DNA of 43,617 nt from Halovenus sp. (GTDB lineage Archaea; Halobacteriota; Halobacteria; Halobacteriales; Haloarculaceae), in contig JAQCNM010000036.1 in the NCBI GenBank assembly GCA_028275025.1, positions 1 to 43,617 of the forward strand, written 5' to 3'. This document shows, piece after piece, positions 1 to 43,617 of this stretch (positions within the stretch are counted from its first letter, which is position 1; every line of letters begins with the position of its first letter). The notes under the pieces are model-generated. The model did not search any database, was not told where the DNA came from, and was given only the letters and a program-made list of their open reading frames with translations. Position numbers and translations under genes: made by a program.

Positions 1-3000
1 TAGACCGGTTCCCAGATGTCCCAGTCGAGTTCCGCCATACTCCCGTTCGCGTCCTCGGGTTCGACACCGGGGTACTGCTCGAAGAACTCCTCGGCGTTTG
101 CGACACCGTCGTACTGGCTGAAGTCGTGCCCGCTGTCGGGGTCGGGCAGCACCTGCGGACCGGTCATCCGGTCTCCATCGAGAGTGACACTGTTGTCGTT
201 CACGTTGTTTCCGCCGTCTCCGACCGTGGGGCCGTCGGAGTAGACGCTGTTGAATATGGTGTCTTCCCCGCCGGAGGGTTCACCGATGCGGCCCGCGATC
301 CCACCGGTCTGGAGCGGGTCGGTGAACTGCTCTCGCTCGGTGCCGTTGAACACCTCGGGACTGTCCACCAGCGAGAGAGTTCCGTCCGCCCAGTACATCT
401 GTGAGAGGTCGCTCGGGTTGTTAGACGTCCATCCGGTGATACCACCCACGGAGGACGGCCCGGAGACGTCGGCCCGCGAGTAGCCGACGGAGAACTTCGT
501 GTCGAAACCCATCCCCCCGAGGAGGCCACCGATTCCGAGGTTCGGACTGTCGGTGGTCTCCTGCCAGGGGTGTTCGTCGTCGTCGTCGAGCACGACCGGT
601 TCGTTTCCGCTGACGTTCGCGGTGGAGACGAGTTTGTTCGTCAAGTCTGCGTCGTGGCCGTGTCCGATGAGTCCGCCGACCTGCTGGTACTGTGACTCGA
701 CGTCGCCATCCACGGAGATCTGTTTGAACTCGCCGCCGGCACCGCCGACGAGCCCGCCGACGACGGTCATTCCTCGCACGTCGACGTCGTCCAGAACGAG
801 GTTCTCGATTGTCACACCCTCTCCAACAGCACTCCCACCGTCGAACTTCGCGGTGATCGCAAAGAGCCCGACAAACGCGTCGTCGTAGCGGTCGATCGTC
901 AGGCCCTGTATCGTGTGTCCCGTTCCGTTGAGGTCACCGGTGAACGCGGTGCCCGCGTCACTACTCGCGTTTACCTCACCGATCGGCACGAACCCGTCAC
1001 CGCTGTTCCAGTACTCGGTCCCGTGGGCGGCGATATCGTCCACCAGGCGGTAGTTGTCCCCGAGGCTGTCCTCCCAGCTGCTGTGGACCGGCTCCTCGTC
1101 GTCGATACACTGGAGCTGGTCGACGTTACTGATCTGGTAGGGGTCCGTCTCGGTTCCTTTGCCGCCGTCGTATGTAACGTCACTACAGACCGGCCCGGAG
1201 CGCTCGACCACACCGACCCCCTCTGCGCTGTCGTCGTTCGTCTCGACCGGCACCCAGTCCGTTATCGGGTCACTGCTCTGTGTCAGGTCGAACGAGACTG
1301 TCTCGGTCCCGCCACTCGGGATGTCGACTGTCTTGTTCACCACGGGCCCGTCGGCGAGCAGGTCCGACACCGAGGGGTCGATTCGAACCGGCGCGTCGCT
1401 GACGTCCTCAGTGCCACTCGGGTTCTCGAGGCTCACCGTGACCGGCACCGTCGAGTTACTCGGCAGGGTCTTGTCCACGCTGACGTTTGTGATGAGCGCC
1501 TCGGGCAACCGGTCGACATCGAGTGTCGTTGTATCGTCGCCGGTGTCGATTGTCAGCTCGGTCGCCGCGTCGATACTGGCGTCGAGTGGCACGTTCCAGG
1601 TGAGGCTGGTGGTGTTTGTCTCGTTCGTGCCAAGCTGGAGCTGCTCCGTGTCGACCACGTCGCCGCTCTCGAACAGGGCGACTGTCTGTGTGGCGTTCGC
1701 CCCGGTGTTCGTGATGGTCGCGCTCACGTCGAACGGTTTGCCGGGGAGTGCTCCGGCGTCGAGTGTCTGGCTGCTGTCGATGTCGAACGAGGGTGGGTCT
1801 ACCACCGTAACGTTCGCGTTCTCGGTGTCGTCGAGGGTGAACAGCTCGACCGGGGCCGTGTCGTTGAAGTTCTTTCGCGGGTCGAACCGCAGCGTGACGT
1901 TCACCGACTCCTCGAACGGGTAACGGCTGACCTCGTCGACGGCAACGAGGTCGAGTGTGTCACCGCCGAGGTCCGCCGCCGCCCCGACAAACGACCCGTC
2001 CGCGTAGCCCGTCCCGGTGTTGTTGATACTGGCGTTCAGTTCGACCTCGTCGCCGAACTGTACCGGGCTCGTGGGCCCCCGGAGACTGTCGATAACGAGG
2101 CGTGGCTGCTGTCGCGGTGGCTCCGGGTCGCCGACGACGGTCTGTGAACACGCCCCCTCTGCAACGAGCTCCCGAACGTCGTTCGTCGTGACGCTACCCC
2201 CGTCTGTGACGACACAGACCGAGACGTCGTCGGTGAACTCCCAGGTGTCCGCGCCGTTGCCCCCGACGTCACTCTCACCGGTGTCGAGAGCGGGGGTGTC
2301 GAAGCGCCGGGTCTCTGTTCCGGTGATGTCCGTCCAGACCGTCTCGTTCGCCTCGATGGCACTCCCCCACTCCACCGACTCGTTGAGGATCAGCCACCGT
2401 TCGTTCTGGACAACCGCGATACCGTAGTCACTCCCATCGCCTCCGGGTCGGAGCCGCATCGGGCTGCCGTTGTTACGCAGGGTGAACCCGGGGTCGGCCG
2501 CCGAGATGTTCCCCTCGGCGTCGGTGTTGTAGAAGAGCGGGGCGACACCGGCCACACCGGAGTAGAGCACGTCGGTCTGAAAGTCGGGGACGCGCAGGGC
2601 CTCGCCGCCGAAGATCGGGAACTGCAGTTCGACACGGTCGTCCCCGACAACCACCTGGTCCTCGGGCAGTGGCTCTGTCATCCGCTCGGTGGCGTACGTC
2701 GCCCACGCCTCCGGGTACGCGGTCTCGATAGTGACGGTGATCTCGACGCTGGTGGTCGGCACGAAGTCACGAACCCCGGTCAGGGTCCGCTGTCTGGCGA
2801 CCATCTCCTCTATTCGCTCCGAGAGCTGTCGTGAGCCCGCCCGGTCACGCTGGACGAGCGTCTCCGAGTCGAGTGTCTGACCGAGTCCGCTGAGGCTGGT
2901 AAACGAGAGGTCGATGTTGGCGAGAGCCACCTCGTTGAGAGTCTGGTAGTCGAACTGTGGCTCGGAGATAATCTCGGTGTAGTTTCCCTGCTGCTCGAGC

Positions 3001-3458
3001 AGCAACCCACCCTGATACACCGTCGTGGCCCCACCGTCGGCCCGGTGTGTGAGTGTGCCAAGCTGGAGTGTAGTCTCGTTTGTCATGTTCTCGGCGAGGA
3101 TGTCCGCGGCGGTGATGTTGCGCCACCCTCCGCTACCGGTGGTCACGTTCACCCCCCTCGGGAGGGTCGTTACGTTGACCGTGACCGTTCCCTCGTCGGG
3201 GGTTATCTCGATGTCCTCCCGGGCGGCGTCGGGAACCTCGAGCAGCGCCCCGGTCTCCGCACCGATGAGCCGGTCGCTGATCTCCCGCACCGCGTCCTGG
3301 CCCTGCCGGTTGTCGAACTCCCGGCCGGCGTCGTCGAACAGCAGGACCCCTATCCCGACGAGCGTGGTCCCGAACAGAATCACGAGCGAGAACACGAGGA
3401 CAGTCCCGAGTATCTCGGACTGACCCCTCCCGTCGCGCGACTGACACCGGAGTCTCAT
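1..3458 (-). CDS. Large pilin-like surface protein with CARDB-like and GLUG-like segments (3' end outside window)
   Basis: The reading frame is open from an ATG at 3458 to the left edge, giving at least 1152 residues; the last two bases (TA) could be the start of a stop or of Tyr. The N-terminus carries Arg-Gly-Gln-Ser-Glu followed by one hydrophobic helix (about residues 15-40), like an archaeal class III prepilin signal. After a pilin-like domain come tandem Ig/CARDB-like beta segments (about residues 450-740) rich in Asn-x-Thr/Ser, then Gly-Leu-Val/Ile-Gly repeats typical of GLUG modules (about 890-1060). A TTAA-type TATA element lies near 3483-3488, 27 nt before the ATG, so the gene probably has its own leaderless promoter although it follows five pilin-like genes. 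It resembles haloarchaeal DUF7289-type proteins. Inference: an adhesin or tip subunit exported by the neighbouring secretion machinery. Confidence 0.85.
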   Translation of the reverse strand, partial: MRLRCQSRDGRGQSEILGTVLVFSLVILFGTTLVGIGVLLFDDAGREFDNRQGQDAVREISDRLIGAETGALLEVPDAAREDIEITPDEGTVTVNVTTLPRGVNVTTGSGGWRNITAADILAENMTNETTLQLGTLTHRADGGATTVYQGGLLLEQQGNYTEIISEPQFDYQTLNEVALANIDLSFTSLSGLGQTLDSETLVQRDRAGSRQLSERIEEMVARQRTLTGVRDFVPTTSVEITVTIETAYPEAWATYATERMTEPLPEDQVVVGDDRVELQFPIFGGEALRVPDFQTDVLYSGVAGVAPLFYNTDAEGNISAADPGFTLRNNGSPMRLRPGGDGSDYGIAVVQNERWLILNESVEWGSAIEANETVWTDITGTETRRFDTPALDTGESDVGGNGADTWEFTDDVSVCVVTDGGSVTTNDVRELVAEGACSQTVVGDPEPPRQQPRLVIDSLRGPTSPVQFGDEVELNASINNTGTGYADGSFVGAAADLGGDTLDLVAVDEVSRYPFEESVNVTLRFDPRKNFNDTAPVELFTLDDTENANVTVVDPPSFDIDSSQTLDAGALPGKPFDVSATITNTGANATQTVALFESGDVVDTEQLQLGTNETNTTSLTWNVPLDASIDAATELTIDTGDDTTTLDVDRLPEALITNVSVDKTLPSNSTVPVTVSLENPSGTEDVSDAPVRIDPSVSDLLADGPVVNKTVDIPSGGTETVSFDLTQSSDPITDWVPVETNDDSAEGVGVVERSGPVCSDVTYDGGKGTETDPYQISNVDQLQCIDDEEPVHSSWEDSLGDNYRLVDDIAAHGTEYWNSGDGFVPIGEVNASSDAGTAFTGDLNGTGHTIQGLTIDRYDDAFVGLFAITAKFDGGSAVGEGVTIENLVLDDVDVRGMTVVGGLVGGAGGEFKQISVDGDVESQYQQVGGLIGHGHDADLTNKLVSTANVSGNEPVVLDDDDEHPWQETTDSPNLGIGGLLGGMGFDTKFSVGYSRADVSGPSSVGGITGWTSNNPSDLSQMYWADGTLSLVDSPEVFNGTEREQFTDPLQTGGIAGRIGEPSGGEDTIFNSVYSDGPTVGDGGNNVNDNSVTLDGDRMTGPQVLPDPDSGHDFSQYDGVANAEEFFEQYPGVEPEDANGSMAELDWDIWEPV

Positions 3459-3528
3459 GCGTCGTGTTTCGGTGTTCTGAGGGTTAAGCGTGCCGCGCCT
3501 GTATCAGGAGTGATAATCTGAACGTGCG

Positions 3529-3610
3529 GTCGGTGACCCCGGCACAGACCGGCAGACCGGAGTCGGTGACCCCGGCACAGACCGGCAGACCGGAGTCGAT
3601 GACCCCGGGC
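3529..3610. repeat. 33-bp tandem direct repeat, two copies plus partial third
   Basis: Copies at 3529-3561 and 3562-3594 are identical; a truncated copy with one mismatch follows to about 3610. The repeats lie in the spacer between the 262-residue pilin-like gene and the large surface protein, upstream of the latter's promoter. They are rich in CCGG and GACC and show no spacer structure. Confidence 0.9.
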
Positions 3611-3616
3611 GGCAGG

Positions 3617-4405
3617 TTACTCGAGCTGTGTGAGTTCGACGGTGACAATCCGGACAAAGGCACGGTCGGTGTTACACACCCACCAGTTACCGTCGTCGGT
3701 CCAGCCGGCGTCTGCGAGGTGCTGGTTCCAGTTCTCCGGGGCCGCGCTCCCGGAGACGTCGATGCTCACGTTGCCGTCGACACTGGTCTGTTCGACCCCA
3801 CCGTACTCCGCCTCGAAGGCGGCAAACCCGTTTGTCGCGGCGATAGGCGTCCCAGCGGGGGCCCGGGTCGGACCAATCGCCACGTCGCGGTCGAACGTAC
3901 CGCTCGTCCGGATGGTGTCGGTCGTGGTCAGCTTCACCAGTGAGACAGTCGCCCGCCCGTCGTCACACCGGATCGACGGCCCGTAGGACAGCCCCAGCGC
4001 GTCGGTCCGGAACACCGCACCGGCCTCGAGCCCGAGCGACCGGTCCTCGAAACGGTGTTCGAGGGCGTTTGCCTGGAGCGCGAAGCTGTCACCGGAGCCG
4101 CCGAGCGCGGCACCCAACCCGTCACCCTCGAGTGTGAGTGTGGTCTCGTTGACGAACAGCGTTCCGTCGCCCGGAACGAGGTCGAACCGCTCGTAGGGGT
4201 CGCCGCTCCGGTGGATATCGTCTATCGTCGACCCGGCGGCCTGGAGGCCGCGCTCGCCGTTGACGACCTCCTGGTTGTCGCTGAACGTCGTAATCGGCTC
4301 GAGCGCGACCACCGAGACCAACCCCACACCGGTGATGATGATGGCGAAGGTCAGCGAGAACGCGAGCACGTCCGAGACAGCCCGGTTCGGTCGCCCACCA
4401 CTCAT
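3617..4405 (-). CDS. Prepilin-like protein, 262 aa, last small pseudopilin of the operon
   Basis: Residues 7-12 (Asn-Arg-Ala-Val-Ser-Asp) followed by a hydrophobic helix of about 25 residues resemble an archaeal prepilin-peptidase site. The rest is an acidic, extracellular-type beta-rich region with N-glycosylation sequons (for example NET and NVS) and few lysines. The ATG at 4405 overlaps the stop of the upstream gene by one base (TGATG), so the two are translationally coupled. No specific family function is recognised. From context it is a minor pilin or pseudopilin of the adjacent PilB/PilC-type system. Two Cys residues (in the 'RCDD' segment and the 'VCNT' segment near the C-terminus) could form a disulfide outside the cell. 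Confidence 0.8.
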   Translation of the reverse strand: MSGGRPNRAVSDVLAFSLTFAIIITGVGLVSVVALEPITTFSDNQEVVNGERGLQAAGSTIDDIHRSGDPYERFDLVPGDGTLFVNETTLTLEGDGLGAALGGSGDSFALQANALEHRFEDRSLGLEAGAVFRTDALGLSYGPSIRCDDGRATVSLVKLTTTDTIRTSGTFDRDVAIGPTRAPAGTPIAATNGFAAFEAEYGGVEQTSVDGNVSIDVSGSAAPENWNQHLADAGWTDDGNWWVCNTDRAFVRIVTVELTQLE

Positions 4406-4875
4406 CAGTCACACCCCCCTAAGCTGATGACAACGTTACCCGTGGTGGTCTCACAGAGGGTTACCCGCAGGTCGGGTGCGTTTGCCTGTGACGCCGCGAG
4501 GGTGGTGTCCGTCTCCAGGTCGACTGCGGCACTCCGGTCGAGGCGGGGCGACTCGACGACCACACCGTCGGCGGTGAGTTCGACGGTGTAGGAGTACGAC
4601 CCGGCGATACTGCGCGGGTACCGCAGGTCGACTGTCGTTCGGACGTCTTCACCGGTGGCGTTGAGTCGGTCGAGTGTGGTGACCTGTGAGGCCACACTGT
4701 GACCGATCTCGGAGAGCTGTGTGTCGGCGACCCGCCGCTCGTTCGACTCCACGAACGGTCCCGCGCCGAGCAACAACCCCGAGACGAGCACCGTCGTGAT
4801 AGCGATCGACAGCGCGTGCGAGACTGTCACCGAGATCGCCCGCTCGTCTCCGGGGAACGGCGACCAACCGGTCAT
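4405..4875 (-). CDS. Prepilin-like protein, 156 aa
   Basis: The N-terminus reads Asp-Glu-Arg-Ala-Ile-Ser followed by a long hydrophobic helix (about residues 14-40), the pattern of archaeal class III prepilins in which cleavage precedes the helix. The remainder is a small beta-rich domain containing an Asn-Ala-Thr sequon and two Cys near the C-terminus (CET and GGCD) that could pair. ATG at 4875 overlaps the upstream stop as ATGA, and its own stop overlaps the next start, so it lies in a tightly coupled run of pilin-like genes. Its exact role (major or minor subunit) cannot be read from sequence. Confidence 0.8.
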   Translation of the reverse strand: MTGWSPFPGDERAISVTVSHALSIAITTVLVSGLLLGAGPFVESNERRVADTQLSEIGHSVASQVTTLDRLNATGEDVRTTVDLRYPRSIAGSYSYTVELTADGVVVESPRLDRSAAVDLETDTTLAASQANAPDLRVTLCETTTGNVVISLGGCD

Positions 4876-5858
4876 CCGTCTTCCGCCTCGTAGAGTGTAA
4901 ACGACGACTCGTGGGTTACGCTCGGGTCGACAAACGAGATATCGAACGACGGGTTCACGTCGATATCGATACCGTCCCCGTCGACGCAGGTCGCCTGGTC
5001 GGCGTCGTCACAGTCGCCGCCGGCCGCCGAGAGCACATAGGAGAGTGTCTCCACGCTGTTCCCGTCGACCTCGAGTCTGACCTCGTCGTAGCTGTCCGCG
5101 AACCCGACGTCCCGGACGGCACAGGTGTGCGGGCTCGAACTGTCGTTCCGGGGTTCGGTGACCGTCACGGTCCCGGTTCCCGCGCTGAACTCGACCGAGA
5201 CCGTGGCGTCGTCGATGGTACCGAACCCACAGTCGAAGCCGTTGTCCGGGTCCGTGTCGTCGAACGAGACGTCGTCGGTTACGTTGAGTCTGTCCGTCTG
5301 TGAGGCGCTGTCGAACACGAGGCTGACCCCGCTGGGGCTTCCCAGGTCGACACCGGTCGCGGTCAGTGACACCACCGGAAAGAGCAGCCCCGTTCCGACG
5401 GAGATGCTCCCGCCAGGCGCGGAGCCGAGGACCGTCCCGTTCACACTCGTGTCGATAGCACCGTCGGGAAAGACACTGCGGTTGTACGCGACCGCACCGG
5501 GCTGAGACTCGTTTGACAGGTAGTCGACGTCGATTACGAACGCCCGGTCGGACGCGACGATGCCGTTGTACTCTGTCTCGTAGGCGTCGACGACCGTCTC
5601 GAAGGCGCTCGTGTTGACATACGGGAGGCGGTCGTCGGCGGTGGCGGTCGCGGCGGTCGTCAGGAACAGTTGCCCGAGGTTCGCTTCGATCTCCCCGCTG
5701 GCGCGCTCGACGTTCTCGAGTGACTCCGCGTCGACCTCGGCGCTGATGCTCGGCGAGGAGTGGACGGTGTTCAGCAACACCACGCTCGCGAGTACGACCG
5801 TGGCGATGACAATCGCACCGACGAGCAGTAACTGCCCCCGGGAGCGGTCGGTCACCAC
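4872..5858 (-). CDS. Prepilin-like protein, 328 aa
   Basis: A GTG start at 5858 gives an N-terminus with Ser-Arg-Gly-Gln and a hydrophobic helix (about residues 10-30), a class III prepilin-like signal. The mature part is very acidic, with several sequons (NTS, NES, NRS, NVT, NDS) and two Cys pairs spaced like extracellular disulfides (DCGF and HTCAV; GDCDD and ATCVD). Its GTG lies inside the last codons of the upstream gene (7-nt overlap), and its stop overlaps the next ATG. It is the largest of the small pilin-like proteins of this operon. No catalytic motif is seen; a structural or adhesive role is inferred. Confidence 0.8.
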   Translation of the reverse strand: MVTDRSRGQLLLVGAIVIATVVLASVVLLNTVHSSPSISAEVDAESLENVERASGEIEANLGQLFLTTAATATADDRLPYVNTSAFETVVDAYETEYNGIVASDRAFVIDVDYLSNESQPGAVAYNRSVFPDGAIDTSVNGTVLGSAPGGSISVGTGLLFPVVSLTATGVDLGSPSGVSLVFDSASQTDRLNVTDDVSFDDTDPDNGFDCGFGTIDDATVSVEFSAGTGTVTVTEPRNDSSSPHTCAVRDVGFADSYDEVRLEVDGNSVETLSYVLSAAGGDCDDADQATCVDGDGIDIDVNPSFDISFVDPSVTHESSFTLYEAEDG

Positions 5859-6475
5859 ACGACCACCCGGATTGTGACGACACCGTACAGTTCACCGTCC
5901 GGGTCCTGGTTGTCGAAGTAGAACCCGCCGTCGGCGGTGGCGTTGTCACCGACGTCGGCGAGTGTCGTCCCGCTGGGCGAGCAGGCGGCTCCGCGGAGAA
6001 TCTCGTCGGACTCGGAGAGGGTGACCCGGGTCGAGGCGGTCGCCGAGGGACGGTCGAGCGGGCTCTGTAGCGTGAGCGAGGTCGAGTTGATACCGTCGCC
6101 GACCGGGTAGTCGAGCTGCACGGCGAACTGGGTCGCGTTCGCGAGCGTGTTGTCGAGCCACGCCTCGAACGCGGTGTCCGGTGCGACACCTGGAATGAGC
6201 AGTGTCGGCCCTTCACGCCCGACAGTTCCCGGTTCGTTGCTCTCGTCGTTTGCAACACAGGCCGCGATGTCGTCGAGCATCCCCTCCTCCTGTGCGGTCA
6301 CGAGCACGTCGTCGGCCTGGGTGCGGAGGTCGTCGAGTTGGCGGTCGGTCCCGTCGGTCCACGGCGCGATATCCACGGCCTGCATCCCGAGCACGAGCGC
6401 GAGCGCGAGCACCAGCACACTGATGACCGCCTCGAGCACGTACGCCTGCCCGCGGTCACCGCTGGCTGTACCCAC
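5852..6475 (-). CDS. Prepilin-like protein, 207 aa, GTG start
   Basis: The frame is open much further upstream, but that part is antisense shadow of neighbouring genes. The start chosen is the GTG at 6475, two bases after the stop of the preceding gene (TAA-CC-GTG). This gives an N-terminus with Asp-Arg-Gly-Gln-Ala and then a hydrophobic helix, matching the sibling genes. The body carries an acidic linker, two Cys (ACVAN and AACSP) and NAT/NST sequons. The C-terminus ends in a beta strand (TIRVVVW), as does the 151-aa neighbour (LRVEVW), suggesting the two are related pseudopilins that may pair. Confidence 0.75.
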   Translation of the reverse strand: MGTASGDRGQAYVLEAVISVLVLALALVLGMQAVDIAPWTDGTDRQLDDLRTQADDVLVTAQEEGMLDDIAACVANDESNEPGTVGREGPTLLIPGVAPDTAFEAWLDNTLANATQFAVQLDYPVGDGINSTSLTLQSPLDRPSATASTRVTLSESDEILRGAACSPSGTTLADVGDNATADGGFYFDNQDPDGELYGVVTIRVVVW

Positions 6476-6477
6476 GG

Positions 6478-6933
6478 TTACCACACCTCCACCCGGAGGA
6501 AACAGCCCGTCTGGCAGGAACCGCTGCCGGGCGGGAGTGTGACGACCCGGGTCGCCGCCGCCACGGGGTCGTCCACGCGGGCCGAACCGCCGCTGACCGG
6601 GGTTCCGTTGCGCTCGATTATCTCCCCGCCGGTCTCGAGTGTGACGTTCAGATTCCGGAACGAGGGGATGCCGGTCCGGGCACGGAGGCTGTCGAGGTAG
6701 CTGTCGTCGAGAGAGTCCCCGTCGAGTTCGAGCACCCGGTCGCCAAAGACCGTCGCGTTCTCGGCGACGATGCGGTCGGTGAGACGGTCGGCCATCTCGT
6801 CGTTGTCGGCCCCGGAAGGGCTGGTAAAGGGGCTGAACAGCGGGTCGAAAAGCGAGAGCACGAGGATGATTGTCACGAGTAGCAGTGTCGTCCCGAGCAG
6901 GAAGTCGTACAGTGTCTGTCCCCGGTCTGTCAT
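6478..6933 (-). CDS. Prepilin-like protein, 151 aa
   Basis: The N-terminus Thr-Asp-Arg-Gly-Gln-Thr followed by a strongly hydrophobic stretch (residues about 9-30) fits a class III prepilin signal. The ATG at 6933 overlaps the stop of the TadC/PilC-like gene (ATGA). The C-terminal part has a CQTGC disulfide candidate and a terminal beta strand ending LRVEVW, shared in style with the next gene. It is the first of five small pilin-like genes following the secretion ATPase and membrane protein. The order argues that these are the substrates or minor subunits of that machine. Confidence 0.8.
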   Translation of the reverse strand: MTDRGQTLYDFLLGTTLLLVTIILVLSLFDPLFSPFTSPSGADNDEMADRLTDRIVAENATVFGDRVLELDGDSLDDSYLDSLRARTGIPSFRNLNVTLETGGEIIERNGTPVSGGSARVDDPVAAATRVVTLPPGSGSCQTGCFLRVEVW

Positions 6934-9122
6934 GGTCCCGTATCGAGCAGTCCGCTGACACGGTCAGAGCGCAGTTCACCGAGGCTCCGTCGCGCGACGG
7001 CGAGTCGGGTAGCGTCGAGAGACCATCCCGTCGAACCGACGAGCAACAGAACCGCCGCCTCACCACCGCCGCCGGAGACGGCCTCGACGAGAACCCAGAC
7101 CACCAGCGCGATTGTCGCGAGCGGGATGGCGTATTTCACACCCGAGACCAGGTCGACGTTCCGGATGTAGCCCGCGACGATCGCCGAGATCAGCGCCTGG
7201 ATGGTGACCGCGTGGAAAAACAGCATCGAGAGGAACTCGGTGTCGATGGAAGCACCGAACTGGTCGGACTGACCACCGGCACCGCCCTCCGCGGCCTGTG
7301 CACTCTCCGAACCGGTGAGGGCACTCATGCTGTCGAGAAACTGCACCTGGAGCAGTGCCATCACCGCGAGCAGTGTCATGTAGGTCATCATGATGATGAC
7401 AACCTGCATCAGCGTCCGAGAGCGGCGCTCGCGCTCGATGTCGTCCTGATTCTCCGAGGAGGCGGCGGCCGTCGAGAGCACGTCTTGGATCTGGCTGGAG
7501 GTCTCCTGGGCCTCACTCACCAGTTTGACCGTCCGGGCCAGCCGCGGGATGTGGTACTTGTTGTTGAACTCACGGAGCGTGTCTTTCAGGCTCGTCCCGT
7601 AGTTGACCTTCGCGTACATCTCCTCGAACTCGGTGGCGAGACGCCCCGAGGAGGTCTCGGAGACGACCTTGAGCGACTCGAGGAGGGTCATCCCGGTGTC
7701 GTTCGCGCTGGCGAGTTTCCGGAGATTCTCCGAGAGGTTGCCGAGTACGGCACGACGCGACCGGACGTTCCACTCGTGAAACACCGCGAGCGGCAGGAAG
7801 TTGATGTAGAGTGGGAGGTAGATCCAAACAAACGTTCCCCAGATGACCTGACCCTGGACGGCGTTGAGCGACGTCGGGGCGTTGTTGGTCAGGACGGCGG
7901 CAGCCAGGAGCACTAGCGTCAGCGGCACGGTAAACAGGAGCACGAACACCGGGTGGTCACGAAAGAACAGGTGTGGGGCGCGCAGAATCTGGCCGAGTTC
8001 GTAGCTCCGGTGTCGGCGTTTGATACGGTCGAAGACGCCGTAGGAGCCGGCGTACTCGTCGACCAGGTCGGTGTTGAGCGCACTGATACCCTCGTCGATA
8101 GTAAAGTCGTCGTCCCGTTCCGGTCGGATGTAGCCGTCGCCGAACTCGTCTGAGGTCGCCGTCGAGACCAGCACCAGAAACGCACCGCCTATCAGTGGTA
8201 TCAGCCCGTAGACGGTCATCATCAGCATGAACTCCTTGCTGCCACTGCCCATCATCCCCATTATCACGAGCACGATAATCAGCAACAACGGGAAAAGCGA
8301 GAGTGTCATGTACATCTCGCCGAACAGTTCGAGCGTGTCGAGCTGTCGCTGCTGTTCTTGCTTTGCGGTCCGGATGTGCTTGTCCTTCTGGTCTTTGAGG
8401 AACTGTCGCATGTTACCCCCGGAGTCGAGAATCGAGAGCATGTCGGTCAGAAACTGGCTGAACGGCTCGCTCGGCGTCTCGAGTGACTGGTTGCGCACCG
8501 CAGTCCGGTAGTCGGTGTCGAAGTACTCCGTCTCGAGGACAATCGACTGGAACTCCTTTGCAACCTCGCCGTACGTGTCCTCGGCACGGTCGGTCGCTCG
8601 GACGATCTCGAGCTGGTTCATCCCACCGACCGACAGCGCGTACATAAAGGCGATCGTCTCGGGCAGGAGGCTGTTTATCTCGCGTTTCCGTTGGTTCGCA
8701 CGGATGTACGGCAGCGAGACCAGCGACGCGAACCCGAGGGTGAACCCGATACTGCCAAAGACCAGTCCCGATATCAGCAGTATCAGTGGTGTCCGGACGA
8801 CGTCGAGTACAGCCGAGAGCACGTCGGGGAGGGGTACGCCGACGGCACCGGGTTCGAGCACGGTCCGGGCGAGCAGCCAACCGACAAACGAGCCCAGCAA
8901 CCAGAGGCCGAACCCCACGAGGAGACCGACCGCAAGCGCCCGCGAGAGGTACATCTCGACACTGCTCGACATCCGGGCCTGTGCGAGTTTCCGCTCGAGT
9001 TCCTCGACGAACTCGCTCTCGTCGCCGAACAACCGCTCGTACAGCGGGTAAAACGCCGCCTCGACCGAGGACTGTGAGAGCGTCGACGGGTCTGTCGGAC
9101 CACGACTGCTATCGAGACTCAT
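6930..9122 (-). CDS. PilC/TadC-type (T2SSF) membrane assembly protein, 730 aa
   Basis: This is the polytopic platform protein of archaeal type IV pilus-like systems. It shows two T2SSF-like cytoplasmic helical segments (about residues 170-290 and 470-560), each followed by paired membrane helices, plus N-terminal helices around 60-130 and a C-terminal helix group after about residue 580. Archaeal PilC/FlaJ proteins have this double arrangement and similar length. ATG at 9122 overlaps the stop of the ATPase gene (ATGA), and its stop overlaps the first pilin-like gene. In the family it sits in the membrane and couples ATP hydrolysis by the PilB-type partner to subunit insertion. A PilC3-like assignment is likely but not proven. 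Confidence 0.9.
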   Translation of the reverse strand: MSLDSSRGPTDPSTLSQSSVEAAFYPLYERLFGDESEFVEELERKLAQARMSSSVEMYLSRALAVGLLVGFGLWLLGSFVGWLLARTVLEPGAVGVPLPDVLSAVLDVVRTPLILLISGLVFGSIGFTLGFASLVSLPYIRANQRKREINSLLPETIAFMYALSVGGMNQLEIVRATDRAEDTYGEVAKEFQSIVLETEYFDTDYRTAVRNQSLETPSEPFSQFLTDMLSILDSGGNMRQFLKDQKDKHIRTAKQEQQRQLDTLELFGEMYMTLSLFPLLLIIVLVIMGMMGSGSKEFMLMMTVYGLIPLIGGAFLVLVSTATSDEFGDGYIRPERDDDFTIDEGISALNTDLVDEYAGSYGVFDRIKRRHRSYELGQILRAPHLFFRDHPVFVLLFTVPLTLVLLAAAVLTNNAPTSLNAVQGQVIWGTFVWIYLPLYINFLPLAVFHEWNVRSRRAVLGNLSENLRKLASANDTGMTLLESLKVVSETSSGRLATEFEEMYAKVNYGTSLKDTLREFNNKYHIPRLARTVKLVSEAQETSSQIQDVLSTAAASSENQDDIERERRSRTLMQVVIIMMTYMTLLAVMALLQVQFLDSMSALTGSESAQAAEGGAGGQSDQFGASIDTEFLSMLFFHAVTIQALISAIVAGYIRNVDLVSGVKYAIPLATIALVVWVLVEAVSGGGGEAAVLLLVGSTGWSLDATRLAVARRSLGELRSDRVSGLLDTGP

Positions 9123-11572
9123 TCCGCCCCCTCGTCCACCTTGGGGACGAACTGGCCGAAGTCGAGCCCGCTCTCGTCGGTCTCGTCGACCCCGCTGTCG
9201 TCGAGCCCTTCGAGCGCCGAGGCGAGGTCGGTGGTGTCGACCTGCCGGTACTGGTCGAGCACCGGTTCTCCGCGCTCGAGCACCCGCTCGGTCTCTGTCA
9301 GCATCTCAGAGGGCGGATCGGGCCGGGGAACGAGTTCCTCTTTTTGCTGGTCGATATCGATCTTCACCGACTCCATCTCGCGCAGGTCCTCGAGTGACCG
9401 CTCCAGCCGGTTCTGTGAGATAATCGCCAGGATGGACTCCGGGTCGTTTATAAACGCCTGGATCGTCGCCGCGACCTCGGTGTAGGTGTTTATCTCCTCT
9501 CTGATGAGGTACGCGAGCACCAGTTTGCGCTTGAACAGTTCCTCGTCGAGTTTCTCCTGTGTCCAGCCGCGGTCGAACTTTATCTCCTCGAGCGTGCTCG
9601 AAGAGCCCATCTGGATGAAGTCGTCAGTTTCGGCGCGCCACTCGTAGACATCCCGGACGTTTATCTCGTCGTTCTCGGGGGTGTACTCGTTTATCTCGGT
9701 GAGCACCTTGTTCCGGCGGACCTTGTGCCCGTCGACGCGGGTCTGGGTCTGGATGGAGACGAGATCGAGGGCGGTGAACAGCGTCTTCGAGACGTTGATC
9801 GGGTCGGTGGTGAACCGTTTTATCACCTCGCCGACCGAGTCGGCGTGGAACGTCGTGTAGGTCGTGTGGCCGGTCGACATCACCTGGAACAGTGTTCGCC
9901 CTTCCTCGCCACGAACCTCACCCATCACGATGTAGTCCGGGCGCTGTCGGAGCGCCGCCTCCAGCAGGTCGAACTCGTCGATCTGGCCGGCCTCCTCCTG
10001 GCCGAAAGAGGGGCGGGTCACACTCGCCACCCAGTTACGCTGTGGCAACTCGACCTCGCGGGTGTCCTCGATGGAGACTATCTTCGCGTTCGACGGAATA
10101 AAGAGCGAGACCGCGTTCAGACTGGTCGTCTTGCCGGAGGCGGTTCCGCCGGCGAAGATGAGCGCCTTGTTGTTCTCGATACACAGCCACAGAAACGCCA
10201 TCTCGTCGAGACTGAACGTGTTCCAGTTGATGAGATCGACCGGCGTGAACGGGACGTCGTTGAACTGACGGATCGTGTAGTTCGTCCCGTGGTCGGAGAC
10301 CTCGGTGCCGAGTGTCAGCTGGGCACGGGAGCCGTCGGGAAGTGTCGCGTCGACCTGTGGCTGACGCTTCGAGATACCCATACCCGAGCGCTGTGCGAGT
10401 TTCACGACGAAGTTGTCGAGTTCGTGCTCGCCGTGGCTGACGTTCGAGATGATCTGTTCGTGGTCACCGTGGTAGACGAACACCCGGGTGTTGTACCCGT
10501 CACACGAGATATCCTCGACGTTGATGTCGTACTTTATCGCGTCGATACGGCCGTAACCGATAAAGTTCCGCTTGAGCACGTACAGCAGCTTCTCGACCTG
10601 GTACTCCGAGAGCTCCCGCGAATCCTCCGCCAGTACCACCGGCTCCGGTCGGGCCGAGAGCCCCGAGAGGGCCTCGCGTGCCGTGTGGCCGGCCGACCCG
10701 TCGTCCGTCCGGCCGAGTAACCGCTGTACCGTGCCGAACAGACGGCCCCGCCCGCCGGAGTCGTCGCTGTCGTGGAGGTCGTACCGTTCGAGCAACTGCT
10801 CCGTCTCCCGCTGGATAACCGCCGCACGGTCCCCGTCAGACCCCTGCACGACCACCTCGTCGTCGGAGTACTTTATCGCCTGTTTGAGTTTCCGTCCGAG
10901 AAACTCCTGCAGGTCGTGCTCTATCTCTGTCATGTGGGGCTCGATGACGTAGTACTTGTACTCGTTTTCCTTTGTCGATTTGAATATGAACACACAGGCG
11001 TACGGCTTGTTCACCCAGTAGCGGTTCTCCTCGACGAAGTGGCCCTTTTTTTCCTGTGGGACCGCCTTCTCGAGGTCGTACCGGTTGACGAGTGTCGTTG
11101 TTCCGTCGCGGTTCGTGAAGAACGCGTCCTCGTCGACAGCCTCGTTGACGTCGACAGTCCGCTCGTCGATCAGGTTCGACAGCGAGGTGGCGACAGATTC
11201 AGCCGTCGCGAGCCGATTCGTCACCTCATCTGGGTCGAACCCGAGGTGCTCCGCCGGGTTCGCCTCGCCGAGTACGGTGTCGTGGTCCTGCGCGAACTCC
11301 TCCCAGGTGTAGAGACCCTTCGTGACCGACCCCTCGGGAACGTCGAGTGGGCCTACCGCCGCCTTCAGTGCCCGCGCCGCATCCGCGCCCTTTCGCAACC
11401 GCTCACCGGTTTCCCGAGGGTCGAACCCCAGGTACGCGCGTCGGTCGAACGACCCGCCGTCGTGTTCCTCGCGGCGGAAGTCACTCCAGGAGTACTCACC
11501 GACCATCGCCGGGTCGGTGGCGCCGACCGAGACACCGCTTCTCTCGTCCCCACCCTGTTCGTCGATAGCCAT
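9119..11572 (-). CDS. PilB-type secretion/pilus assembly ATPase, 817 aa
   Basis: A type II/IV secretion system ATPase (GspE/PilB/TadA superfamily). Walker A reads GGTASGKTT at about residues 472-480; an Asp-Thr-Arg-Glu box follows, then the Walker B-type segment GEVRGEEG (about 545-555) and a His-box with TGHTTYTTFHAD. The roughly 400-residue N-terminal part is the usual archaeal extension, with conserved aromatic/acidic patches and a membrane-protein-facing region. It powers assembly of pilin-like subunits with the adjacent PilC-type protein. A T/A-rich promoter lies upstream at about 11625-11638, so this gene may head its own transcript rather than depend on the second ATPase pair upstream. 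Length fits haloarchaeal PilB3-like ATPases. Confidence 0.93.
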   Translation of the reverse strand: MAIDEQGGDERSGVSVGATDPAMVGEYSWSDFRREEHDGGSFDRRAYLGFDPRETGERLRKGADAARALKAAVGPLDVPEGSVTKGLYTWEEFAQDHDTVLGEANPAEHLGFDPDEVTNRLATAESVATSLSNLIDERTVDVNEAVDEDAFFTNRDGTTTLVNRYDLEKAVPQEKKGHFVEENRYWVNKPYACVFIFKSTKENEYKYYVIEPHMTEIEHDLQEFLGRKLKQAIKYSDDEVVVQGSDGDRAAVIQRETEQLLERYDLHDSDDSGGRGRLFGTVQRLLGRTDDGSAGHTAREALSGLSARPEPVVLAEDSRELSEYQVEKLLYVLKRNFIGYGRIDAIKYDINVEDISCDGYNTRVFVYHGDHEQIISNVSHGEHELDNFVVKLAQRSGMGISKRQPQVDATLPDGSRAQLTLGTEVSDHGTNYTIRQFNDVPFTPVDLINWNTFSLDEMAFLWLCIENNKALIFAGGTASGKTTSLNAVSLFIPSNAKIVSIEDTREVELPQRNWVASVTRPSFGQEEAGQIDEFDLLEAALRQRPDYIVMGEVRGEEGRTLFQVMSTGHTTYTTFHADSVGEVIKRFTTDPINVSKTLFTALDLVSIQTQTRVDGHKVRRNKVLTEINEYTPENDEINVRDVYEWRAETDDFIQMGSSSTLEEIKFDRGWTQEKLDEELFKRKLVLAYLIREEINTYTEVAATIQAFINDPESILAIISQNRLERSLEDLREMESVKIDIDQQKEELVPRPDPPSEMLTETERVLERGEPVLDQYRQVDTTDLASALEGLDDSGVDETDESGLDFGQFVPKVDEGAE

Positions 11573-11619
11573 TAAGACCCACTAACCGACAGCGGCAAAA
11601 AAAGCCGGCGCGTCGTTAT

Positions 11620-11660
11620 CGGATATAATAATAATCGAGAGCGGCTGGTCTGTCGACAGC
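11620..11660 (-). promoter_or_regulatory. Promoter of the pilB-type operon (AT-rich TATA region) and CTGTCGACAG palindrome
   Basis: The 145-nt gap between the second TadC gene and the PilB-type gene contains an isolated run of A/T (TATTATTATTATATC on the minus strand, about 11625-11638) about 55-60 nt before the ATG. This predicts a leader of some 30 nt. A 10-bp perfect palindrome at 11650-11659 lies directly upstream and could be a regulator site or part of the upstream terminator. Confidence 0.55.
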
Positions 11661-11717
11661 CACGAGACGGGGTACACCACACCGTGGGTCACACCACCGA
11701 GAGCGGTTCGAGGGCTG

Positions 11718-13439
11718 TCAGACGACGACACCGACCAGCAGGTACGCAGTCAGGTAGGTACCGGTCGCACAGACCAGCGCCCGGCCGATACGGTGACCGA
11801 GTAGTGGGCCGTCGAACCCCCGTCGCAGTGCTGTCGAGAGCCCGGTCAGCACGACGGCGAGGACGAGCACGTACCCCCCGACCGGGCCGCCGAGCCAGCC
11901 CAGTGCCACCTCCTCGCCAAACGCCTCACCCGCGATGCCGTCGGCGAGTGCAACCGTCGCACCGGCGACCAGCGGACCGAACAGCATCGCCGTACTCGAG
12001 AGGGTTCGGCAGACGTAGGCGAGGTCGTGGTGGGCCTCCTGCCGGATGCGTCGGAGCTGCTCGACGTGGTCGGCGAGCGCGAGTAGTGCCTCACCCGCCG
12101 GGCGTCCCTCGCGGGCCGCGAGTGCGAGCAGTGCCACACTGCCGCGAACCCGGGGGCTGGGGAGGCGGGCGAGCGCCCCGTACGGGCCCAGAAACGCCTG
12201 CCGGACGCCGACGTGAAGCTGGCGTTGACGGCGTGCACACGCCCCGAACGCCTCGCCGAGCGGCCCGTCGAGTTCGTCGGCGGTCTCCGCGACGGCCGTC
12301 TCGACGGGCTGGCCACCCGCCACACGCCGACCGGCGAGAGTCAGTGCGTCGCCGAGGTCACGCTCCGCGGCACGTATCTCGGCGTAGACCGCCACGACCG
12401 GCCGGTAGCGCAACCAGAGGGTCACACCGCCGCCGAGCCCGACGGCCGCGACCGACGGGCCCCACGGCGGAAACGTCGCCCCGATAGCCAGCCAGGCGGC
12501 GACACCGACGGCCGGACCGGCGACGACTGCACCGCGCCCGGTCGTGGCGTCGGGGTGAGCGCCCACGTCCGGCGGGGGGAACGCCACCGGGCGCTGTGCG
12601 AGCAGCCAGCCACCACCGGTGAGGAGCAACGCCGGCAACAGCAGGTTGTACGCGAACACGACCACCACCGGCACGACAGCCAGTCCGACGGCAGCACCCG
12701 CCGGCAGCAGCGCGATAGTCGCCGTTGGAAGCAACACCCCGAAGGCATACAGTGCGGTCGTCGGGCCACGGGTGTCGGCGGCGAAGCTGCGCATCCGCTC
12801 ACGGGTCCCGTCCAGAACAGTCGTCAGCGCTCGGTCGAGCAGTTGCTCGCGGTCCCTCGGTGGCGCACTCCCGGCGGCCGACACGAGCGCAAGCGCCCGC
12901 CGGAGCGGGGGGAACAGCCCTGCCCAGGCCGCGCCGAACCGCTCTAACCCGGTGCCACCGTCGTGTCTGGCCCGGTAGACGTGTTGTGCCAGGCTGGCCG
13001 CGAGCAGACCCTCGCCGGACGACGCAGCAAAGCTCGCGGCACGCTCGGGTGCAGGTGCGAGTTTCATCCGTAGCACCGCCCGGGACACGAGGGCCGGAGC
13101 GTCACCGAGTGCGGTCGTCCGGCGGACCTGTGCGAGGAGAGAGGGGAGCGTGTGTACGGCGTGGACGGCAACAACACCGAGCAGAGCGGCCGGAAACAGT
13201 GCCGGCGGGCCGACGAGGGAGAGCCCACAGGCGGCGGTGAGCACCCCCACGACGGCTCCCGTGCCGTAGCCCGCCCGGACGAGCGTGGTCGGTGACGTCT
13301 CCCAGTCGAGCACCGACACCGCGTCACACAGCTCCTCGCTCGGGGTGACAGACCGGGGGTACAGCCGCGCGAGCGCGGCGACGAGGTAGCCGGTGAGTGC
13401 CCGTTGGAGCGGGGGTCCTGGTGCCGCGCTCGGGCTCAT
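11718..13439 (-). CDS. Second TadC/PilC-like (T2SSF) membrane protein, 573 aa
   Basis: A polytopic Ala/Leu/Val-rich protein with two cytoplasmic T2SSF-like helical segments (about residues 150-230 and 370-480), each followed by hydrophobic pairs, and a C-terminal helix block. It is shorter and more diverged than the 730-aa PilC-type protein downstream and has a marked Arg/Ala bias. ATG at 13439 overlaps the stop of the second ATPase as ATGA, the arrangement expected for an ATPase/platform pair. The family role is inner-membrane platform of pilus assembly or secretion. Whether it acts with the same pilins as the neighbouring pair is unknown. Confidence 0.85.
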   Translation of the reverse strand: MSPSAAPGPPLQRALTGYLVAALARLYPRSVTPSEELCDAVSVLDWETSPTTLVRAGYGTGAVVGVLTAACGLSLVGPPALFPAALLGVVAVHAVHTLPSLLAQVRRTTALGDAPALVSRAVLRMKLAPAPERAASFAASSGEGLLAASLAQHVYRARHDGGTGLERFGAAWAGLFPPLRRALALVSAAGSAPPRDREQLLDRALTTVLDGTRERMRSFAADTRGPTTALYAFGVLLPTATIALLPAGAAVGLAVVPVVVVFAYNLLLPALLLTGGGWLLAQRPVAFPPPDVGAHPDATTGRGAVVAGPAVGVAAWLAIGATFPPWGPSVAAVGLGGGVTLWLRYRPVVAVYAEIRAAERDLGDALTLAGRRVAGGQPVETAVAETADELDGPLGEAFGACARRQRQLHVGVRQAFLGPYGALARLPSPRVRGSVALLALAAREGRPAGEALLALADHVEQLRRIRQEAHHDLAYVCRTLSSTAMLFGPLVAGATVALADGIAGEAFGEEVALGWLGGPVGGYVLVLAVVLTGLSTALRRGFDGPLLGHRIGRALVCATGTYLTAYLLVGVVV

Positions 13440-15304
13440 CGTCGGGCGTGAGTCTCGGTCACCTGTGGGCCACCGGTCGCACCCCGTGTCGCGAGCGCGT
13501 CGAGAAGCCGACCGCGCTCGGTCAGCCGCTCGCGAACCGCGGCGTAGGACCCGCTGGACCCGGCGAGCCCCGCCACCAGCCGGCTGTTGCCGCGGTCGAC
13601 ACGACCGGTCGAGACCAGGCCGTCTGCCGTCCGCTCGAACAGCGGCTCGAAACGGGGCTCGTCACCGCCGACGACCTCCTCGACGAGCCGGACCCGACGG
13701 CCGCCGGACGCGTGTTCGACTGTCACCAGCAGGTCGGTCGCGCCGAACGACGACGCCGGCACCCCGAGGTCCGAGACGACGCGCTCGTAGACCGCCTCAC
13801 CCCCGTCACCGTGGACGGTGCCGAGCACGGCCTCGCTGTTCGCCCCGACCCGCATCGCCTCGTACAGCACCGCCGCCTCCTCGCCGCGAACCTCGCCAAC
13901 CGCGAGCGCGCCGTCGCCGAGACGGAGCGCCGTCCGCAACGCCTCGGCGGGGGAGAGCTGTTCGCCGGTCTCGCCCGCGAGAAGCGCCTGCACGTCGTGA
14001 CCGGCAGACTGGAGCGGGCCGACCGGGAGCTCTGGGGTGTCCTCGATGACGACAGTCCGGACGTCCGGGGGGAGCTCCCAGAGGAGCGCCCCGAGCAGCG
14101 TCGTCTTTCCCGCACCGCGGGGCCCGACCGAGAGAAGGGAGCCACCGCGCTCGACGGCTACCGAGAGCAGCGCCGCAGCGGCAGGGGTGAGCGTGTCGTT
14201 CTCGACGAGTGCGGGCAGGGTCCAGACGTCGCGGTCCTGTGCCCGGAACGCGAACGCCGTTCCGTTGCTCGCGGGGTCGGTCACACCCGCGACCCGTACC
14301 CGGCGGTCGGCGACGGTCGTCGTGGCGTCGAGCGTCGGGTCGGCACGCGAGAACGCCCGGCCGCTCTCACGGCGGAACCGCGAGGAGAGCCCCTCGAGTG
14401 CCCGTGTCGTCGGTCGGATATTGGTCACCAGCGTCTCGCCGGCCACCGTGACGCGGAGCTTGTTGTCGGTCGCCGGTGCAGTGACGAACACGTCGGACAG
14501 CTCCGGGTCTGCGAACAGGTCAGAGAGAAGCCCGTACCCGCGGGTGTGTTTCGCGAGCACCGCAGCGACCCGCTCGACCGGGGTCGTAGCCGTCCCGGAG
14601 TCGTCGACGGCGGCACGCACAGCGCGGTCCGGAGCCCGTTCGCCGCCGATATCGCCGGTCGCGAGTCGCTCGTAGGCCGCCGCGAGCGTCGACAGTGCGG
14701 CCGTGTCGAGGCTGCTCTCGACTGGGGTGAGCTGGTAGCGGTCCGGTCCGTTCCGGCCGTACCGACGGACCGTCGCACCGGTGGAGAGCTCGCGAACGGC
14801 AGACAGCTCCGCGTCCGGTGGCGGCAGCTGTTCGACCCGCCAGCGGCTCACCGTCGGTCCCTCGGAGGCCGCCAGCGCGGTCTCGTAGCCGCTCGCGCGG
14901 GCAGCTAGCTCTGCCAGCCCGGTCTCGGCGGCGATATCGGCGACGGCGTCGGCGCGCCCGGTCGCCTCGCGGGCGGCGGCCAGCGGGTCGGTTCGGGCCC
15001 GCTCGGCGAGTCGTTCGTCCCGAAACACCGCACGCTCGGCGAACCGGCCTGCCGCTGTCAACAGCGCCGCGGCGTCGTCCTCGTAGCGGCGCTCGACACC
15101 GACTGTCTCGACCCGGACAGTCGTCGCATCGCGCTCGGTCAGGGCCTCAACGACCGTCGCCCGGCAGTCAGACTCCTCGGCTAGCCGGCCCCCTCCCGGA
15201 CAGTCGGCCGCGTCGACGGTCAGCACCTCACCGTCGAAACACAGCTCACAGCCACAGCGGCCCGCACCGGCCGAGCCGAGGAACCGCTCCCGAAGGTCCA
15301 GCAC
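13436..15304 (-). CDS. Second type II/IV secretion ATPase with N-terminal Cys cluster, 622 aa
   Basis: The Walker A motif GPRGAGKTT is at about residues 392-400, the acidic box EDTPELP follows, and GEVRGEEA is near 468; a His box is present as GTVHGD. These place it in the GspE/PilB/TadA family. The first 50 residues contain five Cys (17, 19, 22, 35, 47), suggesting a small metal-binding N-domain absent from the 817-aa paralogue. Start choice: the GTG at 15304 has a TTTAAA element centred at about 15332, 28 nt upstream, ideal for a leaderless transcript. A GTG seven codons earlier (15325) is possible but would sit too close to that TATA box. The frame stays open to 15952, but that portion is antisense to the phosphate transporter. 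Confidence 0.88.
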   Translation of the reverse strand: MLDLRERFLGSAGAGRCGCELCFDGEVLTVDAADCPGGGRLAEESDCRATVVEALTERDATTVRVETVGVERRYEDDAAALLTAAGRFAERAVFRDERLAERARTDPLAAAREATGRADAVADIAAETGLAELAARASGYETALAASEGPTVSRWRVEQLPPPDAELSAVRELSTGATVRRYGRNGPDRYQLTPVESSLDTAALSTLAAAYERLATGDIGGERAPDRAVRAAVDDSGTATTPVERVAAVLAKHTRGYGLLSDLFADPELSDVFVTAPATDNKLRVTVAGETLVTNIRPTTRALEGLSSRFRRESGRAFSRADPTLDATTTVADRRVRVAGVTDPASNGTAFAFRAQDRDVWTLPALVENDTLTPAAAALLSVAVERGGSLLSVGPRGAGKTTLLGALLWELPPDVRTVVIEDTPELPVGPLQSAGHDVQALLAGETGEQLSPAEALRTALRLGDGALAVGEVRGEEAAVLYEAMRVGANSEAVLGTVHGDGGEAVYERVVSDLGVPASSFGATDLLVTVEHASGGRRVRLVEEVVGGDEPRFEPLFERTADGLVSTGRVDRGNSRLVAGLAGSSGSYAAVRERLTERGRLLDALATRGATGGPQVTETHARR

Positions 15305-15644
15305 GGGTCTGACTGGCCCAGTCACCGGATTTAAACCCTGGTGTCGGCCCGCCACCACGCCAGTTCGACGAGTGAGTGCCCCCGTCGCGGCGGCCAACGG
15401 TGTCGACCGCCTCACGACCTGGTACGCCACCCCCCAGGTCACCGCCGGGCGGTGTGTTGCCGGTCGGGGGGGAACCGGGCGGCCGTGGCGAGTGCACCCA
15501 CGAGAACCAGTGGGCAGTTTCCGCGTACCTGCCACTGTCGGTCGAGTGGGGCCGGGAGTGGCCGCCAGCCCACACTCCGGGTCGCTCGCCGGGGGGAAGG
15601 TGGAACCGGTATCCTCTTGACTGGGGACACGGAAGCCGGTGTAG
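15305..15644. other. Divergent intergenic region, 340 bp
   Basis: It lies between the second ATPase (minus) and the PiT transporter (plus). The only feature I can support is the TTTAAA TATA-type element at 15330-15335 serving the minus-strand ATPase. The rest is GC-rich with several runs of C and G and no convincing reading frame, tRNA or operator. Confidence 0.6.
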
Positions 15645-16829
15645 ATGGTCGTGACGACGGGGTTGGTGACACTTCTCGTTGCCGCACTCGCGAGCGTGTT
15701 CATGGCCTGGACGATAGGTGCCGGCTCCTCGGGGTCGACCCCGTTCGCGCCGGCGGTCGGGGCGAACGCCATCTCGATAATGCGGGCGGGGTTTCTGGTC
15801 GGCGTGCTCGGCCTGCTCGGGGCGGTGTTACAGGGTGGGAACGTCACCGAGGCCGTCGGGACCGAACTGGTGACCGGCGAGACACTCTCCGGCGGGGCGG
15901 CCGCAATCGCGCTCGTCATCGCGGCGTCGCTTGTCGCGGTCGGTATCTTCACCGGCTATCCAATCGCGACGGCGTTCACCGTGACCGGTGCGGTCATCGG
16001 TGTCGGCTTGGCGATGGGCGGCGGCCCGGCCTGGGAGAAGTACAGCGAGATCGGTGCACTCTGGATCGGAACACCGTTTGTCGGCGGTGGCGCGGCGTAC
16101 GTGACCGCGCGTCTGCTCCGGAGCGAGGCACGCTCGACACTGCGCACGCTCGGCGTGCTCGGCGGGGTAGTCGGTCTCGTACTCGGCAACGTGCAGTTCG
16201 TCTTTCTCGCGTCGGGGAGCGCCCAGGCATCGCTCTCGCGGGTGGTGACGGCACGGCTCGGAGGCGGGGCGGTCGCGTACGCCGGCACGTCGCTTGCGGT
16301 CGCACTGCTCGTCGCTGCGGTGCTGGTCACCCGGGCGAGACAACACCCCGAACGGACACAGCGGCGGTTTCTGCTGGTACTCGGTGGACTGGTGGCGTTC
16401 TCGGCCGGCGGCAGCCAGGTCGGGCTCGCCATCGGCCCGCTCGTCCCGCTGTTCGACGGGGTCGACGTTCCGCTGGTCGCGCTGCTGGTCGGCGGCGGTC
16501 TGGGGCTGCTGGTCGGCTCCTGGACCGGTGCACCACGGATGATAAAAGCACTCTCACAGGACTACTCCGCACTCGGCCCACGGCGCTCTATCGCCGCACT
16601 CATCCCCTCGTTCGCGCTCGCACAGACGGCTGTCTTCTTTGGTATCCCCGTCTCGTTCAACCAGATTATCGTCTCGGCGATCGTCGGTAGCGGTTACGCG
16701 GCGGCCGGCGGCGACGGCGAGGTCAGCGCGGCCAAACTCGGCTACACCGTGCTCGCGTGGGTCGCCTCGCTGGTCGGGGCCTTTGCCCTCAGCTACGGGG
16801 CGTTCGCGCTCGCAACGGCCGTGCTGTGA
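15645..16829 (+). CDS. PiT-family inorganic phosphate transporter, 394 aa
   Basis: An integral membrane protein of the PiT (PF01384-type) anion permease family, which uses ion coupling to import inorganic phosphate. It has about ten hydrophobic helices arranged as two inverted halves. The first half has the signature-like AVGANAIS and the second VSFNQIIVSAIVG, the degenerate form seen in many archaeal members. A more hydrophilic loop near residues 290-310 separates the halves. Length is typical for archaea. It stands alone between the secretion locus and an esterase gene. A second, more canonical PiT protein is encoded at 40371-41540, so the organism probably has two low-affinity phosphate carriers. 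Confidence 0.88.
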   Translation: MVVTTGLVTLLVAALASVFMAWTIGAGSSGSTPFAPAVGANAISIMRAGFLVGVLGLLGAVLQGGNVTEAVGTELVTGETLSGGAAAIALVIAASLVAVGIFTGYPIATAFTVTGAVIGVGLAMGGGPAWEKYSEIGALWIGTPFVGGGAAYVTARLLRSEARSTLRTLGVLGGVVGLVLGNVQFVFLASGSAQASLSRVVTARLGGGAVAYAGTSLAVALLVAAVLVTRARQHPERTQRRFLLVLGGLVAFSAGGSQVGLAIGPLVPLFDGVDVPLVALLVGGGLGLLVGSWTGAPRMIKALSQDYSALGPRRSIAALIPSFALAQTAVFFGIPVSFNQIIVSAIVGSGYAAAGGDGEVSAAKLGYTVLAWVASLVGAFALSYGAFALATAVL

Positions 16830-16989
16830 CCGGGCGACGCCGGGAACGATTTACTCCGTCGGCCCGTACCGGGCGTATGGACGGCAGAACAGGCCACCGT
16901 CGGGGAGGCGTCGTGTCGACCGGACCGGCCACAACAGGCCCAGGCCGTCTCCGGACAACCGGTCGAGCCTCGCCGCGGGTCGGGCACGG

Positions 16990-17661
16990 ATGCCGGCAGA
17001 CGACACCGCCGGGGTGGTCGGCGTGACCGGACCACACCAGGGTGAACAGACGGTAACCGCCGGGACGTCACTCGACGGGGCGTCGGCCGCTGTCGTGCTC
17101 GTCCACGGCCGGGGGGCGACCGCCCGCGGGATGCTCGGGATGGCGACGGAGCTCCCCGACGGGGTTGCGTACCTCGCACCGCAGGCCGCGCGCCGCACCT
17201 GGTACCCGAACTCGTTTCTCGAACCGGTCGACAGAAACGAACCCGGTCGTTCCTCGGGGCTTGCACGTCTCGACGAACTGGTCGAGCGGGCCGGCGACGC
17301 GGGTCTGGACCCCGGGCGGGTGGTGCTGGTCGGGTTCTCGCAGGGTGGCTGTCTCGCCAGCGACTTCGTCGCCGGTAACCCCCGGCGGTACGGAGGGCTG
17401 GCGGCCCTGTCGGGCGGTCTCATCGGCGAGTCCGTCGGCCGTGACAGCTACGACGGCAGTCTGTCGGGGACCCCCGTTTTTCTCGGCTGCAGCGATACGG
17501 ACCCACACATCCCCGCCGAGCGGGTCCGCGAGACCGCGACGGTGTTCGACGAACTCGGCGCGGACGTCGACGTTCGCCTCTACGAGGGGATGGGTCACAC
17601 GGTCAACGCGGACGAACTCGCGGCGGTCTCGGGGTTGATCGAGAGAACACGCAAACGCTGA
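16990..17661 (+). CDS. Phospholipase/carboxylesterase-type alpha/beta hydrolase, 223 aa
   Basis: The oxyanion segment LVHGRGAT is followed by the nucleophile elbow GFSQGG, then an Asp in CSDTDPH and the catalytic His in GMGHTV, giving a full Ser-Asp-His triad. The size and order match the carboxylesterase/phospholipase (YpfH, dienelactone-hydrolase-like) family that cleaves small esters in the cytoplasm. The substrate cannot be told. Two starts are plausible: ATG at 16990, and a GTG at 17023 whose product begins with a Thr-Gly-Pro-His-Gln sequence that, from memory, resembles the start of haloarchaeal relatives. The frame is open further upstream but without coding character. Confidence 0.88.
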   Translation: MPADDTAGVVGVTGPHQGEQTVTAGTSLDGASAAVVLVHGRGATARGMLGMATELPDGVAYLAPQAARRTWYPNSFLEPVDRNEPGRSSGLARLDELVERAGDAGLDPGRVVLVGFSQGGCLASDFVAGNPRRYGGLAALSGGLIGESVGRDSYDGSLSGTPVFLGCSDTDPHIPAERVRETATVFDELGADVDVRLYEGMGHTVNADELAAVSGLIERTRKR

Positions 17662-17663
17662 GC

Positions 17664-17994
17664 GGAGCTCTCGGGCAGGCCAGACGAGCTGTCTCGGCGC
17701 GTTCGGGGGCGGTGAGACGGGGAGCTCGAACCCGAACGACCGGTCGAGGTCACGGGCCGTCCGGAGGAGTCGGTCCACGAACTCGGAGTTGGCGTGACTG
17801 TCCGTGCAGAGCTCGTCTGTGCCGTCTGTGGCCGCCCGCTTGCGTTGCTCGTACTCCTCGCGACGCGCCGGTCGCTCCCGCACGCGGCAGTGGCCACACT
17901 CACCCGCCAGCCGTCGTCCGACACCGCGAAGACGACCTGTTCGGCGTGGTACCCGCGCTGTCCCGACCCGTGAGAACACCGGGTCCGGAGCCGG
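17664..17994 (-). pseudogene. Frameshifted remnant of a small Cys/His-containing protein
   Basis: Directly after the permease stop, the minus strand encodes a coding-like stretch (ending in GYHAEQVVFAVSDDGW) in one frame. At about 17895 coding character moves to another frame, ECGHCRVRERPARREEYEQ, which continues acidic and GC3-rich to about 17700 (through NSEFVDRLLRTARDLD) before fading. The two frames together would make a protein of about 110 residues with a Cys-x2-Cys type site. No proper start codon precedes the first segment and no stop ends the second before the hydrolase antisense region. I read this as a decayed gene. A sequencing indel or an unusual start could also explain it. Confidence 0.5.
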
Positions 17995-17996
17995 GT

Positions 17997-19613
17997 TCAG
18001 AGCCCCCGGCGTTCCTGTGCCAGAATGACCAGCATCGACAGCCCCGATATCAGGAGCAAGAGCAGCGCCGGCACCGCCGCGTACTGGTAGAGGCCGCTGT
18101 TCTGTGCGTCCCAGATCTGGGTGACGATGGTCTCGAACCCGGTGGGGCGGAGGATGATGGTCACCGGGAGCTCTTTCATCGTGGTGAGAAAGACGAGTGC
18201 GGCACCGGCGACGATACCGGAGCGAACCAGCGGGAGTGTCACGCGGCGGAACGCACCCAGTGAGGTCTCACCGAGCACGCGGCCGGCCTCGACGAGGTGT
18301 GGGTCGACCTGGAGCAGAGAGGTACGGGCGGAGCCAACCGCCTGGGGGAGAAACCGGACCACGTACGCGAACACGAGAAGCGGAACCGTCTGGTAGACGG
18401 CGGGCAGGGCGTCGCCGGCCGCGCCGTCGAAACCGGTCCCGAAGTACACGAGCGCGAGCCCCAGCACGACCCCGGGAACGGCAAAGCCGACGTACGTGAG
18501 CCGCTCGAACACCAGCGCCAGCCGGCTCTCGTGGTTGGCGGCGAAGTACGCGACCGGGAGCGCGAGCAGCGCCGCGACAACGGCCGCCGCGGCCGCGATA
18601 CCCACCGAGTTGACCACCTGTATCCACTCGAAGCTCTCGTTCGGTCGGTAGCCCTCGCCGGCGTTGCGCACCCACAGGAGAAGAATCCAACTCGGTACCG
18701 CGAGCGCCGCCGTCGCCACCGTCGCCGGAACCAGCATCGCCGGCCACCGCCACAGCCCGAGGTCGACCCGGTTTTCTGTTCCGGTGGTGCCGCCACTGAC
18801 AGTTCGGTTCGAGCGAACGCGCCACTCCAGGGCGAGCACCACGAGCACCACCGCGAGCAGTTCCAGCGAGAGCAACGCCGCGTAGTCGCTGCCGAACTGC
18901 TGGTTCTCGACGTAGATCTGACGGGTGAACACCGGGAGCCGCATGATCGCAGGGGTCCCGAAGTCGGAGAGGGCATACAGTGCAGCCAGCAACGCACCCG
19001 CGGCGACCGCCGGTCGAACCTGCGGGAGTATCACCCGGCGAACCGTCCGCAGCCGGCCCTGATTGAGCGTCTGTGACGCCTCGACGAGCCGGTCGTCGAA
19101 GGTGAGCAGCGCCGCCCGGGTCGTGAGATAGACGTACGGGTACGTGTAGAGGGTGATAGCGAGTGTCGCCCCCGGGAGGCCGTATATCTCCGGCACCCGC
19201 TCGACACCGAGTGGTGCGAGTAGAGACTCGAACTCGCCGCTCGGGCCAAACGCCGAGACCAGCGCGAACGCGCCGACGTAGCTCGGAATCACCAGCGGAA
19301 GCGCCGCCACGACCGTCCAGAACCGTCGAAACGGGAGGTTCGTCCGGACGGTCAGATACGCAAGCGGCACGCCGAGCAGGATAGAGAAACCGGTGACCAG
19401 CCCCATCAACAGGAGACTGTTGAGCAGGATGTCGAGCGTCTCCGGGCTGGCAGTCAGTTCGAGCGCGCGGGCGAGTTCGACGTCTTGGACCCGGATAAAC
19501 AGCCAGAGGAGCGGAAACACCATCGCCGCCGCGATCGCACCGCTCACGAGCGACAGCCCGACCGGAACTGCCCGCCCGGTTTCCTCCGGTTCGACCACCT
19601 CCTGCTCTGTCAC
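17997..19613 (-). CDS. Ferric iron ABC transporter permease (FbpB/AfuB type), 538 aa
   Basis: A double-domain permease with about 12 membrane helices. Each half carries an EAA-type loop for the ATPase: EASQTLNQG...ILP in the first (about residues 200-220) and EAGRVLGET...TLP in the second (about residues 460-480). This fused architecture is typical of Fe(III) FbpB/SfuB importers. The start chosen is GTG 19613; the open frame upstream covers the operator and shows no coding character. The gene is divergent from the subunit-3 gene, with a shared 67-nt region holding an iron-box-like palindrome. The cognate substrate-binding protein is at 25008-26126; no ATPase gene is in this window. Confidence 0.9.
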   Translation of the reverse strand: MTEQEVVEPEETGRAVPVGLSLVSGAIAAAMVFPLLWLFIRVQDVELARALELTASPETLDILLNSLLLMGLVTGFSILLGVPLAYLTVRTNLPFRRFWTVVAALPLVIPSYVGAFALVSAFGPSGEFESLLAPLGVERVPEIYGLPGATLAITLYTYPYVYLTTRAALLTFDDRLVEASQTLNQGRLRTVRRVILPQVRPAVAAGALLAALYALSDFGTPAIMRLPVFTRQIYVENQQFGSDYAALLSLELLAVVLVVLALEWRVRSNRTVSGGTTGTENRVDLGLWRWPAMLVPATVATAALAVPSWILLLWVRNAGEGYRPNESFEWIQVVNSVGIAAAAAVVAALLALPVAYFAANHESRLALVFERLTYVGFAVPGVVLGLALVYFGTGFDGAAGDALPAVYQTVPLLVFAYVVRFLPQAVGSARTSLLQVDPHLVEAGRVLGETSLGAFRRVTLPLVRSGIVAGAALVFLTTMKELPVTIILRPTGFETIVTQIWDAQNSGLYQYAAVPALLLLLISGLSMLVILAQERRGL

Positions 19614-19658
19614 TGTTCGACCCCGTACACGACGGTGGCGCTCCGACGGATATAAGAA

Positions 19659-19674
19659 TTTAGGTTTCCCTAAA
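19659..19674. promoter_or_regulatory. Iron-box-like operator 1 (permease / subunit-3 divergent promoter)
   Basis: TTTAGGTTTCCCTAAA, an inverted repeat with TTTAGG/CCTAAA arms. It lies between a GATATAAG TATA element (19649-19656) and the ATG at 19681, which is 28 nt from the TATA centre, so bound protein would block initiation of the plus-strand gene. The same A/T-rich core can serve as TATA for the divergent permease. The arms match DtxR/IdeR-family operators (TTAGG...CCTAA). Confidence 0.8.
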
Positions 19675-19680
19675 ACATCC

Positions 19681-20217
19681 ATGGAGCTGACGCGACGCGA
19701 CGCGGTCGCCGCCCTCGCCGCCATCGCTGGAGGAGGGGCCACAGTGGCCGTCTCCGAGCGTGTCGGGGAGAACGGCGACCCCAGAGAGCCGGAGCTACCC
19801 GACGACGAGCGGGTCCAGGGGGCGCTGGTCGCCGTTGCGGAGGTGGTCTACCCGGGCGAGCTCTCGGGGGTGGAGACGTTCGTCACGGCCTTTGTCGGTT
19901 CGCGGCTGTCGACAGAGCCACACGCGAGCGGGCTCCGGGCGGCCGTGGCGACACTCGACGACCTGGCCGAGCGCTGGCACGGCGACCGGGTGGCCGAACT
20001 CCCGCCGGAGACGCGTGAACGCCTGCTCGGGGAGGTCGGGGCAGACACCGCCGAGTCGGACCCCGACGGGACCGACGCCGAGCGGGTGCGCTACTACGTG
20101 GTCAACGAACTGTTGCTCGCGCTGTACACGTCACCGACAGGGGGCGAACTGGTCGGTATCGAGAACCCGCAGGGACACCCCGGCGGGGTCGAGAGCTACC
20201 AGCGGGGGCCACGATGA
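19681..20217 (+). CDS. Gluconate 2-dehydrogenase subunit 3-like protein, Tat signal, 178 aa
   Basis: The N-terminus has the twin arginines R5-R6 (Leu-Thr-Arg-Arg-Asp) followed by an Ala/Gly-rich hydrophobic core, a Tat-type signal. The remainder resembles the small gamma subunit (GAD subunit 3 family) of membrane-associated FAD dehydrogenases, with a helical region of Glu/Arg-rich repeats and the C-terminal segment YYVVNELLLALYTSPTGG. In the family, this subunit carries the signal that exports the folded flavoprotein partner. It overlaps the GMC gene by four bases (ATGA), supporting a complex. The promoter contains operator 1, and ATG 19681 appears leaderless. Confidence 0.85.
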   Translation: MELTRRDAVAALAAIAGGGATVAVSERVGENGDPREPELPDDERVQGALVAVAEVVYPGELSGVETFVTAFVGSRLSTEPHASGLRAAVATLDDLAERWHGDRVAELPPETRERLLGEVGADTAESDPDGTDAERVRYYVVNELLLALYTSPTGGELVGIENPQGHPGGVESYQRGPR

Positions 20218-21836
20218 GCACCGGGGCAACGAGAGAGACAGACCGCGACCGGTCACCGGTCACCGGTGTGGATGTCTGTGTGGTCGGGGCCGGGCCGGCG
20301 GGGGCGCTCGTCGCAGACCGCCTCGCCGGTGAGCACGAGGTGGTGGTGCTGGACGCCGGCCCGCGGTTCGACCCAGCCGACCGACTGCGCCGACAGGAGC
20401 GGGCGATCCGGCCGGCCTACGACCGGCCGGACGTGTGGGACGGTGGGGGTGACCGGGACGCGTACTCGGCCTCGGGAGAGTGGTTCTACCCTTTGAACCA
20501 CGCCCGCGTAAAGGGTATCGGCGGGTCGACACTCCACTGGCAGGGGATGGTGATGCGCCTCCACGAGGACGACTTCCGCTCGGGAAGCACCCGGGGTGTC
20601 GGCCCGGACTGGCCCATCGGCTACGACGACCTCAGGCCGTACTACGCCGCGGCGGAGACAGAGCTGGGTGTGGCCGGCGCGAACGACAACCCCTTTGGGC
20701 CGCCACGGGACCAGCCCCACCCGATGCCCGCGTTCGAACCCTCCTACAGCGACTCGCTGTTCGCCGAGGCCTGTGACGAACTCGGCATCGCGATGCACTC
20801 GGTGCCGAACGCCCGCGCCTCCGAGTCCTACGAGGGGCGGAGCGCCTGCGTCGGCTACGGGACCTGCCAGCCGGTCTGTCCCTCCGGCGCGAAGTACGAC
20901 GCCACCGTCCACGTCGAACGCGCAGAGGAGCAGGGCGTGACTGTTATCGACCGGGCACAGGTCCAGCGGCTCGAACACGGCTCCGACCGGGTCGAAGCTG
21001 CGGTCTACGCCACCCCCGACGGCGAGCACCGCCAGTCGGCCGACGTGTTCGTACTCGCCTGTGGCGGGGTCGAGACAGCCCGCCTGCTCCTGTTGTCCGC
21101 CTCCGAGCAGTACCCCGACGGGCTGGCAAACACCAGCGGCCGGGTCGGGTCGTACTTCTTCGATCACCTGTTTGCCGGTGTCGGGGGTGTCCTCGACGAG
21201 CCGACCCGACAGAACCACGTCGGCTTTCTCACCAGCGAGTCCCACCAGTTCTACGACGAGGCCGACGCAGACGTCGGGCCGTTCAAACTCGAGTTTTTCA
21301 ACTACGCCGGCCCGTCACCGGTCGAACTGGCACTCACCGGCGACGACTGGGGCGACGACCTGCTGGGTCGGGTCCGTTCTGCCTACGGGAACCACGTCGC
21401 CATCGGCGCTCTCGTTGAGCAACTGCCACGCCCGGACAGCTACGTCGGTCTGGACCCGGAACAGACCGACGAGCACGGCAACCCCGTTCCGGACGTCCAC
21501 TGGACGGTCGGCGACCGGGCGCTCGCGACAATCGAGCGGGCAAACGAGCGCCAGCGGGAGATTCTCGAGACGCTGGGCGCCGAGATAACCTGGACAGTCG
21601 GTCCCGAGGACACCGGTCCCGCGTACCACCATATGGGGACGACGCGGATGGGTACCGACCCCGAGCACAGTGTCGTCGACCCGGCCTGCCGGACCCACGA
21701 CCTGGAGAACTGCTGGATCGCATCGAGCAGTGTGTTCCCGACCGGCGGGGCGACGAACCCCACACTCACCATCGCCGCACTCGCACTCCGGACCGCCGAC
21801 GCCGTCGACGCGGCGCTCACCGGCGACAGTTTTTAG
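20214..21836 (+). CDS. GMC-family FAD oxidoreductase (dehydrogenase large subunit), 540 aa
   Basis: The Rossmann FAD motif VGAGPAG is at residues 24-30. A cysteine-rich segment (CVGYGTCQPVCPSGAKY, about residues 205-225) is typical of the GADH flavoprotein subgroup. The C-terminal GMC active-site region has the HHMGTTRMG motif (about residue 471) and the closing TGGATNPTLTIAALA FAD-binding motif. It has no signal peptide of its own; the preceding subunit 3 could carry it out by Tat hitch-hiking. Substrate is unknown (sugar, sugar acid or alcohol). No cytochrome c subunit gene is adjacent. The stop codon lies inside operator 2. Family assignment is secure; cell location is inferred. Confidence 0.92.
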   Translation: MSTGATRETDRDRSPVTGVDVCVVGAGPAGALVADRLAGEHEVVVLDAGPRFDPADRLRRQERAIRPAYDRPDVWDGGGDRDAYSASGEWFYPLNHARVKGIGGSTLHWQGMVMRLHEDDFRSGSTRGVGPDWPIGYDDLRPYYAAAETELGVAGANDNPFGPPRDQPHPMPAFEPSYSDSLFAEACDELGIAMHSVPNARASESYEGRSACVGYGTCQPVCPSGAKYDATVHVERAEEQGVTVIDRAQVQRLEHGSDRVEAAVYATPDGEHRQSADVFVLACGGVETARLLLLSASEQYPDGLANTSGRVGSYFFDHLFAGVGGVLDEPTRQNHVGFLTSESHQFYDEADADVGPFKLEFFNYAGPSPVELALTGDDWGDDLLGRVRSAYGNHVAIGALVEQLPRPDSYVGLDPEQTDEHGNPVPDVHWTVGDRALATIERANERQREILETLGAEITWTVGPEDTGPAYHHMGTTRMGTDPEHSVVDPACRTHDLENCWIASSSVFPTGGATNPTLTIAALALRTADAVDAALTGDSF

Positions 21837-21848
21837 GCCGACCTAAAA
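21831..21848. promoter_or_regulatory. Iron-box-like operator 2 (GT2 promoter)
   Basis: TTTTAGGCCGACCTAAAA, 16 of 18 bases palindromic. It contains the TAG stop of the GMC gene (21834-21836) and abuts the ATATTAA TATA element (21848-21854), covering the BRE position. The TATA centre is 28 nt from the ATG of the glycosyltransferase at 21879, indicating a leaderless, repressible promoter. Confidence 0.8.
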
Positions 21849-21878
21849 TATTAACTGCGCGAGCAAAGAAACAGGCAC

Positions 21879-22682
21879 ATGGGCCAGAGTCGAGAGGAGC
21901 AACGAGACCAGGCAGAGAGCGGAGCCACCGAGCCGACGAGCGACGGCGGCGGGACAATCGACCCGGCGAGCAGGGAGGACGCCGGCGACGGGCAGGCGTT
22001 TACTTTCGCGGACGTGAGTGTGGTGATGGGGACGTACAACGAGGCGGCGGCCATCGAGACAGTGCTCTCAGACATCGAGCGGGTGACAGACGGGCAGGCG
22101 GAGGTGGTCTGTGTCGACGGGTCGACCGACCGGACTCCGGCGCTCGCCCGGGCACACGGCGCTCGCGTCGTCGAGCAAGAGCCACAGGGGTACGGGGTGG
22201 CGGTGGAGACGGCACTACGCACCCCCGACCGGCCGGTGGTGGTCACGACAGACTGTGACGACACCTACCCGATGGAGCAGCTACCCGAGTTTCTCGACCT
22301 CATAAACGAGGGGTACGACGTGGTCAGCGGCGACCGCCTCTACCACGGGGCGGAGGCGATGCCGGCGTTCAACAGGCTGGGTAACCGGCTGTTCGCGGCG
22401 GCGGCGAGTGCGCTGATGGGACGGCGGGTTCACGACACCACGACCGGGATGCGGGCCTACCGTCGGTCGGTTGTCGAGGCGATCGAATGGACGGAAAACA
22501 CCGGTCTCTCGGCGGAGTTGCTCATGCGGCCGGTGATGCGTGGCTACGACGTGCGCGAACTCCCCATCGCGTACCGCGAACGGGCTGGCGAGTCGAAGCT
22601 CGACCCGCTCACAGGTGGGGTCGCGATCGCGACCTCGGTTCTCCGGGTCGGGCTCGCGGAGCGACTCCGCCGAGCCGGGTAG
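21879..22682 (+). CDS. GT2 glycosyltransferase, dolichyl-phosphate hexose synthase-like, 267 aa
   Basis: A hydrophilic, acidic N-terminal tail of about 45 residues precedes a GT-A fold. It shows VVMGTYNEA, the nucleotide-binding VDGSTDRT, and the acidic metal site TDCDDTYP near residue 125, followed by TTGMRAYRR and the ELPI-Y-ER segment seen in DPM1-like enzymes. Such enzymes load a sugar from a nucleotide donor onto polyprenyl phosphate at the inner membrane face. No C-terminal membrane helix is present, as in short DPMS forms. It is transcribed from its own operator-controlled promoter and converges on a GT-C membrane glycosyltransferase gene, a plausible consumer of its lipid-linked sugar. 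The transferred sugar is not predictable. Confidence 0.88.
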   Translation: MGQSREEQRDQAESGATEPTSDGGGTIDPASREDAGDGQAFTFADVSVVMGTYNEAAAIETVLSDIERVTDGQAEVVCVDGSTDRTPALARAHGARVVEQEPQGYGVAVETALRTPDRPVVVTTDCDDTYPMEQLPEFLDLINEGYDVVSGDRLYHGAEAMPAFNRLGNRLFAAAASALMGRRVHDTTTGMRAYRRSVVEAIEWTENTGLSAELLMRPVMRGYDVRELPIAYRERAGESKLDPLTGGVAIATSVLRVGLAERLRRAG

Positions 22683-22787
22683 GCGACACGCCCGGTCCGG
22701 GTGGTGAGCCCGGCGGTCGGGTACGGCGGTACTCGGTGTCCCACGCGGGTTTTCGACGGCGGGTCCGGGGTGTCGCGACAGCGGGCC

Positions 22788-25001
22788 TCAGCCGCTCGCG
22801 GACCGCGTCTCGTTGGCCGCTGTCAGCGTCGTCTCGAACGAGACCCCGTTGTAGGGACTGGGTCGGTCAGGGAGATACGTGCCCTCGTAGCCGCAGTCGT
22901 CGACCAGCGCACAGACGGTGCGCTCCGGGGGCCAGACCGCCTCGACACCGTCACCGGTCGTGCGGACAGCTGTTGCCTGGCGGTAGGTCAGACTGTCACC
23001 GGTCGGTCCGATCAGACGGACGAGCACGACGAGTTCGTCGACCCGGTCGGTCGGGACGCGCGCCCCGACCGGTGTGTCGTCGACGGCTGCGAGCCGCGCA
23101 CCGCCGCCGTCGAGGCTCCACTCGATATCGATACTGTCACTCGGGTCGGTGACCTGGTGGGTGGTCACGCCGGCGTCGGTCTCGACGCGGACCCGCGCGC
23201 CGGTCACCCGCTCGGGAACACCGACGGTGGTCTCACCGTCGAGGCGGGGGGCCGCCCGGAGGGAGAGCTCCTCCAGCAGTGGGGTCACCTCCCGCTCGGC
23301 CGGGTCTGCCGTCCACTCACCCCGGTAGGTGTAGCGGTAGTGTGTCCGGTCGGGGTAGGTGTCGAACATCTCGAAGTTCCCGGGCGGGCCACGGTCCGTG
23401 ACGTAGACCACGTCGCCGTCGAACCCGGGGTCGTTTCGGAGGTACTGGAACGGGTGGTTGAGCCAGTCGCCGTACGGCGTCGGGAGAAAGACGAGTGCGT
23501 CGTCGAACTCGGCTGTCTCGAACGGCTCGTAGGCGTCCTCGTAGGTGGCGGTGTGTGCGGCGTTGCGTTCGAGCGGGCCGACGACGAGGGTGGCACTCGC
23601 CCCGACCAGCAGACAGGAGAGCACCACCGCGAGTACGACCCGTCCCAGTCCCGCGGGCGGGGTCACAGAGTCGGGCAGTCGCCCGCTCGCGCGACCGGTG
23701 ACGGCACCGCGGGCCCGCCAGAGGGCGAGTGCACCTGCGGCACCGAACACCGCAAGCGGGGCGAGCAGGTCGAAGTGGTAGAACGGGCCGAACTGACCGA
23801 GCAGTCCGTCGGTCGGGTCACCCGGGGTCGCGAGGATGTTGTGATTGCCCCAGAACAGGAGGTTTCCGGCGGGGACAGTCACGAAGAGGCCGCCGAGTAA
23901 CAGGCGGGCAGTCCCGCCACCGGAGCTCACGGGGAGCCCACCCGACAGCCGGCCCGGCAGGAGACGGCGAGCGCGGGTGCTCCCCACGAGGCCGACGGCG
24001 GCGAGCGCGGTGCCGAGCGCACCGGCGGGTCCCCAGCGGGTCAGGAGATACCACAGCACCCAGAGATTGGACCGGACCGCGACCGGCAGCGAGTAGTCGA
24101 CGGAGTAATCGAGGATGCGACGACGGCCGAGCCCCGGCCCGTCTCGGGGAGCAAACGCCTCGTAGGGGAAAGTGAGCGCGGAGCCGGTGACGGCGGCGTT
24201 GTACGTGAGCGTGAGCGCGACGAACACGAGCCCGACAGCGGCGGTGGCCGCCTGTCGGTGGAGAGCGGGCGCGGCGAGCAGGGCGGCCGGGCCCGCCTCT
24301 TCACGAAGCACCGTCCACAGCTCCGACCCGGCGTGAGCGAGAAAGGGGAGTGCAAAGAGCAACGCGGTGTACGGTCGCATGAGAAAGCCGAGACCGATAG
24401 CCCCGCCCGCGAGGAGGGCGCTCAGACGCCGACCGGTGCGGTGGGCGTGCAGGTACGCGACGGCGAACCCGAGGGTACAGAGCGTGGTCGGCGCGTACGG
24501 CAGGAACACGGAGGAGGTAACGAGTGTCATCGGCGCGGTGGCGAAACCGGCGGCCGCGAGCAGCCCCACCCGGCGGTCGAACGCCATCGCGCCGAGTGCG
24601 TACACGAGTGCCACGTTGCCCGTCGTGACGGCCCCGAGTGCTACCCGGGGCTCGCCAACGAGTGCAATCGCAGCCGCGTACAGCCCTGCCGGGAGCGGCT
24701 GGTACTTTGGATACAGTCGGCCCTCCTCGGCGACGAAGAACCACGGCCGGACCGCGTCGGTCAATTCGCCCGGAAACAGCTGGAACTGCCCCTCGAGCAG
24801 CATCGCGGCCTGCTGGAGGTAGACCCCCTCGTCGTGGTTCGAGGAGTGATAGGGAAACAGCTCTGTCGAGACGAGAACAACCGCGACACCGGCCAGAACT
24901 GCGACGAACGCCGCCAGTAGGTGTTCACGCGGGTAGGCCGACGGGTGGAGTCGGCCACGAACGCGGTCGAGCACGGTCTGGAGTCGGTCGAGAGGGGTCA
25001 C
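22788..25001 (-). CDS. GT-C type membrane glycosyltransferase (PMT/GT39-like), 737 aa
   Basis: About residues 25-500 hold ten or more hydrophobic helices. The first extracytoplasmic loop carries HDEGVYLQQA (about residues 55-65), with the Asp-Glu pair characteristic of GT-C enzymes that use polyprenyl-phosphate sugars. The C-terminal about 230 residues are a soluble, beta-rich outward domain. The GTG start at 25001 is six bases after the stop of the iron-binding lipoprotein gene, so it is probably cotranscribed with it and under operator 3. The family transfers a sugar from a lipid carrier to a protein, lipid or glycan outside the membrane; the acceptor is unknown. Confidence 0.8.
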   Translation of the reverse strand: MTPLDRLQTVLDRVRGRLHPSAYPREHLLAAFVAVLAGVAVVLVSTELFPYHSSNHDEGVYLQQAAMLLEGQFQLFPGELTDAVRPWFFVAEEGRLYPKYQPLPAGLYAAAIALVGEPRVALGAVTTGNVALVYALGAMAFDRRVGLLAAAGFATAPMTLVTSSVFLPYAPTTLCTLGFAVAYLHAHRTGRRLSALLAGGAIGLGFLMRPYTALLFALPFLAHAGSELWTVLREEAGPAALLAAPALHRQAATAAVGLVFVALTLTYNAAVTGSALTFPYEAFAPRDGPGLGRRRILDYSVDYSLPVAVRSNLWVLWYLLTRWGPAGALGTALAAVGLVGSTRARRLLPGRLSGGLPVSSGGGTARLLLGGLFVTVPAGNLLFWGNHNILATPGDPTDGLLGQFGPFYHFDLLAPLAVFGAAGALALWRARGAVTGRASGRLPDSVTPPAGLGRVVLAVVLSCLLVGASATLVVGPLERNAAHTATYEDAYEPFETAEFDDALVFLPTPYGDWLNHPFQYLRNDPGFDGDVVYVTDRGPPGNFEMFDTYPDRTHYRYTYRGEWTADPAEREVTPLLEELSLRAAPRLDGETTVGVPERVTGARVRVETDAGVTTHQVTDPSDSIDIEWSLDGGGARLAAVDDTPVGARVPTDRVDELVVLVRLIGPTGDSLTYRQATAVRTTGDGVEAVWPPERTVCALVDDCGYEGTYLPDRPSPYNGVSFETTLTAANETRSASG

Positions 25002-25007
25002 CGCCGG

Positions 25008-26126
25008 TCAGAGCTGTGCACCGGCGTCGCGCATCAGGTCGACCGTCGCCTCGAGGTCCGACAGCGCCGTCAGGTCGATCTCGGGTAGCGCGAGTTCGTC
25101 GACGGTCGGGAGCTCCCCGACCGGTTCGACCGCGGGGATGGCCGGGTACTCGAACGTCTCGACGGCAAAGTACTCCTGAACCTCCGCCGAGAGCAGGTGC
25201 CGGATGAAGTTCTCCGCAAGCGACGGGTCGTCTGCCTGGTCGACGACCGCCGCGCCGGCGACGTTGAACGTGGCACCGGCGTCACCGGCGGTGAACGCAG
25301 TGTCGATAGGGGCGTCCGGGCTCCCGTCGAGCACCCGCTGGATGTAGTAGTGGTTGGTGAACCCGGCGTCGAGCGCACCGTCTGCAACCGCCTGAGCGAC
25401 CGCGAACTCGTCGTTGTAGGGCTCGATACCGTTGTCGACAACGGACTCGACCCACTGCCGGGTTCGGTCGTCACCCTCCAGTATCCGCATCGAAGTAATA
25501 AACGCTTGACACGAACCGTAGGAAGGGGCCCAGCCGAGTTGCCCGTCGAACCCTTCGTAGGCGAGGATATCGTCGGGGAGGTCGGCCTCGTCGTAGGTTT
25601 CGGTGTTGTACGGGACCGTACGGACCCGACCGGAGGTGCCGACCCACTCCTCGGTCCGGAAGCTCTCCGCCGCCGTCGAGCGCACCCCCTCGGACAGAGT
25701 CCGGGTGCGGCCCCGGTCTGCCAGCACACCGAGTGACCCCGCGTTGACCGAGAAGAACACGTCGGCAGGGGTCCCCGACCCCTCAGTGAGAATCGTGTTC
25801 ACGTGTTCCGTCGACCCGGCGTAGCGCATATCTAAGTCAAGGTCGTCGTAGGTCGCATTGAGGTGTTCCTCGACCGCCCCGACGAGAAACTGATTCCGAC
25901 CCGAGTACACCGTCAACTGGCCACTCAGGTCCGGTAGCTCCTGGATCGTGGTACCACCGGGCTCCGGTCGGCCGGCCCGGCCCGAGCCGATGAGCCCTGC
26001 CTCCGGGTCGTCGCCCTCGATAAAGCCGAGACAGCCCGCGAGCCCCGTCACACCGAGCGCCGCCGCACCGGCCAGTAACTCCCGCCTGCGCGGGGCCCGA
26101 CCGGCTGTCGTGTTGGTTCTCTCCAT
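25008..26126 (-). CDS. Ferric iron ABC transporter substrate-binding lipoprotein (FbpA type), 372 aa
   Basis: The N-terminus has Arg-Arg-Arg-Glu-Leu-Leu (Tat-like) and a lipobox LAGC with Cys32, as in haloarchaeal Tat lipoproteins, so the mature protein is anchored outside the membrane. The body starts with LTVYSGRNQFLV, the classic FbpA strand. The GTPADVFFSVNAGSLG and PYNTETYDE segments and FTNHYYIQR (iron-ligand tyrosine region) are typical of class II Fe(III)-binding proteins. A GATATAA TATA box at 26151-26157 and the perfect palindrome at 26129-26144 precede the ATG by 28 and 2-3 nt, so it is leaderless and operator-controlled. The permease partner is encoded at 17997-19613. Confidence 0.93.
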   Translation of the reverse strand: MERTNTTAGRAPRRRELLAGAAALGVTGLAGCLGFIEGDDPEAGLIGSGRAGRPEPGGTTIQELPDLSGQLTVYSGRNQFLVGAVEEHLNATYDDLDLDMRYAGSTEHVNTILTEGSGTPADVFFSVNAGSLGVLADRGRTRTLSEGVRSTAAESFRTEEWVGTSGRVRTVPYNTETYDEADLPDDILAYEGFDGQLGWAPSYGSCQAFITSMRILEGDDRTRQWVESVVDNGIEPYNDEFAVAQAVADGALDAGFTNHYYIQRVLDGSPDAPIDTAFTAGDAGATFNVAGAAVVDQADDPSLAENFIRHLLSAEVQEYFAVETFEYPAIPAVEPVGELPTVDELALPEIDLTALSDLEATVDLMRDAGAQL

Positions 26127-26128
26127 AT

Positions 26129-26144
26129 TTTAGGCTAGCCTAAA
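26129..26144. promoter_or_regulatory. Iron-box-like operator 3 (FbpA promoter), perfect 16-bp palindrome
   Basis: TTTAGGCTAGCCTAAA is a perfect inverted repeat and the best match of the five to a DtxR/IdeR/SirR-type operator. It lies between the TATA element (26151-26157, minus strand) and the start ATG at 26126, and contains the TAG stop of the upstream RGP-like gene (26140-26142). A protein bound here would cover the predicted transcription start. Confidence 0.88.
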
Positions 26145-27333
26145 CTGAAGTTATATCTGTCGGTTCAGCGGTCGGCGTCGGGATACGCCGGAGCGCGGCA
26201 AGGCAGTCCAGCCAGTCGTGCATGTAGGAGCCGACGTGGTGGAGAAAGCCGCCGTTGCGGTATGTCTCGGGGTCTGCCGCGAGCAGCGCGTCGGCCATCG
26301 AACGGTAGACCGCCGCGTAGCTCTCCGCGTCGGCACCGGCGTCGTCGACTAGCCGCCAGATGTGCTCGTTGAGTTCGAGCCCCGCCACCTCGTTGTGGAG
26401 GTCGTCGAACGTCGACCGGGGTGCCTTGTTGTGCTCACAGAGCGGCCGGCCGTTGTAGATCTGTTTTCCGAGCACGTCACAGGCCCGCTTGAGGAACACA
26501 CCGCTCCAGATATCGTCGAACCGGCCGACCGACCACTCGTTGTCGTCCATCGGGAGCTGGTAGAACGCGGGGATTATCTCCCGACGAAAGGCCAAGTTCA
26601 TCGAGCAGACAGTGAGGTAGTTGTCCGGCGCGGCGACAAAGTCCTGTTCGAACTGGTCGGCCTCGGTGCGGGTCTGTGCCTGTCCCTCGAGATCGCCGTC
26701 CATCAGGATGCGGACCGCGTCCAAGTCCGGCACGTTCGTCCACAGCCCCTGCGAGGCGACCACGTCACCGTGGTCGAGACGGGCGGTGTCGGTCGTGACC
26801 GTCTCGTCCATCGCCGAGTAGGGGTAGCCACGCGGGTACAGCCCGTGTTCGTCGGCCGCCTGGTACAGCACGTTCACCCACTGCTCGTCGGAGGCGACCG
26901 ACTCGACGGGCCCCTCGTGGGCGAGATTCGACAGGTGTCGCCCGAAGAAATCCCCCGCCCGCGGGAGCGTGTCGTCGTCGATGAACACACCGTACTCGAA
27001 CGCGGGGTTCGCCCACATGTACAGCAGGCCGAAACTGGTCTCGGCGTGACTGGCCGCCGGCACGACGTGACTGTAGCTCTCGACGCCCCTGTCGGCGTAC
27101 CACGCTTCGCGGCGCGGGCCGTCGAACACCGCACCCTCGACGGCCAGTTCCGACAGCATCGCGCGCATCTGCTCTGTCTCACAGAACTCCTCGGTCACCA
27201 GCAGGACGAACAGCCGCGAGGTGTCGAACCCGTGCTCGCGGGCGTTCTCGACGTAGGCGCGCACGCAGTCGTACTCCCGTATTGTCGGGACGACGACACA
27301 GATATCCGGGCCACACCCGGTCTGATTGCTCAT
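26140..27333 (-). CDS. RGP/UDP-arabinopyranose mutase-like protein (GT75 family), 397 aa
   Basis: The order of motifs follows plant reversibly glycosylated polypeptides: VVPTIRE at the N-terminus, the acidic triad FIDDD (119-121), then YPRGYPYS (Arg168), SQGLWTNVPDLD (about 194-205), CSMNLAF (243-249), GRFDDIWSG (270-278) and HNKAP (301-305). In plant RGPs the Arg of the RGYPFS motif is, from memory, the self-glycosylated residue (Arg158), and a second Arg seven residues on is needed for mutase activity. Here the first is kept but the second position is Met175. ATG 27333 is preferred to GTG 27339 because a TATA-like CTTTTTAGG lies 27 nt upstream. The protein is cytosolic and probably handles nucleotide sugars. 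Confidence 0.82.
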   Translation of the reverse strand: MSNQTGCGPDICVVVPTIREYDCVRAYVENAREHGFDTSRLFVLLVTEEFCETEQMRAMLSELAVEGAVFDGPRREAWYADRGVESYSHVVPAASHAETSFGLLYMWANPAFEYGVFIDDDTLPRAGDFFGRHLSNLAHEGPVESVASDEQWVNVLYQAADEHGLYPRGYPYSAMDETVTTDTARLDHGDVVASQGLWTNVPDLDAVRILMDGDLEGQAQTRTEADQFEQDFVAAPDNYLTVCSMNLAFRREIIPAFYQLPMDDNEWSVGRFDDIWSGVFLKRACDVLGKQIYNGRPLCEHNKAPRSTFDDLHNEVAGLELNEHIWRLVDDAGADAESYAAVYRSMADALLAADPETYRNGGFLHHVGSYMHDWLDCLAALRRIPTPTAEPTDITSV

Positions 27334-27343
27334 GTCCACGTTA

Positions 27344-27361
27344 TTTTAGGCTGGCCTAAAA
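27344..27361. promoter_or_regulatory. Iron-box-like operator 4 (RGP-like gene promoter)
   Basis: TTTTAGGCTGGCCTAAAA, palindromic except for the central two bases. It overlaps the predicted TATA element of the RGP-like gene and begins three bases after the stop of the upstream flippase-like gene (27365). Same arms and spacing as the other four boxes. Confidence 0.85.
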
Positions 27362-27364
27362 AGT

Positions 27365-28426
27365 CTACGGGTCGGTGTCCGCAGGTTGTCCACGGGCACT
27401 CCGGGGCGAGACGTTCAGAGCGAGTGCGGCCACACCGCCGCCGGCGAGCGTGACGAGGTTCTTCAGGGCGTGGTCGAGAACGGCGGCCGCGAGCGCCGTG
27501 GCACCGCCGACAGGCGAGACAGCGACCACGAGCGCGGTGAACGCCGCCTCGTAGAGCCCGATACCACCCTGGGACAACGGGAGTACCTTCGCGAGGTTGC
27601 CGACGGTCACGGCCAGCGCACCGACGGCCACGACTGCAGGTGTCGAGAGGGTGCCGCCGTCGACGAGAGCCGCGAGCACCAGCACCGCGGTCAGCACGTC
27701 GAGAGTCCAGACGGCGAGGCTGTCGGCGGCGACCCGTCCGAGCACACGTGGGTCGGTGGCGACCACCCGCAGGTCGGCACCGAACTGGATTACGGCGTCG
27801 ACGAGCGCCCGGGCACGGGGGTGGTCGACACGCCGTCGGAGGGCCGGGCCGGGGTGCCAGTCCCGTCGGGCGAGCGCCGCCGTCACGGCCGCCCCGAGCA
27901 GTCCGGCAACGGCGACACCGACGGCCCCAGTGAGAAACCGGCTGTCGGTCCCGATAGCACCACCGCCGAGGGTGACCCAGGCGAGCGCCACCGCCCCGAG
28001 TGCCGCGAGCGCGAGCAGGTCGAACAGACGCTCCACGGCGAGTGACGCGGCACCCGTCGCGTAGGGAACATCCCGGCGCGTGTTGAGCAGGTACGCCCGA
28101 GCGCCGTCACCGGCCCGGGCCGGCACAACGAGGTTCGTCGCCTGGCTCACGAACACGGCGGCGGTGAGAAAGCCGACGCGACACCGGTGGCCGGTCGCCC
28201 CGAGCAGTGTGCCGTACCGGCGGCCACGGAGCGGCCAGGAGAGCAGATAACCAACCACGGCGAGTGCGAGCAGTCCTGGGTCGGCCGTCCGGATCACCGC
28301 GAGGACACGCGACAGGTCGAGACGCCCGGCGGCGACCACACCACCTGCGGTCAGCACCAGGGCCGTACCGAGGAGGACCGTCGCTCGCCGGGCGCGGGAC
28401 CGGTCGGACGCGGCGGCACCGAGCAT
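27365..28426 (-). CDS. UPF0104 / lysylphosphatidylglycerol-synthase-type membrane protein, flippase-like, 353 aa
   Basis: About eight hydrophobic helices. Markers include RGDGARAYLL in the first third and the conserved LSQGGIGLYEAAF loop (about residue 290), diagnostic of the LPG_synthase_TM/UPF0104 superfamily (AglD-C-terminal-like, MprF-N-terminal-like), several members of which move lipid-linked precursors across membranes. ATG at 28426 is chosen because an AAAA-rich TATA element within operator 5 is 26 nt upstream; the frame is open further upstream without coding character. It heads the tandem row flippase, RGP-like, FbpA, each with its own operator. A role in flipping a polyprenyl-linked sugar is inferred from family and neighbours. 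Confidence 0.8.
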   Translation of the reverse strand: MLGAAASDRSRARRATVLLGTALVLTAGGVVAAGRLDLSRVLAVIRTADPGLLALAVVGYLLSWPLRGRRYGTLLGATGHRCRVGFLTAAVFVSQATNLVVPARAGDGARAYLLNTRRDVPYATGAASLAVERLFDLLALAALGAVALAWVTLGGGAIGTDSRFLTGAVGVAVAGLLGAAVTAALARRDWHPGPALRRRVDHPRARALVDAVIQFGADLRVVATDPRVLGRVAADSLAVWTLDVLTAVLVLAALVDGGTLSTPAVVAVGALAVTVGNLAKVLPLSQGGIGLYEAAFTALVVAVSPVGGATALAAAVLDHALKNLVTLAGGGVAALALNVSPRSARGQPADTDP

Positions 28427-28448
28427 GTCGTGTCGGACGCTCCCCAGG

Positions 28449-28468
28449 TTTTTAAGCTCACCTAAAAA
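28449..28468. promoter_or_regulatory. Iron-box-like operator 5 (flippase-like gene promoter), weaker match
   Basis: TTTTTAAGCTCACCTAAAAA. The right arm CACCTAAAAA is canonical, while the left arm has TTAAG in place of TTAGG, probably because it doubles as the TATA box for the minus-strand gene starting at 28426, 26 nt away. Confidence 0.65.
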
Positions 28469-28680
28469 CTCGCACCGGGGGTCGCTGTGGCCGGTCCTGG
28501 CCGGAGCGCGGCGGTCTGCACAGACACGAGTTGAGCGCACATGTGTCAGTACGAAAAACGTATCACGGCCGGTCGACGACCGCGGGTTGTTGGAGCGGGT
28601 CGACGGAGGCTGTGAGCACGTCGAGACCGACAGACGGCGAGAACACAATCGTTAAGAAGGACTCCGGATTACACATCAGT

Positions 28681-28755
28681 AGCGGGATGGGATAGCCAGG
28701 AGATTCCGGCGGGCTCATAACCCGCAGACCGGTGGTTCAAATCCACCTCCCGCTA
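28681..28755 (+). tRNA. Initiator tRNA-Met (CAT)
   Basis: A full cloverleaf of 75 nt without encoded CCA. The acceptor stem AGCGGGA pairs with TCCCGCT, discriminator A; the anticodon CAT is at 28716-28718. Archaeal initiator marks are present: the A1:U72 pair and three G:C pairs in the anticodon stem next to the loop (GGG/CCC). A TTAAGAAG TATA-like element centred at about 28654 is 27 nt upstream. The 3' part is duplicated downstream. Confidence 0.95.
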
Positions 28756-28907
28756 CTCTGTGGCGAACACCCTCGTGAGCCACTGATATCCCGCGTGGAT
28801 TTGAACGAGACCGTGAAGCGACCGCAAGGAGTGTAACGGGCGTTGCTCGAATCCACCTCCCGCTACTCTGTGGCGAACACCCTCGTGAGCCACCGATATC
28901 CCGCGTG
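28741..28907. repeat. 57-bp direct repeat covering the tRNA-iMet 3' end, 110 bp apart
   Basis: The segment 28741-28797 (last 15 nt of the tRNA plus 42 nt of flank) recurs at 28851-28907 with a single mismatch (T28784 versus C28894). The 53 nt between copies has no gene. The arrangement resembles the two ends of an integration event at a tRNA 3' end, or a small tandem duplication of the tRNA tail. Only the first copy has a complete tRNA. Confidence 0.9.
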
Positions 28908-29068
28908 AGTCCGAACCGCAGTTGGCCGGTGGAGGCGCAGAGGCGATGGTGGGGTCAGTCGTCGTCGAAAACAGTCGGTAGTATTATATCCGGGGTCGCT
29001 CAATCGGAATGTACGCGAGGTTCGAGCACACGGGCGACGGTGGGTTCGAGCCGGGGTAGGTAGAACCG

Positions 29069-29611
29069 ATGACAGACGAACCACTCACGATACTGATTGC
29101 CGACGACGAGCCGGGGGTAGTAGAGCTGTACGGGGTATGGGTGCAGGGAGAACACGAGGTGCGAGCGGCAAGCAGCGGGCCGGAGGCGCTCGAGTTGCTC
29201 GACGAGACGGTCGACATCGCCTTTCTGGACCGGCGGATGCCGACAGTCGACGGCGAGGAGATAACTGCGGAGATCCGGGAGCGCAAAATCGGCTGTGCCG
29301 TCGTGTTGATGACGGGGGTCGAACCGGACTTTGGCCTCGTGGACGTGGACTTCGACGCGTACCTGAGAAAGCCGGTGAGACGCGACGAGTTCGAGGCGAC
29401 AGTCGAGACGCTGCGTGACCGGCCTGTCGACGACGAACAGCACCGCCGGTACCAGGCTCTCGTTGCGAAGCGAGAGCTGCTCGACAGAGAGACCACCCAG
29501 GTCGAACGGAGAGAGAGTGACGCCTACCAGCGGTTGGTCGACCAGATTCGGGCGGCGGGTCGGGCCGTCGACGACGGAGCCGTTGCTCACCAGACATCAC
29601 CAGATGGGTAG
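29069..29611 (+). CDS. HalX-type response regulator, 180 aa
   Basis: A receiver domain (residues about 7-115) with the acidic pocket ADDEP (Asp12, Asp13), phospho-acceptor Asp54 in AFLDRRMP, Thr82 and Lys101 in YLRKPV. The C-terminal 60 residues, Arg/Glu-rich and helical (RYQALVAKRELLDRE...), match the HalX domain found in haloarchaeal regulators. It lacks a DNA-binding helix-turn-helix, so output is probably by protein contact. No histidine kinase is adjacent. A TATTATATCC element at about 28981-28990 suggests a leader of roughly 60 nt. Its stop codon is inside a hairpin preceding thrS. Confidence 0.92.
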   Translation: MTDEPLTILIADDEPGVVELYGVWVQGEHEVRAASSGPEALELLDETVDIAFLDRRMPTVDGEEITAEIRERKIGCAVVLMTGVEPDFGLVDVDFDAYLRKPVRRDEFEATVETLRDRPVDDEQHRRYQALVAKRELLDRETTQVERRESDAYQRLVDQIRAAGRAVDDGAVAHQTSPDG

Positions 29612-29630
29612 CGCAATCTTTTTTTGCGCT
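29610..29630 (+). terminator. Hairpin with U-rich loop at the HalX gene stop
   Basis: AGCGCAA (29610-29616) and TTGCGCT (29624-29630) form a perfect 7-bp stem; the loop is TCTTTTT, so the T run (seven T at 29619-29625) lies in the loop and 3' arm. It overlaps the TAG stop of the regulator. A terminator is the simplest reading, as archaeal termination depends on T runs; a processing or leader element for thrS is also possible. Confidence 0.6.
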
Positions 29631-29759
29631 AACGCGATACGTACGGCCACAATGGTAGGTGTCCGTTTTACATCGCGACCCTGAGAGACGCCTGCCAGTT
29701 CTGCTGGAGCTGGAGTCGCCCAGCAACAGCCACGGTCCGCCACAGTCGAGAGAGCTCCC

Positions 29760-31697
29760 ATGTCTGAGAGCATCACTGTCGTCCTGCCGGACGGCTCGGC
29801 GATGGAGGTAGAGCGCGGCGCAACCGTCGAGGATGTCGCCCACGAGATCGGTCCCGGACTCGGCCGGGACACAGTCGCGGGACTGGTCGACGGAGAGCTC
29901 GTCGACAAGGTCACACCGCTGACCGAGGACTGCGAGATCGAGATTGTCACCCCCGACAGCGACGAGTACCGACAGGTACTGCGCCACACTGGCGCACACG
30001 TGTTCGCTCAGGCACTCCAGCGGCTCCACCCGGAAGCGGAGCTCGCGATCGGGCCGCCGACAGACGACGGGTTCTACTACGACGTGGCAAACGTCGACCT
30101 CGACGCGGCGGACCTCGACGCGATCGAGGCGGAGATGACCGAGATTGTCGCGGCCGACTACGCGCTGGAGCGCGTCGAGTGTTCGCGGGCGGAGGCGTTC
30201 GAGACCTACGATGACAACCCGTACAAACGAGACATCCTCGAGACTGAGGCTGCCGGTGAGGACCCCGTCTCGTTCTACGTGCAGGACGGCTGGCGGGACC
30301 TCTGTGAGGGGCCACACGCCGAGTCGACGGGCGAGATAGGGGCGATCACGCTCCTCGAACAGTCCGCAGCCTACTGGCGCGGCGACGAAGAAAACGACCA
30401 GCTCACCCGCGTCTACGGGACCGCCTTCGAGTCCGAGAGTGAGCTAGAGGCGTATCTCGAGCGCCGCGAGCAGGCACAGGAGCGAGACCACCGCAAACTC
30501 GGCCGCGAGATGGACCTGTTCTCGGTGCCGGCCCACTCACCGGGCTGTGCACACTACCACCCCAACGGGATGCGGGTGCGCCGGGAGCTCGAGGAGTACA
30601 TCCGGGAGAAAAACAACGACCTCGGCTACGAGGAGGTCCGAACACCGGAGCTGAACAAGGCCGACCTCTGGAAACCAACCGGTCACTACGAGGCGTTCAA
30701 GCAGGAGGGTGAGATGTTCGCCTGGGAGCAAGACGACACCGAGTACGGTCTGAAACCGATGAACTGTGCGAACCACGCCCACATCTACAGCGAGGGGCAG
30801 TACTCATACCGGGACCTGCCGGTGCGGTTCTCGGAGTTCGGCACGGTCTACCGCAACGAGCAGTCGGGCGAGCTCTCGGGGCTGCTCCGGGTGCGTGGGC
30901 TCACCCAGGACGACGGCCACGCGTTTATCAGGCCCGACCAGATCACCGCCGAGGTGACCGACACGCTCGAGATTATCGAGGAGATCTACGATCTGTTCGA
31001 CCTGGAGGTGCTGTACAAGCTCGAAACAAAGGGCGACGACGCGGTCGGGGGTGAGGACATCTGGGAGCAGGCCACCCGGGGGCTGCGTGACTCACTGGAG
31101 ACACTCGGGCTGGAGTACGACGTCGAGTCCGGCGAGGCGGCGTTCTACGGGCCGAAGATCGGGCTCGACGCCCGGGACGCGCTCGGCCGGGAGTGGACAA
31201 TCGGGACCGTCCAACTGGACTTCAACATCCCCGAGCGACTTGGTCTGAGCTACGTCGGCGAGGACAATCGGGACCACCAGCCGGTGATGGTCCACCGGGC
31301 ACTACTGGGGAGTTTCGAGCGGTTCATGGGGGTCATTATCGAGCACTTCAACGGGAACTTCCCGCCGTGGCTGGCACCCGAGCAGGTGCGTATCCTGCCG
31401 GTCTCCGACGACAATCTCGGCTACGCGAAGCGCCTGCAGAACCGTGAGCTCTCGGCGTTCCGGGTCACCATCGAGGACCGCTCGTGGACGGTGGGAAAGA
31501 AGATACAGGCCGCCCACGACGACCGGGTGCCGTACATGCTGATTGTCGGTGACGACGAGGTCGAGAACGAAACTGTCTCCGTGCGAGACCGTTTCGAGGA
31601 GCAGCTCTCGGGACTCCCGGTCGAGCAGTTCCGCGACCGACTCGCGACCGAGATAGACGAGAACCGTGTCGAACCCGGTATCGTCGAGAGAAGCTGA
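29760..31697 (+). CDS. thrS: Threonyl-tRNA synthetase, 645 aa
   Basis: It charges tRNA-Thr in the cytoplasm. The N-terminal TGS domain (about residues 1-65) is followed by a bacterial-type editing domain with [11 protein letters not shown] (about 77) and [14 protein letters not shown] (about 182), then the class II catalytic core with [10 protein letters not shown] and the [17 protein letters not shown] motif 2 region, and an anticodon-binding domain at the C-terminus. Length and domain order match bacterial-type ThrRS, which haloarchaea possess instead of the short archaeal editing version. About 130 nt separate it from the hairpin at the end of the preceding gene. That gap contains a TTTTACAT TATA-like element near 29664-29671, so it probably has its own promoter with a leader. 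Confidence 0.97.
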
Positions 31698-31773
31698 ACC
31701 ACGACCAGCGTCCGCTCGTCGGCTGCCGCGGGGTCAGACCCAGTGGCATCCGGTGTGACTTCTGTGAAACAGG

Positions 31774-32184
31774 TTAGGCGGTCTCGCCGGGGACTGTAAC
31801 CACCTGACAGTCGAGTTCACTGCGGAGATACTGCTCGATGTCCGGGTCGTCGACGAGTCGCCGGACCATCGAACGCCACCGACTCACCTGCTTTTTGCCG
31901 ATAACGACCACGTCGGCCCCCTGGATAGCGATCTCCTCCAGGATAGACTCCTCGACGAGCAGGCCGCGCCGGACGGAGTAGCGCGTGTCCGACAGCGCGC
32001 CGAACTCGGACTCGACGGCGTCTTTGAGCATACTCCGGGTGACACGGCCGCCGTTCTGGTAGAGGTCGATGTGTAACACGGTGAGAGCAGCGTCCTCGGC
32101 GTCGGCGGTATCGATTCCTTCCGACAGCGTCGCCCGCGAGTGTCTGCTCAGAGGGTATCGAACGGGGACCACGACCTGCGTCAT
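31774..32184 (-). CDS. Universal stress protein (UspA family), 136 aa
   Basis: An alpha/beta fold of the Usp type: the opening strand TQVVVPVRYPLSRHS, ALTVLHIDLYQNGG in the middle, GADVVVIGKKQ, and a closing strand CQVVTVPG. The usual ATP-binding G-x2-G-x9-G(S/T) is not intact (IGKKQVSRWRSMV), so it may belong to the non-nucleotide-binding class. The gene is divergent from the DUF5816 gene with a gap of about 80 nt. The target is unknown. Confidence 0.85.
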   Translation of the reverse strand: MTQVVVPVRYPLSRHSRATLSEGIDTADAEDAALTVLHIDLYQNGGRVTRSMLKDAVESEFGALSDTRYSVRRGLLVEESILEEIAIQGADVVVIGKKQVSRWRSMVRRLVDDPDIEQYLRSELDCQVVTVPGETA

Positions 32185-32266
32185 CGGCCGCTATTGTCAC
32201 GGGGTCTATGTGAGACTGTCGGTCCACAGCGACAGCGGTTTGCCCACGCGGGACACCAACAGGGGT

Positions 32267-32506
32267 ATGGAAGCGTTCACCGGGCCGGACGACCGCACGC
32301 TCCACGTCGACCGCACGGCGGGCACACGCGGTTCGAAAGGGCCGTTCCACCCTGTCTACACCGACAGACGTGGTGACACGCGCTGGGGCTACCGCTGTGG
32401 GAACTGCAAAACTGTCGACAACGCCGTCGACGCGATGGGTCGTGTCCACTGCAACGAGTGCAGCAATCGCACGAAAGCCGAAGACTGGGACGCCGTCCAC
32501 GAGTAG
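32267..32506 (+). CDS. DUF5816-type zinc-ribbon protein, 79 aa
   Basis: The product holds CGNCK and CNECSN, a four-cysteine zinc ribbon in the C-terminal half, and ends DWDAVHE. The N-terminal half (GPDDRTLHVDR and GSKGPFHPVY) matches my memory of the haloarchaeal DUF5816 family. ATG 32267 is chosen although the frame is open upstream, because this gives the family's usual length of about 80 residues. No function is known. Confidence 0.85.
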   Translation: MEAFTGPDDRTLHVDRTAGTRGSKGPFHPVYTDRRGDTRWGYRCGNCKTVDNAVDAMGRVHCNECSNRTKAEDWDAVHE

Positions 32507-32564
32507 CCGACTGTCGGGAGGCGACACGCTGTCCACAGCCGTCGGGTTCGGCCGACCCACTGGC

Positions 32565-33023
32565 TCAGGCGGGGTTCTTCCGGGAGAGACCGCTCCCGCA
32601 GATCGGACAGCGGTCGTGGTTCTCCCCGAACTCCCGGCCACAGCCCTCACACTGGAACTGCCAGGCGCGTTGCTCGTCGATACCGTCCCTGGCGATGACC
32701 TCGAGCGCGAGGTCGAGCTTCTCGGCGACATTCTGCATCGCGTAGTCGTCGGTGACCAGTCGGCCGTCGAGTTCGAACGTCGCGGCGAGCAGGCGGAGGT
32801 CCGTTCGTGAGAGTTCGGCGAGGTCGCCGGTCTCACGGGCCGCCCGCTCGATGCGTTCGACAGTCTCGCTGTCGGGGATGTGCATGTGCATCCCCGACCC
32901 CTCCAGGGCGTCGAACCGGTAGGCGTGTTCACCCTCCAGTTCCTCGCGTACGAGCGGAACGGAGGCGACCTGGCTGTCTGTGTGGTACTCGTGAATAAAC
33001 GCGGAGGAGTCGAGAACGTACAT
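32565..33023 (-). CDS. Nob1-like endonuclease (PIN domain + zinc ribbon), 152 aa
   Basis: The PIN fold starts with MYVLDSSAF (catalytic Asp5) and continues with acidic residues in LVREELE and DLRLLA and LVTDDYAMQN. A C-terminal ribbon has CEGCG and CPICG. This combination defines archaeal Nob1, which trims the 3' end of 16S rRNA during late small-subunit maturation. The length is typical. It lies 5 nt after a PRC-barrel gene, a pairing seen in many haloarchaea and euryarchaea (PRC-barrel proteins are linked with RNA metabolism), so the two are likely cotranscribed. Confidence 0.92.
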   Translation of the reverse strand: MYVLDSSAFIHEYHTDSQVASVPLVREELEGEHAYRFDALEGSGMHMHIPDSETVERIERAARETGDLAELSRTDLRLLAATFELDGRLVTDDYAMQNVAEKLDLALEVIARDGIDEQRAWQFQCEGCGREFGENHDRCPICGSGLSRKNPA

Positions 33024-33028
33024 CCGGG

Positions 33029-33268
33029 TTACCGTTCGACGATCATGTGGTCTTTGACTGCCTGGACCCGGTGGACGGGGATGCGGAGTCGACCGGCGTC
33101 GTCGCTCTGGAACTCGTCGCCGCGGTAGGAGTTGGCCGGTTTGACGACGAGGTCGTCGAGCCGTCCCGTCTCGATGTTCATCGTGATGTTGTACAGCATG
33201 CCAATCTCGGCACCGTCCGACCCCATGACGGCCTTACCCGAGAGGTTCTCCGCGAGTAGCTCTGTCAT
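33029..33268 (-). CDS. PRC-barrel domain protein, 79 aa
   Basis: A small beta-barrel with LSGKAVMGSDGAEIG at the start and DDLVVKPA in the middle, ending VQAVKDHMIVER: the single-domain PRC-barrel seen in archaea. The gene precedes the Nob1-like nuclease by five bases and is divergent from the cold-shock gene. In the superfamily, PRC-barrels bind RNA or proteins (RimM-like); with Nob1 next door, a role in ribosome maturation is inferred. No enzymatic residues are seen. Confidence 0.9.
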   Translation of the reverse strand: MTELLAENLSGKAVMGSDGAEIGMLYNITMNIETGRLDDLVVKPANSYRGDEFQSDDAGRLRIPVHRVQAVKDHMIVER

Positions 33269-33466
33269 AGCTACTCTTTCTGTCCCCTCCTAATTCAATC
33301 TTGCCGTTGTTCGGGGCTCACAGGGGGTCTGGTGGACCGAGACGGGGTGACGGATACAGGGTCGAGACGGATACAGCCAGACGGGTCGGAGTGGTCTTTG
33401 ACCCGGACGACCCGGCAGGACCCCGGAGCACGGGGTGGTATAGTCATTGTGTAGCATGAGGGTTAC

Positions 33467-33505
33467 ACTTCCGGAAGTATTATCAGCAAGAGCGTCTTTG
33501 CTCTT
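33467..33505 (+). promoter_or_regulatory. cspA promoter with two palindromes flanking the TATA box
   Basis: ACTTCCGGAAGT (33467-33478) is a perfect 12-bp palindrome touching the TATTAT element (33479-33484). AAGAGC (33488-33493) and GCTCTT (33500-33505) form a second inverted repeat with a 6-nt spacer between TATA and the ATG at 33512. Both positions suit an operator. The second could also fold as an RNA hairpin only if transcription began upstream of the predicted site. Confidence 0.65.
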
Positions 33506-33511
33506 AGTGCA

Positions 33512-33706
33512 ATGGCAGAAGGAACGGTTGACTTCTTCAACGACACAGGCGGTTACGGTTTCATCGAGACTGAGGATGCGGACGAAGACGTGTTCTTCCA
33601 CATGGAGGACGTCGGTGGCCCGGACCTCGAAGAGGGACAGGACGTGGAGTTCGAAATAGAGGACGCACCAAAGGGGCCGCGGGCAACGAACCTCACCCGG
33701 CTGTAA
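33512..33706 (+). CDS. cspA: Cold-shock domain protein (CspA family), 64 aa
   Basis: A single cold-shock domain: the RNP1-type motif GGYGFI (residues about 13-18) and RNP2 DVFFH (about 27-31), with the closing KGPRATNLTRL strand. It is highly acidic, as expected for a halophile. Such proteins bind single-stranded RNA/DNA and unwind secondary structure in the cytoplasm. It stands alone, with an unusually palindromic promoter region. Haloarchaea commonly have several copies; the copy number is not visible here. Confidence 0.95.
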   Translation: MAEGTVDFFNDTGGYGFIETEDADEDVFFHMEDVGGPDLEEGQDVEFEIEDAPKGPRATNLTRL

Positions 33707-33764
33707 GTCGGCTGCGTGTAGTTTCTCCAACACAGTATCACTACGGTGAGCGGCGTGGCCGGTT

Positions 33765-34901
33765 CTACCGGTCGAAGAGTCGCTCCGAGGCCAACTCGGC
33801 GCCGTCGACGAGTGCGCCGAGTTTCCGCCAGACGATATCGGGGTAGACGACGTTCGCACCGTCGACGACGGTCGCGAACCCACAGTCGGTGCCGGCCACG
33901 ACCCGCGTGGGGTCACCGACCGCTGCCGCGAACCGTTCGAGACGGTCAGCGACGACCTCGGGGTGTTCGACGATGTTCGACTTGACATCGACGACACCCG
34001 GGACGAGTTGCCAGTCCTCCGGGAGCGGGTGCTCCTCGAAGGTGTGATGCTCGTGTGCGTGTCGGGGGTTCGCCCCCTCGACCAGTAACCCCCCGACGTC
34101 GGCCTCGTAGAACAGGTCGACGAGCTCTGTGAGGTCGATATCGTGGTGGTGTGGGCCCGGGTAGTTGCCCCAACAGGCGTGGAGACGGATCTGCTCGTCG
34201 GGCACACCCGCAACCGCACGGTTCAGCGCCTCGATGTGTGTCTGCACACGCTCACGAAACGCCCCGACCGACTCGTTCTTGTAGGTGAGTGTAAACCCGG
34301 CGAGCAGGTCCGGTGCGTCGATCTGTAAGGTCGCACCGGTCTCGGCGACGAGTTCGTACTCGGTTGCGAGCGCGTCCGCGAGGTCGAACACGTACTCGCG
34401 CCGGGAGTCGTGGTGGGTGGTCTCGGTGAACCGCAGCACCGCCCCGGGCGAGGGGACGGTGTGAAACCGGCCATCGAACCGGGCGTCCGTCTGTTCGACC
34501 GCCGTCTGGAACCGGTCGAGCTCTGTCCGGAGCGCCTCTGCACCGACGTACGCGACATCGTCGACCGCAACCGGCCCACCGATGTTCTCCGACTCCCCGA
34601 CGACCCGCTCGCCGTACTCGGGGTAATCCTCGAGGTCCGACGGCCACTCGCGCTCGACGGTCCCCTGTCCGAAACCGTCGAGACGCTCGGTCACGTCGAC
34701 GGCGTAGGAGAGACGGCTCTGCTCGCCGTCGTTCGCGATGTCGAGTCCGACCTCGGCCTGCTTGCGGACGACACCGCGAACCGCCTCCGCAACCGCGCGC
34801 TCGAACCGCTCGCCCCTGTCCGACTGTGAGAGCAGCGTCTCCAGTTGCGCCGGTCGCGGCAGACTGCCGGTGTGGGTCGTCTGTATCCTGTGTTCGGCCA
34901 T
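33765..34901 (-). CDS. MetE C-terminal-like (cobalamin-independent methionine synthase II family) methyltransferase, 378 aa
   Basis: The start MAEHRIQTTHTGSLPRP is typical of the family; the ATG at 34901 is used and an upstream extension in the same frame is disregarded. Zinc ligands are visible as HAC (about residues 241-243) and the late Cys in GTDCGF near residue 339, with Glu in between, matching the vitamin-B12-independent methyltransferase fold that transfers methyl to homocysteine thiolate. The N-terminal MetE half is absent, as in archaeal core MetE and the epoxyalkane:CoM transferase-like group. Substrates are therefore uncertain. It is divergent from a small zinc protein gene. Confidence 0.85.
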   Translation of the reverse strand: MAEHRIQTTHTGSLPRPAQLETLLSQSDRGERFERAVAEAVRGVVRKQAEVGLDIANDGEQSRLSYAVDVTERLDGFGQGTVEREWPSDLEDYPEYGERVVGESENIGGPVAVDDVAYVGAEALRTELDRFQTAVEQTDARFDGRFHTVPSPGAVLRFTETTHHDSRREYVFDLADALATEYELVAETGATLQIDAPDLLAGFTLTYKNESVGAFRERVQTHIEALNRAVAGVPDEQIRLHACWGNYPGPHHHDIDLTELVDLFYEADVGGLLVEGANPRHAHEHHTFEEHPLPEDWQLVPGVVDVKSNIVEHPEVVADRLERFAAAVGDPTRVVAGTDCGFATVVDGANVVYPDIVWRKLGALVDGAELASERLFDR

Positions 34902-35036
34902 CGAGTGGTTCTGTGCACCCCGCCCACTAGTAGGTGTCGACCACACGCGAGGGGTTCACTGCCACACAGAGCCAGCGAGTGGTGCGTGAAAGCGGTGCGT
35001 GAACTTATCTACCGTCGGGCCGAAATCGGGGTACAG

Positions 35037-35219
35037 ATGGACCCGACCTCGGACCTCGACGAGGGCCGCGACGCCGAGGACGTACCGGCCTGTGAAACCT
35101 GCGGGGACCCGCTGACCGACCGTCCGGACCGCCGTGTCATCACCTGGGTCGAGGACGACCAGGTCCGGAGTGTGCAGTTCTGTGACGAGGACTGTCGCGA
35201 AAACTGGACCAGAGAGTAA
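35037..35219 (+). CDS. Small zinc-binding protein, 60 aa (DUF7576-like)
   Basis: Two Cys pairs, CETCGD and CDEDC, frame a short acidic beta region (VITWVEDDQVRSVQF), a treble-clef or zinc-finger layout. ATG 35037 is 29 nt after a CTTATCT TATA-like element (about 35004-35012), supporting leaderless expression; the longer open frame upstream is therefore rejected. It resembles haloarchaeal DUF7576-type proteins from memory. Function is unknown; such proteins are often regulatory or adaptors. Confidence 0.75.
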   Translation: MDPTSDLDEGRDAEDVPACETCGDPLTDRPDRRVITWVEDDQVRSVQFCDEDCRENWTRE

Positions 35220-35288
35220 CCGTCGCCGCGACGGCCGGCGGTTTCGCGGATAGCAACACGTATCCCCCCGTCGTTCGACCCAACAGAC

Positions 35289-35753
35289 ATGGAACCGGTC
35301 GAGGTGACGTCGTGTGTCGTCTACTCGCTGTTCGTGGGGCTGTGGACCGGGAGCGTCCTGTTCGTCGTGCTCGGTGTGTTGCCGATGGCACGACGGGGGG
35401 AGCTGAACGCGGCACCGCTACGGTCGGTCGCGGGAACGTTGCGGTGGGTCTCGCGGCTGAGCGCGGTGGCGCTCCTGCTCGTGGGCGCGCTGATAGCAGC
35501 CGCCCGGTACACCGGTGGCCCACTGACGGGAACAACCGGCGGGCAGTTGGTGGTCGGGATGGTCGTGCCGTGGGGTGTGCTCGCCGGGGCGGTGGAGGTG
35601 GGGACGGGCCGTCTTCGGAACGGCACGGAACGGGACAAGGTGCGGGAGCCGGCACGGGGGGCCTGGCGACTGTTTCTCCTCGCAGGGGCGGCGGCGGTAC
35701 TGTTGCTGGTGGTCGCCGGGCTGTTGGGGGCGTGGACGGCTGGCTATCTCTGA
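35289..35753 (+). CDS. Four-helix membrane protein, 154 aa
   Basis: Four hydrophobic helices (about residues 8-33, 53-73, 82-103 and 128-150) separated by short Arg-containing loops. It resembles the small haloarchaeal proteins often labelled 'transporter' or CopD-like, but I see no metal-ligand pattern. A GTATCC TATA-like element about 26 nt upstream suggests a leaderless transcript. The 3' end overlaps the convergent neighbour by 10 bp. Confidence 0.75.
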   Translation: MEPVEVTSCVVYSLFVGLWTGSVLFVVLGVLPMARRGELNAAPLRSVAGTLRWVSRLSAVALLLVGALIAAARYTGGPLTGTTGGQLVVGMVVPWGVLAGAVEVGTGRLRNGTERDKVREPARGAWRLFLLAGAAAVLLLVVAGLLGAWTAGYL

Positions 35754-36229
35754 GCGAGGCTGCCGAGCACACCGACGAACCCGGCGGCCACGACAGCCAG
35801 TCCGGCCAGAACTGTCAGGACCGTGCCAATCCCCGGGTCGAACGCACTCGGTGGCCCGACGTGACCACCCAGGCGGACGATGTCGGCGTCGCTGTCCGGA
35901 AAGAACCACGCGAACAGGCCGAGTCCAGTACCGGCCAGGCCGAACAGCAGTACCGCAACCCGAGCGGGAGTCGTCCAACGGACGAGTGCTACCGCCGCGG
36001 CGAGCAGGCCGAGCACGACGACAGCCTCCGGAACGAGTTCGAGTTCGCGCGCGGAGATGTCGTCCGGGGCACCGCGGCTGAGCGTCTCACCGGTGACGGT
36101 CACCCACGGGAGAAGATAGCTCCCGACCAGCCCCGCCCCACCGGCGACTGCCGCGGGTCTGAGGCCCGCGCCGAGGCGTGTCAGACCGTTTCTGCCGTCT
36201 CCGGATGACCCGTTCTCTGCTGGCTCCAC
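35744..36229 (-). CDS. Membrane protein of unknown function, 161 aa
   Basis: A hydrophilic 20-residue N-terminus is followed by about four hydrophobic helices, with an extracytoplasmic-type loop after the first (GETLSRGAPDD...) and an acidic patch FPDSDADIVR between helices. I do not recognise the family. The 3' end overlaps the convergent gene by 10 bp, and its 5' end is 42 nt from the stop of the sufS gene on the same strand, so it might be read through from sufS. Confidence 0.7.
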   Translation of the reverse strand: MEPAENGSSGDGRNGLTRLGAGLRPAAVAGGAGLVGSYLLPWVTVTGETLSRGAPDDISARELELVPEAVVVLGLLAAAVALVRWTTPARVAVLLFGLAGTGLGLFAWFFPDSDADIVRLGGHVGPPSAFDPGIGTVLTVLAGLAVVAAGFVGVLGSLAQR

Positions 36230-36271
36230 GCTCCGGGTACCGGCTGTCGGTACAAAAACGCGGCGGGTGTG

Positions 36272-37519
36272 CTACGCAAACAGCTGTCGGGCGTCGTCGA
36301 TAGCGCCGATCAGCGCGTCGATCTCTGCTCTCGTGTTGTAGATGTAGAACGATGCCCGGGCCGTCGCGGTCACGCCGAACTTGTCGTGGAGCGGCTGGGT
36401 GCAGTGGTGGCCGGCGCGAACCGCGACGGAGTAGTCGTTGAGCACCTCGGAGAGGTCGTGGGCGTGGACACCCTCGACGTCGAAGGCGACGAGCCCGCCA
36501 CGGGGTTCGCCCGCGGGCGGACCGAACACGTCGATATCGTCGAACTCGCCGAGTCGTTCGAGCGTGTACTGTGCCAGTTTCCGCTCGTGGCGCTCGACGC
36601 GCTCCATCCCGATGTCGTCGAGGTAGTCGGCGGCGGCCGCCAGCGCGATTCCCTGCCCGATGGCTGGGGTTCCGGCCTCGAACTTCCAGGGCACCTCGTT
36701 CCAGGTTGAGTCCTCGAACGTGACCCGTCGGATCATCTCGCCGCCGTAGTTGAACGGCTCCATCTCCTCGAGCAGCTCCTGTCTCCCGTAGAGACAGCCG
36801 ATTCCGGTTGGTCCGGCCATCTTGTGTCCCGAGAACGCGTAGAAATCTGCCCCCATCTCCTCGACGTCGACGGGCATCGTGGGTGCCGACTGTGCGCCGT
36901 CGATAAACGCCAGCGCGTCGTGGTCGTGAGCGAGGTCGGCGAGGTCGCCGACCGGGTTGATCGTACCGAGCGTGTTCGAGACGTGGACGGCACTGACCAT
37001 CTCGGTGTCGTCTGTGATGAGCTCCGCCGCGTGCTCCATGTCGAGGTGCCCCGTCTCGTCGACACGAATGTACTCCACCTCGGCGCCGGTACGCTTCGCG
37101 ATCTGTTGCCAGGTCACCAGCGAGGCGTGGTGTTCCATCTCGGTCGCCACGATGCGGTCACCCGGACCGAGCTGGTCCAGCCCCCAGGCGTAGGCGACCA
37201 GGTTCTCGGACTCCGTGGTGTTGCGCGTGAACACGAGCTCCTTTCGCCCGCCACTCGCACCGATAAACTCCGCGAGGCGGTCGTGGGCCTCCTCGTAGGC
37301 GATGCTCGCCTCCTGACTCAGCTGGTGGAGGCCACGGTGGATGTTCGCGTTTGTCTCCCGGTAGTAGTCGGCGATCGTCTCGACAACCGGCTCCGGGGTC
37401 TGTGATGTCGCTGCGTTGTCGAGATACACGAGCTGCTCGCCGCCAAACTCCCGCTGCAGTATCGGGAAATCCTCACGGATTGCCGCAACGTCTAGGGTGT
37501 CCGGCTCGGTCGTTGCCAT
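36272..37519 (-). CDS. sufS: Cysteine desulfurase, SufS type, 415 aa
   Basis: A PLP-dependent aminotransferase-fold enzyme that removes sulfur from cysteine for Fe-S cluster assembly. Markers include YLDNAATSQTP at the N-terminus, NTTESEN, the PLP lysine in FSGHKMAGPTGIG (about residue 231) and the catalytic cysteine in RAGHHCTQPLH (about residue 373) on a short SufS-type loop. The length matches SufS rather than IscS. ATG 37519 is used: a BRE/TATA pair (CCGAAATAAAG, about 37546-37556) is about 31 nt upstream, and upstream in-frame sequence belongs to a decayed halocyanin gene. No sufBCD genes are adjacent. Confidence 0.95.
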   Translation of the reverse strand: MATTEPDTLDVAAIREDFPILQREFGGEQLVYLDNAATSQTPEPVVETIADYYRETNANIHRGLHQLSQEASIAYEEAHDRLAEFIGASGGRKELVFTRNTTESENLVAYAWGLDQLGPGDRIVATEMEHHASLVTWQQIAKRTGAEVEYIRVDETGHLDMEHAAELITDDTEMVSAVHVSNTLGTINPVGDLADLAHDHDALAFIDGAQSAPTMPVDVEEMGADFYAFSGHKMAGPTGIGCLYGRQELLEEMEPFNYGGEMIRRVTFEDSTWNEVPWKFEAGTPAIGQGIALAAAADYLDDIGMERVERHERKLAQYTLERLGEFDDIDVFGPPAGEPRGGLVAFDVEGVHAHDLSEVLNDYSVAVRAGHHCTQPLHDKFGVTATARASFYIYNTRAEIDALIGAIDDARQLFA

Positions 37520-37524
37520 TACCT

Positions 37525-37556
37525 TCCGTACGGACCGGATGGGGAACTTTATTTCG
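37525..37556 (-). promoter_or_regulatory. sufS promoter with 10-bp palindrome over the predicted start site
   Basis: On the minus strand CCGAAATAAAG (BRE + TATA, about 37546-37556) is followed by the perfect palindrome TCCGTACGGA (37525-37534), centred where transcription should begin, six bases before the ATG. An operator is plausible, but it differs from the iron boxes at 19.6-28.5 kb. Confidence 0.55.
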
Positions 37557-37638
37557 GTTCGTGTGAACTCTGCTTGCAGTTGTAACAACCCCGCTCGGGA
37601 TGCAGGGCTGCCGGGGCTGTCGTCTCCGTGCCGGCAGG

Positions 37639-37930
37639 TCACCCATCCACGACAGCACCGACCGTGTCGGCTCCGACAGGGTGCAACAGTGGTCGTACCG
37701 GCACGTGAGTCCGGGTGTGCTCGCGGGGCCTGCCCGGTCCGGGTATCCGCGCCGAGAGCCCCGGTAGCTGTCGACGACCGACTGCTCGCTGTCGAACCCG
37801 CCGGAGGCCCAGTAGCCCCGTCAGGGTAGCCCTCTTGGAACGCAGTGACGGTGTGGGGGTGTGAACTGGTGTTGCGAAACTCCACCGTGGTCCCAGCGGT
37901 CGGGAACGACCCGGGCACTGTCGCGGGCCG
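37639..37930 (-). pseudogene. Halocyanin (plastocyanin-like blue copper protein) relic with frameshifts
   Basis: Reading the minus strand in successive frames gives a halocyanin-like order: GTTVEFRNTSSHPHTVTAF with the first Cu-ligand His, then EGYPDGA in the same frame. After a 1-base loss at about 37811 comes ASGGFDSEQSVVDSYRG, then RYDHCCTLSE where the Cys/His ligand region should be, and after another shift near 37682 GADTVGAVVDG and a TGA (37639-37641). The consensus from known halocyanins would be continuous through these pieces. The signal peptide and N-terminus are not recognisable. At least two frameshifts make it nonfunctional. The first frame happens to be continuous with sufS, which is not an extension of that gene. 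Confidence 0.7.
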
Positions 37931-38072
37931 GAGACAGCAGGCCGGTCGGACACCGGGGAGCCGACACGGCCGTCCGGAGAGAACAGCTCGACCGACAACA
38001 GACCACAGCCGGGCTAGTGAGAGTCGTGTGTCTCGGCGTTATGCTTATGTACCCACCGGGTGAGTCAACCGT

Positions 38073-38315
38073 ATGGGTGTACTCGATTCGTTCGGTGCGC
38101 TGGCGAGTGCGGTGCTCGCTGCGCTTGTCATGTTGGTGTTCGCCATCCTGAGTGTGTTCGTCACGGTGTTTATCGTCGACGTCGCAGTCGACATCGCCGG
38201 CCTGGACCCGGTAGAGGACGGGTTCATCGTGCTCGGCGCCAGTATTATCGCCGCGGCGGCGATTATCGCTGGCGGCACCGGCTTTGGACTGCCGGAGGAC
38301 GACTCCGGGTTCTGA
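38073..38315 (+). CDS. Small membrane protein, 80 aa
   Basis: Two hydrophobic helices (about residues 8-37 and 50-68) flank an acidic loop (VDVAVDIAGLDPVEDG) and the tail ends in acidic EDDSGF. A GTTATGC TATA-like element (about 38039-38047) is 28 nt before the ATG, consistent with a leaderless gene. I do not recognise a family with known function; similar two-helix proteins are common in haloarchaea. Confidence 0.8.
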   Translation: MGVLDSFGALASAVLAALVMLVFAILSVFVTVFIVDVAVDIAGLDPVEDGFIVLGASIIAAAAIIAGGTGFGLPEDDSGF

Positions 38316-38442
38316 ACCCAGGTCGCAGTGCTCGCGACGAACTCGGTGCTGTGAGACACTGCCGAACACCGACACACCGTGATGGTGAATCGGTCGTCCG
38401 GTGTGGTACCCGCGCCGAACGGCCGACACCCCTGTTTGCAGG

Positions 38443-38571
38443 TCAGAACCTGTAAACCACTACGGGGCCGCCACACCGGGGGCAGGCCGTTGCACCGGCA
38501 GAGAGGTTCTTTCCGCAGTCTCGACACTCGACGTGCTCCGTCTCGGTCGCCCGGTCGCCGCCGTCCGTCAT
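38443..38571 (-). CDS. Small zinc-ribbon protein, 42 aa
   Basis: It contains CRDCGKN and CPRCGG, a complete four-Cys ribbon, and ends VVVYRF. The ATG at 38571 (MTDGGDR) is chosen as it is the usual type of start; another ATG six codons upstream (38589) is equally possible. A GATATAGC sequence lies too close to the start to be its TATA box. The function is unknown; such mini-ribbons are widespread in haloarchaea. Confidence 0.7.
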   Translation of the reverse strand: MTDGGDRATETEHVECRDCGKNLSAGATACPRCGGPVVVYRF

Positions 38572-38589
38572 CGCTATATCCGATCTCAT

Positions 38590-38964
38590 GACTAACGCCC
38601 TGTCTAACGTACCCACGGTATTGTCGCCTTGGTAACCGTACACATTCGCCGCTTTCGGTACGATGATGTCAGAGTCGTCGCCTAGATGGTGGGCGAGTCC
38701 CGGCGGGAACTTACACTGTGTCGGCGAGAGGGGCGGTCGGCGGGTCCACACGGGGCGGTTCGGGCGGCACGGTATCGACACGTCGACCGTCGCTGTTGCT
38801 GACAGCCGTGGCTGTCTCGTGCCGTCGGTGCGAAACGGTTTTGTTCACGACAGGACTACCAAAGCTGAATGCAGTTCGCTCCCCTCTGGCGGTGGCGTGT
38901 GCAGCACCTGGGAGCGGACAGTATCGTCACCCCGGTCACCCGGGCCTAACCTGATGTGACTACG
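38590..38964. other. Gene-free stretch upstream of trpS
   Basis: No reading frame with haloarchaeal coding character is seen. A possible promoter for trpS (CGAAACGGTTTTG, about 38829-38841) would give a leader of about 160 nt. No tRNA or recognised sRNA box is found. Confidence 0.5.
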
Positions 38965-38997
38965 GGGCGATGCTCACTCCCTCTCCTGGCATCGCCC
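38965..38997 (+). promoter_or_regulatory. 9-bp perfect hairpin in the trpS leader
   Basis: GGGCGATGC (38965-38973) and GCATCGCCC (38989-38997) pair perfectly around a pyrimidine-rich 15-nt loop (TCACTCCCTCTCCTG). The hairpin ends 27 nt before the trpS ATG at 39025. With seven G:C pairs it would be stable even in high salt. It may be a leader control element for trpS, an upstream gene's terminator (no T run follows, which argues against this), or a DNA operator. Confidence 0.7.
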
Positions 38998-39024
38998 GTC
39001 AGACAGCTATCCGACACACCAGTC

Positions 39025-40209
39025 ATGACAGACACACCAGCGTCAGAAACAGAAACTACCGACTACAGCAACGGAGAGGCCACCGTCACGCCGTACACCG
39101 TCGAGGGTGAGGTCGACTACGAGCGGTTGCTCGACCGTTTCGGCGCGGACCGACTCACCGACGAACAAGTCGAACGGTTTCCCGACCACCCGATGATCCG
39201 GCGTCGGGTCTACTACGCCGGGCGGGGCGTCGACCGGTATCTCGCGGCCGCCGAGGCCGGTGACACCCACTCTATCGTCACCGGTGTCGGCCCGTCCGGG
39301 CCGATGCACCTCGGTCACGTGCTCGTGTTCTATCTGGCCAGACGGCTCCAGCGGGCGACCGGGGCACACGTCTACATCCCGCTCTCGGACGACGAGAAGT
39401 ACTACACGAAGGAGATGAGTTTCGAGGAGATAAGCGCAGCCACGCGGTCGAACCTGCGTGACCTGCTCGCGGTGGGGTTCGACCCCGAGCGGACGCGTAT
39501 CGTCGTCGACCGTCTCGACGCCGACGTCCTGTACCCACACGCGGCCCGGGTCGCCGGTGATATCACCCAGTCCACGGTCGAGGCCGTCTACGGCGACCCA
39601 CCGAACGTCGGGTTCTCGTTTTACCCGGCGATGCAGGCCACGCATCTCGTGCTCCCCCAACTCGTCCACGGACGCCACCCGACACTCGTGCCCGTCGCTG
39701 TCGACCAGGACCCACACGTCCGGGTCTGTCGTGACGTCGCCGGAAAGGCGCGGTACGACGTCTCGAAACCGGGTGCCCTGCTCGGCAAGTTCCTCCCGGC
39801 ACTGGACGGGCCGGGAAAGATGAGTTCCAGCGGCGACACGCCCGTTATCGAACTCACCGACGACCGCGAGACCGTTCGCGAGACGGTGATGCGACACGCG
39901 TACTCGGGTGGCCGTGTCGACGTCGAGGAGCACCGCGAACACGGGGGTGACCCGTCGGTCGACGTGGCCTACCAGTACCTGTACTCGTTTTTCGACGCCG
40001 ACGACGAGCGCGTCGAGCGACTCGCCCGCGAGTACCGGGCAGGCGAGTTGCTGACCGGCGAGCTAAAGTCGATTGCGGCCGACGCTATCACCGAGTTTCT
40101 CGCGGCCCACCAGCAGCGCCGGGACGCGCTCGGCAAACTCGAACGGGAACTGGACCGGTACCGGTTGCGCGAGAACGAACGAGAGCGGTTGCGTCCGTCG
40201 GTGCTTTGA
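39025..40209 (+). CDS. trpS: Tryptophanyl-tRNA synthetase, 394 aa
   Basis: It charges tRNA-Trp. The class I signature GPSGPMHLGH (about residue 92, the HIGH equivalent), SDDEKYYTKEM and the KMSSS loop (about residue 269) are intact, with the TrpRS-type YPAMQATH and VDQDPHVRVCRD segments in between. ATG 39025 (MTDTPASETET) is chosen; an in-frame upstream extension begins before the leader hairpin and encodes no conserved residues. The length fits archaeal TrpRS with a short acidic N-terminal extension. Confidence 0.95.
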   Translation: MTDTPASETETTDYSNGEATVTPYTVEGEVDYERLLDRFGADRLTDEQVERFPDHPMIRRRVYYAGRGVDRYLAAAEAGDTHSIVTGVGPSGPMHLGHVLVFYLARRLQRATGAHVYIPLSDDEKYYTKEMSFEEISAATRSNLRDLLAVGFDPERTRIVVDRLDADVLYPHAARVAGDITQSTVEAVYGDPPNVGFSFYPAMQATHLVLPQLVHGRHPTLVPVAVDQDPHVRVCRDVAGKARYDVSKPGALLGKFLPALDGPGKMSSSGDTPVIELTDDRETVRETVMRHAYSGGRVDVEEHREHGGDPSVDVAYQYLYSFFDADDERVERLAREYRAGELLTGELKSIAADAITEFLAAHQQRRDALGKLERELDRYRLRENERERLRPSVL

Positions 40210-40370
40210 TATTCTCGCCGTGTTGGAGCGTGAGGACTTTGTGGATGGTTTGTCGAACTCCAGAGTGAAACACGGGGCTGTCTCCTTGGTTTGTCGGAAC
40301 CCCCGAACCCGGCGAGACCTACCCCGTGATGGAGAACACCGCTGGTGAGTGGAGACAACAGCAGGGCGTG

Positions 40371-41540
40371 TCACGTTCCTGCAAGTGGGAGGGCGACAAA
40401 CGCCACGTAGGATAGGGCGGTTGCGACCGAGGGACCGATTATCCAGAACGCGACGAACCGCACGACAGTCGAGCGGTCGAACAGTGCTGTCGCGTCCCGG
40501 ACGTGTTCGGGGGGCTCCTCGCCGGCGCTCGAACCGTCGGGGGTCTCGGCTGCCAGCGCATCCACGGTGAGGTCCGCTTCGAGGTCGCCCCGCACCAGGT
40601 CGCTCGCCGGTGTCGGGCGCGTCGCACGACCCCAGCCGAGTCCGACGATACACATCACCGTCGCGAGAGCCAGGCTTATCGGGACGCCGAGCGCCGAGGC
40701 CACGGTCGTGATACTCGCACCAACGACCATGACGACTGTCGCCGCTAACAACGGGAGGTCGGTGAGACCGTTGCCGACAGATTCCATCGTGCGGCGAGCG
40801 ATCGTGAACGCACCGAGGCCGATGGCGACGGTCCCAAGTCCGACACCCGCGTCGACGCCGATGAGACCACCACCGACGAGCGGTGCGACCGCGTTCGCGA
40901 CGTTGCTCGCACCGGCACTGAACGCCATGTAACAGGCGATGACCAGCACGAACCCCGTGCTGAGCAGTTCACGACGTGTCGTTCCCGGTCCCAGTGTGGG
41001 CACGGGCAACACGCCGGAGCGGTCGAACACCAGAAGTGGCCCGTCCGACTGTTCGAGCGCGACCTGCCGCTCGAGAGAGGGGTACAGGTAACGGCCGATA
41101 AACGCCCCGAACCAGAACCCGAGCAACGGCGCGATGAGCCACCACACCATGATCGAACCGACAACGGCGTAGTTCAGTTGCCCGGTGGCGAGCCCCAGTC
41201 CGGCGATAGCACCCACGGCCGTCATCGATGTCGAGACCGGCACACCGTACAGGTTCGCCAGCAACATCCCCAGTCCGATAAACCCCAACACGACGACACT
41301 GGCCTCGGCAGAGAACGCCGCCTCCGGTACGATGGTCCCACCGAGGGTGTCGATGACGTTACGACCGACCGTCCACCCACCCAGAAAAACAAAGAACGTC
41401 ATCAGCGCCGCGGCGGCGGTCTTGTTGACGAGTTGAGCACCGATAGGCGGACCCCAGGCGACACCCGTCGACGAACCACCGATATTGAATCCGACGAAAA
41501 CGCCGGCCCCGAGAGCGACCAGAAGAAGTGCAGAGACCAT
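40371..41540 (-). CDS. PiT-family inorganic phosphate transporter, 389 aa (second copy)
   Basis: About ten hydrophobic helices in two inverted halves. The PiT signature is intact in the C-terminal half as SAGASNVANAVAPL and recognisable in the N-terminal half (GFNIGGSSTGVAWGP). A long hydrophilic acidic loop (about residues 300-345, with EEPPEH) separates the last helices. ATG 41540 lies 29 nt after a TCTATATGA TATA element (about 41566-41574), supporting it over an in-frame ATG nine codons upstream at 41567, which would sit on the TATA box. It is closer to the classical GANDxAN form than the transporter at 15645. Phosphate is the likely substrate; sulfate cannot be excluded. Confidence 0.9.
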   Translation of the reverse strand: MVSALLLVALGAGVFVGFNIGGSSTGVAWGPPIGAQLVNKTAAAALMTFFVFLGGWTVGRNVIDTLGGTIVPEAAFSAEASVVVLGFIGLGMLLANLYGVPVSTSMTAVGAIAGLGLATGQLNYAVVGSIMVWWLIAPLLGFWFGAFIGRYLYPSLERQVALEQSDGPLLVFDRSGVLPVPTLGPGTTRRELLSTGFVLVIACYMAFSAGASNVANAVAPLVGGGLIGVDAGVGLGTVAIGLGAFTIARRTMESVGNGLTDLPLLAATVVMVVGASITTVASALGVPISLALATVMCIVGLGWGRATRPTPASDLVRGDLEADLTVDALAAETPDGSSAGEEPPEHVRDATALFDRSTVVRFVAFWIIGPSVATALSYVAFVALPLAGT

Positions 41541-41974
41541 ACTACAACTCACACGGGAACTCGTCATATAGATTCTGATTGTGTCGGCTCGGTGCCGGCT
41601 ACCGGACCCCCGGCTATCCGTGAGTGAGAGACGGCGGCTCCGACCGGAGACTGGGTGCAGACACCGGGAGTCGGCGGTTGCGGGCACAGACCAGGGCTGC
41701 TGGTGAGCACCGGCGCGACCGTGGGCACGCAGAACACGGTGGACGTCGAGACAACAAACGACTAACCGATGCTCGACACGCTGGACGGTAATCGAGGTGG
41801 CCTGGCGCGAATCACGCGTGAGGGAGCCGACACAGTCGACTGCTCCCCCCGAGGCGGCCCACCCCTCGCGTGACTGTACGACGGGAGAGGTCGACAGACG
41901 GGGGTCAGGCTGGACGGCAATCAGACGCGTGGCTGTCTGGCAGTTGCCACTGGGGACGTAACGTTTTAGAGTAG
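41541..41974. other. Intergenic region, 434 bp
   Basis: It contains only the TATA element of the PiT gene at its left end. Two imperfect 13-15 bp repeats (CTGGACGG[T/C]AATC near 41782 and 41910) are present. No convincing ORF, tRNA or sRNA is seen. Confidence 0.5.
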
Positions 41975-42091
41975 TGCCCGGGGAGGGCTCCGAACCCTCG
42001 ATCTCCGCATGTCCCAGGTTACGGGAGCGGAGGATGCCGCCGTTGTGAAACCCTATGAGTGCGGCGCTATGTCCAGCTAAGCCACCCGGGC
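41975..42091 (-). tRNA. Elongator tRNA-Met (CAT) with 43-nt intron
   Basis: Exon 1 (42091-42054) starts GCCCGGG and ends in the anticodon loop CTCATA. The intron is 42053-42011, between positions 37 and 38. Exon 2 (42010-41975) begins with A38 and the anticodon-stem half TGCGG, which pairs with CCGCA. The T arm is GAGGG/CCCTC and the 3' acceptor CCCGGGC with discriminator A; CCA is not encoded. An intron at 37/38 in elongator tRNA-Met is known in haloarchaea. A TTAAAG TATA-like element near 42121 is 30 nt upstream. Confidence 0.93.
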
Positions 42092-42147
42092 GCACAAGAC
42101 GGTAACGGGGTGTCGGTCTTTAACGTTCCCATTACGGGTCGCGGGTG

Positions 42148-43200
42148 TCAGGCGTCGACACCGATCGCCGCCTCCACGCTGTCGAACCCGTCGCGCTCGA
42201 GCAGATCGAGGAGACCACGGTTTATCTCGCGGGCGATGGCCGGGCCGCGGTAGACAAAGGCGGTGTACAGTTGAACCAGTCGTGCGCCGGCACGGAGTTT
42301 GCGGTACGCGTCCGCGGCGGTCGAGACACCACCGACGCCGATCACCGGGGCGTCGACACGGCGTGCCACGTACCGGACCATCTCGGTCGCCCGGGCCTCT
42401 ATGGGCTCGCCGGACAGCCCACCCTCCTCGGCGCGGTTCGACGAGGCGAGCGACGACGGTCGCTCGGTGGTGGTGTTCGTGGCCACGACCCCCTCGAGGT
42501 CGAACTCCGTGACCAGCGAGAGCACGTCGTCGACCGCCGGGGCCGGGAGCTCCGGGGAGAGCTTCACGAGTAGCGGAGCGGCGCCCGCATCCCGGAGTTC
42601 GGTGAGGATGTCCACGAGCGACTCCCGGGTCTGTAGCTCGGCGAACCCCTGTGAGTTGGGGCAGGAGACGTTGACCACGAAGAAGTCGCCGGCGGTTACC
42701 TGCTCGTAGGACTCGCGGTAGTCGGCGGGTGCGGTCGCCGGCGGGACGTGCTCGGACTTTGCGATGTTGACGCCGACGGGCACGTCGACGTCGAACTCGA
42801 ACAGGCGGTCACCGACGGTCGCCGCACCGTCGTTGTTCAGTCCCATCCGGTTTATCAGCGCCCGGTCGGCCGGGAGTCGGAACAGCCGGGGCTGTGGGTT
42901 GCCGGATTGGGGCTCTGCCGTGACACCGCCCACCTCCACGAACCCGAACCCGAGTGCCGCGAGCGCGGGCGGCAGGCGTGCGTTCTTGTCGAAACCCGCC
43001 GCGACGCCGACCGGGTTCGGAAACTCGTGTCCGAACAGCTCCGTCTCCAGGCGCTCGTCGGTGACGGTGTAGTAATCGGTCACGGCACGGAGCAGTGGTG
43101 TCCGCTGGAGAGCAGCCAGTCCAGTGTGTGCGAGCCGGTGTGTGGTCTCCGGTGGGAGCCTGAACAGGAGCGGTCTGAGTTTACTGTAGAGCCGACTCAT
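42148..43200 (-). CDS. pyrD: Dihydroorotate dehydrogenase, class 2-like, 350 aa
   Basis: The enzyme of pyrimidine synthesis that oxidises dihydroorotate with FMN. The N-terminal helices with ETTH, GVAAGFDKNA, GFVEVGGVTAEPQSGNPQPR and GVGGVSTAADAY follow the membrane-bound, quinone-using class 2 enzyme. At the catalytic base position, where class 2 proteins have Ser (NxSSPN), this protein has Cys180 (NVSCPN), as in class 1 enzymes. ATG 43200 is chosen; the frame is open upstream but is not typical of PyrD. It lies between the tRNA-Met gene and a divergent HAD-like gene. Confidence 0.94.
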   Translation of the reverse strand: MSRLYSKLRPLLFRLPPETTHRLAHTGLAALQRTPLLRAVTDYYTVTDERLETELFGHEFPNPVGVAAGFDKNARLPPALAALGFGFVEVGGVTAEPQSGNPQPRLFRLPADRALINRMGLNNDGAATVGDRLFEFDVDVPVGVNIAKSEHVPPATAPADYRESYEQVTAGDFFVVNVSCPNSQGFAELQTRESLVDILTELRDAGAAPLLVKLSPELPAPAVDDVLSLVTEFDLEGVVATNTTTERPSSLASSNRAEEGGLSGEPIEARATEMVRYVARRVDAPVIGVGGVSTAADAYRKLRAGARLVQLYTAFVYRGPAIAREINRGLLDLLERDGFDSVEAAIGVDA

Positions 43201-43570
43201 CGGCGTGGTCACCGACCCCAGTGCCCAGAGTTCGCCGTCGAGCCTGTCTGTGTCTGTCTGCCGGACGACGTTCTCACAGGCCCGGCCGACCACCGCGTCA
43301 CCGACCCCCGTCCTGACAGTCCGAGTGTGTCCCCGCGCCGGCTCAGGCGGGCACTGTGACAGCTGCCGTCCTCGCCTCTCACACCACCGGGACCGAGCGT
43401 CTTTTTTTCTACCATCTCGGTATCTCGTTTCCGACTCACCGAAGCACACACTTAAGTGTACCGTGCATCGGTCGACAGAGGGCAGACGAGGGTGGCCGTC
43501 CCGGAGCCGTCTCGCGGGCTCCTGTCGGTCGGAATCCAAACTGTCGTGTGCGACGAAACAAAAAACAGGT
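43201..43570. other. Divergent intergenic region, 370 bp, with 12-bp palindrome
   Basis: ACACTTAAGTGT at 43448-43459 is a perfect palindrome whose TTAA core could act as a TATA box for minus-strand transcription. A weak coding-like stretch continues upstream of pyrD in its frame (about 43205-43300), which could be part of a longer or older gene. Nothing else is supported. Confidence 0.5.
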
Positions 43571-43617
43571 ATGACACAGGCCGACGGTGTGGAGAGCTAC
43601 GAGGCGCTCCTGTTCGA
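43571..43617 (+). CDS. N-terminus of a probable HAD-superfamily hydrolase (truncated by window end)
   Basis: Only 15 complete codons are visible from ATG 43571; they read MTQADGVESYEALLF and run into a codon beginning GA. The segment YEALLF followed by Asp would be the first strand and nucleophile of HAD motif I (hhhhDxD). The assignment is based on this short stretch only. An A-rich stretch precedes the start. Confidence 0.5.
   Translation, partial: MTQADGVESYEALLF

Follow-up and report, generated by a model that had tools for sequence, protein, structure and literature searches.

Background

Among the known systems closest to the sequence element considered here are the operators of IdeR and DtxR in Actinobacteria (TTAGGTTAGSCTAACCTAA), for which PMC8464063 gives a 14-bp IdeR form, TTAGGNNNNCCTAA. 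These operators have in common with the haloarchaeal box the CCTAA arms, the 4-nt spacer and the location at iron-uptake promoters. The haloarchaeal box differs in an extra outer T/A on each side (TTTAGG-YNNR-CCTAAA), in occurring either singly or in pairs whose palindromes are in most cases spaced 26 or 34-37 bp, and in sitting in archaeal TATA promoters.

Leyn and Rodionov reportedly described in 2015 a haloarchaeal ferR/DtxR iron regulon, with which the regulator names Idr, SirR and TroR are said to be connected. Our case resembles it in the Peripla_BP_2/FecCD uptake genes that carry boxes in relatives, a likeness judged by gene class and not by motif letters. For Haloferax, PMC11349517 mentions a 'ferR regulon signal' ahead of the fhu genes and, on iron depletion, an 11.6-fold rise for the UPF0104 protein HVO_1859. 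Since arms and spacing are those of the IdeR consensus, uptake genes are boxed in relatives and a ferR signal has been reported, the box type is already known, and the regulatory claim by itself is therefore not news.

What is unusual is the content of the cluster under these boxes, in which a ferric ABC transporter and a flavin sugar dehydrogenase share their place with a predicted nucleotide-sugar mutase, a dolichyl-phosphate (Dol-P) hexose transferase, a GT-C transferase and a flippase-like protein. The transporter genes belong to the same families as the FbpABC ferric importers; here, however, a conserved archaeal cluster unites them with genes for glycosylation and for GMC, and in Halovenus the ATPase is detached, yet mostly boxed. 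In haloarchaeal surface glycosylation a Dol-P hexose transferase and a UPF0104 protein likewise take part, and AglD is a glycosyltransferase domain fused to a UPF0104 domain (PMC5898192), whereas in our cluster the two are separate genes, accompanied by the mutase-like RGP, under iron boxes. The RGP protein, in turn, resembles MtdL and the UDP-arabinopyranose mutases in fold and sequence, with 22% identity over the model alignment, and has the Arg/Ser/Arg residues of MtdL.

Results

Boxes of the analysed sequence

We analysed a 43,617-bp stretch of DNA from Halovenus sp. (hereafter, the window), whose cluster genes and boxes are listed in Table 1. Considering as a box any match to the consensus TTTAGG-N4-CCTAAA with at most one mismatch, we found five in the window (four exact and one with a single mismatch) against zero in 100 dinucleotide-preserving shuffles of the same sequence (largest count 0), which confirms the five palindromes proposed in the initial annotation. 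Two of its start positions, 19659 and 26129, were right, and the other three (21831, 27344 and 28449) were off by 1-2 bases. With at most three mismatches there were seven matches in the window versus 1.89 expected, the weaker additions being at 25858 and 34280.

Table 1. Genes and boxes of the cluster (window coordinates)
Feature	Position	Strand	Description
PERM	17997..19613	-	FbpB-like ABC permease with two BPD_transp_1 domains; the GTG at 19613 was our choice of start
Box 1	19659..19674		TTTAGGTTTCCCTAAA; exact; in the promoter from which PERM (-) and G2DH3 (+) diverge; on the + side, TATA-like GATATAAG closely precedes it
G2DH3	19681..20217	+	member of the gluconate 2-dehydrogenase subunit 3 family, with an N-terminus that by eye looks twin-arginine-like
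GMC	20214..21836	+	FAD sugar dehydrogenase, FAD-GDH / fructose dehydrogenase large-subunit type
Box 2	21832..21847		TTTAGGCCGACCTAAA; exact; precedes GT2; contains GMC stop codon; followed by ATATTAA
GT2	21879..22682	+	dolichyl-phosphate hexose transferase; NF041391, 399 bits against a cut-off of 375
PMT	22788..25001	-	GT-C-like membrane glycosyltransferase; DUF7846; PMT_2 just below cut-off; second gene after SBP
SBP	25008..26126	-	FbpA-like ferric-iron-binding lipoprotein (predicted)
Box 3	26129..26144		TTTAGGCTAGCCTAAA; exact, perfect palindrome; 2 nt ahead of SBP start; contains RGP stop codon
RGP	26140..27333	-	nucleotide-sugar mutase-like, PF03214; ATG start at 27333, GTG at 27339 also possible
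Box 4	27345..27360		TTTAGGCTGGCCTAAA; exact; precedes RGP
LPGS	27365..28426	-	flippase-like membrane protein; PF03706/UPF0104, TIGR00374
Box 5	28451..28466		TTTAAGCTCACCTAAA; one mismatch; precedes LPGS and overlaps its TATA-like stretch

As read here, the eight genes under the boxes form six transcription units, namely PERM, G2DH3-GMC, GT2, LPGS, RGP and SBP-PMT. Each box had been placed at the TATA or start region of a gene; the boxes overlap the start positions and the TATA-like stretches or are at most a few tens of bases away from them, the TATA-like stretches being judged by eye from the promoter strings. It had also been claimed that two boxes contain the stop codon of the upstream gene, and this is true of the GMC stop (TAG, 21834-21836) and of the RGP stop (26140-26142). 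As a mechanism, such overlap is ruled out: the RGP stop lies within a box in one of the 100 loci measured, the window itself, in a redundant set and with estimated frames, so the arrangement reflects local compaction and no rule. Of the gaps of about 13-22 nt given for the minus-strand genes, that between RGP and SBP is indeed 13 nt, while that between LPGS and RGP is slightly larger, 25 or 31 nt according to the start codon chosen.

Families of the encoded proteins

The best solved relatives of SBP are ferric-binding proteins (7w3w, E 9.9e-53, with the tyrosine pair aligned), and its residues N258, H259, Y260 and Y261 do not vary across 16 aligned sequences, among them that of the window. The pair presumably binds ferric iron, the substrate predicted for SBP from family knowledge. 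In the colinear cluster of Salarchaeum the permease is annotated 'iron ABC transporter permease'.

The closest relatives of RGP are MtdL and rice UAM2 (7xpr, E 1.6e-19; 8cid, E 1.3e-11). Residues R159, S228 and R257 of MtdL correspond, in a mapping made by hand, to R170, S246 and R273 of RGP, which are invariant in 16 aligned sequences. We read S228 and R257 as catalytic from the mutant names in PDB titles, and the arginine of the PRG motif of MtdL is, we assume, catalytic. RGP is thus a predicted nucleotide-sugar mutase. For PMT, the structure model returned AftA first (E 1.9e-6), with ALG9 and ArnT close behind and TM-scores of 0.36-0.50 for the three. A cysteine-rich stretch of GMC aligns with that of 6a2u, which has an Fe-S role there. 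Judging by their families, enzymes of the cluster are likely to attach sugars to the cell surface.

Boxes in the whole genome and in relatives

The assembly from which the window comes is partly complete (2.03 Mb, 78.6%) and holds seven sites with at most one mismatch, against one for a reversed-pattern control. The initial annotation had noticed no box elsewhere, which stands for the window at this threshold and fails for the genome, where one further site precedes the ATPase missing from the window's iron transporter and another a DUF7331 microprotein. Six of the seven sites are at cluster or transporter genes, rather than many being scattered over unrelated ones. A regulon of eight genes, as first proposed, is accordingly right for the genes under the window's boxes and too narrow for the genome; relatives have a wider regulon behind the box.

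Of 40 genomes, counting that of the window, 37 contained exact boxes. The reversed pattern was absent from 31 of the 40 and present in nine, exceeding the box count in G006 (4 vs 3), G016 (6 vs 1) and G024 (1 vs 0). Across 1.57 Mb and 0.77 Mb of sequence the box occurred 321 and 142 times and the reversed pattern once and never, respectively. We also considered 59 palindromes with permuted arms, whose median count was 0 and highest 45, versus 463 for the real box; 35 of those 45 matches, to GTAGTT-N4-AACTAC, fell within one GMC coding stretch. Shuffles, reversed pattern and permuted arms together rule out that the boxes arose by chance or as a repeat.

Among 118 loci, a box preceded RGP in 113 of 118, LPGS in 56 of 59, SBP in 97 of 113, G2DH3 in 67 of 79, GT2 in 62 of 89 (27 unboxed) and PERM in 47 of 95 (48 unboxed, often because PERM follows SBP). 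For the ATPase, PMT and GMC the counts were 1/34, 0/113 and 0/71. Boxes are hence placed at the promoters of transcription units, first genes being mostly boxed and the second genes PMT and GMC never, in agreement with the separate control of each unit initially suggested. The box of RGP coincided with a neighbouring SBP gene in 112 of 118 loci. The transporter ATPase was boxed in 18 of the 22 genomes that have it apart from RGP and in 0 of the 7 that have it downstream in the cluster, and where it diverges from RGP there are two boxes.

Outside the cluster, nine relatives had 44 sites, 17 of them ahead of siderophore- or B12-type uptake genes (16 Peripla_BP_2 and one FecCD permease), two types that Pfam cannot separate. 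Eight sites stood before genes with no obvious link to iron, GSDH, RIO1, FKBP and HhH-GPD among them; at six the downstream gene had no family assignment or fell outside the family scan. A comparison of L005 with L268, both small ORFs that carry a box, gave no significant match (E 0.13). In a control, the RGP family was present in the Haloferax volcanii genome; a search of plasmids for a copy of the cluster in that species returned nine records, from other genera.

Candidate regulators

DtxR-family genes were found in 38 of the 40 genomes searched, own included. The Halovenus genome has two, one (L008) with DtxR N, DtxR C and FeoA domains and one (L009) of a short form. The arms and spacing of TTAGGNNNNCCTAA, the FbpA-like SBP, the boxed uptake genes of relatives and these DtxR genes give good support, at sequence level, to the earlier reading of the palindromes as iron boxes of DtxR/IdeR type. 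The boxes, of the haloarchaeal iron-box kind, very likely serve as operators for a DtxR-family repressor that depends on metal.

Discussion

With sufficient Fe(II), the repressor would bind at every box, covering or adjoining the TATA element, and keep each unit off; when iron is scarce it would leave, and all six units, as one conserved iron-starvation cluster, would be made. The products would be a ferric importer of FbpA/B type, whose ATPase gene lies outside the cluster with a separate box, together with a sugar dehydrogenase at the surface and a glycosylation module of dolichyl-phosphate type, made up of mutase, Dol-P loading enzyme, flippase-like protein and GT-C transferase. The boxes, the conservation at first genes and the gene families come from the sequence; the ferric substrate of SBP and the DtxR-type recognition come from family knowledge, and we infer repression, iron as the effector and which DtxR protein acts.

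A protein of DtxR/MntR type sensing manganese, or both manganese and iron, might read the boxes instead, so that the cluster would respond to manganese or redox state. In NCBIfam the full-length DtxR protein L008 scores best against MntR, a model of manganese type, though short of the cut-off (203 of 350), which keeps manganese among the candidate effectors. IdeR metal ligands include Met and Cys, and by eye L008 seems to lack them; in Salarchaeum, moreover, the genes for a putative manganese transporter and the cluster are about 3 kb apart. We consider this reading very unlikely, however, given the similarity of SBP to ferric-binding proteins with the tyrosine pair conserved, the boxed Peripla_BP_2 and FecCD genes of relatives, and the ferR signal ahead of the Haloferax fhu genes (PMC11349517). 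It is hardly credible that we are looking at a repeat or at plain core-promoter sequence whose conservation involves no specific repressor. The boxes do overlap or adjoin TATA-like stretches; but the reversed pattern is nearly absent, the box is confined to particular genes, and both the N4 and the flanking bases vary freely among 405 unique boxes (identity of the arms is no evidence here, since the boxes were selected by them).

The iron transporter could also be the real target, the glycosylation genes being boxed for a general envelope role under stress and not for iron uptake. Two loci (L160 and L163) keep RGP-PMT-GT2 without the iron transporter and without a box at up to one mismatch, in genomes that contain 4 and 10 exact boxes. 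Against this, RGP, GT2 and LPGS are each boxed separately, RGP is the most consistently boxed gene of all and its box goes with a neighbouring SBP gene, and in G018 a GT2-family gene (L269) is boxed about 12 kb away from the cluster. We regard the envelope explanation as rather unlikely, and a role of the glycan genes in surface glycosylation under iron limitation, read from their families and boxes, as a tentative possibility of somewhat greater weight. On this view, their product would be a surface sugar, perhaps with furanose in it, that is of use to the cell when iron is limiting. A fuller proposal is that, under DtxR boxes, cells answer iron starvation with a furanose-bearing surface glycan made via the dolichyl-phosphate route (RGP, GT2, LPGS and PMT) and with extracellular sugar oxidation (GMC/G2DH3), so that a sugar-acid/glycan coat would bind ferric iron and pass it to the FbpA-like receptor; as a whole this is improbable.

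In one open-access library we found no paper combining 'reversibly glycosylated polypeptide' and 'haloarchaea', and the cluster gene names returned only unrelated papers there, which does not prove novelty. The recurrence of the boxed cluster across haloarchaea suggests a link of iron hunger to surface sugars that is so far unexplained. The mutase-like protein, the Dol-P loading enzyme and the GT-C transferase stay with the ferric importer across many haloarchaeal genera, with most units boxed, which leads to the prediction that iron limitation alters haloarchaeal surface glycans. DUF7846, the DUF7331 microprotein and the proteins annotated as 'alpha-1 4-glucan-protein synthase', these last as predicted nucleotide-sugar mutases, also gain working hypotheses from the cluster, and the motif may be used for reading the regulon from haloarchaeal genomes.

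Box positions and gene families

The window holds five TTTAGG-N4-CCTAAA palindromes between 19659 and 28466, of which four match exactly and the fifth differs at one position; no site at ≤1 mismatch appeared in any of 100 dinucleotide-shuffled versions of the window, and relaxing the threshold to ≤3 mismatches added two sites in the window itself. On the coding strand, G2DH3 and SBP have their box downstream of a TATA-like element and ahead of the start codon; in GT2, RGP and LPGS it covers a TATA-like stretch or immediately precedes it, and box 1 serves PERM divergently as well. AT profiles of 405 unique boxed stretches again reveal both arrangements; the consensus of these stretches reads Y-N-N-R between the arms, and either placement could block TBP/TFB or the polymerase.

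Gene families were assigned by Pfam and NCBIfam. GMC is nearest to FAD-glucose and fructose dehydrogenases, in an alignment that spans a cysteine-rich stretch. Ferric-binding proteins are the best solved relatives of SBP (7w3w, E 9.9e-53), whose Asn-His-Tyr-Tyr is invariant across 16 aligned sequences, that of the window included. A 75-nt stretch with the 3′ end of tRNA-Met recurs 110 bp downstream with 89% identity, perhaps as the scar of an integration event.

Features, family assignments and compared loci boxed at ≤1 mismatch
Feature	Position	Gene	Assignment	Boxed loci
Box 1	19659	PERM	two-domain ABC permease	47/95
Box 1	19659	G2DH3	small subunit of sugar dehydrogenase	67/79
		GMC	large subunit of sugar dehydrogenase	0/71
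Box 2	21832	GT2	dolichyl-phosphate hexose transferase, score above curated cut-off	62/89
		PMT	DUF7846 plus PMT_2 stretch, the latter just under cut-off	0/113
Box 3	26129	SBP	solute-binding protein	97/113
Box 4	27345	RGP	PF03214	113/118
Box 5	28451	LPGS	UPF0104 flippase-like protein	56/59
		ATP	transporter ATPase of other loci	1/34
tRNA-Met	28681-28756
tRNA-Met 3′-end repeat	28732-28916
Box on contig C42	C42:1452	L006 (C42:1452-2707)	ABC ATPase, box 64 nt upstream
Box on contig C2	C2:28708	L316 (C2:28708-28890; L005 1501-1686)	DUF7331, 53 aa, box 8 nt upstream
Box in a relative	G003:C21:108085	L273	short DtxR family

Conservation of the boxes

With the RGP protein as probe, a match was found in 100 of the 146 genomes of the order, source included. 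We compared the window, 80 named loci (the best 80 of 253) and 40 selected regions of other genomes, 3 of which duplicate named loci, leaving 118 loci, with two genomes contributing two RGP copies each. Among the named loci (best 80 of 253), the nearest relatives of the window RGP are from a Halovenus MAG (84%), archaeon J07HX64 (82%) and Halovenus carboxidivorans (79%). A box was scored when its centre lay at most 260 nt upstream of the tblastn-estimated start or at most 30 nt past it. PMT, GMC, the majority of ATP and many PERM genes stand behind another gene in their unit, so it is transcription units that the boxes follow.

In the redundant set of 121 loci, the reversed-pattern control gave a single hit in 1.57 Mb and none in 0.77 Mb, and 59 permuted-arm palindromes had a median of 0 and a maximum of 45 hits, against 463 for the box; 35 of those 45 fall in one GMC coding stretch. 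Because the loci share ancestry, the box counts are not independent events. An RGP box and an SBP gene within 4 kb occur together in 112 of the 118 loci, with one locus having only the box, one only SBP (L188) and four neither, namely two second RGP copies (L200, L201) and L160 and L163. The last two keep RGP-PMT-GT2 with neither the iron transporter nor a box at ≤1 mismatch (L163 RGP has a two-mismatch site), in genomes with 4 and 10 exact boxes elsewhere, respectively, and seem to be natural cases of a sugar module free of iron control. By annotation, a Salarchaeum plasmid carries a colinear cluster: RGP ('alpha-1 4-glucan-protein synthase'), SBP, iron permease, ATPase, GT39, G2DH3, GMC and dolichyl-phosphate hexose transferase.

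The initial annotation had taken the boxes for DtxR/IdeR-type sites of a metal-repressed regulon of eight genes. As iron-regulon sites they stand, the window boxes very likely belonging to the known haloarchaeal iron regulon.

Further sites in the source genome

The source assembly (2.03 Mb, 190 contigs, 78.6% complete, the window being contig C172) has two sites at ≤1 mismatch outside the window. The reversed pattern matches it once, so that one chance hit at this threshold would be unsurprising, and both sites needed testing. The C42 site precedes the component missing from the window transporter, an ATPase with 57-74% identity to the in-cluster ATPase of eight named loci. We inspected 30 of 33 ATPase matches in 40 genomes, judging placement by contig and coordinates. 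In 22 cases the ATPase was separate from RGP (at a distance, on a different contig, or in a genome lacking an RGP match), and 18 of these were boxed at ≤1 mismatch (the exceptions being G001, G011, whose upstream sequence is short, G015 and G028); it lay downstream within the cluster in 7, never boxed, and divergent from RGP with two boxes in G036. All 12 boxed genomes of the genus to which the window belongs, source included, have the same coding-strand variant, TTTTGG-N4-CCTAAA, which makes it very likely that the C42 site is genuine (17 genomes carry this genus label). Halovenus has the transporter ATPase outside the cluster, mostly still with a box of its own, and the variant arm is found genus-wide.

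As for the C2 site, 28 DUF7331 loci in 27 genomes, source included, were compared, and in 24 the gene follows a box at ≤1 mismatch. Nine loci have a pair of such boxes 26 bp apart, flanking a TATA-like stretch (in two or three of five printed promoters, judged by eye). The C-terminal motif is conserved, by eye, around VFTEExNxDGWIATD, and DUF7331 is a candidate iron-starvation microprotein.

Candidate regulators and wider regulon

The source genome encodes a full-length DtxR with a FeoA domain (L008) and a short DtxR (L009), and 38 of 40 genomes, source included, have at least one PF02742 match. The best solved relatives of L008 are 5zr4, 8pvt and SloR, with IdeR lower in the ranking, and its top NCBIfam match is an MntR model, under cut-off. 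IdeR binds TTAGGNNNNCCTAA as one dimer (PMC8464063).

Exact boxes were found in 37 of the 40 genomes, source included. The reversed control was 0 in 31 but outnumbered the boxes in G006, G016 and G024, so that single counts from poorer assemblies are untrustworthy. Nine relatives with complete site lists have 73 boxes, which, after removing cluster sites (with which a G022 box 3.2 kb ahead of RGP was counted) and merging tandem boxes, left 44 sites. To pick downstream genes we combined visual inspection with a heuristic for acidic composition; 42 sites were scanned for families, and 4 of these 42 yielded none. Sixteen sites precede Peripla_BP_2 genes and one a FecCD gene; one Aminotran_3 and one Acetyltransf_8 gene have a plausible role in siderophore synthesis. 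Four FAD/pyridine-nucleotide oxidoreductases, two DUF5059 genes, one ABC ATPase and one DtxR gene (L273) also follow boxes, the last suggesting a regulatory cascade or autoregulation. The DUF5059 proteins (L242, L277; about 660-670 aa, lipoprotein-like start) stand behind tandem boxes in two genera. Two GT2 genes and one GMC gene complete this group; L276, which shares a contig with RGP at a distance of about 5 kb, is really a cluster site. At eight of the 44 sites the downstream family has no obvious tie to iron (GSDH, RIO1, FKBP, HVO_A0261/FilR1, HhH-GPD, DUF7552/TctA, histidine kinase and DUF7260).

Sugar genes and a proposed link to glycosylation

Pyranose/furanose ring interconversion is the activity of both MtdL and UDP-arabinopyranose mutase. 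The RGP model (mean pLDDT 78) matches MtdL and the rice UDP-arabinopyranose mutase, and MtdL R159, S228 and R257 correspond in a hand-counted alignment to RGP R170, S246 and R273, all invariant in 16 aligned RGP sequences. According to PDB titles, MtdL is a metal-dependent, arginine-mediated mutase crystallised with GDP-sugars. The PMT model (pLDDT 77) is GT-C-like; the arabinofuranosyltransferase AftA ranked first, with ALG9 and ArnT close, all with low TM-scores. AglD is a glycosyltransferase domain fused to a UPF0104 domain (PMC5898192), the latter being the family of LPGS. On the simplest reading of homology and predicted structures, the sugar genes may build a surface glycan by way of Dol-P-furanose. 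The wide link of iron boxes to glycosylation is the part of the finding for which no description was found in the open-access literature searched, while the box regulon itself is very likely of a known type.
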